Assembly: GCF_000422785.1 (NCBI RefSeq)
Contig: NZ_AUGS01000005.1
Coordinates: 124,001 to 188,000, forward strand
Direction: 5' to 3'
Length of the DNA stretch: 64,000 nt
From: Pseudovibrio exalbescens DSM 16456
Lineage (GTDB): Bacteria; Pseudomonadota; Alphaproteobacteria; Rhizobiales; Stappiaceae
Numbering within the stretch: the first letter of the stretch is position 1; each line of letters starts with the position of its first letter. A program made the position numbers and the translations under genes. Shown here piece by piece: positions 1-64,000 of the stretch. The notes beneath the pieces were generated by a model. That model was not told the DNA's origin and ran no database searches. It was given only the letters and a program-made list of their open reading frames with translations.

Positions 1-359
1 CCAGTGACCGGGTAGGGCAGGATCACGGAGAGCAAGTGCAGCGCGGTATGAACGCGCATGAGCTTGTAGCGCCGCGCCCAGTCCACGTGCAGGGTAATTG
101 TGTCTCCGACCATAGGTGCAGCACTACCATCAGCCAGTTGATGTTGAATGGTTTTTCGATCTTCGCCGTAAAAGGTATTGACTATGGTGAGCTTGGTGCC
201 GTTACCCAATTCCATTTGCCCACAGTCGCCCGGTTGGCCACCGCCGCTTGGGTAGAAGACCGTTCGATCCAGAACCACGTTGTTCCCCTCCAGCACATCG
301 ACAATCTTGGCTTCGCATGAGCGTAAGTAGGCGTCATCGTGGAACAGGGCTTCAGTCAT
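1..359 (-). CDS. Alanyl-tRNA editing protein, AlaX type (partial, cut by left edge)
   Basis: A free-standing relative of the AlaRS editing domain, expected to hydrolyse mischarged tRNA(Ala) in the cytosol. About the first 119 residues are present. TVFYPSGGGQPG at residues 33-44 is the glycine-rich editing-domain loop, and HTALH at 104-108 is the first half of the zinc-binding histidine pair. The ATG follows GGAG with suitable spacing. It lies upstream of the cardiolipin synthase gene on the same strand. Family assignment is firm; which mischarged amino acid it clears (Ser or Gly) cannot be read from this fragment. Confidence 0.85.
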   Translation of the reverse strand, partial: MTEALFHDDAYLRSCEAKIVDVLEGNNVVLDRTVFYPSGGGQPGDCGQMELGNGTKLTIVNTFYGEDRKTIQHQLADGSAAPMVGDTITLHVDWARRYKLMRVHTALHLLSVILPYPVT

Positions 360-454
360 GGTGGCTCCTTCAGGTTGCACATCTTGTGGCTGTCAGCGTA
401 CGCCGTGTTACGCTCAGGTCAATGGAGTTGGTTTCAAGTGATGAGCTGGTCTGC

Positions 455-1885
455 TTAAAGTATTGGAGAAAACAGCTTGGCGGCCTGACACAGAATGCGA
501 AATGCATACCGTCGGCTGCGCAGTTCCGCCAGGCCGGTCTGGCGGGCATTGTCGAAATCGGTTCGCAGCATACGTGAGGTGTCGTCAATCATCTGAGCGC
601 CTGTGAACCACAGTGTGATCTCGAAGTTGATGTTGAAGGAGCGGTTGTCAAAGTTCACTGTGCCTATACCGGCCAAGTGATCGTCAACGAGGATAACCTT
701 CTGGTGCAGGAAGCCTTCCTGATACCGGTAGATCTTGATGCCATGGTCGATAAGATCGTCTGCGTGGGCATAACTGGCCAACCAGACAAGGCGATGATCC
801 GCCTTTTCCGGCAACAGGATACGCACATCTACGCCGCGCAGGGCCGCCGCATAGAGAGCAGTGAGCACTTCGATGCCGGGGACAAAATAAGGGCTGACGA
901 TCCAAAGGCGGTCGCGGGCTCGTGAAATGGTTTCAGCAAAGGCGATGGAGCAGTCTTCAATCGGATCGGCCGGGCCAGTGGGCATAACCAGAACCGGTTG
1001 ATTGCCGGGAGTTTCCAGTGTCTCCGGAAGGGCCACATCCAGCAGGGAGCCTGTTGCCCATTGCCAGTCTTCTGCAAATGACAGAGCTGCGGCAATTGTC
1101 GCTGGTCCATCTACCCGCACATGGGTATCTCTCCAACGGCCGAGTGCTTTGGAGCGCCCCAGATATTCTCGTCCGATATTGTGGCCGCCAACCCAGCACT
1201 GTTTGGCATCTACCACTACCACCTTGCGATGATTGCGATAATTCAGGCGCATGGGCCCCAATAGGCGCAGCAAGCGATGGCGCTTGTTGAAGCCACTGAC
1301 TTTTACGCCGGCGTTGCGCAGACGGTTGATATAGCCGCGAGACAGCGAGCGCGAGCCCACATCGTCATAAAGAAAGTAGATGGTGACACCTTCCCGGGCC
1401 TTGTCGATCAGGGCATCCGCCAGAGCCTGACCAACTTCGTCATCGCGTACAATGAAGAATTGGACGAGGATAAAATGCTGTGCCGCGCGAATGCCTTCCA
1501 GAATGGACCTGAACGTGGCTTCCCCATCAATGAGCAGGCGGCAGTCGTTGCCCTTGAGAAACGGCAGGGGGGTAATTCTATTATGTACGGGCCACGTCTC
1601 GTTGGCCTCATGGTCAATCAGAACGCCATGGCGGCGATTGACGTCTTGCTCGAAGGAACTGAGGCCACGTTGGATTTCGCCATAATCATCAAAGCGCTTC
1701 CATGCAAAGATGAGATACAGGAATGCCGTGGGAAACGGGAGGAAAAACAGGGAGAGCAACCATGCAATGCTACCCTCCGACGTGCGCCCCCACATGATTT
1801 CGCGGGACGCGCAGACGATGGCGAGGCCGTAGATGAAGGCTGTGACAAGGGCAACAATCGTTACCGTGCTGAAGAAACCATCCAT
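455..1885 (-). CDS. cls: Cardiolipin synthase (phospholipase D superfamily)
   Basis: Membrane phospholipase D-type enzyme that joins phosphatidylglycerol molecules, or a related donor pair, to make cardiolipin. Two hydrophobic segments occupy roughly the first 65 residues, as in bacterial Cls. Two HKD motifs follow: HRKVVVVD near residue 220 and HQKVILVDD near 395. The length of 476 residues is normal. A TTG nine bases upstream is in frame but abuts the GGCAGGAG ribosome-binding site, so the ATG giving MDGFFSTV is the better start. It lies between cysK and AlaX, all on the minus strand. Substrate preference is inferred from the family. Confidence 0.9.
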   Translation of the reverse strand: MDGFFSTVTIVALVTAFIYGLAIVCASREIMWGRTSEGSIAWLLSLFFLPFPTAFLYLIFAWKRFDDYGEIQRGLSSFEQDVNRRHGVLIDHEANETWPVHNRITPLPFLKGNDCRLLIDGEATFRSILEGIRAAQHFILVQFFIVRDDEVGQALADALIDKAREGVTIYFLYDDVGSRSLSRGYINRLRNAGVKVSGFNKRHRLLRLLGPMRLNYRNHRKVVVVDAKQCWVGGHNIGREYLGRSKALGRWRDTHVRVDGPATIAAALSFAEDWQWATGSLLDVALPETLETPGNQPVLVMPTGPADPIEDCSIAFAETISRARDRLWIVSPYFVPGIEVLTALYAAALRGVDVRILLPEKADHRLVWLASYAHADDLIDHGIKIYRYQEGFLHQKVILVDDHLAGIGTVNFDNRSFNINFEITLWFTGAQMIDDTSRMLRTDFDNARQTGLAELRSRRYAFRILCQAAKLFSPIL

Positions 1886-1957
1886 GCGATACAACTCCTG
1901 CCCGCATGGATATCATATTCGACCGGGAAGGGAAGCTATGAAACCTTCGGTTTTCGT

Positions 1958-3001
1958 CTAAGCTTCCTCGGTGGTAAAGGGAACGGGAATATCGAGTGTG
2001 GTCTCCATCCATTTTGGACTTGGAAGGCCCTTTGATTTCAAGAAGTTGGGATTGTACAACTTGGATTGATAGCGGGTGCCGTAGTCGCACAATATGGTCA
2101 CAATAGTTTTTCCGGGTCCCATTTCCTGACCCAGTCGAATGGCACCGGCTACATTGATGCCGGAGGAACCGCCAAGGCACAATCCTTCATGTTCGAGCAG
2201 GTCGAAAATGATCTCCAGTGCTTCTGCATCGGGAATCTGGAAGGGGATATCAATCGGAGCGCCCTCCAGATTTGCGGTGATACGCCCCTGGCCAATGCCC
2301 TCTGTTATGGAGGATCCCTCGGACTTCAATTCGCCGTTCTTGTAATAGTTGTAGAGCGCTGCGCCCATGGGGTCTGCAAGGCCAATTGTAATGTTCTTGT
2401 TGCGAGCCTTCAGTCCCTGGCCAACGCCTGAAAGTGTCCCGCCCGTGCCGACGGCACAGATGAAACCATCAATCTTTCCATCGGTTTGCTCGAAGATTTC
2501 AGGTGCCGTCATGGCGATATGGCCATCGCGGTTGGCGGTATTGTCAAACTGGTTGGCCCAGATGGCGCCATTGGGATCAGAGCTTGCCAGCGCCTCGGCA
2601 ATTCGCCCGGAAATCTTGATGTAGTTGTTCGGGTTGCGATAGGGAACAGCAGGCACTTCAATAACCTGTGCGCCCGCAAGGCGGAGCATATCCTTCTTTT
2701 CTTGGCTTTGTGTTTCGGGGATAACAATCACACTGCGAAAACCCAAAGCGTTTCCTACCAGTGCTAGTCCTATGCCGGTGTTTCCCGCTGTGCCTTCCAC
2801 GATAACACCGCCCGGTTTCAGTTTGCCCGACTTGATCGCATCCTGGATGATAAACAGTGCGGCACGATCCTTGACCGACTGGCCAGGATTCATGAACTCT
2901 GCTTTTCCGTAGATATTACAGCCTGTTATCTCGGATGCCTTGCGCAGTTTGATCAGGGGGGTGTTGCCTATGGCGTTAATAACGCTGGAATGGGCGGTCA
3001 T
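1958..3001 (-). CDS. cysK: Cysteine synthase A (PLP-dependent O-acetylserine sulfhydrylase)
   Basis: Makes L-cysteine from O-acetylserine and sulfide in the cytosol. The PLP lysine is Lys44 in NPGQSVKDRA, the substrate loop is GTAGNTG near residue 70, and the phosphate-binding loop is GTGGT near 185. At 347 residues it is about 30-40 longer than E. coli CysK, with a C-terminal extension ending PVPFTTEEA. That is common among alphaproteobacterial members, which are sometimes annotated as cystathionine beta-synthase-like. The ATG start fits the family N-terminus (VINAIGNTPLIKL). It may be cotranscribed with cls, 72 bp downstream. A role in reverse transsulfuration cannot be excluded. Confidence 0.9.
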   Translation of the reverse strand: MTAHSSVINAIGNTPLIKLRKASEITGCNIYGKAEFMNPGQSVKDRAALFIIQDAIKSGKLKPGGVIVEGTAGNTGIGLALVGNALGFRSVIVIPETQSQEKKDMLRLAGAQVIEVPAVPYRNPNNYIKISGRIAEALASSDPNGAIWANQFDNTANRDGHIAMTAPEIFEQTDGKIDGFICAVGTGGTLSGVGQGLKARNKNITIGLADPMGAALYNYYKNGELKSEGSSITEGIGQGRITANLEGAPIDIPFQIPDAEALEIIFDLLEHEGLCLGGSSGINVAGAIRLGQEMGPGKTIVTILCDYGTRYQSKLYNPNFLKSKGLPSPKWMETTLDIPVPFTTEEA

Positions 3002-3150
3002 GCGTAGCCTCGCGCACTAGCGGTTTATCCTTATGGCAAGCTAAGGCCAGAAACGCTTTACGACAAGCTACAGCAATTGGCGTCTGGCTGGCATTTTAGA
3101 AATGAGTTCTATAGATCATGTGCTTTGTAGTCTGTGTTTCTTCTCGGGGC

Positions 3151-3183
3151 AAAAAAGAACCCTTGTCTTGAAACAAGGGTTCT
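3151..3183 (-). terminator. Intrinsic terminator of the exported-protein gene
   Basis: A perfect 11-bp stem (AGAACCCTTGT / ACAAGGGTTCT) with a 6-nt loop is followed on the minus strand by six T. It ends the transcript of the unknown exported protein immediately upstream. Confidence 0.9.
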
Positions 3184-3213
3184 AATCAGGAGAGAGGTCT
3201 TGTTTTATGGTTT

Positions 3214-3861
3214 TTAATTGACCAGCGAAACCAGGGCCTTTTTCACTGTCTCTCCGTTTTCACCAGCGCGCTCCATGAATGATTGGCGGTGGAGCGGGTG
3301 AACTGGCTGTTCTTTTACAAACTCGATGGATGCGTTCGTTTGCGTTGTTTCGACGTTCTGATGCGTTACAACGATACGTTCTGCGTTCGTTTCGATACGG
3401 GCCTGATCTTTCTCGACTGTTGAACTTGTGGTTGCCAAGACCGGTGCTTCAACACCGCGAGCGCGGACGACAAGGGCCCGTCCATCAGGCAGCATGTGCG
3501 TCTCATTTTCTTGAACCTGAGAATCGTAGATCACTTCCCCATGGGCATCGATCAACTCAACCCAGATCTGTTTTTCATTGTTGAGCTCTACTTCGCCCAC
3601 CCATATGGACAGGTCGCTATCCAGCGGGTCGTCACTGATGCTGTCTGCGGCCGGAGCCAGAGTGACATCAAGATAATCCTCAGGCATGGCGTAGGTGACT
3701 GCCCGGTCGCCCTTGGCGGCTGAGTTGGTGATGGATGCCGCCTCAGACGGCGAGAGCGTGATGGCAGTTGCACTCACTACTAAAGCAACTGCCAACACTA
3801 GGGGCCCCAGATTACGCAGGGCATTGGTGGACCTTCCGGAATTCCGATGGGTATTCAGCAC
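3214..3861 (-). CDS. Exported protein of unknown function
   Basis: Not recognised. The 215-residue product starts with a basic stretch and a hydrophobic segment (LGPLVLAVALVVSATAITL) followed by SEAAS, a good signal peptide, so it is probably periplasmic. The mature part is hydrophilic. It contains a beta-rich region (DLSIWVGEVELNNEKQIWVE) and a C-terminal stretch rich in Thr, Val and Glu, with no cysteines or catalytic motif I can identify. The GTG start was preferred because GGAGGG lies five bases upstream; an in-frame GTG four codons earlier overlaps that site. It is a single-gene unit with its own terminator, upstream of cysK. Confidence 0.7.
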   Translation of the reverse strand: MLNTHRNSGRSTNALRNLGPLVLAVALVVSATAITLSPSEAASITNSAAKGDRAVTYAMPEDYLDVTLAPAADSISDDPLDSDLSIWVGEVELNNEKQIWVELIDAHGEVIYDSQVQENETHMLPDGRALVVRARGVEAPVLATTSSTVEKDQARIETNAERIVVTHQNVETTQTNASIEFVKEQPVHPLHRQSFMERAGENGETVKKALVSLVN

Positions 3862-4164
3862 GTGACCCTCCACCTTTGTTAGTTCTTTTTACCGCTACAT
3901 TACTGCGGCTTTTCGTTAGGAGAAGCGTAAACAAGTCAGGATTAAAGACTATGGGATCACGATTGCATGAAAAAGAGGTTTCTCGCTCACGTTACTTTCG
4001 GGTAACTGGAGAAATGGTTAATATTTCACTAACGAGATGAAATGATTGCGGAAATTATCACGCAATTTTACGGTGTGAATACTGAGGGATAACGGGGATA
4101 AGGCGTTCACGAAAAAGTGAACACTGAATTTTTCCAGCGAAATGGAGAGTGCAGCTTTGAAAAA
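3862..4164. other. Intergenic region without a recognisable gene
   Basis: Between the exported-protein gene and the tRNA-Asn pair. It is AT-richer than its neighbours and must hold the promoter of the exported-protein gene and the 3' end of the tRNA transcript. I see no convincing ORF, hairpin terminator or conserved RNA. Confidence 0.5.
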
Positions 4165-4239
4165 TGGCTCCCCGGGCCGGATTCGAACCAGCGACCAAGC
4201 GGTTAACAGCCGCTTGCTCTACCACTGAGCTACCGGGGA
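4165..4239 (-). tRNA. tRNA-Asn (anticodon GTT), copy 2 in transcription order
   Basis: 75 nt including an encoded CCA. The acceptor stem TCCCCGG pairs with CCGGGGA, the anticodon loop reads CTGTTAA with GTT, and the T loop is GGTTCGAATCC. It is identical to the copy 53 bp upstream on the same strand and is likely cotranscribed with it. Confidence 0.97.
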
Positions 4240-4292
4240 TTACCAGATCTGTTTCAAAAACAAGACCTTCATGTTCTGCAAACGGTAAGGAG

Positions 4293-4367
4293 TGGCTCCC
4301 CGGGCCGGATTCGAACCAGCGACCAAGCGGTTAACAGCCGCTTGCTCTACCACTGAGCTACCGGGGA
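4293..4367 (-). tRNA. tRNA-Asn (anticodon GTT), copy 1 in transcription order
   Basis: The same 75-nt sequence as the downstream copy, with anticodon GTT and encoded CCA. The tandem duplication is exact within the tRNA body; the 53-bp spacer is unrelated to the upstream flank. Confidence 0.97.
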
Positions 4368-4768
4368 CCAGTGCGCCGTGAAGCGCGTCGTCGCCGTTTG
4401 CGTGAGGGGGTTTTATAAAAGCCGGTTCGATTTGCCAAGCCTGTTTTTATAAAAAATCCGGCGTTTGTGGACAGAAGCGCGACTTTTCTGGGGGCGCAGG
4501 TCTGCAAAAGGTAAAAAATAGCAGAAATCAGCCATTTAGCTCTCTTGTGAATAATTTAGACCGGGAAGTTTTTGTCTGCTGTATTTGTGTCAGCAGAGGT
4601 ACCTAGTGCACTGTTACTGCGAAGATTTTCAGGCGCGTTGAACGCGGGTAAACGCTTCACTGCGTGCCTTCAGGGCAAAGTTGTTGTGGCTGGTCTGGCT
4701 TCCTGTTTGACCCGCCCGCCTTTGATTGTGCTTATATGCGGGTCTAACTCAAGGGGTGGGACTGGGAC
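4368..4768. other. Intergenic region between divergent tRNA-Asn pair and cobU
   Basis: Contains a candidate tRNA promoter near its left end and two TATAAA-like tracts. I searched it for the B12 box of a cobalamin riboswitch ahead of cobU and did not find one. The short ORF in the middle has no ribosome-binding site and is not called. Confidence 0.5.
4412..4438 (-). promoter_or_regulatory. Candidate promoter of the tRNA-Asn pair
   Basis: On the minus strand TTGGCA is separated by 15 bp from TATAAA, about 45 bp upstream of the first tRNA-Asn. The spacing is a little short for a housekeeping promoter, so this is tentative. Confidence 0.4.
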
Positions 4769-5344
4769 ATGAGTAATCAATCAACACATCAAGCCGCTGG
4801 AGGAGGTAAGCCGTCCCATGTTCTGGTGACGGGCGGCGCGCGATCGGGCAAAAGCCGTTTTGCGGAGGCCCTCGTGGCTGGTGCAGGCCTTAAAAAGGTA
4901 TATGTGGCGACTGGGCAGGCGTTTGATGCAGAAATGCGCTCTCGAATTGAGCAGCACAAGCAAGACCGGGGCAGTGGCTGGACAACAGTTGAGGAGCCGT
5001 TGGCACTGGCTGAGGTTTTGCAACGGGAAAGCCGCCCGGACCGGGCAGTTCTGGTGGACTGTCTCACACTGTGGTTGTCCAACCTGATGCTGGAGGACCG
5101 GAATATTGCCGAGGAAGTTGCGAAGTTGGGCGCGAGCCTGAGCTTTTTGCATGGGCCTGTTGTATTTGTAACGAATGAGGTGGGGCAGGGAATTGTGCCG
5201 GAGAATGCGCTGGCGCGGCGGTTTCGTGATGAAGCGGGCCGGTTGAACCAACACATTGCCAGCCTGTGCGAGCGTGTTGTGTTGGTGGCAGCAGGGCAAC
5301 CGGTGCAGATCAAACCTTCGTTGCACCCAGCCATAAAGCTCTGA
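4769..5344 (+). CDS. cobU: Bifunctional adenosylcobinamide kinase / adenosylcobinamide-phosphate guanylyltransferase
   Basis: Phosphorylates adenosylcobinamide and then transfers GMP to give AdoCbi-GDP, activating the corrinoid for nucleotide-loop assembly. The Walker A sequence GGARSGKS lies at residues 22-29, followed by VYVATGQAFDAEM and the conserved LVDCLTLWLSNLM near residues 94-106. The product is 191 residues, normal for CobU (called CobP in the aerobic pathway). The late GVVVxxEVG-like block reads VVFVTNEVGQGIVPE. It is the first gene of a plus-strand unit with a YrhK-family gene (28 bp gap) and cobQ. The start has only a weak G-rich ribosome-binding site. Confidence 0.93.
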   Translation: MSNQSTHQAAGGGKPSHVLVTGGARSGKSRFAEALVAGAGLKKVYVATGQAFDAEMRSRIEQHKQDRGSGWTTVEEPLALAEVLQRESRPDRAVLVDCLTLWLSNLMLEDRNIAEEVAKLGASLSFLHGPVVFVTNEVGQGIVPENALARRFRDEAGRLNQHIASLCERVVLVAAGQPVQIKPSLHPAIKL

Positions 5345-5372
5345 AACGTAATTTACGGGTGTCGGAGGATTG

Positions 5373-5672
5373 ATGAAGCTATTTGATGCGCGGCTGCGCA
5401 GACAAAGTGAAGACCATTATGAGGTGGTTCGCCGCTACGAGCTATGGCGAACGGTAATCGAGTTTTTCGCTGCGGCACTGTTTGTGGTGGGCAGCGTCTT
5501 CTTTTTCTATGATGCGTTGATTTATGCCGGGACCTGGTTGTTCTTACTGGGCTCCATCCTGTTTGGGGTCCGGCCAACCATCCGTCTGCTGCTTGAATTG
5601 CGCTTGGCTCGATTGCCGGTGCCCAGGGAGTTTCGTCCCTATGGCGCCGAAGATGAGACGCCGGGCCAATGA
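5373..5672 (+). CDS. YrhK-family small membrane protein
   Basis: A 99-residue protein with two hydrophobic helices, at about residues 29-46 ([18 protein letters not shown]) and 51-66 ([16 protein letters not shown]), resembling the YrhK domain family, whose function is unknown. The N-terminus is charged ([19 protein letters not shown]) and the C-terminus is Pro/Glu-rich. The ATG follows GGAGG at four bases; a TTG one codon earlier is too close to that site. Its stop codon overlaps the cobQ start as ATGA, suggesting translational coupling. A link to corrinoid metabolism is only contextual. Confidence 0.75.
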
Positions 5673-7144
5673 GGGCGCGTACACATCTTCGGCCTGCGGT
5701 CATGGTGCAGGGAACGGGCTCCAACGTCGGCAAAAGCATTATGGTTGTCGGGCTGGCGCGGGTGTTCGCTCGACGAGGGCTGAGGGTGTTTCCTTTCAAG
5801 CCGCAAAACATGTCCAACAATGCGGCAGTAACAGCCGACGGCGGCGAAATTGGACGAGCACAGGCCTTGCAAGCGTATGGTGCCGGTGTTGTGCCTTCGG
5901 TGCATATGAACCCGGTGCTGTTGAAGCCGGAAACCGATCGGGGCTCTCAGGTTATCGTCCAGGGGCGGCGATTTGGAACGCTGGAGGCTCGCGACTTCGG
6001 GCGCCAAAAAGGGTCTTTGCTTTCCTATGTGAAAGAGAGCTTTTGCCATTTGGAGCAGGAAGCCGATCTGATTCTGGTTGAAGGGGCCGGTTCTCCGGCC
6101 GAGATCAATCTGCGCTCAGGCGATATCGCCAATATGGGATTTGCGCAGGCGCTGGATGTACCCGTTGTACTTGCCGGTGATATCGACCGCGGGGGTGTAA
6201 TTGCCGCGCTGGTTGGGACTGCTGCAGTACTGGAATCCTTTGAGCGTGATCGAATAAAGGGCTTTTTTATCAATAAGTTTAGAGGGGATCCTTCACTTTT
6301 TGATTCCGGTTTGACGGAGATAGAAAATCGCACGGGCTGGCCTAGCCTCGGTGTTGTGCCGTGGTTTGAAAAGGCCGGTGACTTGCCGGAGGAGGATGCC
6401 CTTGGACTTGATGACAGGCAGGGTACAGGCAAGGTGACCATCGCCGTTCCGGTTGTCAGTCGCATTGCCAATTTCGATGATCTGGATCCCTTGAGAATGG
6501 AGGAGCAGGTCACGCTCCGGCTGATTTATCCCGGGCAAGCGTTGCCGGGTGACGCTGACCTCGTGTTGCTGCCGGGGACGAAGTCCACCATTGGAGACCT
6601 CGCATTTTTGAGGGCACAGGGCTGGGACATCGATATTGCTGCTCATGTCCGCCGTGGCGGCCGGGTTCTAGGCATTTGTGGCGGCTATCAGATGCTGGGT
6701 CGCACGATCAGGGATCCGCATGGCATTGAAGGAGCGCCGGCAAGCTGTGAGGGCCTTGGGTTGCTTGATGTGGAGACGCTGCTCATGCCGGACAAGCAGG
6801 TGGTGGCACAAACAGGGACGCATCTTTCAAGCAACGAGGCTGTGTCCGGCTATGAAATTCACATCGGGCAAACACATGGACATGATTGTGCTCGGCCTTT
6901 CTTGAAGATTGGCGGGCGTCCCGATGGGGCGCAAACGGCGGATGGCCAAATTGCAGGCACTTACCTGCATGGACTGTTTGGCTCTGACGGGTTTCGAGCG
7001 GCGTATCTTGAAAGCCTGGGCGCAAAATCCACTCTTGCGTACTCAGCAAAGGTTGAAGCAGCCATGGATGGGCTTGCGGACCACTTGGAGCGCCATCTTG
7101 ATTGCGATCGCATTCTGGCCATTGCGCGATCGCGGGGTGGCTAA
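5669..7144 (+). CDS. cobQ: Cobyric acid synthase (glutamine-hydrolysing)
   Basis: Amidates four peripheral carboxylates of adenosylcobyrinic acid a,c-diamide to give adenosylcobyric acid, using glutamine and ATP. The N-terminal dethiobiotin-synthetase-like domain carries the P-loop [10 protein letters not shown] near residues 12-21 and [10 protein letters not shown]. The C-terminal class I amidotransferase domain has the nucleophile Cys337 in [10 protein letters not shown] and His434 in [10 protein letters not shown]. The length of 491 residues is typical. The start overlaps the preceding stop by four bases. Its own stop (TAA) shares bases with the stop of the converging methyltransferase gene, leaving no room for a terminator between them. 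Confidence 0.95.
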
Positions 7145-7752
7145 CGGCGCTGCCAAACAAGAAACTGATTGTTGGCGGGCATCGCGTGGTCGGCCACAAG
7201 GGACAAGCCAATGGCCTGTGCCAAGGCATCGACCGCTTCAAAGTCGCGAATGCCGCCGCCGGGATAGGTTTCCTTCAGCCAGTCGTCAAAGCGTGCGTTG
7301 CTCTCGGTTGTGAAGGCGCCTTCGTACTTGTAGGGGCCATAGAGGAACAGATTCCCGCCGGCGTCGAGCGTTGCATCCACGCCCTTGAAGAACGCTTCCA
7401 CAAGGCCCCACGAGATGACATGAAGGCAGTTGCATGCATAAACGGCATCGTAGCGGTTTTGGAACAACTCGTTCTGTGTGGCCCAAGGGACTGCGGCGAT
7501 GTCCAGCGGTTGCGGGAGCAAAAGGTTGTCCGGTTGGCCTTCCAACTTGAAACGTGCAGTGATGCCCGGAAGGTTGTGGGGAAGGTCGGTTGGTTGCCAT
7601 GTGGTGTGCGGCAGGGCCGTTGCAAAATGCAGAGCGTGCTGGCCGGTGCCGCTGGCAACCTCTAGTACCTGCGCCTGTGTTGGCAGATGGCTGGTAAGCT
7701 TTTCCAGAATGAAGCCTTTGTTGTTATCGGCAGCTTGATTGAAAGGCAGCAC
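7141..7752 (-). CDS. DUF938 SAM-dependent methyltransferase-like protein
   Basis: A 203-residue Rossmann methyltransferase-like protein of the DUF938 family, substrate unknown. Visible family blocks are [15 protein letters not shown], the SAM loop [26 protein letters not shown] at the C-terminus, and [20 protein letters not shown] in the middle. An upstream in-frame ATG would overlap cbiB by about 50 bp. The GTG start is preferred because it lies just after the cbiB stop, has GGAG six bases upstream, and begins where the family homology begins. It is the third gene of the cobC-cbiB operon, so a role near cobalamin is possible but unproven. Confidence 0.8.
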
Positions 7753-7768
7753 GTGGGTCTCCGTTGGT

Positions 7769-8740
7769 TCAAAGCGGAATGGACAGCGCGACCAGAATAA
7801 GGGCCTGAATGCCGCAGGCAAACAGGAGAACTTTCAGCGCTCTCGTGATGTCGTCAGCGGTTGCGGGCTTGCGACCTGCTTTGTTGAGGAAGGCATCATC
7901 GACAGAATAACCCGGATACTGGCGCGGCCCGGCAAGGGCAATGCCCAGCGCCCCGGCCATGGCTGCTTCGGGCCAGCCTGCATTGGGGGAGCGATGGTTG
8001 GCGGCATCCTTGCGCATGACAGCAAAAGCTGTTTCCGGTCTGGCGTTGACGGCGATGGCACCTGCGCAGATGAAAAGACCCGCAAGGCGTGAGGCTGGCA
8101 GGTTGATGAGATCATCCAGCCGGGCACTGGCCCAACCAAAATGGCGGTGACGCTCCGTCTTGTGGCCGATCATGCTGTCAGCAGTGTTGATGGCCTTGTA
8201 GGCCAGAATGCCCGGCAGCCCCAACAGAGCGAACCAGACCACCGGGGCCACTACACCATCAGAAAAGTTTTCCGCGCACGATTCGATGGCTGCACGGGAC
8301 ACGCCAGCTTCGTCCAGAGCTTCCGGGTTGCGCCCCACGATCTGGCGGACCGTACGACGGCCAGCGTCTAGCCCTTGGTTGCGCAGGGCATCACGAACCG
8401 CGGCGACGTGTTCGTACAGGCTTTTCTGAGCAATGAGTGTTGCCCCCAGCGCCGCGATGAGCACTTCACCAAACGGAATTTCTTCCAGAAGATCTTGAAG
8501 AACATACCCGAGCACCAAGGCGCCGATGACAAGCGCACTGGCAAGGACCGCGCCGTTGAGGCGGCGAACCTGCACCGACAGATCCGGGGTGTTGAACCGT
8601 CGATCTGCCATATCAATGACCTTGCCAATCAGCGCCACCGGATGGGAGACGCGTTTCCACAGCCAGTCAGGTTCGCCGAACAGCGCGTCCAGCAACACGG
8701 CAAGTACGACAATCCAGAGCGTGTGCTCGAACAGGATCAT
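7769..8740 (-). CDS. cbiB: Adenosylcobinamide-phosphate synthase (CbiB/CobD)
   Basis: Integral membrane enzyme that attaches aminopropanol, or its phosphate, to adenosylcobyric acid. The 323-residue product begins MILFEHTLWIVVLAVLLDALFG with the family's LLDALFGEPDWLWKRVSHPV block. It also has PVVWFALLGLPGILAYKAINTAD-type sequence and the SPNAGWPEAAMAG motif near residue 270, all hallmarks of CbiB. Several hydrophobic segments are evident. The start was moved 18 codons downstream of the longest ORF because CAGGAGG precedes this ATG, which overlaps the stop of cobC by four bases (ATGA). Confidence 0.93.
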   Translation of the reverse strand: MILFEHTLWIVVLAVLLDALFGEPDWLWKRVSHPVALIGKVIDMADRRFNTPDLSVQVRRLNGAVLASALVIGALVLGYVLQDLLEEIPFGEVLIAALGATLIAQKSLYEHVAAVRDALRNQGLDAGRRTVRQIVGRNPEALDEAGVSRAAIESCAENFSDGVVAPVVWFALLGLPGILAYKAINTADSMIGHKTERHRHFGWASARLDDLINLPASRLAGLFICAGAIAVNARPETAFAVMRKDAANHRSPNAGWPEAAMAGALGIALAGPRQYPGYSVDDAFLNKAGRKPATADDITRALKVLLFACGIQALILVALSIPL

Positions 8741-9747
8741 CGCGCGACCTCCTGCATGTTGAAGGTGGCCAGTCCCTGTTCCAGTCTTTGCCACTCATCC
8801 TCGGTCGCTGGATGTCCCAGACGCAGCCAGTTTTCGGAATAGTCGAACAAGCGGGTCCAGATGTGTCTGGTAGCGAGATGGTAATGCAGATCGGCAGCAT
8901 CTTCGCATGATATGAGCGTGAACAGGGGGGTCTGGCCGGTGACCGTGAAACCGGCCGCCTTTACGAGGGTTTCGAGGCGCTGGGCTTCCTCTGCCAATTG
9001 GGCTCGCATGGTTTGTTGCCAGTCATGGTCGTTCAATGCGGCGTGGCCGATCTTCAGCGCCGGGCCGGAAACAGCCCAGGTGCCGAGCCGCTCACGCATG
9101 GTGCGACAAACGGGGCCGGGTGCAATCATAAAGCCCAACCGCACCCCTGCAAGGCCATAGAACTTGCCGAAGGAGCGCAGCACCACCACGGACTCATCCT
9201 GAATGTGGGGCAGCAGGCTTGAGGCCGGGATGCTGTCGGCGAAGGCTTCGTCCACGATCAGCATGCCTTCGCGCTCATGGAGCGTTCTGGCGAGGGTAAG
9301 CAAATCTTGCGGGTTGTACTGCGCACCGGTGGGATTGTTGGGGCTTGCAACCACAACATAAGGCGTGTGCTGCGGGATCTGGTCCACAGAGGGAACAGCA
9401 GTGATGGCATGTCCGGCGCTGGCCCAGCTTTCAGCGTGAGAGGCATAGGTGGGGGAGACGATTGCAACGGATGTACGGGAGACCAACCGGGGTAATTGGG
9501 CGATCAGGGCTTGAGTACCTGATGCAGCTACCACTCCCATGGTTTTCGGCACTTGATAGGCGGTGCGAGCTGTCTCTACGAGGGCATCGTGCGCGCTGGG
9601 CGCTGGCAGGCGGGTCCAATCCTCAGCCGTAACCAGAGATGAGTGGGGATAGGCATGCGGGTTGATGCCGGTGGACAGGTCCAGCCAGTCGGCTGACGTA
9701 CCACCGAACCGAGCCATCGCTTCGCTCAAATCTCCACCATGACGCAT
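8737..9747 (-). CDS. cobC: Threonine-phosphate decarboxylase (CobC/CobD aminotransferase fold)
   Basis: A PLP enzyme of aminotransferase class I/II that should decarboxylate L-threonine phosphate to aminopropanol phosphate, the substrate of the downstream CbiB. The 336-residue protein starts MRHGGDLSEAMARFGG, followed by LDLSTGINPHAYP, both typical of CobC. The PLP lysine lies in LRSFGKFYGLAGVRLGF and the PLP-contact block is VASPNNPTGAQYN. The ATG follows AAGGAG. It heads a minus-strand operon with cbiB (ATGA overlap) and the DUF938 gene. In the short upstream region I found no cobalamin riboswitch. Confidence 0.92.
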   Translation of the reverse strand: MRHGGDLSEAMARFGGTSADWLDLSTGINPHAYPHSSLVTAEDWTRLPAPSAHDALVETARTAYQVPKTMGVVAASGTQALIAQLPRLVSRTSVAIVSPTYASHAESWASAGHAITAVPSVDQIPQHTPYVVVASPNNPTGAQYNPQDLLTLARTLHEREGMLIVDEAFADSIPASSLLPHIQDESVVVLRSFGKFYGLAGVRLGFMIAPGPVCRTMRERLGTWAVSGPALKIGHAALNDHDWQQTMRAQLAEEAQRLETLVKAAGFTVTGQTPLFTLISCEDAADLHYHLATRHIWTRLFDYSENWLRLGHPATEDEWQRLEQGLATFNMQEVAR

Positions 9748-10003
9748 GGCGTGTCTCCTTTTTTGCGTTTCCCCGTTCCTACAGCAAAAGCCTTGCAATC
9801 CCTAGGGGATGCGCTGTGATTGGCGGGGATTTCCAGATTGAAGAAACATGGCCTCGCCGTGTTGGCACATGAAGTGATCTGACCTTGTGATCTTATCAAG
9901 GGGTTGGAACATAAAAAGAACAAGGTGCCTTGTGAAGATGGGGCGCTGGGAAGGGCCGGCACCAGCCGTGACCGCTTTTGGCGGCCCGAAAGAGGTCTAG
10001 TCA

Positions 10004-10615
10004 ATGGAGATTAAAGCGCCCTTGGGGCCTGCAGTGTTGTGCGAGTGGTTTGCTGGCGTGTTTTTTCGCGAGCTCACGCGGGAGCAAATGCAAAACTATG
10101 GCGTGGGTGGTTTTGACAGGCTGGCTGCCGAGCTGGATCAGGCAATCGGCCCGCCCAGCGTAGGACCCCTTGAGGAAATCAAAGGCGATCTTAAAAGGTG
10201 GCAGAAAGCACCATCATCGGAGTTGGAATTGGCGGCTGATTTCGCTGCGCTGTTTTTGGCAAATGGTGTCGGGGTCGCCATGCCATATGCCTCCTTCTAT
10301 GAGACAGGTGGCAAGAGACTTTTCGACAAGCCGCACCACAGAATGGCCCGGCGATTGGAAGCCGCGGGGTTGACTGTGGATGTGGACGCGCGCGAGCCTG
10401 CTGACCACCTCTCTTTTCAACTGACCTATCTGGCTGAGCTTTATCTTGCGCAACAGCCGCCGGAAACGCCTGAGGAGTTCATCAGACTGGAGCTATTGAC
10501 CTGGGTGCCGAAGTTCACGCGGGATGTTGCGCCCGTGCCGACCACATACGGGTTTCACAAGGCTGTACTGAAACTGCTGAACGCATATCTGCAGCAAGCT
10601 GCACGCCGCGCATGA
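10004..10615 (+). CDS. TorD/DmsD-family molecular chaperone
   Basis: A 203-residue all-alpha cytosolic chaperone of the TorD/DmsD/NarJ class, which binds Tat signal peptides of molybdoenzymes during cofactor insertion. The family signature E-P-x-D-H followed by a hydrophobic helix is visible as EPADHLSFQLTYLAELYLAQ near residues 127-146. The region PYASFYETGGKRLF fits the usual P-x-x-S-x-x-x-x-G loop. No molybdoenzyme or Tat substrate gene lies nearby, so the client is unknown. It is divergent from cobC across about 250 bp. Confidence 0.75.
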   Translation: MEIKAPLGPAVLCEWFAGVFFRELTREQMQNYGVGGFDRLAAELDQAIGPPSVGPLEEIKGDLKRWQKAPSSELELAADFAALFLANGVGVAMPYASFYETGGKRLFDKPHHRMARRLEAAGLTVDVDAREPADHLSFQLTYLAELYLAQQPPETPEEFIRLELLTWVPKFTRDVAPVPTTYGFHKAVLKLLNAYLQQAARRA

Positions 10616-10677
10616 TCCGCCCTATCGCGGCGGTTATCCGACGCTGACATTCATCAAAGTATTTTGGGAGAAGAGAG

Positions 10678-10751
10678 TGGAGGCCTCTGCCGGAATCGAA
10701 CCGGCGTACACGGATTTGCAATCCGCTGCGTCACCACTCCGCCAAGAGGCC
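10678..10751 (-). tRNA. tRNA-Cys (anticodon GCA)
   Basis: 74 nt with encoded CCA. The acceptor GGCCTCT pairs with AGAGGCC, and the anticodon loop is ATTGCAA with GCA. On the same strand a TTGACT element about 45 bp upstream is a plausible -35 box. Confidence 0.96.
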
Positions 10752-10988
10752 ACCGTGTGGTGTGGAGTGGCTTTTCTGATATTTGGCGCTTTTAGTCAAG
10801 CGCTGTGGTTCAATTAATCGACTGCAATTGTGAAAAAACTCCGACGCCTAGGGATTTTACCAGTGTTTGCAGGGGCTGGTGACGTATGGGCGGGGCCGGG
10901 TTGGGCGCCCGCGGGGATGTGCAAGTTATCCCCCTTGGTTGGCAGTGGGGCATTGTTGAATCCTGTTGAATGGTTCAGGAGGGATTGG

Positions 10989-11801
10989 ATGTCATCCACA
11001 CAGCGATTGGGCTTGCCGTTTATTGCCAGTGCTCAGGCGCAGAAACACGTGACCCACAACGAGGCGTTGTTTCAGTTGGACCAGTTGGTTTCGTGTGCCG
11101 TCGAAAGCCGGTCATTGAGTGCACCACCTGCAGCGCCTCAGGCGGGGGTAGGGTATGTATTGCCTGATACAGCTTCCGGCGAGTGGGCAGGCCATGATGA
11201 CGGCCTCGCGTTTTATCTGGATGATGCGTGGGTGTTTACAGAGCCTGTTGCGGGGCAACTGGTGCTGATCAAGGATGAGCGCGCGCTGGTTGTCCGAACA
11301 CACACTGGATGGCAGCGTGTCAGCGTGCCGATCGGGTTGGCCGAGGTCTTGTCCGTTGGGGCCGGTGGAAGTGGTCTGGCTGTTGGCGACGGTCTGCCGG
11401 AAGAACAGTTGCATGTGTTTGGCAACAGTATTGTCAGTTCCGGCCCATCCAAGGCCGCCTCAGGCTTTTACGTGGAAGAGGAGCTTGTCAGCGGGCTGTC
11501 CGGCGCGTTTGCAGATACAGTCATGACCATTCCCGATCGGGCTATTGTCTTGTGTGTGTCAACCCGCACGGTCGGTGCGGTGAGCGGCGCTAGCTCATAT
11601 GATTGTGGCATCGCCGGAGAGCGCTCCAAGTTCGGTGGGATGCTGGGAACTTCTGTTGGTTCCAGCAATGCAGGGGTGATCGGTCCGCAGGCGTTTTATG
11701 CAGCCACGCCGCTGCGGTTGTCGGCCAATGGAGGTGACTTTTCCGGCGGAGATGTGCGGGTGGCGTTGCACTACTACCGACCCGCTGTGCCGCAGACATG
11801 A
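10989..11801 (+). CDS. DUF2793 domain-containing protein
   Basis: A 270-residue protein whose N-terminal part matches the DUF2793 pattern: LGLPFIASAQAQKHVTHNEA at residues 7-26, LDQLVSCAVESRSL, and a GxxYVLP-SGEWAGHDDGLAFY block. The C-terminal half is glycine- and serine-rich and beta-like, without a motif I recognise. Family members often occur near phage-like or gene-transfer-agent tail genes, but none are here. The start was set at the ATG after CAGGAGGGA; the longer ORF adds 53 residues without homology. Function unknown, possibly a surface or tail-associated protein. Confidence 0.75.
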   Translation: MSSTQRLGLPFIASAQAQKHVTHNEALFQLDQLVSCAVESRSLSAPPAAPQAGVGYVLPDTASGEWAGHDDGLAFYLDDAWVFTEPVAGQLVLIKDERALVVRTHTGWQRVSVPIGLAEVLSVGAGGSGLAVGDGLPEEQLHVFGNSIVSSGPSKAASGFYVEEELVSGLSGAFADTVMTIPDRAIVLCVSTRTVGAVSGASSYDCGIAGERSKFGGMLGTSVGSSNAGVIGPQAFYAATPLRLSANGGDFSGGDVRVALHYYRPAVPQT

Positions 11802-11955
11802 CAAGAAGACACGCTGCGAAAGCAGGAAAGGGCTGCAACCAAAGAAAAGGGCATATCGGTAGTTTTGCTTCATTTTTACGGGCGAGCATGCTTGTATTTG
11901 CGCGCATGGAGCGATATGCACCTACCAGCTAATCCGAATTCTTCATGAGGACGTT

Positions 11956-12615
11956 ATGGCCGACTACGTGCAGTCCAGAACCCGTATGGTCGACAACCAA
12001 CTGCGGACGAACGACGTGACGGATCTGCGGATCCTGGATGCGATGGGCAGTGTGCCCCGGGAGCGCTTTGTCGCAGATGCACAAAAGTCCATCGCCTATA
12101 TCGATGAGGACCTGCCCATCAGCGAGGATGGCGCGCGCCGCATGCTCAAGCCTCATATTCTGGGCAAGATGCTGCAACTGGCAGGGATCACCCAGAATGA
12201 CGTCATTCTGATCGTTGGTGCGGGCACGGGATATTCTGTCGCCGTGGCGTCCAAACTCTGCGATTCCGTGGTTGGCGTTGAAGAAGATGAAGCCATGGCT
12301 CAGCGTGCGTCCGCCACGCTTGAAGAACTGGGCATCGAGAATGCGGCGGTCATCGATGGCAAGTTGACCGAAGGCTATGCGTCGGATGCACCTTATGACG
12401 TGATTGTGCTGGATGGCTCTGTCGAATCAATTCCGCAGGGCATGTTCGACCAGCTCAAGAACGAAGGTCGTTTGGTTGCCATTGAGCAGACAGGGCCGAC
12501 AGGCGAGGCGAATCTTTATTACAAGACCAAGGATATCGTAAGCTCCCGGTTTGCTTTCAACGCGAGCGGTGCAAAACTTCCCGGTTTTGAAAAGCCAAAA
12601 AGCTTCACGTTCTGA
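11956..12615 (+). CDS. pcm: Protein-L-isoaspartate O-methyltransferase family protein
   Basis: A SAM-dependent methyltransferase of the PCMT family, which methylates isoaspartyl residues to allow repair of damaged proteins. The 219-residue product has RMVDNQLRTNDVTD near the N-terminus, VPRERFV, the SAM motif LIVGAGTGYSVAVAS near residue 85, and the acidic VVGVEEDEAMA. Alphaproteobacterial homologues just upstream of tolC share this divergent form; true isoaspartyl activity has not been shown here. It starts with ATG after GAGGACGTT and is transcribed toward tolC across a 341-bp gap. Confidence 0.85.
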   Translation: MADYVQSRTRMVDNQLRTNDVTDLRILDAMGSVPRERFVADAQKSIAYIDEDLPISEDGARRMLKPHILGKMLQLAGITQNDVILIVGAGTGYSVAVASKLCDSVVGVEEDEAMAQRASATLEELGIENAAVIDGKLTEGYASDAPYDVIVLDGSVESIPQGMFDQLKNEGRLVAIEQTGPTGEANLYYKTKDIVSSRFAFNASGAKLPGFEKPKSFTF

Positions 12616-12956
12616 TTGTCAGAATCACCAATGTCGCGTGAGGCCCGCAAATTCATGGTTAACAGACTGTGAAAACCTGGCTGTTTCCGTTTAGGAAAAC
12701 TGTGGGCAAACCTGTTTCTGTGGCCTGTGCCACAAAAACCATGGCCATATTCAAGTAAAAAACCGCTGCAACCTGTCATTTGTGCCAAAAAGTTCACGAT
12801 TGTTGCTCGTTCGCCTCAGGGCTTGTTTTTTTTGCGGAATTCGCATCTCCTCGGGTTTCAGCGGGCACGCGTGGGCAGTATACGTTGGTCGCAGGTGTTG
12901 GAATATTTTGGTTCGAAGCAGTGCTCCGTCGCTGTTCCTGACTTGAGGCTATAAAA
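12616..12956. other. Intergenic region upstream of tolC
   Basis: No gene seen. It must carry the pcm transcript end and tolC promoter. A T-rich tract lies about 130 bp before tolC, but there is no clear hairpin with it. Confidence 0.4.
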
Positions 12957-14336
12957 GTGATTTCAAGAAAACTTCTAGCGACAGCAGCAGGCGCGTGTTT
13001 GATGGTTTCGGCGACAGCCGGACATGCGCAATCCCTTCGCGACGCGCTGTCCGCTACATATGAGAACAATCCGACACTCAACGCCGCGCGGGCTGAACTG
13101 CGCGGTGTCGATGAAAACGTTCCTCAGGCGTTGGCAGGGTGGCGACCTCAGATTTCCGTTTCCGCTAGCTCTGGTATGCGAAATGTTTCGGATCAGAGTT
13201 ATTTCACCGGCAGAGGTTTTTCCGAAACCACTGTTGGTATGGCTATAACTCAACCGCTGTTTCGAGGGTTCCGAACCGTAAACTCAACCCGCCAAGCAGA
13301 GTCGATTGTGTTTGCTCAGCGTGAAGACCTGCGCGTCAGCGAGCAGACGGCGCTGTTGCAGGCGGCGACTGCTTACATGGATGTGATCCGGGATACGGGC
13401 ATCGTGGCGCTGCGCCGAAGCGACTTGAAGTTCCAGGAGGAGCTCGTTCGCGCCTCCAAGGACAGGTTCAGCGTAGGGGAAGGAACGCGCACGGATGTGG
13501 CGCAGTCAGAAGCTGGTCGGGCGCGATCGCAATCGGCTCTCAATGCGGCGTTGGCGAACTTGAACACGAGCCGCGCGGTATTCCGGCAGGTGATCGGGCT
13601 GGATCCGAAAAACCTGAGCCCCAAGTCCAACGTGGCGACCCTCATTCCAAAATCCGTGAGCCAGGCCATTGCCATCGGGCAGGAAGAGCACCCTTCGATC
13701 ATGTCGGCGATGCACATCGTCGATGCCGCCATTTTCTCCGTAAAGACAGCTGAAGGTACTCTGCTTCCATCGGTTGAGCTTGAGGGATCGCTACAGACGA
13801 AGTTAACGAGTTCAAATGGACGGCAGTCGGGTGCCAATGGCACACAGAATGCGGCGTCAATCTTTGGGCGCGTGACAATTCCCCTTTATCAGCAAGGAAC
13901 AGAATACTCCACAATTCGTCAGGCTAAAGAAGATCTTGGGCGAACCGAGATTCTGGTGGATGTGGCCCGAGACACGGTGCGTGCGGAAGCCATTTCTGCA
14001 TGGGGTCGGCTCAATGCGGCAGAAGGCTCCATTTCAGCAGCTCAGGCAGAAGTCTCGGCAGCACAGCTGGCATTGGAAGGCGTGATTGAAGAGCAGCGCG
14101 TCGGTCAACGTACAACGCTGGACGTTCTGGACTCCCAGAGTGATCTGGTTGATGCCCGCGTTACCTTGATTACAGCGCAGCGGGACAAGGTTGTGGCAGC
14201 ATATGCATTGCTGGCGACTGTTGGCCGCCTGACCCATGACTTCTTGGGGCTGACCGTTCCGAAATACGATCCGCGTGAACACTATAATGCGGTTCGTGAT
14301 AAGTGGATCGGCCTACGGACTCCGGATGGTCGCTGA
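12957..14336 (+). CDS. tolC: TolC family outer-membrane efflux channel
   Basis: Outer-membrane trimeric channel serving type I secretion and RND efflux. The 459-residue product begins with a signal peptide (MISRKLLATAAGACLMVSAT, then GHAQS). LRDALSATYENNPTLNAARA, the standard first helix, follows, then two OEP repeats, with FRGFRTVNS in the first and VGQRTTLDVLDSQSDLVDAR in the second. The start is GTG, with GAGG about eight bases upstream. It sits between pcm and popZ and ends at a strong terminator. Confidence 0.95.
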   Translation: MISRKLLATAAGACLMVSATAGHAQSLRDALSATYENNPTLNAARAELRGVDENVPQALAGWRPQISVSASSGMRNVSDQSYFTGRGFSETTVGMAITQPLFRGFRTVNSTRQAESIVFAQREDLRVSEQTALLQAATAYMDVIRDTGIVALRRSDLKFQEELVRASKDRFSVGEGTRTDVAQSEAGRARSQSALNAALANLNTSRAVFRQVIGLDPKNLSPKSNVATLIPKSVSQAIAIGQEEHPSIMSAMHIVDAAIFSVKTAEGTLLPSVELEGSLQTKLTSSNGRQSGANGTQNAASIFGRVTIPLYQQGTEYSTIRQAKEDLGRTEILVDVARDTVRAEAISAWGRLNAAEGSISAAQAEVSAAQLALEGVIEEQRVGQRTTLDVLDSQSDLVDARVTLITAQRDKVVAAYALLATVGRLTHDFLGLTVPKYDPREHYNAVRDKWIGLRTPDGR

Positions 14337-14360
14337 GTTAAGGCGAATAAAAGTTGAGCC

Positions 14361-14386
14361 GGGGGAGCCGTGAGCTCCCCCTTTTT
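14361..14386 (+). terminator. Intrinsic terminator of tolC
   Basis: Stem GGGGGAGC / GCTCCCCC with a 5-nt loop followed by TTTTT, 25 bp past the tolC stop. Confidence 0.93.
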
Positions 14387-14561
14387 ATTATGGATAACCA
14401 TGCGAAGGCCGAGGTTTCCTGTGGGCAGAGGCGCTCTGAACTCTGTCGCGCTGTGTTCATCATTGGTCTCTATCCCTTAATATTAATTGATGATTAATTT
14501 AGGGGCTCGAGTCGGCGGACCTGACTTGAGTGATGTATTGCGAGAGACAGAGGGGGATGCC

Positions 14562-15173
14562 ATGGGAGAAGCTTCGAAGACCCAAGAGCCTTCCATGGAG
14601 GAGATTTTGAGCTCTATTCGAAAGATCATCTCCGAAGACGAACCGGACACGAAAGCCGAGGACATGAACCTAGACGGTAACAAGGATCTCTCTCAAGACG
14701 ATCTGGACAAGCTTTTCGACTCGCCAGGCGGTTTCGACATGGATACCGACGATGCCGAACCGGAAGTTGATCCAGCAGATGACGTTCTTGAGCTTACGGA
14801 GGATGTTGCCGTTGTCGAGGACAAGCCTGAAGTGGATCTGGTGCAGGGGCTGCCGGAATCCGCTGACGACGATGATGGCGACATCTCGTTTCAGGGCGCT
14901 CCCAAGGTTGAGAGTGACGACATTCTGGAGAATGTCCAAAACCGTGTAGAGGCCGATGCTCCGTCGCTGCTGTCTGAGAGTGCGAACGAGGCAGTGTCCT
15001 CCGCATTCAGTGGGCTGGCCAATACGGTACTTTCAAAGAACGCAAGAACTCTTGAGGATCTTGTTGCGGATATGCTGAGGCCCATGCTCAAATCATGGCT
15101 GGATCAGCACCTGCCCGATATGGTAGAGCGTCTCGTGAAACAGGAGATTGAACGGATCTCCCGCGGTCGCTAA
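14562..15173 (+). CDS. popZ: PopZ-like polar organising protein (DUF2497)
   Basis: Self-assembling polar scaffold that in Alphaproteobacteria tethers the ParB-bound origin and recruits polar regulators. The 203-residue product has the three-part PopZ layout. An N-terminal helix reads PSMEEILSSIRKIISED (residues 11-27). A long acidic Asp/Glu/Pro linker spans roughly residues 28-125. The conserved C-terminal oligomerisation helices read DLVADMLRPMLKSWLDQHLP, then VERLVKQEIERISRGR. The ATG follows GAGGGGG; the longer ORF upstream adds 25 unrelated residues. Placement between tolC and valS is typical of Hyphomicrobiales. Confidence 0.88.
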   Translation: MGEASKTQEPSMEEILSSIRKIISEDEPDTKAEDMNLDGNKDLSQDDLDKLFDSPGGFDMDTDDAEPEVDPADDVLELTEDVAVVEDKPEVDLVQGLPESADDDDGDISFQGAPKVESDDILENVQNRVEADAPSLLSESANEAVSSAFSGLANTVLSKNARTLEDLVADMLRPMLKSWLDQHLPDMVERLVKQEIERISRGR

Positions 15174-15197
15174 TCAGGACGCTCCAATTCAAACCTG

Positions 15198-15226
15198 AAA
15201 GCGCTGCCGGCTGGTAGCGCTTTTTT
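15198..15226 (+). terminator. Intrinsic terminator of popZ
   Basis: AAAGCGCT / AGCGCTTT stem, extended by inner G-C and G-U pairs, followed by a T tract. Confidence 0.9.
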
Positions 15227-15324
15227 ATTGCGATGGGAGTGGGCTGTACGGGCTGGTAACGGTTGACTTCGCTCAGCGCATCCGATTTACACCAGACAAA
15301 CCCCGCAATTGGAAGAAAAGAAGT

Positions 15325-18159
15325 ATGCTGGACAAGACATATGAGGCGGCGTCGGTTGAGCCGCGGATTTACGAGGCCTGGGAAACAGCAGGCGCTTTCA
15401 AGGCTGGAGCAGGGGCAGACGATGGTGCTGCAACCTATTCCATCGTGATTCCGCCACCGAACGTGACGGGCTCGCTTCATATGGGCCATGCGTTGAACAA
15501 CACCCTTCAGGATATCATGGTGCGCTATCAGCGCATGCGTGGCCGGGATGTCTTGTGGCAACCGGGCATGGACCATGCCGGTATTGCAACCCAAATGGTT
15601 GTAGAGCGCCAATTGGCTGCCAATGGCGAGCCTTCTCGCCGCGATCTTGGACGCGAAGGTTTCATTGAACGCGTCTGGCAGTGGAAAGATGAATCCGGCG
15701 GGATGATCTTCAATCAGCTGAAACGCCTCGGTGCGTCCTGTGATTGGTCGCGTCAGCGGTTCACCATGGATGAAGGCTTGTCCAAAGCTGTTCTGGAAGT
15801 GTTTGTCTCGCTTTACAAGGAAGGTCTGATTTACAAGGACAAACGCCTTGTGAACTGGGATCCAAAACTTTTGACAGCCATTTCCGACCTTGAAGTGGAG
15901 CAAAAGGAAACGCAGGGCAGCATGTGGCACTTCCGCTACCCGCTGGCTGATGGCGTCACCTATCAGTATCCCATTGCGTTTGATGAGGAAGGCAAGCCGA
16001 CAGAATTCGAAACGCGCGATTACATCGTGATTGCGACTACGCGCCCGGAAACCATGCTGGGTGATACGGCTGTGATCGTTCACCCCGATGATGAACGGTT
16101 CAAGGATCTTCAGGGCAAGGATGTCCTTTTGCCGCTGGTTGGTCGCCGTATCCCGATCATCCCGGATGACTATGTCGAGGTTGAGACCGGCACGGGCGCC
16201 ATGAAGGTGACACCGGCGCACGATTTCAATGACTTTGACATCGGCAAGCGCCATTCCTTGGCGATGATTTCCGTCATGGATCGTGAGGCCAACATGGAGC
16301 TGGCTGACAACGAGGACTTCTTGTCCGGCGTTGAGGCTTCTGATGAGCTGACCGAGACCATCGAAACGCTTCACGGCATGGAACGGTTTGCGGCCCGCAA
16401 GCGCATTGTCGAGATGCTGGAGGCTAATGGCCTGCTGGACGAGATTGTCGAGCATGCCCACATGGTTCCTCATGGCGACCGAGGCGGTGTGCCGATTGAG
16501 CCAATGCTGACAGATCAGTGGTACGTTGATGCGAAAACACTGGCGCAGCCAGCCATTGCCTCTGTACGTGAAGGGCGCACCAAGTTCGTTCCGGCCAACT
16601 GGGACAAGACCTACTACGAGTGGATGGAAAACATCCAGCCCTGGTGTATCTCCCGTCAGTTGTGGTGGGGACACCGGATTCCGGCGTGGTATGGCCCAGA
16701 GGGCAAGGTTTTCGTCGAGAAGTCCGAGGAAGAAGCGCTCAAGGCTGCCGAAAGTTTCTATGGCAAGCCAGTAAAGCTTATGGAAATCAATGAGGCTTTG
16801 CAGGCTCACGAAGCGGGCGATGACGCAGTTGTTGCGCTTTACCGCGATGAGGATGTTCTGGATACTTGGTTCTCTTCTGCCTTGTGGCCGTTCTCCACGC
16901 TGGGGTGGCCGGACAAGACACAGGAGCTGGCTCGGTACTATCCAACTTCTGTTCTGGTAACGGGTTTCGACATCATCTTCTTCTGGGTTGCCCGGATGAT
17001 GATGATGGGCAACCACTACATGAACACAGAGCCTTTTGACACGGTTTATATCCATGCTCTCGTCCGCGACGAAAAAGGGCAAAAGATGTCCAAGTCCAAG
17101 GGCAATGTGATCGATCCCTTGGCCTTGATGGACGAGTATGGCGCGGATGCACTGCGGTTCACCTTGGCTGCCATGGCCGCACAGGGCCGGGACATCAAGT
17201 TGTCTACAAGCCGTGTCGGCGGTTATCGCAACTTCGCAACCAAGCTTTGGAACGCTTGCCGCTTTGCCGAGATGAATGAATGCAAGCGGTCTGCGACTTT
17301 CGATCCTGCTCTCGTCAAGATGACGTTGAACCGCTGGATTGTCACGGAAACCAGCCGTGCCATCCGGGCTGTAACCGAAGCGATTGACACCTACCGCTTC
17401 AATGATGCGGCTGCCGCAGCCTATCGCTTTGTCTGGAATACGTTCTGTGACTGGTATCTGGAACTGGCCAAGCCGACCTTTAATGGCGACGATGAAGACG
17501 CCAAGGCGGAAACACGGGCAACCGCTGCATGGGTGCGGGATGAAATCCTGAAGATGCTGCATCCGTTCATGCCGTTCATCACTGAAGAGCTATGGGCCCG
17601 TACCGTGGAGATTGAAGGCGCCAAGCGCGACAATCTGCTGGCCTTGTCCCGTTGGTCTCAGCCCGTCGGGGAAGACGATGAAGCAGCTGCTGAGGTCAAC
17701 TGGCTGATTGATCTGATCATGCAGGTTCGCAGTGTTCGGTCTGAAATGAACGTTCCGGCTGGAGCGAAAGTGCCGGTGGTGATTGCAGGTGCTTCGCAGT
17801 TGACCCAGAACCGCCTGCACATCCACGAAGCGGCGATCATCAAGAACGCACGTGCCGAAAGTGTTTCAATTGCAGATGAAACCCCGAAGGGGTCGGCGCA
17901 GATTGTCGTTGGTGAGGCAACCGTGTGCCTGCCGCTAGCGGGTGTGATTGATCTGGATGCGGAAAAGGCTCGTCTTGAGAAGGAACTCGGCAAGATTGAT
18001 GGAGATCTGACAAAGATCACCAAGAAGCTTGAAAACCCGAAGTTCGTCGAAAAGGCTCCGGCTGAGGTTGTTGCTGGCGAAAAAGAGCGTGTGGTTGAAC
18101 TAACCGAACGCAAGGCAAAAACCTCTGAAGCATTGGCACGTCTGGCAGCTCTCGGTTAA
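15325..18159 (+). CDS. valS: Valine--tRNA ligase
   Basis: Class Ia aminoacyl-tRNA synthetase charging tRNA(Val). The HIGH motif is in PPNVTGSLHMGHAL near residue 53, followed by the CP1 editing domain (TTRPETMLGDTAV near 236). The KMSKS loop is GQKMSKSKGN near residue 590. A C-terminal coiled coil rich in Lys and Glu closes the protein (EKARLEKELGKIDGDLTKIT). The length of 944 residues is typical. A purine-rich stretch precedes the ATG, and a terminator follows, shared with the converging mechanosensitive-channel gene. Confidence 0.97.
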   Translation: MLDKTYEAASVEPRIYEAWETAGAFKAGAGADDGAATYSIVIPPPNVTGSLHMGHALNNTLQDIMVRYQRMRGRDVLWQPGMDHAGIATQMVVERQLAANGEPSRRDLGREGFIERVWQWKDESGGMIFNQLKRLGASCDWSRQRFTMDEGLSKAVLEVFVSLYKEGLIYKDKRLVNWDPKLLTAISDLEVEQKETQGSMWHFRYPLADGVTYQYPIAFDEEGKPTEFETRDYIVIATTRPETMLGDTAVIVHPDDERFKDLQGKDVLLPLVGRRIPIIPDDYVEVETGTGAMKVTPAHDFNDFDIGKRHSLAMISVMDREANMELADNEDFLSGVEASDELTETIETLHGMERFAARKRIVEMLEANGLLDEIVEHAHMVPHGDRGGVPIEPMLTDQWYVDAKTLAQPAIASVREGRTKFVPANWDKTYYEWMENIQPWCISRQLWWGHRIPAWYGPEGKVFVEKSEEEALKAAESFYGKPVKLMEINEALQAHEAGDDAVVALYRDEDVLDTWFSSALWPFSTLGWPDKTQELARYYPTSVLVTGFDIIFFWVARMMMMGNHYMNTEPFDTVYIHALVRDEKGQKMSKSKGNVIDPLALMDEYGADALRFTLAAMAAQGRDIKLSTSRVGGYRNFATKLWNACRFAEMNECKRSATFDPALVKMTLNRWIVTETSRAIRAVTEAIDTYRFNDAAAAAYRFVWNTFCDWYLELAKPTFNGDDEDAKAETRATAAWVRDEILKMLHPFMPFITEELWARTVEIEGAKRDNLLALSRWSQPVGEDDEAAAEVNWLIDLIMQVRSVRSEMNVPAGAKVPVVIAGASQLTQNRLHIHEAAIIKNARAESVSIADETPKGSAQIVVGEATVCLPLAGVIDLDAEKARLEKELGKIDGDLTKITKKLENPKFVEKAPAEVVAGEKERVVELTERKAKTSEALARLAALG

Positions 18160-18189
18160 AGCTTTACTGCGTGCATGACGAAAATTGCG

Positions 18190-18217
18190 GGCGCTGGAGA
18201 TCTCTCCAGCGCCTTTT
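18190..18217 (+). terminator. Intrinsic terminator of valS
   Basis: Arms GGCGCTGGAGA / TCTCCAGCGCC with a short loop, then TTTT. The converging mscS gene ends just beyond it. Confidence 0.8.
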
Positions 18218-18232
18218 CGTATTCAAGCAGGG

Positions 18233-20224
18233 TTATCTTGCTGCAGCCGTTTTGCCGTCCTTGTAGGCTTCTTCGGTCGTTTCGGGCGCGGAGGGAGCTG
18301 AATTGTCAGTGCAACTGGTTTTGGCATAACTGGGATAAGGGAGTTCATGGGCGCCGCGCAGGTCTTCGGCTTTGTGCTCAGCCGCTTTTTGGCGCTCCTC
18401 CGCGAGGCCTTTATCCTTTGCGAAATAGGCCGTTGTTGATGGAAGCGCGAAGCCGGACCCGTTCTTCTGGATGATGTCATAGATGGCAAAGAAGATATCT
18501 TCCTGTACAGCGAGAAAATCTTCATAAGCAGATTTGAGAATATCCGCCGCGACTTCGATTTCCAACGCTGTGCCGTTGTATCCTAGAAAACGAACACGCA
18601 CGGTGTCGTCCATCACGTCCGGATGGTTGGTGATGTAGGCGCGAATATCCATAAGGATTGTGCGTAGCTGATCGGGTGTGGTCTCATAACGCAAACCGAA
18701 GAAGCGGCGCAGATACGTTCGATCCCGGCGGGTGTAGTTTACAATGCGCATTTTCGCGAGATCTGCATTGGCAACCGTGACAAGCGTGCGGTCGAGGGCG
18801 CGAACGCGCGTTGAGCGAATGCCGATGCTTTCCACCGTGCCGACGAACTCTCCAAACTGACAGAACTCGCCAACACGGACCATGCGGTCTGCGTACAAGA
18901 TGATGCCGCCTATGAGGTTTTCCAGTGTCGGCTGAGCGGCGAGGGCAATAGCAAGGCCGCCAACGCCCAAACCTGCAATGACACCGAACAAGGGGATGCC
19001 GAGCCGGGTTGCGCCGTATCCCAAAAGGCACAGCACAGCGGTGATGCCGAGGATCCGGAACCCCGTCCGCAAGATGCTTGCGTCCAGCGTTTCGCGATAG
19101 CGATCTTGCGAGAGAATGGTCGCGGCGACAAAGTCTATGATCAGGTAGACTATGATCGCCAGAAGCGCCCAACTAACGGCTTCAATGACAAGGTTGAGAC
19201 CAATGACCACATGGCTCGTGATATTGATCTCCTCCACGGCTAGGTATTGCAGAAGTTGTAGCGCGAGGAGTGCTGCGACGGGAAGCGTGAGGTGGAACAG
19301 CTTGCGCCGCGCGGCATGGAGTGGAACAGGCCGGCGGACGTGCCAATGCCGCAATCCAAGGAAAGCCGCAGTCAAAAGAACAGCCAGCCCGATCAGCGCG
19401 ATCCATTGCCAAACGGTTTGCCCCTCATACACCTCCATCAACCATGGATCAGCGTTTTCAATCCAGACATACCATGGCGGAGGCAGGAGGTCTCCGGGGC
19501 TGGATGTATAGAATTGGAACAGATCCTGGGTGGCCCCTTGATGGGAGGGAAAGTCCTTGATCTGCTCGTAGTAGTTGGGGATGTTGGCGACAGTTTCCGG
19601 CGTGAACAGGTAGCCGCTGTTCTCATCTTTCTGCAGCGTTATACGCGTTTGAGGAAGCGTCCACCGGTCAGGCAGGTCGGGTGCATCATAGGTGTAGCTG
19701 CCGGCAGGATTGCCGGGGATTGTTTCAGGAAGGGGCAGGGGAATCCGGTCCAGAATCTCCTTCATCAGCATGATGTTTTCGAGCGCTGTTTCCTCTCGGG
19801 TGGCGGTTGGAAGGCCGGAAAAATCGAAGATCTCCTGAGCGCGGTCGAAAAGTACACGCGCCAGATCAATGCGCTGCTCGATCTGGGAATCGGTAAGAGC
19901 GCTCTCCTCTCCAAGATCGAGCAGTTTGCGGTTGGCTTCATAGGCTTCGAGAACGAGGCGATTGGCTTCACTCATCAAACTGATGAAGCTTTCAAGAGAG
20001 GCACGCGGTGAACTGGTGTCGGCAGGTGCCAAAGGATATTCGGTGAGCATTTCATTTGCATCAAATGCCCGGATATAGGCACTTGGCGGGGCAAAGTCAG
20101 CGTTATTCTCTGCAGATGCAAGGGGTTGGCTTTGTGCTTGAGGCAAACCCGGCAGCCCATGAATGATGAGTATGAAGAAACTTGCAAGGATAACCCAAGC
20201 CCGGATCCCGATGCCTTTCGTCAT
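18233..20224 (-). CDS. Large MscS-family mechanosensitive ion channel
   Basis: Inner-membrane channel relieving osmotic stress. The 663-residue product is much longer than E. coli MscS (286). A signal sequence (MTKGIGIRAWVILASFFILI) is followed by about 260 extracytoplasmic residues, then several membrane segments. The conserved pore helix and beta domain read GVIAGLGVGGLAIALAAQPT, LENLIGGIILYADRMVRVGE and VESIGIRSTRVRALDRTLVT. The extreme C-terminus is basic and Thr-rich. The start was placed at the ATG after CAGGAG, nine codons inside the longest ORF. This architecture resembles the MscK/YnaI-like large variants; gating properties are not inferable. Confidence 0.9.
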   Translation of the reverse strand: MTKGIGIRAWVILASFFILIIHGLPGLPQAQSQPLASAENNADFAPPSAYIRAFDANEMLTEYPLAPADTSSPRASLESFISLMSEANRLVLEAYEANRKLLDLGEESALTDSQIEQRIDLARVLFDRAQEIFDFSGLPTATREETALENIMLMKEILDRIPLPLPETIPGNPAGSYTYDAPDLPDRWTLPQTRITLQKDENSGYLFTPETVANIPNYYEQIKDFPSHQGATQDLFQFYTSSPGDLLPPPWYVWIENADPWLMEVYEGQTVWQWIALIGLAVLLTAAFLGLRHWHVRRPVPLHAARRKLFHLTLPVAALLALQLLQYLAVEEINITSHVVIGLNLVIEAVSWALLAIIVYLIIDFVAATILSQDRYRETLDASILRTGFRILGITAVLCLLGYGATRLGIPLFGVIAGLGVGGLAIALAAQPTLENLIGGIILYADRMVRVGEFCQFGEFVGTVESIGIRSTRVRALDRTLVTVANADLAKMRIVNYTRRDRTYLRRFFGLRYETTPDQLRTILMDIRAYITNHPDVMDDTVRVRFLGYNGTALEIEVAADILKSAYEDFLAVQEDIFFAIYDIIQKNGSGFALPSTTAYFAKDKGLAEERQKAAEHKAEDLRGAHELPYPSYAKTSCTDNSAPSAPETTEEAYKDGKTAAAR

Positions 20225-20527
20225 GAGTGGCTCCTGTGTCACAGTTACCATCAGATTCTTGGGGTAAAGTTGTAAAAGGCTTACAAAGTTGCCCCTTAAA
20301 TCTAAGGGATAGAAGAGAGGTCACGATACCCGTGGCTGGGCATGGCAAAAAGTTGTGCGAAGGCACGCTCAAGTGGTTCGGTTGTACCACATGAACTGGG
20401 AATAAACCTTCCAGTTTTACAATTGCCCTTGGTTCGCCAAATTCCGACCTTTTCGCGCGGCTATTGGTTTGCTACAGCCTAAAGGCGATATCACTGGTGA
20501 ATCACGAGTTTCCCGGATCAGGATAGA
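20225..20527. other. Divergent intergenic region between the MscS-type gene and DUF2155 gene
   Basis: Should carry both promoters. I see no additional gene or strong hairpin. Confidence 0.4.
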
Positions 20528-21067
20528 ATGACGTTGAAAGTTTTGCGCCGCCGTTTGAGTTCAATAGCCCTAGTGGCTCTCACAAGCATGAGTGTGGGAG
20601 CATTGGCTTTGCCAGAGGATGCGCGTGCCTCCAGGATCGAAAATCCGATAGCCGTGTTCAATGGTCTGGACAAGATCACCGGCCGCATTATCGACTTCGA
20701 CGTCTATATCGGCGAGACGGTTCAGTTTGGCGCGCTGCAAGTTACACCGCGGGTGTGCTATACGCGCCCGCCGACGGAAGCGGCCAAAACCACCGCTTTT
20801 ATTGAAGTGGACGAAGTGACGCTGAACAACGAAGTACAGCGCATTTTTACCGGCTGGATGTTTGCAGCAAACCCAGGTGTGCATGCGGTTGAGCATGGCG
20901 TCTATGATATCTGGTTGGTGGACTGCAAGAAGTATTCCGATGTACCGCCGCCCGAAGGGTACTCCGGACCGCCTGTGGCAGATGCACCGGAATATGATCC
21001 TTTGGCCGGAGATGATTTCGAAAGCACTGGAGAGATACCGCTGCCGCCGGTGCATCCCTATCGTTAG
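20528..21067 (+). CDS. DUF2155 domain-containing exported protein
   Basis: A 179-residue exported protein, function unknown. A signal peptide (RRRLSSIALVALTSMSVGAL) precedes the DUF2155 core: GLDKITGRIIDFDVYIGETV near residues 47-66, LQVTPRVCYTRPPTEAAKTT, VQRIFTGWMFAANPGVHAVE, and YDIWLVDCK. Two cysteines in those blocks could form a disulfide in the periplasm. The C-terminus is a proline-rich tail. In Alphaproteobacteria it commonly faces aat-accC-accB, as here, and ends at a terminator placed between the converging genes. Confidence 0.88.
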   Translation: MTLKVLRRRLSSIALVALTSMSVGALALPEDARASRIENPIAVFNGLDKITGRIIDFDVYIGETVQFGALQVTPRVCYTRPPTEAAKTTAFIEVDEVTLNNEVQRIFTGWMFAANPGVHAVEHGVYDIWLVDCKKYSDVPPPEGYSGPPVADAPEYDPLAGDDFESTGEIPLPPVHPYR

Positions 21068-21076
21068 ACCTAAAAG

Positions 21077-21101
21077 AAGCCGGGCGCTGACCCGGCTTTT
21101 T
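21077..21101 (+). terminator. Intrinsic terminator between DUF2155 gene and aat
   Basis: AAGCCGGG / CCCGGCTT with a 6-nt loop and a T tract, about 10 bp after the DUF2155 stop. Confidence 0.9.
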
Positions 21102-21120
21102 CATGGGATTAGGGCCGCGG

Positions 21121-21795
21121 TTAATAGGGCTGTTCAGCAAGTTCCAGTGCCTGAGCGCCGCTGAGTTGCGGCGGGACTGCGAAAAAGGCCGCTGGTTCCT
21201 GAAGGGCAGCATCCAACAGCTCGTTGTAGAGTCCGCGGGGAATTTCCTCAGCTCCGAACTGCTCCAGGTGATCGGTAACGAACTGCGTGTCCAGAAGTGA
21301 AAAACCGCCTGCCTTCATCCGCGCCACAAGATGAACCAGTGCCACCTTGGAGGCGTCGCGTTTCGTAGAGAACATGCTTTCCCCAAAAAACACGCTTGCC
21401 AGGCACACGCCGTAGAGCCCGCCGATCAACTCGTCGCCGTCATAAACTTCGATCGTGTGGCAGTAGCCCATCTTGAACAACTCACCATACAGCCTTCGAA
21501 TTTCGGAGTTGATCCACGTGCGCTTTCGTCCAGGTCCGGGACGCGCGCACCCGTCAATCACCCCTTGAAAGTCTTGGGAGGCGACAACAGTGTAGCGGTC
21601 GGACCTGACGGTTCGGCGCAATCGTTTGGGGATATGGAAATTGGAGAGTGGGATTATTCCGCGATGTTCCGGCTCAACCCAGAACAGGTCCGGGTCATCT
21701 GCGGATTCAGCCATAGGGAAAACACCGCAGGCATAAGCTTTGAGCAAAACCTGCGGTGTGATTTCAAGATGCACATGGTCGTGCCGTGCGGCCAT
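21121..21795 (-). CDS. aat: Leucyl/phenylalanyl-tRNA--protein transferase
   Basis: N-end-rule enzyme that adds Leu or Phe to N-terminal Lys/Arg of proteins, marking them for ClpAP. The 224-residue product has the family blocks [20 protein letters not shown] at residues 17-36, [12 protein letters not shown], and [20 protein letters not shown] near 130. FFGESMFS follows, then [20 protein letters not shown] near 180-199. The ATG follows GAGGG. It is 30 bp downstream of accC and probably in the same minus-strand operon. Confidence 0.95.
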
Positions 21796-21825
21796 AGTCC
21801 CTCGCCAAACAGTTCTGGTTAAGAA

Positions 21826-23169
<1,344 letters not shown>

Positions 23170-23182
23170 TACGCTTCGCCCG

Positions 23183-23641
23183 TTATTCAATGATCACCAG
23201 TGGTTCGCCGAATTCGACCGGCTGGCCATCTTCAACAAGAATGGAAGTTACCTTACCCGATTTTGTTGCCGGGATCTGGTTCATGGTCTTCATCGCTTCC
23301 ACGATAAGGATCGTTTCGCCTTCGCTGACGGTGGAGCCAATTTCAACAAATGGGCGTGCGCCTGGCTCGGGGGCCATATAGGCTGTACCGACCATGGGTG
23401 AGGTTACCGCGCCCGGATGATTGGCCGGATCTGCAGAAACGGCGGTTTCCTTCGGCGCTGCTGGTGCGGCAACGGCGGCCGGGGCGGCATGGGCCACGCT
23501 GTGGGCTTCCACGGTTACCTGACGAGCTACGCGTACGCGCAGATCCTTTTGTTCCAGCTCGATCTCGGTCAGGTTGGTCTCATCCAGAAGTGTTGCCAAC
23601 TGACGGATCAGATCCTGGTCAAACTTTGTTTCTTTCGTCAT
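23183..23641 (-). CDS. accB: Biotin carboxyl carrier protein of acetyl-CoA carboxylase
   Basis: A 152-residue carrier whose biotinylated lysine lies in [12 protein letters not shown], within the C-terminal biotinyl domain. An N-terminal helix ([20 protein letters not shown]) and an Ala/Pro-rich linker (residues about 50-75) precede it. The start was set at [10 protein letters not shown], the family N-terminus; the longest ORF adds 31 unlikely residues. It is followed by accC and aat. An aroQ gene, often found upstream of accB, is absent here. Confidence 0.96.
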
Positions 23642-24151
23642 CGTTTTCTTCGTCCAGTTCGTGACGTCCAGCTCTGCGTTAAGCCATGGACTTTTTAAAT
23701 ACTTGTCGTTCGAAGGCGGCGTGCCCTTCCTCATCAGGCAACAGAGTCAGGTTGAGGCCAGTGCCAGCTCATAAGACCCACGTGTGCTGCCCTATCTGGC
23801 ATTGCGCCCGTCCCATGAGAGTGGGGCCGCGCCAGATACACCGATAAATCATCGTGCACAAAGCCTGTCGCGCTGGCTTGTGCTGGTCATGAATCGCCAA
23901 GGTAGACAATGGGGTAGGGATATGCGGAAAAACTAAGTCTTTCTTGGGGCATCCTGTTCGGTCTGCCGGGACCAGAGTCGTCTTCCAAGCGTGGAAGATG
24001 AATCGGCGCAATTCCCCTTTTAGGTCAACCTTGATTTCAAGGGGTTTTATAGAAGTTGATCGGACGGAGGAAAAGAGTTTTGTCCGTCCGATCCTGTCTT
24101 AAAGCTTTATTTCTCGCGAAAACTTGCGGAAAAAACGCTTACGGGTTCCCC
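23642..24151. other. Long gap between dsbA-like gene and accB
   Basis: 510 bp without a convincing gene. It must contain the accB promoter and the 3' end of the DsbA-like transcript. The one strong feature is a perfect inverted repeat near the right end, listed separately. No aroQ remnant could be seen in either strand. Confidence 0.5.
24058..24093. repeat. Perfect 11-bp inverted repeat downstream of the DsbA-like gene
   Basis: GATCGGACGGA and TCCGTCCGATC flank a 14-nt loop. There is no U tract on either strand, so it is either an RNA 3'-end stabilising hairpin or an atypical terminator for the minus-strand gene ending about 60 bp away. Confidence 0.6.
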
Positions 24152-24895
24152 CTAGTTCCGGGCGGAGGCGATTTTTTCTTTCAAGGTGTCGTATCCAACG
24201 GCGCCAACAACCACCTCATCGCCGATGATGTAGGAGGGGGTGCCGTTCAAGCCCAACTGGCTGGCGATCTCAAATACTTCCTGAAAGGTTGCTTGAACTA
24301 CGCCGGAATCCATCTGAGCTTTGACCGCTTCTTCATCAATGCCAAGGCCCGTGGCTACATCCAGGGCACTTTGCGCGTTGGCGCGTGAGCTTTGTGACAG
24401 CAGGCCTGCATGAAAGTCCTCGTACTTTTCGGGGGCTACCGCGTTAACGGCAATTGCCACCTGAGCAGCTTCCATGGATGGCTGACCCAGAACAGGGAAC
24501 TCCTTGAGCACAACGCGCAGGTTGGGATCTTCCTCGATGAGGCGGAACATGTCGCCCATGGCTTTACGGCAGTAGCCGCAGTTATAGTCGAAAAACTCAA
24601 CCAGCGTCACATCGCCGTCCGGGTTGCCGAGCTCAACCTGATTTTCAGAGTTGAAGATGATGTCAGACAGGGACGCAAGAGCTTCTTTCTTGGCGGCTTC
24701 TTCTTCAGCAACACGGCGCTTTTCCAATTCGGTCAACGCCTCGGTAATGACCTCGGGGTTTTCAAGAAGGTATTCGCGAATGATCTTTTCGACGTCTGCC
24801 CGGTTTTCTACGGCGTCTTGCGCGTGGGAAGCGCCGGTCAATGTCACGAGGGCCGTGGCAGCAATAGCGAAGGCCTTGCAAATGGATTTCAGCAT
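24152..24895 (-). CDS. DsbA-family thiol:disulfide oxidoreductase (periplasmic)
   Basis: A 247-residue exported thioredoxin-fold protein. The signal peptide reads KSICKAFAIAATALVTLTG, cleaved near SHAQD. A helical N-terminal region (VEKIIREYLLENPEVITEAL) is typical of the DsbA/ScsC-like group with an N-terminal oligomerisation segment. The active site CGYC lies in FFDYNCGYCRKAMGDM near residue 112, and the cis-Pro loop is NGTPSYIIGD near residue 219. It starts with ATG after AGGAG and is 65 bp downstream of the M48 gene on the same strand. Oxidase versus isomerase activity is undecided. Confidence 0.9.
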   Translation of the reverse strand: MLKSICKAFAIAATALVTLTGASHAQDAVENRADVEKIIREYLLENPEVITEALTELEKRRVAEEEAAKKEALASLSDIIFNSENQVELGNPDGDVTLVEFFDYNCGYCRKAMGDMFRLIEEDPNLRVVLKEFPVLGQPSMEAAQVAIAVNAVAPEKYEDFHAGLLSQSSRANAQSALDVATGLGIDEEAVKAQMDSGVVQATFQEVFEIASQLGLNGTPSYIIGDEVVVGAVGYDTLKEKIASARN

Positions 24896-24960
24896 ACTTT
24901 CTCCTGTGCTCTCGTCGCTAGGGCGACGGGCGTCGATGTTTTACCGATTCCTCGAACGGA

Positions 24961-26403
24961 CTATCGAAGATCTCTGTCTACGTTATACGACAGGATATCG
25001 TCAGCCTGTTGCCAGGATGGTGAACCGGTTTTCAATTGTTTTTGAGCGCGGGCGGCATAGCGTTGTGCGGCGCGTACATCACCGCGCTGCATAAGCCCCT
25101 TCGCCGTTGCAAGGTCGGCCATGGCTGGATCCCCTAGACGGGCGTGGGCAATGGCCAACTGACGGTACCCAAGGGCCGAGAACGGATCTTTTTGCAAGGC
25201 AGCTGTCAAAAGCTGCCGTGCTTGCGGCAGGTATTGCTTGTTCTCTGATGCAACCATGGCAAAGCCCAACCAGATCTCGAACTGAGGATTGCCGGGAAAC
25301 AGGGACAGTGCCTTGCGGAACGGGGCAATGGCCTGTCCCGGCTCACCGCCTTCCAGCAAGGCTTGCCCCTTCAACTCGTGGAAATACGGGTTCTGCGGCA
25401 TTTGGCTGATGAGTGCATCAATAGCCGGAATGGACTTGCGCAGACTATCGGACTTCATGGAGGCCACTGCGCGGGCATACTGGGCGGGCAGCGATTTGTC
25501 CGAGCGCGGATACTGGCGGTATACCGTGTTGCGATGGCTGGTAAAGGCCAGAAGTTTTGCACGCACCATGTCGTGCTTGAACTGCAGGCGCGAGTCCTCC
25601 GGCTTGTCATAGTATTTGCTTTTGACCGCTTTTTCCTTGAGCGCGTTGAAGCGTTGCCGGGGCATGGGGTGGCTCACCGCATAAGGGTCAGCGTAGCGCG
25701 CGGAAAAGAGGGTCTGGTCCGCCATGCGTTCGAATGTTGTCAGCATGCCGCGTGCGGATTGCTTGGTGCGTTCAAGATACCGCAGCGCGGCCTGATCGGC
25801 TGCAGATTCTTCTGAGCGGCGATATGCAAGAAAGCTGCGCTGGCCAATGGAGCCGCTGCCCATGGCAGCAGCTGCGCCCCCGCCAGCAATGCTTGAATTT
25901 CCTGTGGAGGCTCCAGCTGCAGCGGCGCCAGCGCCGAGAATCATTCCAATTACGGAGATGATTTGGGCATTGGCCGCCGCCTGGCGCATGCGAACCAGAT
26001 GGTTGCCCGCAATGTGCCCTGTCTCGTGTGCGATTACGCCAATGACTTCGCTGGGGGTTTCTGCCTGCATCAGAACACCGATGTTGATGAACATGCGCCG
26101 GGAGTCAGGCACAAACGCATTGAACGTCTTGTCGTTGACCAGAATGATGTCAACCTGGCCTTGCGGCAGGCCCGCTGCCCGGAAAATAGGCTTGGCATAT
26201 TCACGCAAGAGGTTCTCGGCTTCAGCGTCGCGAACCAGCGGCAACTTGCGGTTTTGCGCGTGCGCCGGACCGGCGAGCAGCGTTGGCATGACCACGGCAA
26301 GAGCTGTCGCGCAGGCCGTGATTTTGCGCGCCAGCGACGTAACGGTAGCGTTGCGTGACCCCGAGCGGTTAAGGTTCGAAAAGAATCGTTTCAGCAAAAT
26401 CAT
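24961..26403 (-). CDS. M48 family metalloprotease with TPR tail (BepA-like)
   Basis: Periplasmic zinc metalloprotease, likely in outer-membrane protein quality control. The 480-residue product has a signal peptide (residues about 25-50, ending GPAHAQN) and the zinc motif HETGH in GVIAHETGHIAGNHLVRM. The third ligand lies in RRSEESAADQAALRY. A Gly/Ala-rich stretch follows the active site, and TPR-like repeats span the last 200 residues. BepA of E. coli has the same layout. The start at MILLKRFF was chosen because GAAAGG lies just before it and the 33 upstream residues lack family character. Confidence 0.9.
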   Translation of the reverse strand: MILLKRFFSNLNRSGSRNATVTSLARKITACATALAVVMPTLLAGPAHAQNRKLPLVRDAEAENLLREYAKPIFRAAGLPQGQVDIILVNDKTFNAFVPDSRRMFINIGVLMQAETPSEVIGVIAHETGHIAGNHLVRMRQAAANAQIISVIGMILGAGAAAAGASTGNSSIAGGGAAAAMGSGSIGQRSFLAYRRSEESAADQAALRYLERTKQSARGMLTTFERMADQTLFSARYADPYAVSHPMPRQRFNALKEKAVKSKYYDKPEDSRLQFKHDMVRAKLLAFTSHRNTVYRQYPRSDKSLPAQYARAVASMKSDSLRKSIPAIDALISQMPQNPYFHELKGQALLEGGEPGQAIAPFRKALSLFPGNPQFEIWLGFAMVASENKQYLPQARQLLTAALQKDPFSALGYRQLAIAHARLGDPAMADLATAKGLMQRGDVRAAQRYAARAQKQLKTGSPSWQQADDILSYNVDRDLR

Positions 26404-26538
26404 GCCTTTCGACGTAGCGCAGCAGAACTGGGGCAATGAATCTCGTGTTTCCCGAATACCCGATGCCTTACCCTTCCACGGCGGCGGGAATTGGGCAATC
26501 ACCCCGTGATATCGTAGCGGGCTCCAAGAATACAGAGG

Positions 26539-27711
26539 ATGTGGAACTTGGCAATTTTTAAACCGTCAAAACGAAGTGAAGTCGACCCCTTCATTGCCAT
26601 GGACGTGATGAGTGCGGCCAACCGCAAGGAAGCTGAGGGGACGCGTGTTCTGCACATGGAGTTGGGGCAGCCGGGCATGCCTGTTCCCGACAAGGTGCGG
26701 TTGGCGGCGGAAGAAGTGCTGGCGAGTGGCAAGCTGGGTTACACCGAGGCGCGGGGAATGCTTGCGCTGCGGCAAGCGATCGTTGCCCACTATGAAACGC
26801 AGTATGGGGTCACTGTGCCAGAGAGCAGGGTGATGGTGACGACAGGCTCGTCTGCCGGATTCAATCTTGCGTTTCTAGCGGGATTTGATCCGGGGGATCG
26901 CGTTGTCTTGACGGCTCCGGGGTATCCAGCATACCGCAACATCTTGAAGGCGCTAGGGTTGGTGCCCGTGGAGATTGCCGTTGGCGCTGATACTCGCTGG
27001 GCTCTAACACCGGCCCACCTTGATGCAGCACGGGCAGACGGTCCTATCAAAGGCGTGTTGGTGGCCAGCCCGGCGAACCCGACAGGCACGATGATGACCC
27101 CGGAAGCCTTGGAGGCTTTGGCGTGCTATTGCGAGGAGGAGGGGGTCTGGTTTATCTCAGACGAGATTTATCACGGCCTATCTTACGGCCTACCGGAAGA
27201 AACGGCGCTGAAGTACTCGCAAAAAGCGATTATCGTCAACAGCTTCTCCAAGTATTACTGCATGACCGGATGGCGTATCGGCTGGATGATCCTGCCCGAG
27301 GAGTTGGTCCGGCCCGCAGAACGTATTGGTCAGAGTCTCTACATTTCCGCGCCGCAGTTGTCCCAGGTGGCCGCCATGGCGGCGTTCGATGCACGAGATG
27401 GGCTGGAGGCGATCAAACAGGTGTATGCGGAAAATCGGCGGGTTTTGTTGGACGGATTAGCGGCCGCTGGATTTGATGAGGTATTGCCTGTTGACGGTGC
27501 CTTCTACGCCTATGTGGGGGTGCGCAAATTCACCAACGACAGTCTGGATTATTGCAGGCGGATGTTGGAGGAAACCGGTATTGCTGCAACGCCCGGAGCG
27601 GACTTCGATCCGGTGCACGGGGCGGGATATATTCGGTTTTCCTTCGCTGGTCCGACACAAGACGTTCAGGATGCGATGGAACGCCTCAAGGGGTGGAGCA
27701 GCTGCAGCTAA
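26539..27711 (+). CDS. PLP-dependent class I/II aminotransferase
   Basis: A 390-residue fold-type I aminotransferase. Family blocks are HMELGQPGMPVPDKVR near residue 39, LGYTEARGMLALRQAI, VASPANPTGTMM near 175, FISDEIYHGLSYG, and the PLP lysine in NSFSKYYCMTGWRIGWM near 238. Substrate is not evident; aspartate- or aromatic-type activity is typical of this group. The annotated ATG sits directly against its GAGG. A TTG three codons later has better spacing and is an alternative start. It is divergent from the M48 gene and converges on rne. Confidence 0.88.
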   Translation: MWNLAIFKPSKRSEVDPFIAMDVMSAANRKEAEGTRVLHMELGQPGMPVPDKVRLAAEEVLASGKLGYTEARGMLALRQAIVAHYETQYGVTVPESRVMVTTGSSAGFNLAFLAGFDPGDRVVLTAPGYPAYRNILKALGLVPVEIAVGADTRWALTPAHLDAARADGPIKGVLVASPANPTGTMMTPEALEALACYCEEEGVWFISDEIYHGLSYGLPEETALKYSQKAIIVNSFSKYYCMTGWRIGWMILPEELVRPAERIGQSLYISAPQLSQVAAMAAFDARDGLEAIKQVYAENRRVLLDGLAAAGFDEVLPVDGAFYAYVGVRKFTNDSLDYCRRMLEETGIAATPGADFDPVHGAGYIRFSFAGPTQDVQDAMERLKGWSSCS

Positions 27712-27802
27712 GCACCCATCCGGCGATTGAAGATCTCAAGTGTTGCTCGCCTACTACGGTCTGCACGGTGGCTCGATGACACTACAACTCATCTGAAAAT
27801 GG

Positions 27803-27830
27803 AAAGGGCGGCTCCAAGGCCGCCCTTTTT
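27803..27830 (+). terminator. Intrinsic terminator between the aminotransferase gene and rne
   Basis: AAAGGGCGGC / GCCGCCCTTT with a 6-nt loop, followed by T on the plus strand and a shorter T run on minus; it may serve both converging genes. Confidence 0.9.
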
Positions 27831-27851
27831 GTATGCTATATTTTGTTGAGA

Positions 27852-30800
27852 TCAGAAGAAAGATCGACGTTGCCACCAACCGGTGCGGCGGGGCGCATCG
27901 TTGTTGACCTCAATGCTCTGATCGGCCTTGACCGTTTCGCTGGTGACGACAGGCTCGGAAGGCGTTTTGGCTTCCTCCTTTGTGGTGTCTTCATCAGCTT
28001 TGGGCTCAATTGCTCCGTTGCCTGCCGGCTCCGGCGATGAGGCTTCTTTTGAGGTTACATCCTCGTCCACATCACCTGTGGTATCGGTGCCCGGTGTGGC
28101 AGCAGCGATGCTCTGGTCCTCATCGGCAGCTTGAGACGCTTGTGCTACCGGTTCGGGCTTGTCAGTCTGTGATCCCGCTTGATCGTTGCTTTCTGTCGCA
28201 GCTGCTGGTTCTACAGCCAGCGGTTCCTGCGAAGATACAGGGTTGTCCTCAGCGGAAACAGGGCCAGCCTCTACCTGATCGGCATCTGCCGCCTTTGCTG
28301 TTTCGGTTGCCACTGGTTGTTCAGTGGTCGCCGGCAGATGAACTTCCGGTTCCTTGATCTCTATGATCTGAACAGGCGCCGGGCGATCGAGCGCAGTTGA
28401 GTGAGCAACCTGGGCTTCTTGTCCATGGTCTGCTTCGGCGTCCGCCGCGATATCGTCGCTTTTTGCCTCGTCCGAGTCTGGTCTGGCATCCACCTTTGAG
28501 GTTTCACCGTCAGTCTCGCCTGCTTGCGTGGCAGACAGGTTCGGATCGGTGCTGGCCTGCTGATCAGCCTCAGCTGTTGTGGCTTCAGCTTCAACGTTTG
28601 CATCGTTGGCGCCTGAGGCGTTTTCATCCTGCGCGTCGGCGCTCGCAGCTACTGCCTCATCATCACCTTGTTCACGGCGATTGTTTCGACGGCTGCGACG
28701 GCCTCCTCGGCGTCCCCGACGACGGCGACGGCGGCGATCATCTTCCTGCTCGGACTTGTCGTCGCTACTGGTTTCCTGCGCTTCCGCATCTGCGGACTCA
28801 TCACCGTCTGCTTCTCCGTTTTCGGAGGCATCGGTGTCAGTATCGCCGTTGTCCTGCGAGGCGGCTACGGTGTCTTGCTCGTCGTCACGGTTGCGACGGC
28901 GACGGCGACGACGGCGGCGACGGCCGGATTTCTCCTCGGCTTGGTCGGTGTCATCCTCGCTCGCCTCAACTTCATCCACTTCGGCTTCTACAACGTCTTC
29001 TTCTTCAAATTCGTCAACTGACGGCATTGAATCCGGCTGAGCGGATACAGGCAAAGCCTGCAAACGGGGTGTCAGGCTGACTGGCTCACCCCGATCAATG
29101 GAGAAATGCTCGCCATCAATGGTGTCGTCGGCCTGAATGATGACCCGCGCTCCGAACCGTTGTTCGTAGGCAATCAGGTGATCTCGTTTCTGATTGAGCA
29201 CATAAAGTGCCACTTCGGATGGCGTGCGAACAATCAGGTCGTGACTTGCATTGCGCATCAGTTGTTCTTCAACAGAACGCAGTATGTGCAAGGACAAAGA
29301 TTCAACCGAGCGCACAATGCCCGACCCGCGGCAATGCGGGCACACCACGCTGGAGCTTTCCAGCACGCCGGTGCGCAGTCTCTGACGAGACATTTCCAGA
29401 AGCCCGAAATGGGAAATGCGACCAACCTGAATGCGCGCGCGGTCTGCCTTCAGGCATTCCTTGAGCTTGCGCTCGACAGCACGGTTGTTGCGGCCTTCTT
29501 CCATATCGATGAAGTCAATCACAACAAGACCGGCCAGATCGCGCAGACGCAACTGCCGTGCGATTTCTTCTGCCGCTTCCATGTTGGTGGCAAGTGCCGT
29601 GTCTTCGATGTTCTGCTCGCGGGTTGCCTTGCCCGAGTTCACATCAATGGATACCAGCGCTTCTGTCTGGTTGATGACGATGTAGCCACCGGACTTGAGC
29701 GTGACTTCCGGCGAGAACATGGCATCCAGCTGTGCTTCCACGCCGAACCGGTTGAAGATCGGTACCGGATCCCGGTAGGGCTGCACGTTTTTGGAGTGGC
29801 TGGGCATCAGCATCCGCATGAAGTTTTTGGCTTCACGATAGGCGTCATCGCCAGACACAAGAACCTGATCGATGTCCTTGTTGTAAAGGTCGCGAATGGA
29901 GCGCTTGATGAGGCTGCCTTCCTCATAAACGAGGTTGGGGGCAGTGGTCGTCAACGTCAGTTCGCGAACATTCTCCCACAGGCGCATCAGGTACTCGAAA
30001 TCCCGCCGAATTTCCGCTTTCGTGCGGCTTGCACCAGCGGTGCGCAAAATAACGCCCATACCTTCCGGCACGCCCAGATCATGAGCGATCTCCTTGAGGC
30101 GCTTGCGATCCGTTGGCTTGGTGATCTTGCGCGAAATCCCGCCACCACGGTCGGTGTTCGGCATCAGAACGGAATAGCGACCCGCCAGAGACAGATAGGT
30201 TGTCAGAGCTGCGCCCTTGTTGCCGCGCTCTTCCTTGACCACCTGTACCAGCAAGAGCTGGCGGCGCTTGATTACTTCCTGAATTTTGTATTTGTCACGC
30301 AGACGGCGCGCGCGTTCCGGAACGCCTTCGAAATCGTCGTCATCACCGCCCGTGTCCGAAACATCCTCGGAATCGGAGGTTGCGCGGTTTTCGTTTTCGT
30401 CGTTGTTGTTGCGCTTGCGGCGTGGTCTGCGGCGTGAACCACGACCCCGGCGACGGCGACCGGACTGGTTGTCCTGATCGTCGCTTGCCGATGCCTCTTC
30501 TTCATCGTCATCGGCGGCGTCGTCGCTGTCCTCGTCGTCATCTGAATCGTTGTCGTCGGATGCGTCATCCTCTGACATTTCCTCAGAAGCGTCAGCATTC
30601 CCGTCGGTGTCATCTTCCTCGTGGTTGCCGGATTTGCGCGCGGTTACTGCCTCCGAAGATGACTCTTCATCGGAGTTGTCAGAGTTTTCATCGTCTTCGT
30701 CATCACCCGGGGTGATTTCTTCAAAGCCGTCTTCGTCGACAGGAGCGTCCAGACTGGAAAGATCGTCGTCCTCCGAATTTTCATCGTCTTCGTCGATGTC

Positions 30801-31187
30801 TTCAGAGATTACGGTGTCATCATCTTCACTGCGCCGGGCTGCCGCGCGCTTGGCTTCTTCCTGTTCGCGGCGTTCACGATCGCGCTGATGGGCGGCCGCT
30901 TCTTCTGCGAGCTGGCGTTCCAGTGCTTCGCGATCTGCCTTTGGCAGCTGATAGTAATCCGGGTGGATTTCACTAAACGCGAGAAACCCGTGTCTGTTGC
31001 CTCCGTATTCGACGAATGCCGCCTGAAGAGATGGTTCTACTCGTGTAACCTTGGCTAAATAAATATTGCCGCGTAATTGCTTTCTGTTTGCCGCTTCAAA
31101 GTCGAATTCTTCAACCCGATTCCCGCGTACGACCGTCACCCGGGTCTCTTCCGGGTGGGTCGCGTCTATCAGCATCTTGTTTGCCAT
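27852..31187 (-). CDS. rne: Ribonuclease E (RNA degradosome scaffold)
   Basis: Endoribonuclease initiating mRNA decay and rRNA/tRNA processing. The 1111-residue product starts MANKMLIDATHPEETRV. The S1 domain is interrupted by a very acidic, low-complexity insert at about residues 110-280, a known alphaproteobacterial trait. The catalytic DNase-I-like core has VSIDVNSGKA and VIDFIDMEE near residues 500-560, and the Zn-link is CPHCRGSG near 620. The C-terminal ~400 residues are disordered, with Arg blocks and acidic repeats for degradosome and RNA binding. The end RRTGWWQRRSFF matches the GWW motif that recruits PNPase in Caulobacter. The long leader suggests autoregulation. Confidence 0.96.
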   Translation of the reverse strand: MANKMLIDATHPEETRVTVVRGNRVEEFDFEAANRKQLRGNIYLAKVTRVEPSLQAAFVEYGGNRHGFLAFSEIHPDYYQLPKADREALERQLAEEAAAHQRDRERREQEEAKRAAARRSEDDDTVISEDIDEDDENSEDDDLSSLDAPVDEDGFEEITPGDDEDDENSDNSDEESSSEAVTARKSGNHEEDDTDGNADASEEMSEDDASDDNDSDDDEDSDDAADDDEEEASASDDQDNQSGRRRRGRGSRRRPRRKRNNNDENENRATSDSEDVSDTGGDDDDFEGVPERARRLRDKYKIQEVIKRRQLLLVQVVKEERGNKGAALTTYLSLAGRYSVLMPNTDRGGGISRKITKPTDRKRLKEIAHDLGVPEGMGVILRTAGASRTKAEIRRDFEYLMRLWENVRELTLTTTAPNLVYEEGSLIKRSIRDLYNKDIDQVLVSGDDAYREAKNFMRMLMPSHSKNVQPYRDPVPIFNRFGVEAQLDAMFSPEVTLKSGGYIVINQTEALVSIDVNSGKATREQNIEDTALATNMEAAEEIARQLRLRDLAGLVVIDFIDMEEGRNNRAVERKLKECLKADRARIQVGRISHFGLLEMSRQRLRTGVLESSSVVCPHCRGSGIVRSVESLSLHILRSVEEQLMRNASHDLIVRTPSEVALYVLNQKRDHLIAYEQRFGARVIIQADDTIDGEHFSIDRGEPVSLTPRLQALPVSAQPDSMPSVDEFEEEDVVEAEVDEVEASEDDTDQAEEKSGRRRRRRRRRRNRDDEQDTVAASQDNGDTDTDASENGEADGDESADAEAQETSSDDKSEQEDDRRRRRRRGRRGGRRSRRNNRREQGDDEAVAASADAQDENASGANDANVEAEATTAEADQQASTDPNLSATQAGETDGETSKVDARPDSDEAKSDDIAADAEADHGQEAQVAHSTALDRPAPVQIIEIKEPEVHLPATTEQPVATETAKAADADQVEAGPVSAEDNPVSSQEPLAVEPAAATESNDQAGSQTDKPEPVAQASQAADEDQSIAAATPGTDTTGDVDEDVTSKEASSPEPAGNGAIEPKADEDTTKEEAKTPSEPVVTSETVKADQSIEVNNDAPRRTGWWQRRSFF

Positions 31188-31836
31188 GAATGCAGTTCTC
31201 CACGACCCACCAGGATGGTCGGCGCAGCCGGCGCTCGAGCCTCTTGATTGTTCCGGGGGTCGCTATTGTGTCGTTGTTAAAAACTGAAGGGGAGGGGCGG
31301 CGACGCGCTGCACTCAACAGACCACTGGGCAACGCACAGGGTGCCCCGGTATCTGTAGTCAGTGTTTTCAAATTGGCGCGCATCTTGTTCAAACCGCGTG
31401 ACCTCGAATTCTGTGGGCCCTGCCTTGAATGCAGGGGCCGAGCCACTGTCATGTGCCCGGCAATAAGGGTATTCCTTTGATCTCGCGTCTTGATTTTCAG
31501 GAGAGTGCCCGAAAATCGATCCCGAGGATCTCGGAGTGTTATCTACATGTTTTTGCAGACCGGATGTCTGCAAAGCGTACTCATTCCATATTCGTTTCCA
31601 TAAAACCGCTTCGCGGGAGAGGCCTTCATGCTAACTAAGCGGCATACGGGGCTCCCCGGATTCGCGGTATCTGGAGACGGTGTTTTCCCTTTCGCCCAGA
31701 ATGACGCGATTTTCCGCGAAAACCCTTAGGCGGGAAGGGTGATTGCTCCTTGTTTCAAGAGGCAATCAGAAACCTGACATGTTCTTTTACGATCCGTAGA
31801 GCGACTTGGCAAGTTTGGGAAAATCGAACTCTTAGT
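31188..31836 (-). promoter_or_regulatory. Long rne 5' leader with several hairpins
   Basis: About 650 bp before rne carries no gene. Three inverted repeats can form hairpins on the rne side. TTTGCAGAC / GTCTGCAAA is a perfect 9-bp pair with a 5-nt loop at 31552-31574. CCGAG-GAT-CTCGG lies at 31522-31534. CCCTGC / GCAGGG lies at 31418-31436, with flanking GG/CC pairs. rne mRNA leaders are known autoregulatory substrates of RNase E in other bacteria; here this is inference, and the rne start site is not located. Confidence 0.45.
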
Positions 31837-31865
31837 TTGACACAGGCGATTTAGTAGGGTGTTAA
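31837..31865 (+). promoter_or_regulatory. Candidate promoter of amiC
   Basis: A perfect TTGACA box is separated by 17 bp from TGTTAA, a weak -10, about 130 bp before the chosen amiC start. Confidence 0.45.
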
Positions 31866-31997
31866 GGGGAAGAAAAGTGGTTAACGCTTAAAAAAGCGCG
31901 GTTTGATCACAATTTGCGAGTATCACAATCCACGATGCAATCTGGGTGTCGGGCGTCCGCTCTCGTGCCGGTGCTCATGCTTTGTGAGGAGGGGCAT

Positions 31998-33284
31998 TTG
32001 AACTCAGACCTGCAATGCCACGATCGGGCGGTATGTGCGCAGAGGCTGAGCGCGGCGCTTTGGAGCGTCCTTGCTGGGTTTGTTGCACTTTTAATTTTTG
32101 TTTCGGGCGTAGTGCCAGCAGCAGCAATCGAGCCGCCGGAGCGGGCCGAAATTGTTGATGCGCGAGTGGCTGGCGATGACACGCGCACCCGGTTCATTCT
32201 GGATATGGACCAGGAAATCGACTACCACGTGTCTTTCATTGCTGATCCGTACCGCGTGGTGATTGACCTGCCGGAGGTCGAATTCTCTTTCAGCGACACC
32301 TTCAAGGCCGAGGGGCGAGGGTTGGTGTCTTCCTGGCGCTACGGGCAAGTGTTCGTGGGGCGCTCACGGGTCGTCCTTGATCTGACTGGCCCCGTGCGAC
32401 TCGACAAATCCTTTTTGCTGCCAGGCGTACAAGACCAGCCAACCCGGTTGGTGCTTGATCTGGTTGAGGCGCCACGTGAGGCCTTTCAAAAACAAGCGGA
32501 GGAGTTTGCGCTCGGCCTGCGCCCCCAGCGCAGTGGCAAGTCTGACAGGGTCGTGACAGCAGCAGAAAAACGCAGCGATCGCATTACCATTGTAATTGAT
32601 CCCGGACATGGTGGCATCGACTCAGGGGCCGTTGGCGATACCGGCACACTTGAAAAAAACATCGTATTGAATTTCGGTCGCTACCTGAAAGAGCAGTTGG
32701 AGGCGGAAGGGCACTATGCCGTACACCTGACGCGGGATGATGATCGTTTCATCCCTCTGCGTGGGCGTGTCAATATTGCCAAGGAGCTTGAGGCGGATCT
32801 ATTCATCTCCGTCCATGCCGACTCCATCTTGCGCGGATCAGAAACGGTACGGGGTGCAAGCATCTATACCCTGTCGGAACGCGCGTCGGACCGCATGGCC
32901 GCAGAGCTGGCAAAGCGCGAGAACCGCTCTGACCTTCTGGCAGGCGTCAATCTGGAGGAAGAGCCGGACGAGGTGAGCGATATTCTTGTGGATCTGGCGC
33001 GCCGGGAAGCGAAGAATTTTTCCATCTATTTCGCGCGGCTGGCTGTTGAAGAATTGAAAAGCGCCACGAAGCTGATCAACAATCCGTTGCGCTCCGCCGG
33101 GTTCCAAGTGCTGAAAAGCTACGATATTCCCTCGGTTTTGATAGAGCTCGGTTTTCTTTCCAATTCGTTAGATGAAAAAATGCTAGGCTCGGACGAATGG
33201 CGCGACCGGGTATCGTCAGCATTGGTGCAGGCGATCAATTCTTTTTTCAAGGCGCGCATTGCGCAGAATGTAGAGCGCGATTAA
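31998..33284 (+). CDS. amiC: N-acetylmuramoyl-L-alanine amidase (AMIN + Amidase_3)
   Basis: Periplasmic zinc amidase that cleaves the peptide from the glycan for daughter-cell separation. The 428-residue product has a signal/anchor segment (SVLAGFVALLIFVSGVVPAA), an AMIN domain (residues about 50-165), and a C-terminal Amidase_3 domain. Zn ligands and catalytic groups are in VIDPGHGGIDSGA, LEKNIVLNF, and FISVHADS, with ELGFLSN near the end. No ATG has a good ribosome-binding site. TTG is preferred because GAGGAGGGG lies just upstream; an ATG seven codons earlier is the alternative. mrcA follows. Confidence 0.93.
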   Translation: MNSDLQCHDRAVCAQRLSAALWSVLAGFVALLIFVSGVVPAAAIEPPERAEIVDARVAGDDTRTRFILDMDQEIDYHVSFIADPYRVVIDLPEVEFSFSDTFKAEGRGLVSSWRYGQVFVGRSRVVLDLTGPVRLDKSFLLPGVQDQPTRLVLDLVEAPREAFQKQAEEFALGLRPQRSGKSDRVVTAAEKRSDRITIVIDPGHGGIDSGAVGDTGTLEKNIVLNFGRYLKEQLEAEGHYAVHLTRDDDRFIPLRGRVNIAKELEADLFISVHADSILRGSETVRGASIYTLSERASDRMAAELAKRENRSDLLAGVNLEEEPDEVSDILVDLARREAKNFSIYFARLAVEELKSATKLINNPLRSAGFQVLKSYDIPSVLIELGFLSNSLDEKMLGSDEWRDRVSSALVQAINSFFKARIAQNVERD

Positions 33285-33480
33285 ACAGTTGAGCGCCGCC
33301 TGACACGCCGAGACGTCTCATCATTGCCATATTAGCGAGCGATGACGGGGCTCATACGAAGCGGTGCGCGGTTGCAGGTGGGGGCTGCCTACGAGCAGCA
33401 CGAGTGGTACAGCCGCAACCACGCCGCGGAACGAGACACACGCACGGAATGTTTGCGGGATTTGGAGACGAGCCCGAAAG

Positions 33481-35931
33481 ATGAAGTTTTTAGTGAGAGC
33501 TTTTGGATACTTGTTTGGCATAGCAGTGGTTTTCGGGCTGATTGCTGCTGCTGGCCTCTGGATGTATCTGAACAAGATGTCCGAAGATCTGCCTGACTTT
33601 ACAGCGCTGCAGACCTACGAACCACCGGTGATGACACGCGTTCATGCCGCAGATGGCCAGTTGATGGATGAGTTTGCGCGCGAACGGCGGCTCTATCTAC
33701 CCATTCAGGCTATTCCTGATCAGTTGAAAAACGCATTTATTTCGGCTGAGGACAAGAATTTCTATCACCACATTGGCATTGATCCGCAGGGCATTTTGCG
33801 TGCGGTGGTAACCAATATTCGCAATCGCGGCAGTGGCCGACGTCTGGTTGGTGCGTCGACCATTACACAACAGGTGGCCAAGAACTTCCTTCTGACCAAC
33901 GAAGTGTCTTACGAACGCAAGATCAAGGAAGCGTTGTTGGCACTGCGCATGGAGCAGACCTATTCCAAGGATCACATCCTTGAGCTCTACCTCAATGAAA
34001 TTTACCTGGGTGTCGGGGCTTATGGTGTCGGTGCGGCCTCTCTGATCCTATTCGACAAGTCGGTTCACGAGCTTACGCTTGAAGAAATGGCGTACCTTGC
34101 AGCGCTGCCAAAGGGCCCCGCCAATTACCATCCGTTCCGGTATCGGGATCGGGCGATCGAACGCCGTAACTGGGTCATTGATCGCATGGTTGAAAATGGC
34201 TTCGTGGAGCCTCAGGAAGCTGCAGAAGCCAAAGCCAAGCCTTTGAATGTGAAGCTGCGCTCCACCGGCACCCGACTGGCCGGGGCCGAATACTTCTCCG
34301 AAGCGGTACGCCGGGAACTGGCGGATCAATATGGTGAAGAGCGCCTTTATGAAGGCGGATTGTCCGTTCGCACATCGCTGAATCCAAAGATGCAGGTTGT
34401 TGCCCGAAAAGCGCTGATGGATGGTTTGATTGCTTTTGATCGCCAGCGGGGCAAATGGCGTGGGCCGATCACGACACTGGAGATAAACTCCAATGATTGG
34501 GGCCCACAACTGGCCGAGGTTGAGCGGCTGGACGATGTGCCGGAATGGACAACGGCTATTGTGCTGTCGACTTCCAATGAGAACGCAATCGTAGGCATTC
34601 GCCCGGAAACTCTGGATGGTGGCAAACTCTCGACAGACCGGGTTCGTGCGCGACTTTCTCTGGACGACATGAAATGGGCCCGCGTCAATGGGCGGTCGCC
34701 GCGGAACGTGCAAGAAGTCTTGAATCCGGGTGATGTGGTCTATGTGGAGAATACGGCTGGTGACCAGTACGAACTGCGTCAGGTTCCCGAGGTCTCCGGT
34801 GCACTGGTTGCAATGGATCCGCATTCCGGTCGTGTGCTTGCCATGGTTGGCGGCTTCAGTTTTGACCAAAGTGAGTTCAACCGCGCTACCCAGGCGTGGC
34901 GTCAGCCCGGTTCGGTGTTCAAGCCGTTCGTCTATGCAACAGCGCTTGACAATGGCTATACGCCGTCTTCCGTGGTACTGGACGCTCCGGTCGAGATTGA
35001 GCAGGGGCCGGGTCTGGATATCTGGCGGCCGCAGAACTACGGCGGCAAATTTTATGGGCCATCCACCTTGCGGACCGGTATTGAGCTGTCACGTAACGTG
35101 ATGACAGTTCGGCTGGCACAGGACATGACCATGGAGCTGGTGTCGCAGTATGCTGAAAGCTTTGGCATTTACGACGATCTCACGCCGGTTCTTTCCATGT
35201 CGCTGGGTGCTGGCGAAACCACCGTCCTGCGCATGACCAATGCCTTTTCTATGATTGCCAATGGCGGGCGTCGGGTGCAACCAACATTCATTGACCGCAT
35301 TCAGGACCGATATGGCAAGACCATTTATCGTAATGAACAGCTGATCTGTGATGCGTGTGCGACTGCCGAGTGGAACGGGCAAGAAGAGCCTGATCTGATC
35401 GACACCCGTGAGCAGGTATTGGACCCGATGACCGCGTATCAGATCACCTCCATGATGGAAGGTGTGGTGCAACGTGGTACCGCCACTTCAGTGAAGGCGG
35501 TGGGCCGCCCGGTTGCGGGCAAGACCGGTACCACCAATGATGAGAAGGACGCTTGGTTTGTCGGTTTCACACCGGATCTGACTGTCGGCGTTTATGTTGG
35601 CTATGACACTCCGCGCCGTATGGGACGGGGGGCAACCGGTGGCCGAATTGCGGCCCCGATCTTCACCGAGTTCATGCAGCAAGCTCTGGCGGGAACGCCG
35701 CCTGTGGAATTCCGTGTGCCATCCGGGTTGCAGCTGATCCCGATCAACCGGCGTACGGGCCTTCGGGCAAATCCGGGTGAGCCGGGGACCATTCTGGAAG
35801 CCTTTAAGCCGGGCACTGCACCGCCGGACAGCTATTCCGTCATCGGGTTCGAAGACGAAATCGGCACGTATCGTGAGCTTTCACCCGAGGCTGGTGAAGC
35901 GGTGATGCGCGGAACGGGTGGTCTGTATTAG
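33481..35931 (+). CDS. mrcA: Penicillin-binding protein 1A (bifunctional transglycosylase/transpeptidase)
   Basis: Inner-membrane class A PBP polymerising and cross-linking peptidoglycan. The 816-residue product has an N-terminal TM helix (FGIAVVFGLIAAAGLWMYL). The GT51 domain carries SAEDKNFYHHIGID near residue 88 and STITQQVAKN near 125. An insert and OB-like region follow. The transpeptidase domain has the nucleophile Ser in PGSVFKPFVY near 482 (SxxK), SLGAGETT, and the KTG box in VAGKTGTTNDEKDAWFVG near 680. The start was moved to MKFLVRAF, where the membrane helix begins. It lies between amiC and prfB. Confidence 0.96.
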   Translation: MKFLVRAFGYLFGIAVVFGLIAAAGLWMYLNKMSEDLPDFTALQTYEPPVMTRVHAADGQLMDEFARERRLYLPIQAIPDQLKNAFISAEDKNFYHHIGIDPQGILRAVVTNIRNRGSGRRLVGASTITQQVAKNFLLTNEVSYERKIKEALLALRMEQTYSKDHILELYLNEIYLGVGAYGVGAASLILFDKSVHELTLEEMAYLAALPKGPANYHPFRYRDRAIERRNWVIDRMVENGFVEPQEAAEAKAKPLNVKLRSTGTRLAGAEYFSEAVRRELADQYGEERLYEGGLSVRTSLNPKMQVVARKALMDGLIAFDRQRGKWRGPITTLEINSNDWGPQLAEVERLDDVPEWTTAIVLSTSNENAIVGIRPETLDGGKLSTDRVRARLSLDDMKWARVNGRSPRNVQEVLNPGDVVYVENTAGDQYELRQVPEVSGALVAMDPHSGRVLAMVGGFSFDQSEFNRATQAWRQPGSVFKPFVYATALDNGYTPSSVVLDAPVEIEQGPGLDIWRPQNYGGKFYGPSTLRTGIELSRNVMTVRLAQDMTMELVSQYAESFGIYDDLTPVLSMSLGAGETTVLRMTNAFSMIANGGRRVQPTFIDRIQDRYGKTIYRNEQLICDACATAEWNGQEEPDLIDTREQVLDPMTAYQITSMMEGVVQRGTATSVKAVGRPVAGKTGTTNDEKDAWFVGFTPDLTVGVYVGYDTPRRMGRGATGGRIAAPIFTEFMQQALAGTPPVEFRVPSGLQLIPINRRTGLRANPGEPGTILEAFKPGTAPPDSYSVIGFEDEIGTYRELSPEAGEAVMRGTGGLY

Positions 35932-35966
35932 ACCGGAAATCCCATAGTGATGATTGCATTGGTTTT

Positions 35967-35990
35967 GGAGGGCGATTAATGTCGCCCTCC
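35967..35990 (+). repeat. 9-bp hairpin between mrcA and prfB
   Basis: GGAGGGCGA / TCGCCCTCC with a 6-nt loop, 36 bp past mrcA. No T tract follows, so termination is uncertain; it may instead protect the mrcA mRNA end or partly attenuate into prfB. Confidence 0.5.
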
Positions 35991-36050
35991 ATTCATATGG
36001 GCATATGGACCCCTTGGTCCATGACACTAGAATAAGTAGAGAGGTATCCG

Positions 36051-37182
36051 ATGCGCGCCGAAATGGAGGCCATCGTCGACGAAATCAAGCAGGCCATAAG
36101 CCTGCTGAGGAGGCATCTTTGACTGGGACGTTGCGCTTGTCCGTCTAGATGAACTTAACGCTCTGTCCGAAGATCCGGATTTGTGGAGCGACCCTGCCAA
36201 CGCGCAGAAGCTGATGAAGGAACGTCAGCACCTTGATGACAGTATCTCCGGTATTCGGAAACTGGAGCAGGACCTGGCCGATAACCTCGAGCTCATCGAG
36301 ATGGGCGAGATGGAAGACGATCAGGATGTCATCCAGGAAGCGGAAACGGCTCTCAAGGAGATGCTGGGTACCGTGAACAAGCTGCAATTGCAATCGCTCC
36401 TGTCTGGTGAGGCCGACGGTAACGACACCTATGTTGAAATCAACTCGGGTGCCGGTGGAACGGAAAGCCAGGATTGGGCGAGCATGCTGTTGCGCATGTA
36501 TCGGCGCTGGGGTGAGCAGCAAGGCTTCAAAGTGGAGCTGATGGAATACAATGATGGCGAAGAAGCCGGCATCAAGTCAGCTACATTGCTGATGAAAGGC
36601 GAAAACGCGTATGGGTGGATGAAGACCGAGTCTGGCGTTCATCGCCTAGTTCGCATTTCGCCTTATGACAGCAACGCTCGCCGCCATACCAGCTTTGCAT
36701 CCGTTTGGGTCTACCCGGTTGTTGATGACAGCATCAACATCGAGATCAACGAAAGCGATTGCCGGATTGATACCTACCGTGCCTCCGGTGCGGGTGGACA
36801 GCACGTCAACACGACCGATTCCGCTGTACGCATCACGCATATGCCCACGGGTATCGTCGTGCAGTGCCAGAGCGAGCGCTCTCAGCACAAGAACCGCGCG
36901 ACGGCCTGGAACATGTTGAAGGCTCGTCTTTACGAAGCGGAGTTGCAGCGTCGTGAGGAAGAGGCCAACAAGGAAGCTTCCTCCAAGACCGATATCGGGT
37001 GGGGGCACCAGATCCGCTCCTACGTGCTGCAACCTTATCAGCTGGTCAAGGACCTGAGGACAGGGGTGGAGAGCACCGCGCCGCAGGACGTGCTTGATGG
37101 CGACGTGACGAAGTTCATGGAAGCTGCTCTGGCGCAGCGGGCCTTCGGTACCGGCGATCAAGTGATTGAAGACGTTGAATGA
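36051..37182 (+). CDS. prfB: Peptide chain release factor 2, with programmed +1 frameshift
   Basis: Recognises UAA and UGA stops and triggers peptide release. A 23-codon zero-frame ORF (starting [14 protein letters not shown]) ends at an in-frame TGA at 36120-36122. Shifting +1 at CTT reads on as [13 protein letters not shown] and continues for 353 residues, giving a 376-residue RF2. The GGQ catalytic motif is in [18 protein letters not shown]. The codon-recognition loop reads SPY in [12 protein letters not shown], where E. coli has SPF. A gene call starting inside at a TTG would miss the true N-terminus. It ends at a strong terminator shared with the converging M23 gene. Confidence 0.96.
36108..36123 (+). 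promoter_or_regulatory. Programmed +1 frameshift site of prfB
   Basis: AGGAGG, then CAT CTT TGA C, with the spacing of the E. coli site. The internal Shine-Dalgarno, slippery CTT and weak TGA-C stop together set RF2-dependent autoregulation: low RF2 lets ribosomes slip, while high RF2 terminates at the TGA. Confidence 0.95.
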
Positions 37183-37199
37183 TTACTCGTTGAAAGAAG

Positions 37200-37228
37200 A
37201 AAAAGGCCCCGGTGTTGGGGCCTTTTTT
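37200..37228 (+). terminator. Intrinsic terminator of prfB
   Basis: AAAAGGCCCC / GGGGCCTTTT stem with a 6-nt loop, followed by T; sits between converging prfB and the M23 gene. Confidence 0.92.
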
Positions 37229-37238
37229 ATGTCCAGGA

Positions 37239-38570
37239 TCACGAGCGACCGAGAATGGCGGTAAGCTTGCGTCCCGCTCTTATGAACCGCATGGGGTCGC
37301 GAGGAGTGTCGTTGATCCGCGTTTCATAGTGCAGGTGAGGACCGGTAGACCGACCGGTGTTGCCCACTTCACCCAGCACGTCGCCGGTAGAAATCCGATC
37401 TCCCTTTTTGACATGCAGTTTGTGCATGTGGGCGAAACGTGTTGTCAAACCGTTGTCGTGAGTGATTTCTACGGATTTGCCATAGCCGCCGCGATATCCA
37501 GCGAACGTGACTTTTCCACTCCCGGGCGCCTTTATGGGGGTGCCGCGCAGGGCTTTGAAGTCGACACCGGTGTGCATCGCCGGTTTGTTCAAGAACGGGT
37601 CCATACGGGCCCCGAAATCGCTGGTAATGGGGGCCTGTCCCAATGGTGCTGCCAAGGGTAGTGCTTGCAAGTCTGTGAGCAGGCGGTGGCGCAAGGAGAG
37701 GGCCTGTTCGGTCTTGATCACATAGGTGTTGAAGTCGGAAAGCGGTAGCGGCTCATATGGGCCGCCCATTGCAACCTTTTCAGCTGTCGGCACATCGACT
37801 TCCAGCGTATCTGCGACACTCTTGAGAGCTTCGAGGTCTCTTTGAGCAAACGCGAGGACTGACGCCAGAACTGCCTTGCCTTGATCAATCTGGCCGCGAA
37901 TTTCCCACTCAAGCGCCGAGAGATCGCCAAGGCCTTTGGGGTTCGTCTCTGGTGGTGATGTTTTTGGGCCGGGCGCGGGTATGGTCGTGGATGTTGGCCG
38001 CAATCCCAGTAGGTGCCCGGGATTCTCGAGCGGTACTGTTTCGCCGCCAACGGAGTCGGGCAGGCCGTTTTCCGCAACTGAAATGACTTGACGTTGAGCC
38101 AGAGAAGGCTTGGGCAACGGCTTTGGATTGGTGGTAAAGCTGGCGATCTGCAATCCAGTATCTTGCGCCAGTGCAAGCACCTCAAGCAGCTTCTGTTGGC
38201 GTTGTTCGAGAGTAGACTGATGGTTTCGAATGCTCTCCAGACTCTCAAGCCTCAGGGAGGCCCGATGCTGGGCCATCTGTTGTTTGGAGTTCAGCGTTTC
38301 GATGCGACCGCGTAGCTTGGTAATCTCGTCTTCGTAGCTGCGGCGCAGTTCAGCTTCCTGAAGTGCTGTCTTTGCCAGCATATCATCGCGCATCAACAGA
38401 TACCCTGTTGCGGCGAAGTAGCCTACCGAGAACACCAAAAGCGCTGAGCCGGCTGCCAACGCAACTGCCGGATTGAGGGCTATGGCTTTTTCGCCTTTGG
38501 GCGATTTGACAATGATATAGTGCGGAGGCTTCCGTCCGGATCGCTTTTGTTTGCGCCACGCAGAAAGCAT
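37239..38570 (-). CDS. M23 family peptidoglycan metallopeptidase (membrane-anchored)
   Basis: A 443-residue LytM-type endopeptidase, or activator, acting on peptidoglycan cross-links. A basic N-terminus precedes one TM segment (AVALAAGSALLVFSVGYFAA). A coiled coil follows (residues about 65-140, rich in Glu, Arg, Gln), then a Pro-rich linker. The C-terminal LytM domain keeps the zinc ligands in HTGVDF and HLHYE, with FAHMHKLHVKKGDRI between. Both catalytic motifs look intact, so it is probably an active peptidase rather than an EnvC-like activator. The ATG follows AGGAG. Confidence 0.9.
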   Translation of the reverse strand: MLSAWRKQKRSGRKPPHYIIVKSPKGEKAIALNPAVALAAGSALLVFSVGYFAATGYLLMRDDMLAKTALQEAELRRSYEDEITKLRGRIETLNSKQQMAQHRASLRLESLESIRNHQSTLEQRQQKLLEVLALAQDTGLQIASFTTNPKPLPKPSLAQRQVISVAENGLPDSVGGETVPLENPGHLLGLRPTSTTIPAPGPKTSPPETNPKGLGDLSALEWEIRGQIDQGKAVLASVLAFAQRDLEALKSVADTLEVDVPTAEKVAMGGPYEPLPLSDFNTYVIKTEQALSLRHRLLTDLQALPLAAPLGQAPITSDFGARMDPFLNKPAMHTGVDFKALRGTPIKAPGSGKVTFAGYRGGYGKSVEITHDNGLTTRFAHMHKLHVKKGDRISTGDVLGEVGNTGRSTGPHLHYETRINDTPRDPMRFIRAGRKLTAILGRS

Positions 38571-38662
38571 GGTGTCTCCTCACTGATTCACTACAGGTAT
38601 CTCTCGATTTCTGATCCTCCATTTAAAGTCGTTATGGTTAACAAAGACTAACCGCCGCGTGC

Positions 38663-39508
38663 CTATCCGGTCAGCTTGATCAGCGGGCGATAGAAACCCG
38701 GTGTCAGACCTGCCTCAGACCGTGCTCGGTCGTTGAAAGGCGGTTTCAAAGGGCCGCGGAAATGCTTGCGTACCAGCTCGTGGAACTTGGGATCGGGCTT
38801 CAGGCGGTGGCGATCGCACATGAAACGAAACCATTTGGCTCCGAACGCCACGTGACGTTTTTCATCCCGGTAAATGGTTTCAAGAATGCGGGCCGTGCCA
38901 TGGTCACCGTTGGCATTGGCCTTGGCGATCATAGGGGGTGTGATGTCCAGGCCACGCGCCTCAAGGACCAGCGGAATGATGGCAAGGCGGGCCAACAGGT
39001 CGTGCCCGGTGGATTGAGCTGCTTCCCACAAACCGTCGTGGGCGGGCAGGTCGCCATAGGCGTGGTCGAGACTGTTCAGGTGTTTGGCCAACATCGAGAA
39101 ATGCTTAGCCTCCTCCAGCCCCACCTGCACCCAATCATCAAAAAAGGACCGGGGCATGGGGACACGACAAAACCGGCCGATCATGTCCCATGTCAGATCC
39201 ACGGCATTCAACTCGATATGCGCCAAGGAATGGAGGAGGGCGATCTTGCCAGCCTTACCACCTATCGCTCGCTTGGGCATGTCGCGCGGTGGCAATAGAT
39301 CGGGCTTCTCCGGACGACCTGGACGGTCCGGCATATCCGGATCAAGCGCTGCACGATGCAGCCCCAACCCTTTGGAAAACCAGTGCTGGGCCGTTGCATA
39401 GGCGATCCGTGATTTTTCCAGTGGATCGGCCGCGCTGACAACGGCGTGCGCACCGGATTTCAGTGACGGCACACTGAGTTCCGGTGCGGTGTTTTTTGTC
39501 TGTGTCAT
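38663..39508 (-). CDS. DUF455 ferritin-like di-iron protein
   Basis: A 281-residue helical protein of the DUF455 family, function unknown. Metal-ligand candidates of a ferritin-like fold are visible: HIELNAVDL near residue 96, GLEEAKHFSML near 130, EARGLD near 183, and DEKRHVAFG near 215. These E-x-x-H pairs suggest a di-iron centre similar to MiaE-type hydroxylases. The N-terminal 80 residues include a Pro/Asp-rich segment (DPDMPDRPGRPEKPDL). It follows bcp by 10 bp in a minus-strand operon, hinting at oxidative-stress or iron-linked chemistry; that is inference only. Confidence 0.85.
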   Translation of the reverse strand: MTQTKNTAPELSVPSLKSGAHAVVSAADPLEKSRIAYATAQHWFSKGLGLHRAALDPDMPDRPGRPEKPDLLPPRDMPKRAIGGKAGKIALLHSLAHIELNAVDLTWDMIGRFCRVPMPRSFFDDWVQVGLEEAKHFSMLAKHLNSLDHAYGDLPAHDGLWEAAQSTGHDLLARLAIIPLVLEARGLDITPPMIAKANANGDHGTARILETIYRDEKRHVAFGAKWFRFMCDRHRLKPDPKFHELVRKHFRGPLKPPFNDRARSEAGLTPGFYRPLIKLTG

Positions 39509-39518
39509 TCAGATTTCA

Positions 39519-39992
39519 TCAAAGAGATTTTACAGCTTCAAGGACCGCCTCAGCGTGTCCGGGTACTTTTACCTTCCGCCAGATTTTGGCAAGATTCCCA
39601 TCTGCATCAACTAGGAAGGTGGAGCGCTCCACGCCCATGTACTTTTTTCCATACATATTTTTTTCGACCCAGACGCCATAGGCTTCGCAGGTTTTTGTTT
39701 CCGGATCCGAGGCCAGCGTGACAGCAAGCCCATGCTTTGCCTTAAACTTGTCATGCTTGGCTGGTGTATCGGGCGAGATGCCTACAACAGTTGCGCCCAA
39801 AGCTTCGAACTCGCTGGCCATTTCAGTGAAGGCAATTGCTTCCTTGGTGCAGCCCGGGGTGTCATCCTTGGGGTAAAAGTAAACGATCACGGGCTTGCCT
39901 TTTTGGGCTGACAGCGCAAAGGACCCACCGCCATCGGTTTCCAAAGTGAAATCCGGAGCCGGGGCGCCTTCGGTCAAAGCTTCTGTTGGCAT
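39519..39992 (-). CDS. bcp: Thioredoxin-dependent peroxiredoxin, Bcp/PrxQ type
   Basis: Cytosolic peroxidase reducing H2O2 and organic peroxides. The 157-residue product has the peroxidatic Cys48 in DDTPGCTKEAIAF. The resolving cysteine usually five residues later is isoleucine here (position 53), so this is a 1-Cys-like variant; the only other cysteine seen is Cys103 in KTCEAYGVW. The start was placed at MPTEALTEGA after AGGAG rather than at the longer upstream ORF. It is the first gene of a unit with the DUF455 gene, divergent from the AsmA-like gene. Confidence 0.92.
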   Translation of the reverse strand: MPTEALTEGAPAPDFTLETDGGGSFALSAQKGKPVIVYFYPKDDTPGCTKEAIAFTEMASEFEALGATVVGISPDTPAKHDKFKAKHGLAVTLASDPETKTCEAYGVWVEKNMYGKKYMGVERSTFLVDADGNLAKIWRKVKVPGHAEAVLEAVKSL

Positions 39993-40154
39993 GATGTATC
40001 TCCTGTATTGGTGGGTGCGAAGGCGAGACCTGTCGCTTATGATGTCTCTTAAATCTAATGCAGATGGTTGTATGCACAACCTTTCGTTAGACGGTTATGA
40101 TCTGTATCGATTCGAGAAGAATTCAATCGGTCGGGGACGAGGAAACTTGCACTG

Positions 40155-43100
40155 TTGAAGAGGTTGGGCAAAAGACGGGACCGGTTGCGCCGCCAGAAGA
40201 AGGCCAGTTGGCGTCGGCGTGCCGTGGTGGGCATCGTTGCTATTTTTCTTGTGCTTGGTCTCGGGGCTGTTTGGCGTGCGTCCTCTGGCCCTGTGTCCCT
40301 GCCATTTCTGGTGGACTGGGCGTCAACCCGGTTTGATAAAGGAGCGCTCGACCTGAAAATCGGGGCCGCTTCTCTGGATTTTTCCGGTGAAGGGACGCAA
40401 CTGATCCTGGAAGACTCCGTTATATCGGTGTCCGGCACATCTGCGGCGGATGTCTACCTGCCGTATGCGGAAGTTGACCTGAACTTGTTTGGCTTCCTGC
40501 GCGGGGCTTTTGAAGTGACGGGTGTCAAGCTTGAACGCCCGAAAGCCGCTCTGCGAATCGGTAGCCGACGAGGGCCGTTGCCCAAGCTGCAAAGCCAAGT
40601 GGTTGCCATCGACAAGTTCAGCGTGTTGCTGGCGGAGGAGTTGAAACGGCGCAACCTGCAAAGTGTATCGGTTGCAAATGGCGTGGTCGCCATTGACAGC
40701 GCCTCCGGCCATTTCGAGGCTGGCGGCATCGATGCAGAATTTGAAGTTCTGAACGAGGTTTCATTTCAGATCGAATCCAGTCTGGCCGGTGAGCAAGGAC
40801 GTTGGTCTTGGACCATGCGCCGCACGGTTTCTCCTGAGACCGGCGAGCGCTCCATCGCCGTGGAAATGGATGGCGTTGCAGTTGGGGACTTGTTGCCCAG
40901 CAATGTGGAGTTGCCTCTGGACAAGGGGCGGGGAACTCCGCTTTATGCCACTGCGGAAGCGCGTTTGACAGCGGCTGGGAACTTCATTGATGCCGATCTG
41001 AGGGTGAGAACGGGACGCATCAAGGTGCACCTGACCGAGGCAGATGTGAATCTTGATGAAGTGTTTTTGAACCTGAATGTCCAGCGTGATGAACGGGACA
41101 TCTTCATTGGTCGCTCTTATGCCGTGCGAGGGCAGACCCGCTTTGTGTTCGGAGGGAGTATTTCGCCGCCGGTCATAAATGATGGGCAGTGGACCTTCTC
41201 GCTTGGCTCGCGAGAAGCGGTTGTTGCCCCCAGCGATGTAAACGCGCCGCCTATCGTCTTCATTGATTCCTACGTTGATGGTCGTTTGGACCTGAACGAG
41301 AAAACTGTTTTTGTTGATGCAGCACGCGCACAAGGGCTGGATGCGGATCTGAGCCTTGCCGGGTCCTTCTACTTTGGCGATGGGGGGCCGTTCATGGCGT
41401 TGGCGCTTGCCAGTCCTTCGCTCAGCGCGGCGCAGGTGCTTCAGCTTTGGCCGGTGCCTGTTGTACCAAAAACACGGCACTGGCTGGTTGAGCACATCAA
41501 GGCAGGGCGGGTTGAAAACATTCGCTTGGATCTGGGGTTGGGACCGTCGTCATTTGATGGAAATCCAGACAACCAGGGTTGGGTTGGAAATGCTGTCACG
41601 GCGTCATTTGATCTGAAGAATGCAGCTTTGGCCACACTCGACAACTTGCCCATCGCCTCGCAACTCAATGGTCGCGGTCGTATCGAGAATGAAACGCTGA
41701 TTGTTGAGGCCAAAGATGGTGTCTTTCGCATGCAGGACGGCAATCTGGTAGATGTCACCGATGTGACCTACAAGACTCTCAATCTGGCCCTGCGCCCAGA
41801 AAGATCCCATGATCTGGCGGTCACTGTCGCGGGCGATGCGGATGATTTGGGTGTACTCGTCAATGCCGAACCCTTCCGGGCGTTGGACCGGATCGGCCTG
41901 GTGCCGAGCGACTTGCAGGGACGCGGAACGCTGCTCGTGAGCGCGGCTTTTCCGGTTAAGGACGACATCACGTTTGCGGATGTGGAGTGGAATGCTGAAC
42001 TCAAGACAGAGAAGTTCTCCAGTAGCCGCAAGATCGGCGACCAGTTGATCAGTGATGCGGACCTCGTGGTAAAGGCTAACAAGGATCTGGTTACTATCGA
42101 GGGCGATGGCAAGCTGAACGGTTTGCAAGCCAAGATCGATCTTGAAAGCCCCATGGATGGCGTCGAAGGTGCCACGCGCCAAGGTATCGTTCTCGATGCA
42201 ACAGCGCAGGCGCTCGCTGAGCAAGGGATTGATCTTCGGGAGTTTTTACAAGGTCCTCTTCAAATCAAGCTGACCGAGTCCGAGGGGACAAAGGTTTACA
42301 GCCTTGATCTTACCCGAACCCAAATCACTCTTGGTGCTGTTGGATGGAGAAAAGAGCCTGGTGTCCGTGCACAGGCCCGCTTCCGGATGCTGGATTCCGA
42401 TGGCGGAAAAACCATCCATAACTTCTCTTTGAATTCTGACGGAGTTTCTTTACGCGGCAATGCCAAACTCACGTCGAGCGGCGATCTGGAATATGCTGAC
42501 TTTTCCGAGTTTAACCTTCGGCCAAACGACAATGTTGCGCTGAGTATTCGCCGGGATGGTCGGCGCGGATATATGGTGAACGCTCAAGCTGCACGGCTGG
42601 ATGGACGAGGTTTTTTGAAGCGGTTTACAACTCGGTCGGCAACTGGTGATGGAACAGGGGAGGCGCAAGGCACACTTCCTGAAAATGTGCCGATCAAGAT
42701 CGCGCTGCAACTGCGGGATGTGACGGGGTTTGGTGGCATTCTTGCCAGTCGTTTGGACGGCACCGTTTCTTTGAATGGGGACGAGGTAACAGCGCTTGAT
42801 CTGCAGGGTCGGACATCGGAGCGCAATCCTTTCAGTTTCTCCCTGGGCCCGAAAGCCGCTGGAAAGGTTTTGAACTTCGACGTGCATGATGCCGGCGAAC
42901 TGTTGAAGTTTACCAATGTCTTTCGCCGGATGCGCGGTGGTCGCTCTTTTGGCGCTATTGAAATGCCGGAGATGGGACGCTGGCAAGGTCAGGGAGTGAT
43001 CAAGCATTTCTCGATCACCGAGGATCCAGCCATCCGGGCGCTTGCCAAGGCGAGGCCGCGTGACTCGGCTTTCCGTAGAGGCAGAGTTGATACGACCTTC

Positions 43101-43472
43101 AATGCCGTTGCGCAAAGCGGTGAGGCATCCTTTAACCGTATGACCATCGAGTTCAATCGGGTCGGGGATGTGGTCAATTTGACGAAGGGCGTTCTTGAAG
43201 GGGCGCTTGTTGGCGGCACAGTTGAAGGGCAGGCCAATATCAAAACGCGCCAATTGGACATGACGGGAACGTTTGTGCCTGCTTATACGTTGAACAACTT
43301 CCTTGCCAAGGTCCCAATTTTGGGACTGGCCCTTGGAGGAGACAAGGGAGATGCTGGCTTGTTTGGGGTAACCTATAAGATGACCGGCAGTTTCGATGAG
43401 CCAAATTTCACCATTAATCCGGTTTCGGCCATCGCTCCGGGCATCTTCCGGCGAATTTTCGAGTTCGATTGA
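40155..43472 (+). CDS. Large AsmA/YhdP-like envelope protein (DUF3971-type)
   Basis: A 1105-residue protein with a basic N-terminus, one TM helix (AVVGIVAIFLVLGLGAVW) and a very long beta-rich periplasmic part. An AsmA-like C-terminal domain is visible near the end, with GGTVEGQANIKTRQLDMTGT, FVPAYTLNNFLAKVPILGL and FTINPVSAIAPGIFRRIFE. YhdP/TamB/AsmA relatives are linked to phospholipid transport between membranes and outer-membrane homeostasis. The start is TTG; no ATG is available upstream before a stop, and the ribosome-binding site (GAGGA) is distant, so the start is uncertain. It ends at a bidirectional terminator facing tyrS. Confidence 0.85.
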   Translation: MKRLGKRRDRLRRQKKASWRRRAVVGIVAIFLVLGLGAVWRASSGPVSLPFLVDWASTRFDKGALDLKIGAASLDFSGEGTQLILEDSVISVSGTSAADVYLPYAEVDLNLFGFLRGAFEVTGVKLERPKAALRIGSRRGPLPKLQSQVVAIDKFSVLLAEELKRRNLQSVSVANGVVAIDSASGHFEAGGIDAEFEVLNEVSFQIESSLAGEQGRWSWTMRRTVSPETGERSIAVEMDGVAVGDLLPSNVELPLDKGRGTPLYATAEARLTAAGNFIDADLRVRTGRIKVHLTEADVNLDEVFLNLNVQRDERDIFIGRSYAVRGQTRFVFGGSISPPVINDGQWTFSLGSREAVVAPSDVNAPPIVFIDSYVDGRLDLNEKTVFVDAARAQGLDADLSLAGSFYFGDGGPFMALALASPSLSAAQVLQLWPVPVVPKTRHWLVEHIKAGRVENIRLDLGLGPSSFDGNPDNQGWVGNAVTASFDLKNAALATLDNLPIASQLNGRGRIENETLIVEAKDGVFRMQDGNLVDVTDVTYKTLNLALRPERSHDLAVTVAGDADDLGVLVNAEPFRALDRIGLVPSDLQGRGTLLVSAAFPVKDDITFADVEWNAELKTEKFSSSRKIGDQLISDADLVVKANKDLVTIEGDGKLNGLQAKIDLESPMDGVEGATRQGIVLDATAQALAEQGIDLREFLQGPLQIKLTESEGTKVYSLDLTRTQITLGAVGWRKEPGVRAQARFRMLDSDGGKTIHNFSLNSDGVSLRGNAKLTSSGDLEYADFSEFNLRPNDNVALSIRRDGRRGYMVNAQAARLDGRGFLKRFTTRSATGDGTGEAQGTLPENVPIKIALQLRDVTGFGGILASRLDGTVSLNGDEVTALDLQGRTSERNPFSFSLGPKAAGKVLNFDVHDAGELLKFTNVFRRMRGGRSFGAIEMPEMGRWQGQGVIKHFSITEDPAIRALAKARPRDSAFRRGRVDTTFNAVAQSGEASFNRMTIEFNRVGDVVNLTKGVLEGALVGGTVEGQANIKTRQLDMTGTFVPAYTLNNFLAKVPILGLALGGDKGDAGLFGVTYKMTGSFDEPNFTINPVSAIAPGIFRRIFEFD

Positions 43473-43503
43473 GACCGCTCAATTTCATAAAGTGAATCAT
43501 GAA

Positions 43504-43536
43504 AAAAGGCTAGGGTCCTGAGGATCCTAGCCTTTT
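43504..43536 (+). terminator. Bidirectional intrinsic terminator between AsmA-like gene and tyrS
   Basis: AAAAGGCTAGG / CCTAGCCTTTT, extended by inner pairs to a 3-nt loop. T runs follow on both strands, so it can end both converging transcripts. Confidence 0.92.
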
Positions 43537-43562
43537 GCATCTAGACGTGCTTGTTTGCGTGA

Positions 43563-44816
43563 TCAAACTGGACGGATCAGCACATGCTTTTTCTTGCCAA
43601 GGGACAATTTGATGATGCCGTCTTCAGTCAGGTCCTCAAGGGTCAGAACGCGTTTTTCATTCTGTTCAACCTTGTCGTTGACCCGTACAGCTGAACCTTT
43701 GATGTTGCGTCGTGCTTCGCCATTGGACTGACACAGTCCTGCTGTGACGTAGGCGCTCAGCAGGCCGATGCCCGCTTCCATTTCTGCCTGAGGCACTTCA
43801 ATTGTTGGAAGGCCTTCAGCGCTTTGGCCCTCTTCAAAAGCCCGGCGCGCGGTTTCAGCTGCGGCCTCCGCGGCGTCGCGGCCGTGGAGCAGGGCTGTTG
43901 CTTCGGTTGCTAGGGTTTTCTTCGCTTCGTTGATTTCAGCGCCCTCAAGGCTGGCAAGTCGAGCAATCTCTTCCATCGGCAAGACGGTGAACAGTTTGAG
44001 GAAACGCTCTACATCGCCATCTTCCGTGTTTCGCCAGAACTGCCAGTAGTCGTAGGGCGATAGCATGTCTGCATTGAGCCAGACGGCCCCGTCGGCAGTC
44101 TTGCCCATTTTCGCACCTGACGCGGTGGTCAGAAGCGGGGTCGTCAGGGCATAAAACTCCTTCTCGACCATACGACGACCAAGATCAACGCCGGACAGAA
44201 TATTGCCCCACTGGTCGGAGCCGCCCATTTGCAGGCGGCACCCTGTGCGTTTGTAGATCTCTACGAAGTCATAGCCCTGAAGCAGCATATAGTTGAACTC
44301 AAGGAACGACAGGTGTTGCTCGCGCTCCAACCGAAGCCGCACGCTATCGCGCTGGATCATCTGGTTCACTGAGAAGTGACGCCCGACGTCGCGCAGAAAC
44401 TCCAGATAATTGATTTTCAAAAGCCACTCGGCATTGTCCATCATGAGGGCGTCGGTGGGGCCCTCACCAAAAGAGAGGAATTTCTCGAATACCTGTTTGA
44501 TACCCGCCTTGTTCTGCTCGATCGTTTCATCGCTCAGGACCTTGCGGCTTTCATCCTTGCCAGTGGGGTCACCTACACGTGTGGTACCACCGCCCATCAG
44601 GGCAATGGGTCGATGACCTGTTTGTTGCAGCCAGTACAACATCATGATTTGAACCAACGAACCAACATGCAGGCTCGTTGCGGTACAATCAAAGCCAATA
44701 TAGGCGGTTACAATTTCACTAGCGCACAGTCTGTCGAGGCCTTCGGCGTCGGATGTTTGATGGATGAAGCCTCGCTCATCCAGAACTTTCATGAATTCTG
44801 ACTTGTATGCGCTCAT
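43563..44816 (-). CDS. tyrS: Tyrosine--tRNA ligase
   Basis: Class Ic synthetase charging tRNA(Tyr). The 417-residue product has the HIGH-like motif HVGSLVQIM near residue 52, [15 protein letters not shown] near 74, the Tyr-binding GYDFVEIY near 180, and the KMSKS loop as GAKMGKT near 233. A C-terminal S4 RNA-binding domain follows ([18 protein letters not shown]). Length and order are those of the bacterial TyrS of E. coli type. The ATG start gives [20 protein letters not shown]. Confidence 0.97.
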
Positions 44817-45310
44817 TTTGGAAACCTGTTCATCGCTTGAAAGGCGCCCGCAGGACGGGGCGATTAAGTAGCTGTTCTATAGCGGAGAATGGGAGGAGTT
44901 GCATCCGTTTTTGGGATCACGTCAATAAGAGGTAGATGGTCACTATTTGAGCAGTCTTAAACTGTCAATATGATAATAATGACATGCCAATATGAAAACT
45001 AATAACGACATATTGATCATATTAAAAATACGATTTGATTCCTAAGGCAAATCCGAGTGAGTCGTTTCGCGAGCAGTCCTGTGAAAAACCCTTCCGAACC
45101 TGTCGGCGGATCCGTTAAAATGGTGCTTGAAAGACTGTCAAATCGACAGTTTGATAGGTGATAATTCAAAATGCCGGAGGCCTGCCAATTATCTTCTAGA
45201 GATGTTGAATTAGTCTTTGAAATATCAGTGAGTTTGCCGTGTATGGAGATCAGTTCCGGATGGCGAGCTCTCAGGTGGCGCGCCCAAGAAGATCCAGAGA
45301 AAGGCTAGCA
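44817..45310. other. AT-rich intergenic region with a perfect inverted repeat
   Basis: Between divergent tyrS and the solute-binding-protein gene. The stretch 44940-45060 is far AT-richer than the rest of the window and holds repeated CAATATGA and an imperfect ATATTGATCATAT palindrome. Further right, ACTGTC-AAATC-GACAGT (45134-45150) is a perfect inverted repeat, with an extra ACTGTC half-site at 44961. These could be operators for the downstream transporter gene. No ORF is credible. Confidence 0.5.
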
Positions 45311-46090
45311 ATGAATAAGAAATATATGGTCGCTGCAGCTGCGGTGATGAGCGTCGCGATGATTGGTAGCGCTTCGGCGAAAGACTGGGAGAAGGTGCGG
45401 ATTGCCACTGAGGCTTCCTATCCTCCGTTCGCCTATACAACGGCCTCAGGTGAACTGGTTGGTTTCGAGATCGAAATCGGCAACGCCATGTGTGAAGCTG
45501 CCAAGGTTGAGTGTGAGTGGTTCCCGGTGGATTGGGAAGGGCTCATTCCCGGTCTGATCGCGAACAAATACGATGCCATCATGGCCTCTATGTCGTCCAC
45601 GGAAGAACGCAAGCAGTTCATCGATTTCTCTGAAAAGTACTATCAGACGCCTCCAGGCATTGCCGTACGCAAGGACAGCGAGATCACGGAAGCAACGCCA
45701 GAAGCGTTTGATGGCCTTTATGTAGGTGTGCAGGTAGGTACCACTCACGCCATCTTCGCCGAGCAGGAGTTTGATGGTTCGACCGTCACAACCTATCCAT
45801 CTGCTGATGAATACAAGCTCGACCTTGAAGGCGGTCGTGTCGATGCCGTGATTGATGATGTGGTTGTATTGTCTGATTGGCTCAAATCTGAAGATGGGGA
45901 CTGCTGCAAGTTGCTCGGCACCATGAAGCCAATTCCGGAAATTCACGGCGAAGGTGTTGGCGTTGGCATGCGGCAGGGTGAGACTGAATTGAACGAACTG
46001 TTTTCCAAGGCAGTGAAAGATCTGCGTGAGAGCGGGAAGTATCAGGAAATCGCCGCGAAATACTTCGATTTCGACGTGTACGGCGAATAA
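45311..46090 (+). CDS. Family 3 solute-binding protein for a polar amino acid
   Basis: A periplasmic amino-acid-binding protein of the HisJ/LAO type. The 259-residue product has a signal peptide (KYMVAAAAVMSVAMIGSASA) and the SBP_bac_3 blocks VRIATEASYPPFAY, LVGFEIEIGNAMCEAA, IMASMSSTEERKQFIDFSEK, and YVGVQVGTTHAIFAEQ. The conserved ligand Arg is visible in STEERKQF. A CC pair sits in the second lobe (GDCCKLLG). No permease or ATPase gene is adjacent, so it is an orphan; its partner lies elsewhere. The start at MNKKYMV follows AAGG. A terminator follows directly. Confidence 0.92.
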   Translation: MNKKYMVAAAAVMSVAMIGSASAKDWEKVRIATEASYPPFAYTTASGELVGFEIEIGNAMCEAAKVECEWFPVDWEGLIPGLIANKYDAIMASMSSTEERKQFIDFSEKYYQTPPGIAVRKDSEITEATPEAFDGLYVGVQVGTTHAIFAEQEFDGSTVTTYPSADEYKLDLEGGRVDAVIDDVVVLSDWLKSEDGDCCKLLGTMKPIPEIHGEGVGVGMRQGETELNELFSKAVKDLRESGKYQEIAAKYFDFDVYGE

Positions 46091-46112
46091 TAAAAACCTT
46101 CCAGAGGTATTC

Positions 46113-46140
46113 AAAAGGCGCTTCTCGGAGCGCCTTTTTT
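46113..46140 (+). terminator. Intrinsic terminator of the solute-binding-protein gene
   Basis: AAAAGGCGCT / AGCGCCTTTT with a T run, 22 bp after the stop. It shows the gene is monocistronic. Confidence 0.92.
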
Positions 46141-46199
46141 ATTGTGACGGTTCTCATAGGACGGACGGCGTATCCGTGATACAGGACGGCTTGAATACG

Positions 46200-46601
46200 T
46201 TATTCCGTATCTGCGCTGTCAGGTATCCTGCCGAATTTCAGAAGATTGCCATGAGGGTCATGGATATAAAACTCCTTCATGTTCCACGGACGGATCTGAA
46301 AACTGGAAAGCCTTGGCTGCGACTTCCCGTCTGTAGCCAAGTTTTTGGAGGAGAACTCCTCATAAAGCATATCAATGCCTCCACCTCGAACATAAAGGCT
46401 TGAGTTTTCGCAGATCTCTTTGTTCGAGCAATGCCAGAAATGGATTTCCCAGTTATCGCGGCGGAGGATGAGGGTGCTTGTATCTTCATAGATGATTTGA
46501 TCAAAACCAAGCACATCCTGATAGAAGGCTCTTGTTTCGACCAGATCCAGTGAGGGTAGATTGGGCAGGACTTCGATATCACTGTTGGAGGGTGTGCTCA
46601 C
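46200..46601 (-). CDS. VOC family protein, bleomycin-resistance-like
   Basis: A 133-residue single-module vicinal-oxygen-chelate protein. The pattern PSLDLVETRAFYQDVLGFDQ, then ILRRDNWEIHFWHCSNKEIC, ENSSLYVRGGGIDMLYEEF and FYIHDPHGNLLKFGR matches bleomycin-binding or glyoxalase-like members. Resistance is not demonstrated; it may bind another small molecule. The start is GTG, with GAGGCGA upstream. It converges on the solute-binding-protein gene. Confidence 0.85.
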   Translation of the reverse strand: MSTPSNSDIEVLPNLPSLDLVETRAFYQDVLGFDQIIYEDTSTLILRRDNWEIHFWHCSNKEICENSSLYVRGGGIDMLYEEFSSKNLATDGKSQPRLSSFQIRPWNMKEFYIHDPHGNLLKFGRIPDSADTE

Positions 46602-46693
46602 GCTCTGTCGCCTCGTTACGTTTCAGGATCTGCAACAGTAGGGCAGTACAGAGTGTTTTTACAGCTCGCGAGCAGTCACTAGTGAATGGTTAT

Positions 46694-46733
46694 AAAAAAA
46701 CCCCGCTCCCTTCTCGAAGGGACTAGCGGGGTT
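46694..46733 (-). terminator. Strong terminator of the small minus-strand unit
   Basis: AACCCCGCT / AGCGGGGTT enclosing an inner CCCTT-CTCG-AAGGG hairpin. On the minus strand it is followed by TTTTTTT, so transcription from the right must end here although no annotated gene lies there. Confidence 0.88.
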
Positions 46734-46931
46734 TGTTTCGTATTCAGGTTACTGGAGCGCTTGTCAGGTTTGGAAAGCTCTCGAAAGGACGCTTCTTGTT
46801 TGCTGCTCTCAGGTGAACCATTTTTACTCGCGGCCAGAAATTCTGCCGCGCAAAATACATCACTTGTTTATCTCGTGCCACTTCGACAAATCGGGGTTTA
46901 ATCGTGGTGAGCGTCGGAGTCAAAGTGGCCG

Positions 46932-46952
46932 CTAACGGTCTGGTGGACTCAT
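46932..46952 (-). CDS. Candidate six-codon leader ORF (MSPPDR)
   Basis: ATG AGT CCA CCA GAC CGT TAG, with GGGAGG at ideal seven-base spacing and a very short 5' UTR. The initiation signals are better than those of many genes in this window, but the product is only six residues. It could be a stalling leader or the start of a frameshifted gene. Confidence 0.35.
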   Translation of the reverse strand: MSPPDR

Positions 46953-46977
46953 TTTGTAACCTCCCGTCTACCCCTTT

Positions 46978-47005
46978 AATCTAATGGATTTGGGCGGATG
47001 TTCAA
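46978..47005 (-). promoter_or_regulatory. Candidate promoter of the small minus-strand unit
   Basis: TTGAAC, a 16-bp spacer, and TAGATT on the minus strand, placing transcription start about 20 bp before the six-codon ORF. Confidence 0.5.
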
Positions 47006-47074
47006 GCCACCGTAACAATTCGTGATCGCTTGCCTTCAATCGTGATGCACTCACTTGAATTGGGTGTGCAAACG

Positions 47075-47100
47075 AAAAAAGCGGCCCGTTAGAGCCGCTT
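47075..47100 (-). terminator. Second minus-strand terminator downstream of glnA
   Basis: AAGCGGC / GCCGCTT with an 8-nt loop; on the minus strand TTTTTT follows. It is about 140 bp past the glnA terminator, so it either catches readthrough or ends a separate small RNA. Confidence 0.75.
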
Positions 47101-47240
47101 GTAGTCGATGCGGGTCAGTCAGCCCGGTCAGAAGCTGAAAACCTGAAATAGTATGTGCCTGAATCGTATGACGGGTGCGTGACGCCCCGCCTTCAATCAG
47201 GGATCTGCAGGATCAGTACAGGTCATCTTGTTTTTTTAAG

Positions 47241-47271
47241 AAAAAGACCGAGTACTAGACCCGGCCTTTTT
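47241..47271 (-). terminator. Intrinsic terminator of glnA
   Basis: A 12-bp stem including two G-U pairs, 7-nt loop and T-rich 3' arm, 21 bp past the glnA stop. Confidence 0.82.
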
Positions 47272-47292
47272 CCTAGACCTAACCCTGAAGGA

Positions 47293-48702
47293 TTAGACTG
47301 AGTAATACATGTCGAATTCGACAGGATGCGGCGTCATTTCGTAGCGCAGCACTTCTTCCATTTTCAGTTCGATGTAGGCATCGATCTGATCGTCATCCAT
47401 GACACCACCGGCCTTCAGGAAGTCGCGATCTGCATCAAGGCTCTCAAGAGCTTCACGCAGGGATGTTGCAACCGTCGGGATCTCGGAGAGTTCCTCTGGT
47501 GGCAGGTCGTAGAGGTTCTTGTCCATTGCATCGCCCGGATGGATCTTGTTCTTGATCCCGTCAAGACCAGCCATCAAAAGAGCGGTAAAGGCCAGATACG
47601 GGTTGGCGGTTGGGTCCGGGAAGCGGACTTCAACGCGCTTGGCCTTAGGTGAAGACGTGAACGGAATACGGCAAGATGCAGACCGGTTACGAGAAGAATA
47701 AGCCAGCAGGACCGGAGCTTCATAGCCTGGAACCAGACGCTTGTAAGAGTTTGTTGAAGCGTTGGTGAAGGCGTTCACGGCCTTGGCATGCTTCAGGACA
47801 CCGCCGATAAAGTACAGAGCGTTTTCGGAGAGATCCGCATACTGATTGCCAGCGAAGCTTGGCTTGCCATCTTCCCAAATGGAGAAGTGAACGTGCATGC
47901 CGGTGCCATTGTCACCAAATACGGGCTTGGGCATGAAGGTTGCGGTCTTGCCATAAGCATGAGCGACCTGATGCACCACGTACTTGTAGATCTGCATGTG
48001 GTCCGCCATCGTGGTCAGCGTCTGGAACTTGGTGCCAAGTTCGTGCTGTGCCGCGGCAACTTCATGGTGGTGCTTTTCCACGACAACACCCATTTCAGTC
48101 ATCACGGAAAGCATCTCAGAACGGATGTCCTGACAGCTGTCGACCGGAGGAACCGGGAAGTAACCACCCTTCATGCGCGGGCGGTGGCCATGGTTGCCGG
48201 TTTCGTACTCGCTATCCATGTTGGATGGCAGCTCGGCGCTGTCCAGCTTGAAGCCGGTGTTGTACGGGTCAGCAGAAAAGCGAACATCGTCAAAAATGAA
48301 AAACTCGGCTTCAGGGCCAACGAAAACAGTGTCACCGGCACCGGATGCCTTGACGTATGCTTCAGCGCGACGCGCTGTCATGCGTGGATCGCGGTTGTAT
48401 CCTTCGCCCGAGATCGGGTCGAGAATGTCGCAGAAGATCGACATGGTGGATTGGGCGAAAAACGGGTCGACGTGAGCGGTCTCAGGATCTGGCATCAACA
48501 TCATGTCGGATTCGTTGATGGCCTTCCAACCAGCAATGGAAGAACCGTCGAAGGCTACGCCTTCTGCGAACATGTCTTCGTCAACCATGCCAGCATCCAT
48601 CGTGACATGCTGCATCTTGCCGCGTGGATCGCTGAAACGCAGATCAACGAATTTTACGTCTTTTTCCTGGATTTCCTTCAGGACATCGCTGGCCGTTTTC
48701 AT
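47293..48702 (-). CDS. glnA: Glutamine synthetase, type I
   Basis: Makes glutamine from glutamate, ammonia and ATP; dodecameric cytosolic enzyme. The 469-residue product has the active-site blocks [27 protein letters not shown], and [18 protein letters not shown]. Tyr398 in NLYDLPPEE is the adenylylation site, so GlnE control is likely. The ATG follows AAGGACG; the longer ORF upstream runs into the intergenic space. It is 110 bp downstream of glnB and is probably read from the same sigma-54 promoter. Confidence 0.98.
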
Positions 48703-48812
48703 AACGTCCTTACCCCTTATATCAGCTTTTGGATTAGTCTGTGTTGGATCGCTCTCGGTTTGTTCCGAACAGCTTGTGCCGCCGGCTCCTCCCAATGAGC
48801 GAGGTTGATAAA

Positions 48813-49217
<405 letters not shown>

Positions 49218-49269
49218 TTACGATCAAACTTCAGGCAAAACCGGGTCCTGCTGTTAATGGTTTGGTTAC

Positions 49270-49288
49270 TTGCATGAAGCGTGCCAAG
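49270..49288 (-). promoter_or_regulatory. Sigma-54 promoter of glnB-glnA
   Basis: On the minus strand TTGGCACG-CTTCA-TGCAA gives the -24 GG and -12 GC with exact spacing. It predicts transcription start about 110 bp before glnB and NtrC-dependent induction under nitrogen limitation. Confidence 0.85.
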
Positions 49289-49308
49289 TTGGGGTGCTCG
49301 CTTTAAAC

Positions 49309-49323
49309 GCCCGATATTCGGGC
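49309..49323. promoter_or_regulatory. Perfect palindrome upstream of the sigma-54 promoter
   Basis: GCCCGA-TAT-TCGGGC. It does not match the usual NtrC site (GCACC...GGTGC), so the bound protein, if any, is unknown. Confidence 0.45.
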
Positions 49324-49502
49324 AGTATCACTGTTTTAAACTAAGTTATTTTCCGGGTCGCCTTTAAAAACTGAGAATAAAATAGGCGCAATGATGTTTA
49401 ATTGTGCAGTTTTACCGCTCATTTGTGTTGCGACGGGTTGCTTGGTGGCGTGTCGTTGGGACTGGTTGTATGATGAGGGGTCAGTACACCCAGGAGGTTT
49501 TC

Positions 49503-49907
49503 ATGCGTGTGATTTCGCTCGATCATATTGTATTGACTGTGCAGGATCTGGACCGAGCCTGCGCTTTTTATCGCGATGTGCTGGGTCTTGAGGAGGTGGT
49601 TTTTGGTGCCGGACGCAAAGGGTTTCGCTTCGGCATGCAGAAAATCAATTTGCAGGTTGCTACCCACGCAGCAAATCCCAAGGCAAGTGTAGAGACACCC
49701 GGTTCAGCGGATTTGTGTGTTCTGATCGACAGCGTAGAAGAGGCGATTGATCATTTGACAGCGGCCTCGGTGAAAATTGAAGAGGGGCCGGTCTACCGCA
49801 CGGGTGCAAGATCGCCTCTGCTCTCCATATATATACGCGACCCTGATGGAAATCTGATCGAGCTTGCGCAACCTCAAAACGTTGTGCTTGGGCAACATAG
49901 TGAGTGA
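49503..49907 (+). CDS. VOC family protein (glyoxalase-like, YaeR-type)
   Basis: A 134-residue vicinal-oxygen-chelate protein with two beta-alpha-beta modules: RVISLDHIVLTVQDLDRACA at residues 2-21, CAFYRDVLGLEEVVFG, and SIYIRDPDGNLIELAQP. Putative metal ligands are His8 and the Glu of NLIELA. The start follows CAGGAGG; the longest ORF adds 33 residues upstream. The gene runs closely into the NAD(P)H-hydrate repair gene (16-bp gap), so they may share a transcript. The substrate is unknown. Confidence 0.87.
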   Translation: MRVISLDHIVLTVQDLDRACAFYRDVLGLEEVVFGAGRKGFRFGMQKINLQVATHAANPKASVETPGSADLCVLIDSVEEAIDHLTAASVKIEEGPVYRTGARSPLLSIYIRDPDGNLIELAQPQNVVLGQHSE

Positions 49908-49923
49908 GAAAGGTGTCGGACTG

Positions 49924-51426
49924 ATGCATGAGCTCTTGGAACCGATAGAAATGGGAAAGGCGGACCGACTGACAATCGAGGCAGGGCGGTCCGGCATGGA
50001 GCTCATGGAAAAGGCTGGGCTGGCCGTGGCCAACGCAGCCAGTCGCATGACGACCTATGAACGACGTATCGTTGTGTTGGCAGGACCGGGTAACAACGGT
50101 GGAGATGCTTTTGTTGCAGCCCGGCATCTTGTCCGCCGTGGTCATGTGGTTGATCTGTTTTTACTCGGCGCACCTGAGACGTTGAAGGGGGATGCGCGAG
50201 AGGCCTATAACGGGCTTGGCTTTGTGGCTGTTCCCATGGAACAAGCGTTTGGGCCTTTGCAAGAGCTTGGGCCCTATGACTTGATCATAGATGGTTTGTT
50301 TGGTGCAGGTTTGGATCGGCCGCTTGAAGGAGCCGCGCTTGCGATTGCAGAGGCAATTAATGACAGTCAGGCTAAAGTGCTGGCGATTGATTTACCATCT
50401 GGCCTTGATGGGCGCACCGGTCAGGTGTTGGGAGCTGCAGTAAAGGCTGATGCAACGGTCACCTTTTTTCGCGCCAAGCCAGGCCATTATATTTATCCGG
50501 GGCGCGGATTGTGCGGCGCGCTTACAATTGCGCAGATAGGAATCCACGAAACGGTGTTTCCCGAAGTGGCCGTAGCGGCCTATCTGAATACACCGGAGTT
50601 GTGGCGGGCCAAGTTGCCTCGACCATCCGAAGATGGGCACAAATATGATCGCGGACATCTCGTTGTTTACAGCGGAAGCGTGTTCCAAACCGGTGCCGCC
50701 CGCCTTGCTGCAATGTCGGGGCAACGGGTTGGGGCCGGGCTGACAACAGTTGTGGCGCCACCTGATGCGGCGCGAATTCATGCTGCACATTTCAGCTCCA
50801 TCATGGTTCGGTCAGTTGAAGGTCACAAGGCTTTGCAATCGCTGCTTTCCGACAGCCGGATAAACAGTTTTGTCATTGGACCCGCTGCGGGAACAGAAGC
50901 TCAAACCAGGAGTGCTGTAGAATTGGTCGCATCCCTCAATCGGCATCTGGTGCTGGATGCGGATGCCATTTCGGTGTTCGAAGGGGCGACCAAGGCGTTG
51001 GCGTCGGCACTTCAGGGTAGTTCAGGCTCGTGTGTAATGACACCGCATATGGGCGAGTTTTCGCGATTGTTTCCGGATCTGGCGCACGACAAAAAACTCT
51101 CCAAACTGGATCAGGCACGCACGGCATCGGCAATGATTGGTGCAACGGTCGTGCTCAAGGGGCCCGATACGGTGATTGCTGCGCCTGATGGGCGTGTCGC
51201 CCTGAACAGCAACGGGAGCCCCTGGCTGGCAACTGGCGGCTCCGGCGACGTTCTTGCGGGAATTGTTGGCGGCTTGTTGGCGCAAGGCGTTGCGGAGTTT
51301 GAAGCAGCTGCGATGGCTGTCTGGCTGCATGGAGCGGCGGCGCAAAGTGCGGGGGCGATGTTGGTTCCTGAAGATCTAATTGCCCACCTGCCAAGAGCGT
51401 ATGCGCAAGCTTTTGAGGCACTTTAA
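49924..51426 (+). CDS. nnr: Bifunctional NAD(P)H-hydrate repair enzyme (epimerase + dehydratase)
   Basis: Repairs damaged NADHX and NADPHX. The 500-residue fusion has an N-terminal YjeF_N epimerase domain (residues 1-215) with LAGPGNNGGDAFVAARHL and DGLFGAGLDRPL. The C-terminal carbohydrate-kinase-like dehydratase has ATVVLKGPDTVIAAPDGR near 415 and the ATP loop NGSPWLATGGSGDVLAGIVG near 435. The start was set at MHELLEPIEM after AAAGGTG. The two domains are fused, as in E. coli YjeF. Confidence 0.95.
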   Translation: MHELLEPIEMGKADRLTIEAGRSGMELMEKAGLAVANAASRMTTYERRIVVLAGPGNNGGDAFVAARHLVRRGHVVDLFLLGAPETLKGDAREAYNGLGFVAVPMEQAFGPLQELGPYDLIIDGLFGAGLDRPLEGAALAIAEAINDSQAKVLAIDLPSGLDGRTGQVLGAAVKADATVTFFRAKPGHYIYPGRGLCGALTIAQIGIHETVFPEVAVAAYLNTPELWRAKLPRPSEDGHKYDRGHLVVYSGSVFQTGAARLAAMSGQRVGAGLTTVVAPPDAARIHAAHFSSIMVRSVEGHKALQSLLSDSRINSFVIGPAAGTEAQTRSAVELVASLNRHLVLDADAISVFEGATKALASALQGSSGSCVMTPHMGEFSRLFPDLAHDKKLSKLDQARTASAMIGATVVLKGPDTVIAAPDGRVALNSNGSPWLATGGSGDVLAGIVGGLLAQGVAEFEAAAMAVWLHGAAAQSAGAMLVPEDLIAHLPRAYAQAFEAL

Positions 51427-51524
51427 AATCCCGAGTTTTCGGGCAAAACGGGTAGGTGGGAGGCGTTGGTAACAAAAAAATGGGATAAAGTGCCCGTTGC
51501 CCGAAAACAACATGAGCAAGGCGG

Positions 51525-51553
51525 TTGACTTCCTCTGACCGAGCAATTAGTCA
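51525..51553 (+). promoter_or_regulatory. Candidate tRNA-Leu promoter
   Basis: TTGACT, a 17-bp spacer and TAGTCA place a start about 7 bp before the tRNA. The -10 is weak. Confidence 0.4.
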
Positions 51554-51566
51554 GCACCACAACGTT

Positions 51567-51649
51567 GCGGCTGTGGCGAAATTGGTAGACGCACCAGATT
51601 TAGGTTCTGGCGGGAGACCGTGGGGGTTCGAGTCCCTCCAGCCGCACCA
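51567..51649 (+). tRNA. tRNA-Leu (anticodon TAG)
   Basis: 83 nt with CCA encoded. The acceptor GCGGCTG pairs with CAGCCGC, the anticodon loop TTTAGGT has TAG, and a class II variable arm (CGGGAGACCGTG) is present. It stands alone ahead of tig. Confidence 0.96.
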
Positions 51650-51893
51650 AACCCCCGGTAATACGGTGTGCAACTTGACGACAACCGTACCCTATCGGAA
51701 ACTTGAAAAGTTGAGGGCGTTGTCAAAGTTCGGTTGAAAGTCGTCCGGTTTTTTGGGTGGTTTGTTGCTGAGGAAAAATGATCCTCGCAAAATTGTTTTC
51801 CCCTGAAATAGACTGGTTCTTTCACTGAGCCGAAGGCAAATCACAGCGGATTTGCTGAGTACACGTTCTAAATTAAGGACGAAGACAAGTACC

Positions 51894-53240
51894 ATGCAGG
51901 TAACAGAAACCCTGGCTGAAGGCCTGAAGCGCGAACTGAAGATCGTTATTCCAGCATCTGATCTGGCAACTCGCCTCGATGAGTATCTTGAAGACCTCAA
52001 GGGCAAGGTGCGCATCAATGGCTTCCGTCCAGGCAAGGTTCCGACTTCGCATCTGAAAAAGGTTTACGGTCGTCAGGCCATGGCCGAGCTGCTGAGCAAC
52101 ATGATCAACGAGACCTCCAACAAGGCCGTTGAAGAGCGCAGTGAAAAGCCTGCCATGCAGCCGGAAATCGACCTGCCGGAAGAAGACGCTGAACGCGTTC
52201 TGGCCGGCGATGCAGATCTGACCTTCTCCATGAAGTATGACATTCTGCCCGAGTTCGAGCTGATCGACTTCTCCACCATCGAGTTGGAACGTCCGATTGT
52301 TGAAATCTCCGAGGAAGAAGTTGACGAGCAGGTCAAGCAGATCGCAGAGAGCAACCGCACCTTCGAGCCGCGCGAAGAAGGCGCCGCAGCTCAGGATGGC
52401 GATCGCATCACAATGTCTTACCTCGGCAAGATCGACGGTGAGCCTTTCGAAGGTGGTGCAGATGAAAACGGCCAGATCGTTTTGGGTTCCGGTCAGTTCA
52501 TCCCTGGCTTTGAAGAGCAGCTGGTTGGCCTGAAGGTCGGCGACGAGAAGGTTGTAGAAGTGACCTTCCCGGAAGAGTATGGCGCTCAGCATCTTGCAGG
52601 CAAGGTCGCTACTTTTGATGTCGTGGTGAAGGAAATTGCAGCTCCGGGTGAGCTGGTCATCGACGACGAAATGGCCAAGAAGCTGGGTCTGGAATCTCTG
52701 GATAGCCTGAAGGAAATCATCCGTGGTCAGATCGAGAGCCAGTACGGCGCGGCAACCCGTCAGAAGGTGAAGCGCGCGCTTCTGGACAAGATGGACGAAG
52801 CCTACTCCTTCGATCTGCCAGAAAAGCTCGTTACCACCGAGTTTGATGGTGTGTGGCGTCAGGTTCAGGCCGATATGGAACAGAGCGGCAAGACCTTCGA
52901 GGACGAAGATACCACGGAAGACGAAGCCAAGGCCGAATACCAGCGCATTGCCGAACGCCGTGTTCGTCTGGGTCTGGTACTGTCTGAAGTTGGTGAGAAG
53001 AACAATATCCAGGTATCTGACGAAGAAGTTCAGCGCGCTCTGTATGATCGCGTTCGTCAGTTCCCTGGACAGGAGCAGCAGGTCTTCGAATTCTACCAGA
53101 AGAACCCACAGGCACTGGCCTCTCTGCGCGCACCGATCTACGAAGAAAAGGTTGTGGACTTCATCCTCGAGCTTGCCAAGGTCAACGACAAGGTTGTTTC
53201 CAAGGAAGAGCTGCTTAAGCAGGACGAAGACGAAGAATAA
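51894..53240 (+). CDS. tig: Trigger factor (ribosome-associated peptidyl-prolyl isomerase)
   Basis: Nascent-chain chaperone docking on ribosomal protein uL23. The 448-residue product has the ribosome-binding signature [14 protein letters not shown] near residue 43, the FKBP-type PPIase domain ([15 protein letters not shown]) in the middle, and a helical C-terminal chaperone domain. An acidic tail (KQDEDEE) ends it. An ATG 14 codons upstream in the same frame is less favoured. It lies upstream of clpP, the usual alphaproteobacterial order, and has its own terminator. Confidence 0.96.
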
Positions 53241-53268
53241 TCTTCCACAAACAATGGAAGAAATTTGG

Positions 53269-53297
53269 CGGAGGCTCTGGCTCAGGGCCTCCGTTTT
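53269..53297 (+). terminator. Intrinsic terminator of tig
   Basis: CGGAGGC / GCCTCCG with an 11-nt loop, then TTTTCTTT. Confidence 0.82.
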
Positions 53298-53533
53298 CTT
53301 TGCAATCAGCGAGGAAACGGGGGCATCTTGAAGCCGACTATTGAAATTTCCGCAGTGAATGCTACTTAGCGGATGCGCTGGGTGTGAGAGGGGCTTCAAT
53401 CCCTTTAAGAACGAGGCGACATACCTTATGTTGGGATAGTCGCTTTTTCGACTCGCAGATTGACTTTAGACCCGTCAGTGATTTGAGACGGGGGAGTGGT
53501 TCCGGACCACTCTTGCAAAACAATGGATGACGC

Positions 53534-54169
53534 ATGACCGATCCTGTAGAGTACTTTACGAACAGTCTGGTGCCGATGGTTGTGGAGCAAACGAACCGCG
53601 GCGAACGCGCGTTTGATATCTTCTCCCGACTTCTGAAAGAACGCATTATCTTCGTTACCGGCCCGGTTGAAGATACGATGGCGACGCTGATCTGTTCACA
53701 GCTGCTCTATCTGGAAGCGGAAAATCCGAACAAGGAAATTGCGCTGTATATCAATTCACCGGGTGGCATCGTCACGTCGGGTCTTGCGATCTACGATACC
53801 ATGCAGTTCATCAAGCCCAAGATCAGTACGCTTTGCATTGGTCAGGCGGCCAGCATGGGGTCGTTGCTTCTGGCTGGTGGTGAAAAAGGCATGAGGTTCT
53901 CCTTGCCAAACAGCCGTGTGATGGTGCACCAGCCGTCCGGTGGTTTTCGTGGACAGGCGGCGGACATCATGCTGCATGCGCAAGAAATATTGAAGCTGAA
54001 GCGTCGTCTCAACGAGATCTACGTTCAGCATACTGGCCGTACGCTGGATGAGATTGAAGAGGCGCTGGAACGTGACAACTTCATGACCGCTACACAGGCC
54101 ATGGAATTCGGTTTGATCGACAAGGTTATTGAGAACCGCGATAGTCTGAATGCTCAGAACGAGGACTGA
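53534..54169 (+). CDS. clpP: ATP-dependent Clp protease proteolytic subunit
   Basis: Serine protease forming the tetradecameric ClpP chamber. The 211-residue product has the catalytic Ser107 in [11 protein letters not shown] and His132 in MVHQPSGG. The Asp is in [14 protein letters not shown]. The N-terminus starts [20 protein letters not shown]. The downstream clpX is separated by about 270 bp, so the two may be independently transcribed. Confidence 0.98.
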
Positions 54170-54437
54170 TTTCCGAGGATTTGACTGTGGCACGGTGTTT
54201 GCGTGAATTCTTCACATCAAAATCCTGTGTCCCAGAATGGGTCTTAATGGATTGTTGATTTTTGCAGTCAAACTATCGGTTAATTGATCGTCGCGTTAGG
54301 GTTTCTCAATGTTCTTACTAGATCGGTGCCGTCAAACGCGCTAAGTGAGTAGGAACGCCGTTCACCCATCTGGCCGGCGACTGAATAAAGTTCAAAGTGG
54401 GGACGCATGTCCTCAAAACGATGCGGGGTTATAACTC

Positions 54438-55703
54438 ATGAGCAAAGCCAGCGGCAGCGACAGCAAGAATACGCTTTACTGCTCGTTTTGCGGAAAGAGC
54501 CAGCATGAAGTGCGCAAACTCATCGCCGGGCCAACCGTTTTCATTTGCGATGAATGCGTCGAACTATGCATGGACATCATCCGGGAAGAGAACAAGTCTT
54601 CTCTGGTGAAGACCCGCGACGGGATCCCAACACCGCAAGAGATCAGCGCGGTACTGGATGATTATGTGATCGGCCAGAGCGGCGCCAAGAAGGTTTTGTC
54701 GGTAGCGGTTCACAACCACTACAAACGCCTGAACCACGCGGCAAAGAACAATGATGTGGAATTGGCAAAGTCCAACATTCTGCTGGTGGGCCCGACAGGG
54801 TGCGGCAAGACGTTGTTGGCTCAGACACTCGCTCGTATTCTGGATGTACCATTTACGATGGCAGATGCGACCACACTGACCGAAGCCGGTTACGTGGGGG
54901 AGGACGTCGAGAATATTATTCTCAAGTTGCTTCAGGCCTCTGACTACAACGTGGAGCGGGCGCAGCGCGGCATTGTCTATATTGACGAGGTGGACAAGAT
55001 CACCCGCAAATCGGACAATCCATCCATTACACGCGATGTATCCGGGGAAGGCGTACAGCAAGCCCTTCTGAAGATCATGGAGGGGACCGTCGCTTCTGTT
55101 CCACCTCAAGGGGGACGTAAGCATCCTCAGCAGGAATTCCTGCAGGTGGATACGACGAACATCCTGTTTATTTGCGGTGGCGCGTTTGCTGGGCTCGACA
55201 AGATCATCTCTGATCGTGGGCGAAAAACTTCCATTGGCTTCAGCGCTACCGTCATGTCGCCGGAAGATCGGAAGACAGGCGAACTGTTCTCCGAACTGGA
55301 ACCGGAAGATCTGTTGAAGTTCGGCCTCATTCCGGAATTCGTGGGTCGTTTGCCTGTGATCGCGACGCTTGAAGACCTGGATGAAGATGCGTTGATCACG
55401 ATCTTGTCCGAACCGAAGAACGCGCTTGTCAAACAGTATCAGCGTTTGTTCGAGATGGAGAACGTAGAGCTCAACTTCCACGAAGATGCTTTGCGTGCCA
55501 TTGCGCGCAAGGCGATCGAACGCAAGACTGGGGCCCGTGGTTTGCGGTCCATTCTTGAGGCGATCTTGCTGGAAACAATGTATGAGCTTCCAGGTCTGAA
55601 GGGCGTGAAAGAAGTAGTGATTTCGCCTGAAGTCGTCGATGGGAAAGCGCGCCCCTTGTACATTTACGAGGACCGTGCCGAGACCTCTGCGACCAGCGCG
55701 TAA
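54438..55703 (+). CDS. clpX: ATP-dependent Clp protease ATP-binding subunit ClpX
   Basis: Hexameric AAA+ unfoldase feeding substrates into ClpP. The 421-residue product has the N-terminal zinc-binding domain (CSFCGKS ... CDECVELC) at residues 15-48, Walker [13 protein letters not shown] near residue 119, Walker [11 protein letters not shown] near 180, and sensor motifs with [10 protein letters not shown] near 370. It starts with ATG and is followed by a hairpin terminator. Confidence 0.98.
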
Positions 55704-55733
55704 GGGCCACATCAGGCACACAGGATTTCAGAG

Positions 55734-55767
55734 CGGGCGGCCCCTTTTGGAGATGGACCGCCCGTTT
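55734..55767 (+). terminator. Probable terminator of clpX
   Basis: CGGGCGG / CCGCCCG with a long loop and only TTT after it. Weaker than the other terminators here. Confidence 0.6.
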
Positions 55768-55874
55768 CGATTCAGTAAATGAGTATATTTCGGCTGAGCC
55801 GAGGTGGTGAACTTGGCAGTGATCGCTGATCACAATGCTATCAACAGTTGGCTTGATTGCGTGATTGGTGAGTG

Positions 55875-55908
55875 CTTGACACAGCAGTGCGGGGTGGCCA
55901 CCTAATAG
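55875..55908 (+). promoter_or_regulatory. Candidate lon promoter, possibly heat-shock type
   Basis: CTTGACA followed by CCACCTAATA. The TTGACA-to-TAAT spacing is long for sigma-70, but CTTG with a C-rich -10 resembles alphaproteobacterial sigma-32 promoters. Tentative. Confidence 0.35.
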
Positions 55909-56059
55909 TCATCACCGCAATCGCGGCGGACCTGGTCAGGCTCATTTGTGAGATGTCCAGTTCCGGCCTGGATAGTTTGCCGCTTTTGGAAACTTGCATT
56001 GCGTCCCTCGTGTGCGCCGCCGCGCAAGCTGCGACCCGCACCACATGAAAGGATCAAAT

Positions 56060-58489
56060 ATGGCTGACAATGAAACGCGCCTGACTGGAGAGACGGAAAA
56101 GACGGTTTTCCCCGTGCTCCCATTGCGCGACATCGTCGTTTTTCCGCATATGATCGTGCCGCTCTTTGTAGGGCGCGAAAAATCCATTCGTGCTCTCGAA
56201 GAGGTGATGAGCACTGATAAACAGATCTTGCTCGCAACACAGATCAACGCTGCTGATGATGACCCTGATGCAGAGCAGATTTACAAGGTTGGTACGCTGG
56301 CAACGGTGCTTCAACTTTTGAAACTGCCGGACAACACCGTCAAGGTGCTGGTTGAAGGTGGTGCGCGCGCAGAGATTTCGGAATTCACTCAGCGTGACGA
56401 CTTGTTCGAAGCGCAAGCAACTGTGCTTGACGAGACCGATGACAGCGAAGTCGAGATTGAAGCGCTCGGTCGTTCCGTGCTTTCGGAGTTCGAAAACTAC
56501 GTCAAGCTGAACAAGAAAGTATCGCCTGAGGTTCTCGGCGCTGTAAACCAGTTGGAAGACTATTCCAAGCTGGCGGACACCATTGCCTCGCACCTGGCGG
56601 TCAAGATTCAGGACAAGCAGGATATTCTTGGAACGGTTTCCGTCGCCGAGCGCCTCGAAAAGGTGCTGGGGCTGATGGAAAGCGAGATTTCCGTCCTGCA
56701 GGTTGAAAAGCGTATTCGATCACGCGTCAAGCGTCAGATGGAGAAAACGCAACGCGAGTACTATCTGAATGAGCAAATGAAGGCCATTCAGAAGGAGCTC
56801 GGCGAAGGCGAAGACGGACGTGATGAGCTGGCGGAACTTGAAGAGCGCATCAAAAAGACAAAGCTCTCCAAGGAAGCCCGCGAAAAGGTCAATGCTGAGT
56901 TGAAAAAGCTCAAGCAGATGAGCCCAATGTCCGCCGAAGCAACTGTTGTGCGCAACTATCTGGATTGGATGCTGTCTATTCCTTGGGGCAAAAAGTCCAA
57001 GGTCAAGCATGACCTGGGCTATGCCGAAGAGGTATTGGACAAGGATCATTACGGGCTGGAGAAGGTCAAGGAACGGATCATCGAATACCTTGCCGTCCAG
57101 AAACGGGCTAACAAGCTACGTGGTCCGATCCTGTGTCTGGTTGGTCCACCCGGCGTTGGTAAGACGTCTCTGGGGCAGTCCATTGCGCGTGCCACTGGGC
57201 GGGAGTTCGTGCGCATGTCTTTGGGCGGCGTTCGTGATGAGGCCGAGATTCGTGGTCACCGGCGGACCTACATCGGCTCCATGCCCGGTAAGGTCGTCCA
57301 GTCCATGAAAAAGGCCAAGAAGTCCAACCCGCTTTTCTTGCTCGATGAGATCGACAAGATGGGCATGGATTTCCGCGGTGATCCGTCCTCCGCGTTGTTG
57401 GAGGTTCTGGACCCCGAGCAGAATGGCAGCTTCATGGATCACTACTTGGAGGTCGAATATGATCTCTCTGACGTTATGTTCGTGACGACCGCCAATACGC
57501 TCAATATTCCCGGCCCGTTGATGGACCGTATGGAAGTGATACGTATTGCTGGCTACACAGAGGACGAAAAGGTCGAAATCTCTCGTCGCCACTTGTTGCC
57601 GAAGGCAATGCAGAACCATGGTCTGAAGGATGGCGAGTTCAGCATCTCTGATGAGTCTCTGCGCAAGGTGATCCGGCTATACACCCGCGAAGCGGGCGTT
57701 CGTAACTTGGAGCGCGAGATCGCAACTCTTGCCCGTAAGGCTGTAAAAGACATTCTTACCAGCGAAAAGACCGTGATTGAGGTGGATGAAGCGCTGGTGG
57801 AAGAATATCTTGGTGTGCCGCGTTACCGGTTCGGCCAGATGGAAGACGAGGATCAGGTGGGTGTGGTAACCGGCTTGGCCTGGACGGAAGTTGGCGGCGA
57901 GTTGTTGACGATTGAAGGTGTCATGATGCCTGGCAAGGGCAAGATGACGGTCACCGGCAACCTCAAGGACGTGATGAAGGAGTCTATTTCTGCTGCCGCA
58001 TCTTATGTGCGGTCCCGTGCGGTGGACTTCGGCATTGAACCGCCGATGTTCGACAAACGCGAGCTGCACGTTCACGTACCGGAAGGTGCGACGCCGAAAG
58101 ACGGTCCTTCTGCCGGTATTGCGATGGCAACAGCCGTGATTTCGGTGATGACAGGCATTGAAGTGCGGCGTGATGTTGCCATGACTGGCGAAATCACCTT
58201 GCGTGGTCGGGTCCTTCCGATTGGTGGCCTTAAAGAGAAACTGCTGGCAGCGTTGCGTGGTGGGATCAAGAAAGTTCTTATCCCACAGGATAACGCCAAG
58301 GATCTCGCGGATATTCCGGACAACGTGAAAAACGCGTTGGAGATCGTGCCGGTGTCTCGAATGGGTGAGGTGCTTAAGCATGCGTTGGTGCGCATGCCGG
58401 AGCCAATCGACTGGACGGAAGAAGACCAGAAAAAGGCCGCCGAGGCAGTTGTAGCCGAAGATGATACAACCGGTATCGTGGCTCATTAA
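56060..58489 (+). CDS. lon: ATP-dependent Lon protease
   Basis: Hexameric AAA+ protease degrading misfolded and regulatory proteins. The 809-residue product has the N-terminal LON domain ([20 protein letters not shown]), Walker [14 protein letters not shown] near 360, and [10 protein letters not shown]. The C-terminal serine-lysine protease domain has [13 protein letters not shown] and [13 protein letters not shown]. The ATG at MADNETR was chosen because AAAGGATC lies seven bases upstream; an ATG five codons earlier lacks this. It ends at a strong terminator. Confidence 0.98.
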
Positions 58490-58515
58490 TGTGAGTTGAA
58501 ACCGTTTTAAGATAG

Positions 58516-58542
58516 ACCCCGGGCATTGCTCGGGGTTTTTTT
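58516..58542 (+). terminator. Intrinsic terminator of lon
   Basis: ACCCCG / CGGGGT with inner G-U and G-C pairs and a run of T. Confidence 0.9.
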
Positions 58543-58674
58543 CGTTGAAACCATCCCTAAAACCGCAGTTTTCTGCGGTTTCTCACTTGATTTGCTATCC
58601 AAATGCCGTGAATGTCCGGTCAAGGAGTGCTCTACGAATCTGGCATTCCAGGTGAATTTTGGAAAGGAACAGTC

Positions 58675-58950
58675 ATGAATAAGAATGATCTGATCGGAGC
58701 CGTTGCTGAAAAAACTGGCCTGACAAAGGCGCAGGCAGGTGAAGCTGTAGAAGCTGCGTTCGACGCTATCACTGAAACGCTCAAGGGCGGCAACGAAGTT
58801 CGGATCATCGGCTTTGGCAATTTCTCCGTTTCTGAGCGCGCAGCAACGGAAGGCCGTAACCCACGCACCGGTGAAACAATCCAGATTCCAGCTTCCAAGA
58901 CTCCAAAGTTCAAGGCAGGCAAAGGCCTGAAGGACGCCGTGAACGCGTAA
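58675..58950 (+). CDS. hup: DNA-binding protein HU
   Basis: Nucleoid histone-like protein bending DNA. The 91-residue product has [20 protein letters not shown] and the HU signature [20 protein letters not shown] in the beta arm (residues about 44-63). The C-terminal end is [14 protein letters not shown]. The ATG follows GGAAAGGAAC. It is separated from lon by a terminator, so it has its own promoter, and it has its own terminator downstream. Confidence 0.97.
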
Positions 58951-58973
58951 AGCATTTGCCGGCAATCTTTCAA

Positions 58974-59010
58974 AAAACCCTGTCCAAGATCATGGGCAGG
59001 GTTTTTTTTT
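58974..59010 (+). terminator. Intrinsic terminator of hup
   Basis: AAACCCTG and CAGGGTTT arms with inner pairing and nine T following. Confidence 0.88.
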
Positions 59011-59178
59011 GTTCAGCCAACATCAAAAAGTACGTTTGTTTTCAATGTTGTGGACAGTCTTGGTTTGCTTGGGTTATGCACAGAAAGGGGCGCGTTGGGG
59101 CGAAGAATGCTCTTGCCAATCGTGCCGGGGTTGGGTACATACCGCTGCATCGACGACGCGCTGAAAGGCGCAGAGATC

Positions 59179-59254
<76 letters not shown>

Positions 59255-59264
59255 TTTCCAAGTG

Positions 59265-59296
59265 ACCGGAAGCTTAATCAGCTCTCCGGTTTTTTT
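59265..59296 (+). terminator. Intrinsic terminator of tRNA-Val
   Basis: ACCGGA-AGC / GCT-(C)-TCCGGT with a 7-nt loop and a run of T. Confidence 0.82.
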
Positions 59297-59460
59297 GTTT
59301 GCTTATCCTTTTGGTGGGATGGGCAGCTTGTTTTCCCTAAGGTTATGTTTTGTGACGCGATGATCTCATGTGCTTCATGGGTCCGCATAAATGTTGGCCG
59401 TCAACCCAAAAGCGGCGTTGGCGGTACACAACAGGTCATGCCAGGGAGGAGGGCTTGTCC

Positions 59461-59955
59461 ATGTCAGATCAAAACACGAAGCTACAAGATTCGAGAGACA
59501 GTGGGTTTCCATTAATCAACGGCGCTTTTTGGGGAACCGTGATCCTGTCAGGGGTCGCTGCTGTGACTGTTTGGGAAATCTGGGCGAGATTTGTGACGCC
59601 GCTTTGGGTTGGAGGGCCGTTGCAAGCAGAAGCGTTGGTCCAATCCGTATTTGGCTTCAATGATTTTTTCACAGCAGAAATGATCCATCTTCTGACAGGG
59701 ATCGTTGTTTTCCCGCTTGTCTATCTTTTGGTTGCCCGGCCGTTTTTGAAGGTGATCTTGCCGCAACTGCCCTGGTGGGTGATCGGTCTGGGGTTTGGAT
59801 TTGGCCTTTGGGTGTTTGCCCTGTATTTCATGGCACACCTTGTAGGGGGCTCTCCAGCCTTTCTGGACTTCATTCCGTTGGTTTGGGCATCGCTTGTGGG
59901 TCACGCGCTCTATGGCCTCGTAACGGCGTTTGTAGCCCGATTCAGAGGATATTGA
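59461..59955 (+). CDS. Membrane protein of unknown function
   Basis: Not recognised. The 164-residue product has four likely membrane helices, beginning about residues 20, 67, 100 and 137 (INGAFWGTVILSGVAAVTVW, MIHLLTGIVVFPLVYLLVAR, WWVIGLGFGFGLWVFALYFM, LVWASLVGHALYGLVTAFVA). Histidines sit in helices two (EMIHLL), three to four (MAHLVGG) and four (VGHALYG), so haem or metal contact is possible but not shown. The start MSDQNTKL follows GGAGG. It converges on the peptidoglycan-binding-domain gene. Confidence 0.7.
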   Translation: MSDQNTKLQDSRDSGFPLINGAFWGTVILSGVAAVTVWEIWARFVTPLWVGGPLQAEALVQSVFGFNDFFTAEMIHLLTGIVVFPLVYLLVARPFLKVILPQLPWWVIGLGFGFGLWVFALYFMAHLVGGSPAFLDFIPLVWASLVGHALYGLVTAFVARFRGY

Positions 59956-60034
59956 GGATGCAGCGGGTGGTGTCGTGACCTTGTTCAAAGTGGAGCGAAC
60001 GCCGAGAGGCTTTTATCTCCCGGCGCTTTGAATA

Positions 60035-61054
60035 CTAAAACTTTAAATCGGGCGGTACATCATTAGCTGCTTTGAAAACACCTGTACCGGCTTCCAGAGC
60101 CTGGTTAATCGGGTCGTTATCATAGAGCAGTATTTGTGCTCGGGTGACTGTTTGATCACCAGTCAAGGCGATGCCTTGATAATCCGTACAGGCGACGGCA
60201 ACCTTTTTAAGTACGTTGGGGTCAGATGGAGAGGTTGAAACGGGGGCAACAACTGCTGAAAGTGGTTTCTGCAACGTGCCGGTACAGGATGCATCTTCTG
60301 TACGGCTCAGGTCGTCTTGGCTCATTAATGTCGGATAGGTGTCGGTCATGCGGCTTTCAAGGGCGCTCCGCGCAACCTCGGTTTTGAAGGCCAAATCGCG
60401 GTATAGCAGGTAAATGGTGTTGTCCACCGTGGCGACGGTGAGTGAATCCATCATGTTTTCAAGGTCTTCTGTGCAGCGGTACAGCCCTTCGACCTGCTCG
60501 CAATCCGTGTAACCAATCTCGGTGAGCCTTTTACCAAGATCTGATGCCTTGTCGCCTATGATCAGCCCATGTATGGCAGGAGTTGGTGGTGTATATGCCG
60601 CGCGGTTCTGATCTTTAGAATGGCTTCCTGAATCGGATTTGCCAACCGGAATGGTTGTCGTGTTGGTTTCGGAATCCGGGGAGGTGAGGGCAACAAGACG
60701 GGCGACCTGTTCCTGCGTGAGTTTGCCATTTGGCGTATAGCCTTGTGCTTTTTGAAAAGCATAGATCGCCGCTCGCGTCTTGCGTCCCATGATGCCGTCT
60801 GCCGTACCAGCGTTGTGGCCGAGCGCATTAAGTCTGACTTGTATATCCCGCACCTGCTCCCGGTTCTGGCTTGCTCTGGGCACGTTGCGCGGCGGCGCGG
60901 GCTGACGGGTGGCCTTGTCATATATTGTTTTGCCAATCGCACCCACACCAACGCCGACCAGAAAATCTCCAGCACCCGCGTGGGCACTTGCAGCGGGTAA
61001 GGATGCTGCCAGAGCCAGAGTGGCGGCTTTGGCCAGCCTAATGGTTGTGTTCAT
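60035..61054 (-). CDS. Exported peptidoglycan-binding-domain protein of unknown function
   Basis: A 339-residue exported protein. A signal peptide (TIRLAKAATLALAASLPAAS, then AHAGAGDF) is followed by a glycine-rich stretch (GVGVGAIGKTIYDKA). A PG_binding_1 domain (VRDIQVRLNALGHNAGTADG, IMGRKTRAAIYAFQKAQGYT) covers residues about 65-120. The C-terminal half has four cysteines, in TDCEQ, YRCTED, ASCTGT and VACTDY, which may form disulfides. Catalytic motifs are absent, so it is likely a wall-attached accessory protein. The start was placed at MNTTIRLAK after GGGGAAA. Confidence 0.8.
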   Translation of the reverse strand: MNTTIRLAKAATLALAASLPAASAHAGAGDFLVGVGVGAIGKTIYDKATRQPAPPRNVPRASQNREQVRDIQVRLNALGHNAGTADGIMGRKTRAAIYAFQKAQGYTPNGKLTQEQVARLVALTSPDSETNTTTIPVGKSDSGSHSKDQNRAAYTPPTPAIHGLIIGDKASDLGKRLTEIGYTDCEQVEGLYRCTEDLENMMDSLTVATVDNTIYLLYRDLAFKTEVARSALESRMTDTYPTLMSQDDLSRTEDASCTGTLQKPLSAVVAPVSTSPSDPNVLKKVAVACTDYQGIALTGDQTVTRAQILLYDNDPINQALEAGTGVFKAANDVPPDLKF

Positions 61055-61419
61055 GTCCACTTTCCCCTGTATCTTTTGCATGCTGGAAGCCTTGTCCAGA
61101 CGCTGCTCCTTGCAACTACCTAGAGTATATTACGCAGGAGCCGCATTGTCCGCGCCCATTCGCGGGAATCTGTGTTTGGGTGGCGAGGTTATGCGTCGTC
61201 GTTTTGCCGGTGTCGTGCCATGCCATTGACGATAAACGCATTCTGGGGATGTTATTCGGTTTGTTTTTCCACATGAAGAGAGTGCGGTGAGCGCGATTTG
61301 CACAGAGAAATCGCGATTATGAGAAAAATCTGAGAAACCTGTTTTGAGGGCGCTTGACTTGCGAGCGTGCACGCCGTACATCAGCGCCACCTCAGGACGA
61401 CACAACGTCTTCGAACGAA
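61055..61419. other. Intergenic region between the peptidoglycan-binding gene and tRNA-Asp pair
   Basis: No gene is supported. A tRNA promoter candidate lies at its right end. Confidence 0.5.
61354..61382 (+). promoter_or_regulatory. Candidate promoter of the tRNA-Asp pair
   Basis: TTGACT, a 17-bp spacer and TACATC, ending about 37 bp before the first tRNA-Asp. Confidence 0.5.
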
Positions 61420-61496
61420 GCGGGTGTAGCTCAGTTGGTTAGAGTGCCGGCCTGTCACGCCGGAGGTCGCGGGTTCGAGCCCCGTCACTCGCGCCA
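61420..61496 (+). tRNA. tRNA-Asp (anticodon GTC), copy 1
   Basis: 77 nt with encoded CCA. The acceptor GCGGGTG pairs with CACTCGC (including G-U at one position), and the anticodon loop CTGTCAC carries GTC. An identical copy follows 42 bp later. Confidence 0.97.
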
Positions 61497-61538
61497 TTCC
61501 TTTAAGGGTGTTGTGAGCTTGTGGTAAATAGTCTGAGA

Positions 61539-61615
61539 GCGGGTGTAGCTCAGTTGGTTAGAGTGCCGGCCTGTCACGCCGGAGGTCGCGGGTTCGAGCC
61601 CCGTCACTCGCGCCA
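61539..61615 (+). tRNA. tRNA-Asp (anticodon GTC), copy 2
   Basis: Identical to copy 1 over all 77 nt. A strong terminator starts about 12 bp after the CCA, ending the tandem transcript. Confidence 0.97.
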
Positions 61616-61627
61616 CTCATTTCAACA

Positions 61628-61664
61628 AAAAAGCGCGGCTTGCAGGAATGCAGCCGCGCTTTTT
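61628..61664 (+). terminator. Intrinsic terminator of the tRNA-Asp pair
   Basis: AAAAAGCGCGGCT / AGCCGCGCTTTTT, a 13-bp stem with T tract. Confidence 0.93.
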
Positions 61665-61840
61665 GCGTTTTCGGGCATTTTGGACAGAAGCGGCCCGTGA
61701 AACCTGCATTGATATAAAGAGTTTATTGTCCTGCCCCGGTTACTCTAGGTAAATACTGTTTCGCCCTCCTCAAAAAGGACTCACTGCCAGAGGTGTAGAT
61801 CCTTCGTTTTTGCGCGTTTCAACTGCTAGGGGAAAACTTT

Positions 61841-61930
61841 ATGAGGCAAGTAAACTATAATATGAGTTCAATATTCAAGATTATGTATCCAGCGGATTTC
61901 AGCGGTTTTTTGTGGGTGGGTGGTCCCTGA
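61841..61930 (+). CDS. Candidate 29-residue small protein or leader ORF
   Basis: ATG with AGGGGAAAACTTT upstream opens a 30-codon frame (with stop) reading MRQVNYNMSSIFKIMYPADF, then SGFLWVGGP. The composition is AT-rich, unlike neighbouring genes. There is no recognised family; it could be chance. Confidence 0.25.
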   Translation: MRQVNYNMSSIFKIMYPADFSGFLWVGGP

Positions 61931-62077
61931 AAAGTACTGCGATATATTCTATATATGGGTGTATACGGATTTACTGTCCTGTAGGGTCTTGCGCTCTTGG
62001 AGGGGCTAAGTTAATCGTGCGTCCAATGCATGGCGGTGCTGTCAGCACGCGAGGTGCTCGCAACCTTCTGAGATGTG

Positions 62078-62104
62078 TTGACTTTTATTGATCTTGCATA
62101 ATGT
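62078..62104 (+). promoter_or_regulatory. Candidate nuo operon promoter
   Basis: TTGACT, 15-bp spacer, TAATGT, about 45 bp before nuoA. The spacing is short, so confidence is limited. Confidence 0.4.
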
Positions 62105-62150
62105 AGCTACCAGGCCCCTGTGGGCCAACTGCGCAGGGATGCAAACAGAG

Positions 62151-62516
62151 ATGGAAGAGCTTTTAAGGGATTATATCCCAATCGTCGTCTTTATCGGTGT
62201 GGCTCTGGTCATTGGTTTGGCGCTGTTGATCGCGCCGTTCGTCTTGGCTTACAAGAGTCCCGATTCAGAAAAACTGTCAGCTTACGAATGCGGGTTTAAT
62301 GCGTTTGATGATGCACGCATGAAGTTCGACATCCGCTTCTACCTTGTCTCCATCTTGTTCATCATTTTTGATCTCGAGGTGGCCTTTCTTTTCCCGTGGG
62401 CTGTGTCCTTTGGTGATCTGGGATGGTTTGGTTTCTCCTCGATGATGATATTCCTCGCAGTGTTGACCGTAGGCTTTGTTTATGAATGGAAGAAGGGGGC
62501 ACTGGAATGGGATTGA
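62151..62516 (+). CDS. nuoA: NADH-quinone oxidoreductase subunit A
   Basis: Membrane-arm subunit of respiratory complex I. The 121-residue product has three helices: [40 protein letters not shown] and [20 protein letters not shown]. The conserved loop [15 protein letters not shown], with its key cysteine, lies between helices one and two. The start [10 protein letters not shown] is preferred over an ATG four codons earlier because it fits the family N-terminus. nuoB begins inside its 3' end (10-bp overlap). Confidence 0.94.
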
Positions 62517-63091
62517 GTCCTGAAGGAGCCCGCCCAATGGTTGCGCAGCAACCTAAGGGCATTCTGGATCCGAATACCGGCAAGCCTGTGGGCGCCGATG
62601 ATCCTTTTGTAAAAGGCATCAATACCGAATTGTCGGACAAGGGCTTCCTTGTCACTTCCTCCGAGAGCCTTATCCAGTGGGCGCGCACCGGGTCCTTGAT
62701 GTGGATGACCTTTGGTCTTGCGTGCTGCGCCGTAGAGATGATGCAAATGTCGATGCCGCGTTACGATGGCGAACGGTTCGGATTTGCACCTCGTGGTTCT
62801 CCGCGTCAGTCAGATGTGATGATCGTTGCAGGGACATTGACCAACAAGATGGCGCCTGCTTTGCGCAAGGTGTATGACCAAATGCCTGAGCCGCGCTATG
62901 TGATCTCCATGGGCTCCTGCGCTAATGGTGGTGGATACTACCACTACTCTTATTCGGTTGTGCGCGGGTGTGACCGTGTCGTCCCTGTAGACATCTATGT
63001 GCCTGGATGCCCTCCAACAGCTGAAGCGCTGCTCTATGGCGTTCTGCTGCTTCAGAAAAAGATCCGACGTACAGGTACGATCGAACGTTAA
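62507..63091 (+). CDS. nuoB: NADH-quinone oxidoreductase subunit B
   Basis: Peripheral-arm subunit carrying iron-sulfur cluster N2, the last electron donor to quinone. The 194-residue product has the cluster cysteines in [21 protein letters not shown] and [11 protein letters not shown]. The start [11 protein letters not shown] overlaps the nuoA stop, with GGGGG upstream, implying translational coupling. Confidence 0.96.
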
Positions 63092-63149
63092 TTTTCAGGC
63101 GCAGCCAGCGCCTTTATTCCTCATTGGTCCGAAGGACAGGAAAAGGTTC

Positions 63150-63752
63150 ATGGACGAGACGCTCACGGAACTGGGTGACTATATTGAAGCGAAGCTTCTG
63201 GATGACCTAAGTGGTTGGTCTGTCGCCTTTGGAGAATTGACGCTGCATGTTCCCGCAGCGCGGATTGTGAAAGTACTTCGTTTCCTGCGTGACGATGCTC
63301 GATGCGGATTTGCCGCCTTGGTCGATATTTGCGGCGTTGACTGGCCAGGTAGAGAGAAGCGTTTCGATGTGGTGTATCACCTCTTGTCGCCGCGTCAGAA
63401 CCAAAGGGTCCGCGTAAAGATTGCAGCCGGTGAGGGGGAGCAGGTGCCGTCCGTCGTTTCGGTGTTCTCTGGCGCTGACTGGTTCGAGCGTGAAGCCTAT
63501 GACATGTACGGCATCCTGTTCTCGGGTCATCCGGACCTGCGCCGATTGTTGACTGACTATGGCTTCGATGGACATCCGCTGCGTAAGGACTTCCCGCTCA
63601 CCGGATACGTGGAAGTGCGTTACGACGATGAACGAAAGCGCGTGGTGTATGAGCCGGTGCAACTGAACCAGGAATTCCGCAATTTTGACTTTCTCTCGCC
63701 GTGGGAAGGCACTGACTACGTGCTTCCGGGCGACGAAAAAGCATCGAACTGA
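63150..63752 (+). CDS. nuoC: NADH-quinone oxidoreductase subunit C
   Basis: Peripheral-arm subunit of complex I. The 200-residue product has the Complex1_30kDa signature [20 protein letters not shown] near residues 106-125 and [18 protein letters not shown] near 147-164. It is not fused to NuoD, unlike in E. coli. The start MDETLTEL follows AAAAGG. nuoD begins 11 bp after its stop. Confidence 0.95.
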
Positions 63753-63763
63753 GGCGTGTACTG

Positions 63764-64000
63764 ATGGCTGAGGCTCAGGTTCGCAATTTTAATATCAACT
63801 TCGGTCCGCAGCACCCTGCGGCTCACGGTGTGCTGCGCTTGGTGCTTGAGCTCGATGGTGAGGTGGTTACCCGTGTCGATCCGCATATCGGGTTGCTGCA
63901 TCGGGGAACCGAGAAGTTGATCGAGCACAAGACCTACTTGCAGGCGGTACCCTATTTTGATCGTCTGGATTATGTGGCCCCGATGAATCAGGAGCATGCG
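63764..64000 (+). CDS. nuoD: NADH-quinone oxidoreductase subunit D (partial, cut by right edge)
   Basis: The first 79 residues of the 49-kDa subunit, which with NuoB forms the quinone site. The N-terminus [25 protein letters not shown]-like [20 protein letters not shown] and [17 protein letters not shown] match the family. It continues beyond the window. Confidence 0.95.

Follow-up and report, generated by a model that had tools for sequence, protein, structure and literature searches.

A candidate small RNA downstream of glnA in Pseudovibrio with a conserved Met-x-Pro-Pro-(Asp/Asn) mini-ORF

Pseudovibrio is a marine bacterium. In Pseudovibrio exalbescens DSM 16456 (genome size, 4.16 Mb), the minus strand downstream of glnA carries what looks like a complete transcription unit, in which the only frame behind a ribosome-binding site has six codons. 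What does such a unit make, and what is its short frame for? A preliminary description of this DNA had offered three answers: a regulatory RNA with a leader peptide, a small protein behind an upstream ORF (uORF), or a recently frameshifted small gene. We analyzed the element in a 64,000-nucleotide stretch of the genome, hereafter the window, and compared it with its counterparts in related genomes.

A predicted RNA gene downstream of glnA

On the minus strand of the window, the genes lie in the order glnB (P-II), glnA, the RNA element, a small ORF that we take from its motifs to be glyoxalase-like (GLO-like), and tyrS; a solute-binding protein gene (SBP_bac_3) lies among them on the opposite strand. 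The promoter, GGGAGG, ATG, six-codon frame, spacer of about 200 nt and GC hairpin with TTTTTTT were all present where they had been described, as was the TGA, at 46746-46744, that closes the -1 frame. Window coordinates were taken by hand from the position ruler and were partly confirmed by a pattern count. The features are as follows.

47100-47079, between glnA and the promoter of the element: terminator-like site, from a terminator scan
46978-47005, minus strand: promoter TTGAAC-N16-TAGATT (TTGAAC, 47005-47000; TAGATT, 46983-46978), seen in the sequence
46694-46971, minus strand: predicted RNA, whole, with the 5' end estimated from the -10 box (match to covariance model R1, 46694-46977)
46960-46965, minus strand: Shine-Dalgarno (SD) sequence GGGAGG; a GGAG core lies upstream of the ATG in 14 of 14 transcripts
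46932-46952, minus strand: mini-ORF MSPPDR plus stop (ATG AGT CCA CCA GAC CGT TAG), with the conserved unit ATG-x-Pro-Pro-(Asp/Asn)
46877-46932, minus strand: hairpin 1, 3' of the ORF; its arms differ between the window and genome G008 and pair in both
46902-46914, minus strand: 13-nt loop ACGCTCACCACGA, identical in G008 in a two-sequence alignment
46892-46898, minus strand: C-rich motif AACCCCG, a putative seed, from conservation of a C/U-rich motif
46829-46851, minus strand: hairpin 2, from the predicted fold; G008 has a similar hairpin
46694-46731, minus strand: intrinsic terminator, a CCCCGC...GCGGGG hairpin plus T7, from sequence and fold
46200-46601, minus strand: GLO-like small ORF, with no Pfam match at E 0.001

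To place the element among genomes, a 314-base query was used and matched 7 of 61 genomes (its own included): G008 over most of the length at 76% and five at the terminator only. The DNA after glnA was then read in all 16 Pseudovibrio genomes of the genus sample, the window's own among them, and 12 had the full element. Covariance model R1, built from those 12 elements, detected the element in 14 of the 16 genomes, that is, the 12 by construction and two new finds (G011 and G012), both also downstream of glnA. The transcripts of G002 and G004, which are among the 14, are identical. A pattern scan of named genomes returned seven contigs, all from Pseudovibrio, whose transcripts are the same as those of sample genomes: that of P. 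flavus equals G012, P. denitrificans equals G006, P. japonicus equals G014 and P. ascidiaceicola equals G015, among others. Conservation in relatives, on which the preliminary description had made its proposal depend, was thus borne out.

G001 and G013 were without the element, looser filters included, the sole exception being a weak G001 match elsewhere that had no mini-ORF. Weak extra matches in G001 (L107), G012 (L069) and G011 (L109) were read, and none had such a mini-ORF at the match; further weak genus matches (L070, L111, L112, L113 and L114) were left out of this reading. In L107, a 74-codon MNPPN frame does lie about 700 nt from the match but is unrelated.

Outside the genus, R1 matched 1 of 71 genomes from the family's other genera (G028, terminator only) and, besides the window's own, 2 of 296 genomes of the order sample (G363, terminator only; G251, terminator without mini-ORF). 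At E values up to 1, one of seven other-genus genomes was matched (G067, twice; L108 was without mini-ORF, and L110 was left unread). No MxPP[DN] ORF occurred within about 1.5 kb after glnA in 19 other-genus genomes, the flank of G085 being shorter. Filters were stricter in searches of more than 40 genomes, and distant relatives could have escaped these. Plasmids and phages gave no match with either 701 window bases or the G004 element.

Rfam 15 found only seven tRNAs in the window and no family that fits the RNA, in keeping with the earlier statement that no known gene was recognized there. When four loci were searched at E values up to 1, four matches were obtained, all below the gathering score. 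Two of them, at 762-839 and 782-904 on the minus strand of L048 (GmglnB1 5'UTR, 25.3 versus 54 bits; rnk_pseudo, 29.9 versus 55), lie on the strand opposite to the RNA terminator and probably reflect its symmetric hairpin. The other two fall away from the terminator of the element.

The expression signals recur with the element. Taken alone, the window promoter is weak (8 of 12), and a consensus scan of the window listed neither this promoter nor the terminator, returning one promoter-like site elsewhere versus 2.1 expected. Across the 14 transcripts, the best promoter pair always lies 25 to 29 nt upstream of the ATG, with scores of 8 to 10 of 12 that are uncontrolled; the -35 box is TTGAAA in 12 transcripts, TTGAAC in the window and TTGACA in G012. 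The core of the terminator hairpin is kept in the 12 aligned transcripts, and G011 and G012 end in other terminators. The window RNA is about 280 nt long; those of G011 and G012 are longer, at about 400 nt, of which about 390 nt run from the ATG to the end. In the window alone, an SD followed by ATG and PP[D/N] was found once versus 0.06 expected, for a pattern picked post hoc. In 14 of 16 Pseudovibrio genomes, the DNA downstream of glnA has promoter, SD, ATG, PP[DN] and terminator in this order, and the element is therefore more than chance. The attributes of a small-RNA gene (its own promoter, a structured RNA, an intrinsic terminator and conservation) are all present at the level of sequence. 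A stand-alone RNA gene on the minus strand after glnA, with a predicted translated MxPP[DN], is well supported by these comparisons.

The genes around the RNA vary. On the strand of the RNA, the first ORF of 90 codons or more after it is GLO-like and adjoins the RNA in 7 of the 14 genomes; in 5 it is tyrS, and in G012 it is another ORF. In G011 the neighbor is convergent, and no same-strand ORF adjoins the RNA. GLO-like ORFs are also found in G001 and G013, both without the RNA. Across the 14 RNA-bearing loci there is no constant downstream gene. Upstream, the ORFs between glnA and the RNA differ from genome to genome, so this interval gains genes and the RNA persists. G008 (L039, oriented from glnA to tyrS) has two ORFs in this interval, at 447-1259 (-) and 1670-2104 (+), which we take from their motifs to be aldo/keto-reductase-like and IS200/IS605-transposase-like, respectively. 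In G011 (L041 oriented, 311-850, minus strand), a Pro/Asn-rich 179-codon frame (TPVINPNPNPNY) is found there. The 3' end of glnA in L039 (4081-4142, minus strand) gave a weak match to SorX (RF02784; 27.5 bits versus a gathering score of 46.6; E 0.0041).

Conservation of the mini-ORF

The preliminary description had missed the informative part of the six codons, which is Pro-Pro-Asp. M-x-Pro-Pro-(Asp/Asn) opens the mini-ORF in all 14 transcripts, with Asp at codon 5 in 11 and Asn in 3. Beyond it, the length varies from 6 to 13 codons and the later codons drift. The peptides are MSPPDR (window), MTPPDRRQLLEH, MNPPNQWVARL, MSPPNQWVAWL, MTPPDLHVVRCL (two genomes), MTPPDLHVARYL, MIPPDLHVVRRS, MTPPDLHVVRFL (three genomes), MTPPDLHVAWF, MVPPDSPKPSERK and MTPPNQI.

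Changes were counted on the glnA tree for sites -4 to +23. The ATG had none. The first and second positions of codons 3 to 5 had 2 changes in 6 sites, both of them Asp/Asn swaps, versus 8 changes in the 3 third positions and 54 changes in the 19 other sites of the interval (the three third positions included). The Poisson probability is 6e-6, or 3e-9 with the ATG, for codons that were picked after looking. In the 10-genome group, codons 9, 11 and 12 each had three changes at the second position. The later codons thus show replacement changes and drift as amino acids, and conservation apparently does not concern the product. This finding indicates that selection acts on M-x-Pro-Pro-(Asp/Asn) and not on the whole peptide. 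Codon 2 ends in T in 13 of 14 transcripts, which may reflect GGAG:NTCC pairing in the RNA and not coding. Gene boundaries and selection on MxPP[DN], like the RNA structure described below and the variable downstream genes, emerge from comparison of the sequences.

The kept residues form a motif with a published behavior. Of the PPX sequences followed by ribosome profiling in E. coli, PPD and PPN occurred exclusively in the pausing group, according to the portion of the report available to us (PMC4140641). PPN has served as a test motif relieved by EF-P (PMC11611912), and CCA is described as favored in intermediate and strong pausers (PMC8129111). In all 14 mini-ORFs the residue after Pro-Pro belongs to the strong class (Asp or Asn) as defined in PMC4140641, and the first Pro codon is CCA in 12 of 14. 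One EF-P gene is present in each of the eight Pseudovibrio genomes searched. By analogy with the published motif, ribosomes would pause on the mini-ORF. The diproline sites described in the consulted parts of these three papers likewise have Pro-Pro followed by Asp or Asn; they lie inside protein genes or reporters, whereas in Pseudovibrio the motif makes up most of a mini-ORF in a small RNA.

Other frames were also considered. In the window, the -1 frame (46923-46744) is open for 59 codons, and the preliminary description had seen in it either a small protein behind a uORF or the remains of a frameshift. Neither idea held. G008, the nearest relative, has stops in all three frames of the matching segment; an intact version of the protein is found in none of the other 13 transcripts; and the frame is not conserved, so the conserved amino acids that had been named as a sign of a protein are missing. 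A 37-codon TTG frame is present in 7 of 14 transcripts, and G014 shifts into another frame from the same start. This frame was rejected as a gene: its last 26 codons carry 8, 14 and 11 changes at codon positions 1, 2 and 3 in the seven transcripts, with no codon bias, and in the other seven the frame does not run through to that stop. That one of these two frames encodes a small protein, perhaps frameshifted, is thus largely refuted and extremely improbable, the open codons in the window and in half of the transcripts notwithstanding. A gene on the opposite strand was rejected as well. The antisense frame holds stops at differing places (in 11 of the 12 core transcripts, G008 being left out, and in two frames in the window), and later blocks of the 10-genome alignment have no steady three-base pattern (11/10/11, 11/2/5 and 5/8/4 changes).

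Structure of the predicted RNA

Folding of the window RNA gave a z-score of -2.38, with 2 of 200 shuffles as good, which is a moderate signal. Structure was then assessed on the 10-genome alignment, which holds nine distinct sequences. In the consensus fold, 96.0% of cells are paired, versus 94.6% in shuffles and 37 to 45% when the fold is slid. Covariation had been named beforehand as the mark of an RNA, and the result was divided. The covariation score (0.090 versus 0.071 in shuffles) and the number of doubly changed cells (10 versus 3.4) were each reached in 0 of 500 shuffles. The covariation is nevertheless thin, because the 5 doubly changed pairs were reached in 37 of 500 shuffles and the further pair types in 423 of 500, the latter not above shuffles. 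For hairpin 1, 29 of 500 base-shuffled sequences fold equally well in the window and 7 of 500 in G008. Of the three original answers, the regulatory RNA with a leader peptide is the one that the conserved promoter, M-x-Pro-Pro-(Asp/Asn) start, structure and terminator uphold; the uORF protein and the frameshifted gene fall away.

In 11 of 14 transcripts a pattern search placed a C/U-rich motif (AACCCCG, AACCTCT, ACCCTCT and similar) at +55 to +62 from the ATG; the motif was recognized by eye in G009 and is absent at this place in G011 and G012. It might pair with SD sequences of target mRNAs or with the RNA's own SD, the latter being predicted in the folds of G007 and G005. The SD itself pairs with bases just after the ATG in 8 of 14 predicted folds; its partner is the C/U-rich motif in G007 and G005, a segment further down in G011 and an upstream segment in G012. 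In the window and in G008 the SD is partly open, with two and three of its four bases unpaired, respectively. Because the partners differ by species and the SD is partly open in these two RNAs, no single conserved switch is visible. In the predicted folds, SD occlusion is therefore common, without one conserved partner.

Possible function and relation to known systems

On these data it is very probable that the element is a genuine RNA gene, conserved, with a pause-type mini-ORF that is translated, and that in the searches made here it is confined to Pseudovibrio. As for what it does, we tentatively favor a genus-specific small RNA whose 5' pausing mini-ORF affects its folding, its stability or the exposure of its seed; we consider this reading plausible without regarding it as settled. 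Ribosomes would load at the 5' end of the RNA to translate M-x-Pro-Pro-(Asp/Asn). Once Pro-Pro has formed and Asp or Asn is due, a pause is to be expected unless EF-P works quickly. When codon 4 occupies the P site, the ribosome would extend over the RNA from near the SD to about +26, which is the whole ORF of the window. The paused ribosome would therefore cover the mini-ORF (all of it in the window) and sit beside or on the SD, so that this region could not pair with C/U-rich segments elsewhere in the RNA and the 5' end would be shielded. The pace of Pro-Pro translation could then set the folding of the RNA, its lifetime, or the freedom of the C-rich motif to pair with other mRNAs. This gating of fold or stability, and action in trans, are inferences. 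A more specific version is doubtful: the RNA would respond to how fast Pro-Pro-(Asp/Asn) is translated, and hence to EF-P activity or the supply of prolyl-tRNA, and the paused ribosome would switch the fold, expose or hide the C-rich seed and so pass on a translation-state signal that reaches many mRNAs in trans instead of one gene in cis.

Several other readings share part of this evidence. It is unlikely that the element is an ordinary noncoding base-pairing sRNA, in which the ATG and CCNCC are an RNA motif (GGAG:NTCC pairing or a C-rich seed) and translation is irrelevant. The SD pairing just after the ATG, the T that ends codon 2 and the C-rich motif elsewhere in the RNA all agree with it, but the changes follow codons 3 to 5 (third positions are free, only Asp and Asn replace each other, and the ATG is constant), and exchanges among CCA, CCG and CCT are hard to account for by pairing. 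The early Pro-Pro-Asp might instead cause ribosomes to drop off or be destabilized, such that abortive translation and not a lasting pause sets the fate of the RNA. The position of the motif within the first five codons fits this idea, for which the acidic and Pro-rich starts of mgtL (EPDP; PMC11282234) and the 8-codon mgtQ (Asp2, Glu5; PMC8092293) are precedents in the parts of those reports available to us; the nonacidic Asn in 3 of 14 transcripts and the absence of a Mg2+ transporter gene adjoining the RNA in the loci read make it quite unlikely.

That the RNA acts in cis, as an attenuator or leader for the GLO-like gene or tyrS that comes next, is improbable. Such a gene does follow on the same strand in 12 of 14 genomes, and a terminator with a mini-ORF is the usual set of attenuator parts. 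Against it stand the different next gene in G012, the convergent neighbor in G011, the lack of a Tyr codon in the conserved part and the persistence of GLO-like genes in the two genomes without the RNA. Leader codons matching downstream genes, the mark of an amino acid attenuator, are not seen: only Pro-Pro-(Asp/Asn) is kept, and no gene is constant. Nor does the RNA resemble the mRNA of a functional micropeptide, a reading that is very improbable: its translated start is conserved, but only residues 1 and 3 to 5 are kept, in peptides of 6 to 13 residues with later replacements.

Among known systems, the nearest in kind is rnTrpL/peTrpL of Sinorhizobium meliloti, as presented in the available part of PMC7298713. 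It too is an alphaproteobacterial sRNA with a tiny 5' ORF and an intrinsic terminator, and rnTrpL acts in trans. rnTrpL derives from the trpE(G) attenuator, is leaderless and encodes a Trp-rich 14-residue peptide, whereas the Pseudovibrio RNA has an SD and a Pro-Pro-(Asp/Asn) motif and lacks both a run of Trp and a biosynthetic gene in cis. The enterobacterial mgtL and mgtQ, as described in the consulted parts of PMC11282234 and PMC8092293, likewise have very short ORFs whose first codons slow or destabilize the ribosome and thereby alter RNA folding. They act in cis before Mg2+ transporter genes and need acidic residues; the Pseudovibrio RNA has Asn in 3 of 14 cases and no constant gene, and among its adjoining ORFs (glnA, GLO-like, tyrS, SBP_bac_3 and others) no Mg2+ transporter was recognized by eye. 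Dual-function sRNAs such as VcdRP of Vibrio cholerae are also free-standing RNAs with an ORF. VcdRP encodes a 29-residue protein, according to the part of the report consulted (PMC8672173), whereas the Pseudovibrio mini-ORF keeps nothing after residue 5; conservation of a peptide along its length, as in dual-function sRNAs, is not found, with length and all codons after the fifth varying. Judged by titles and the openings of abstracts, none of the open-access papers found that mention both Pseudovibrio and small RNA is about such an RNA. A search of the open-access literature on leader peptides, dual-function RNAs and diproline uORFs found no sRNA with a conserved diproline mini-ORF among the matches listed.

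The restriction to Asp or Asn after Pro-Pro, obtained from genome comparison alone, agrees with the motifs found only at pausing sites in E. coli in the available portion of PMC4140641. The conserved start and Pro-Pro-Asp/Asn suggest that the activity of the RNA depends on ribosome movement along it. In known cases, a leader ORF with a pausing motif works as a cis switch for the one gene behind it. If the favored reading is true, the Pseudovibrio sRNA would be a trans version of the pausing-leader idea and a compact natural reporter of EF-P activity.
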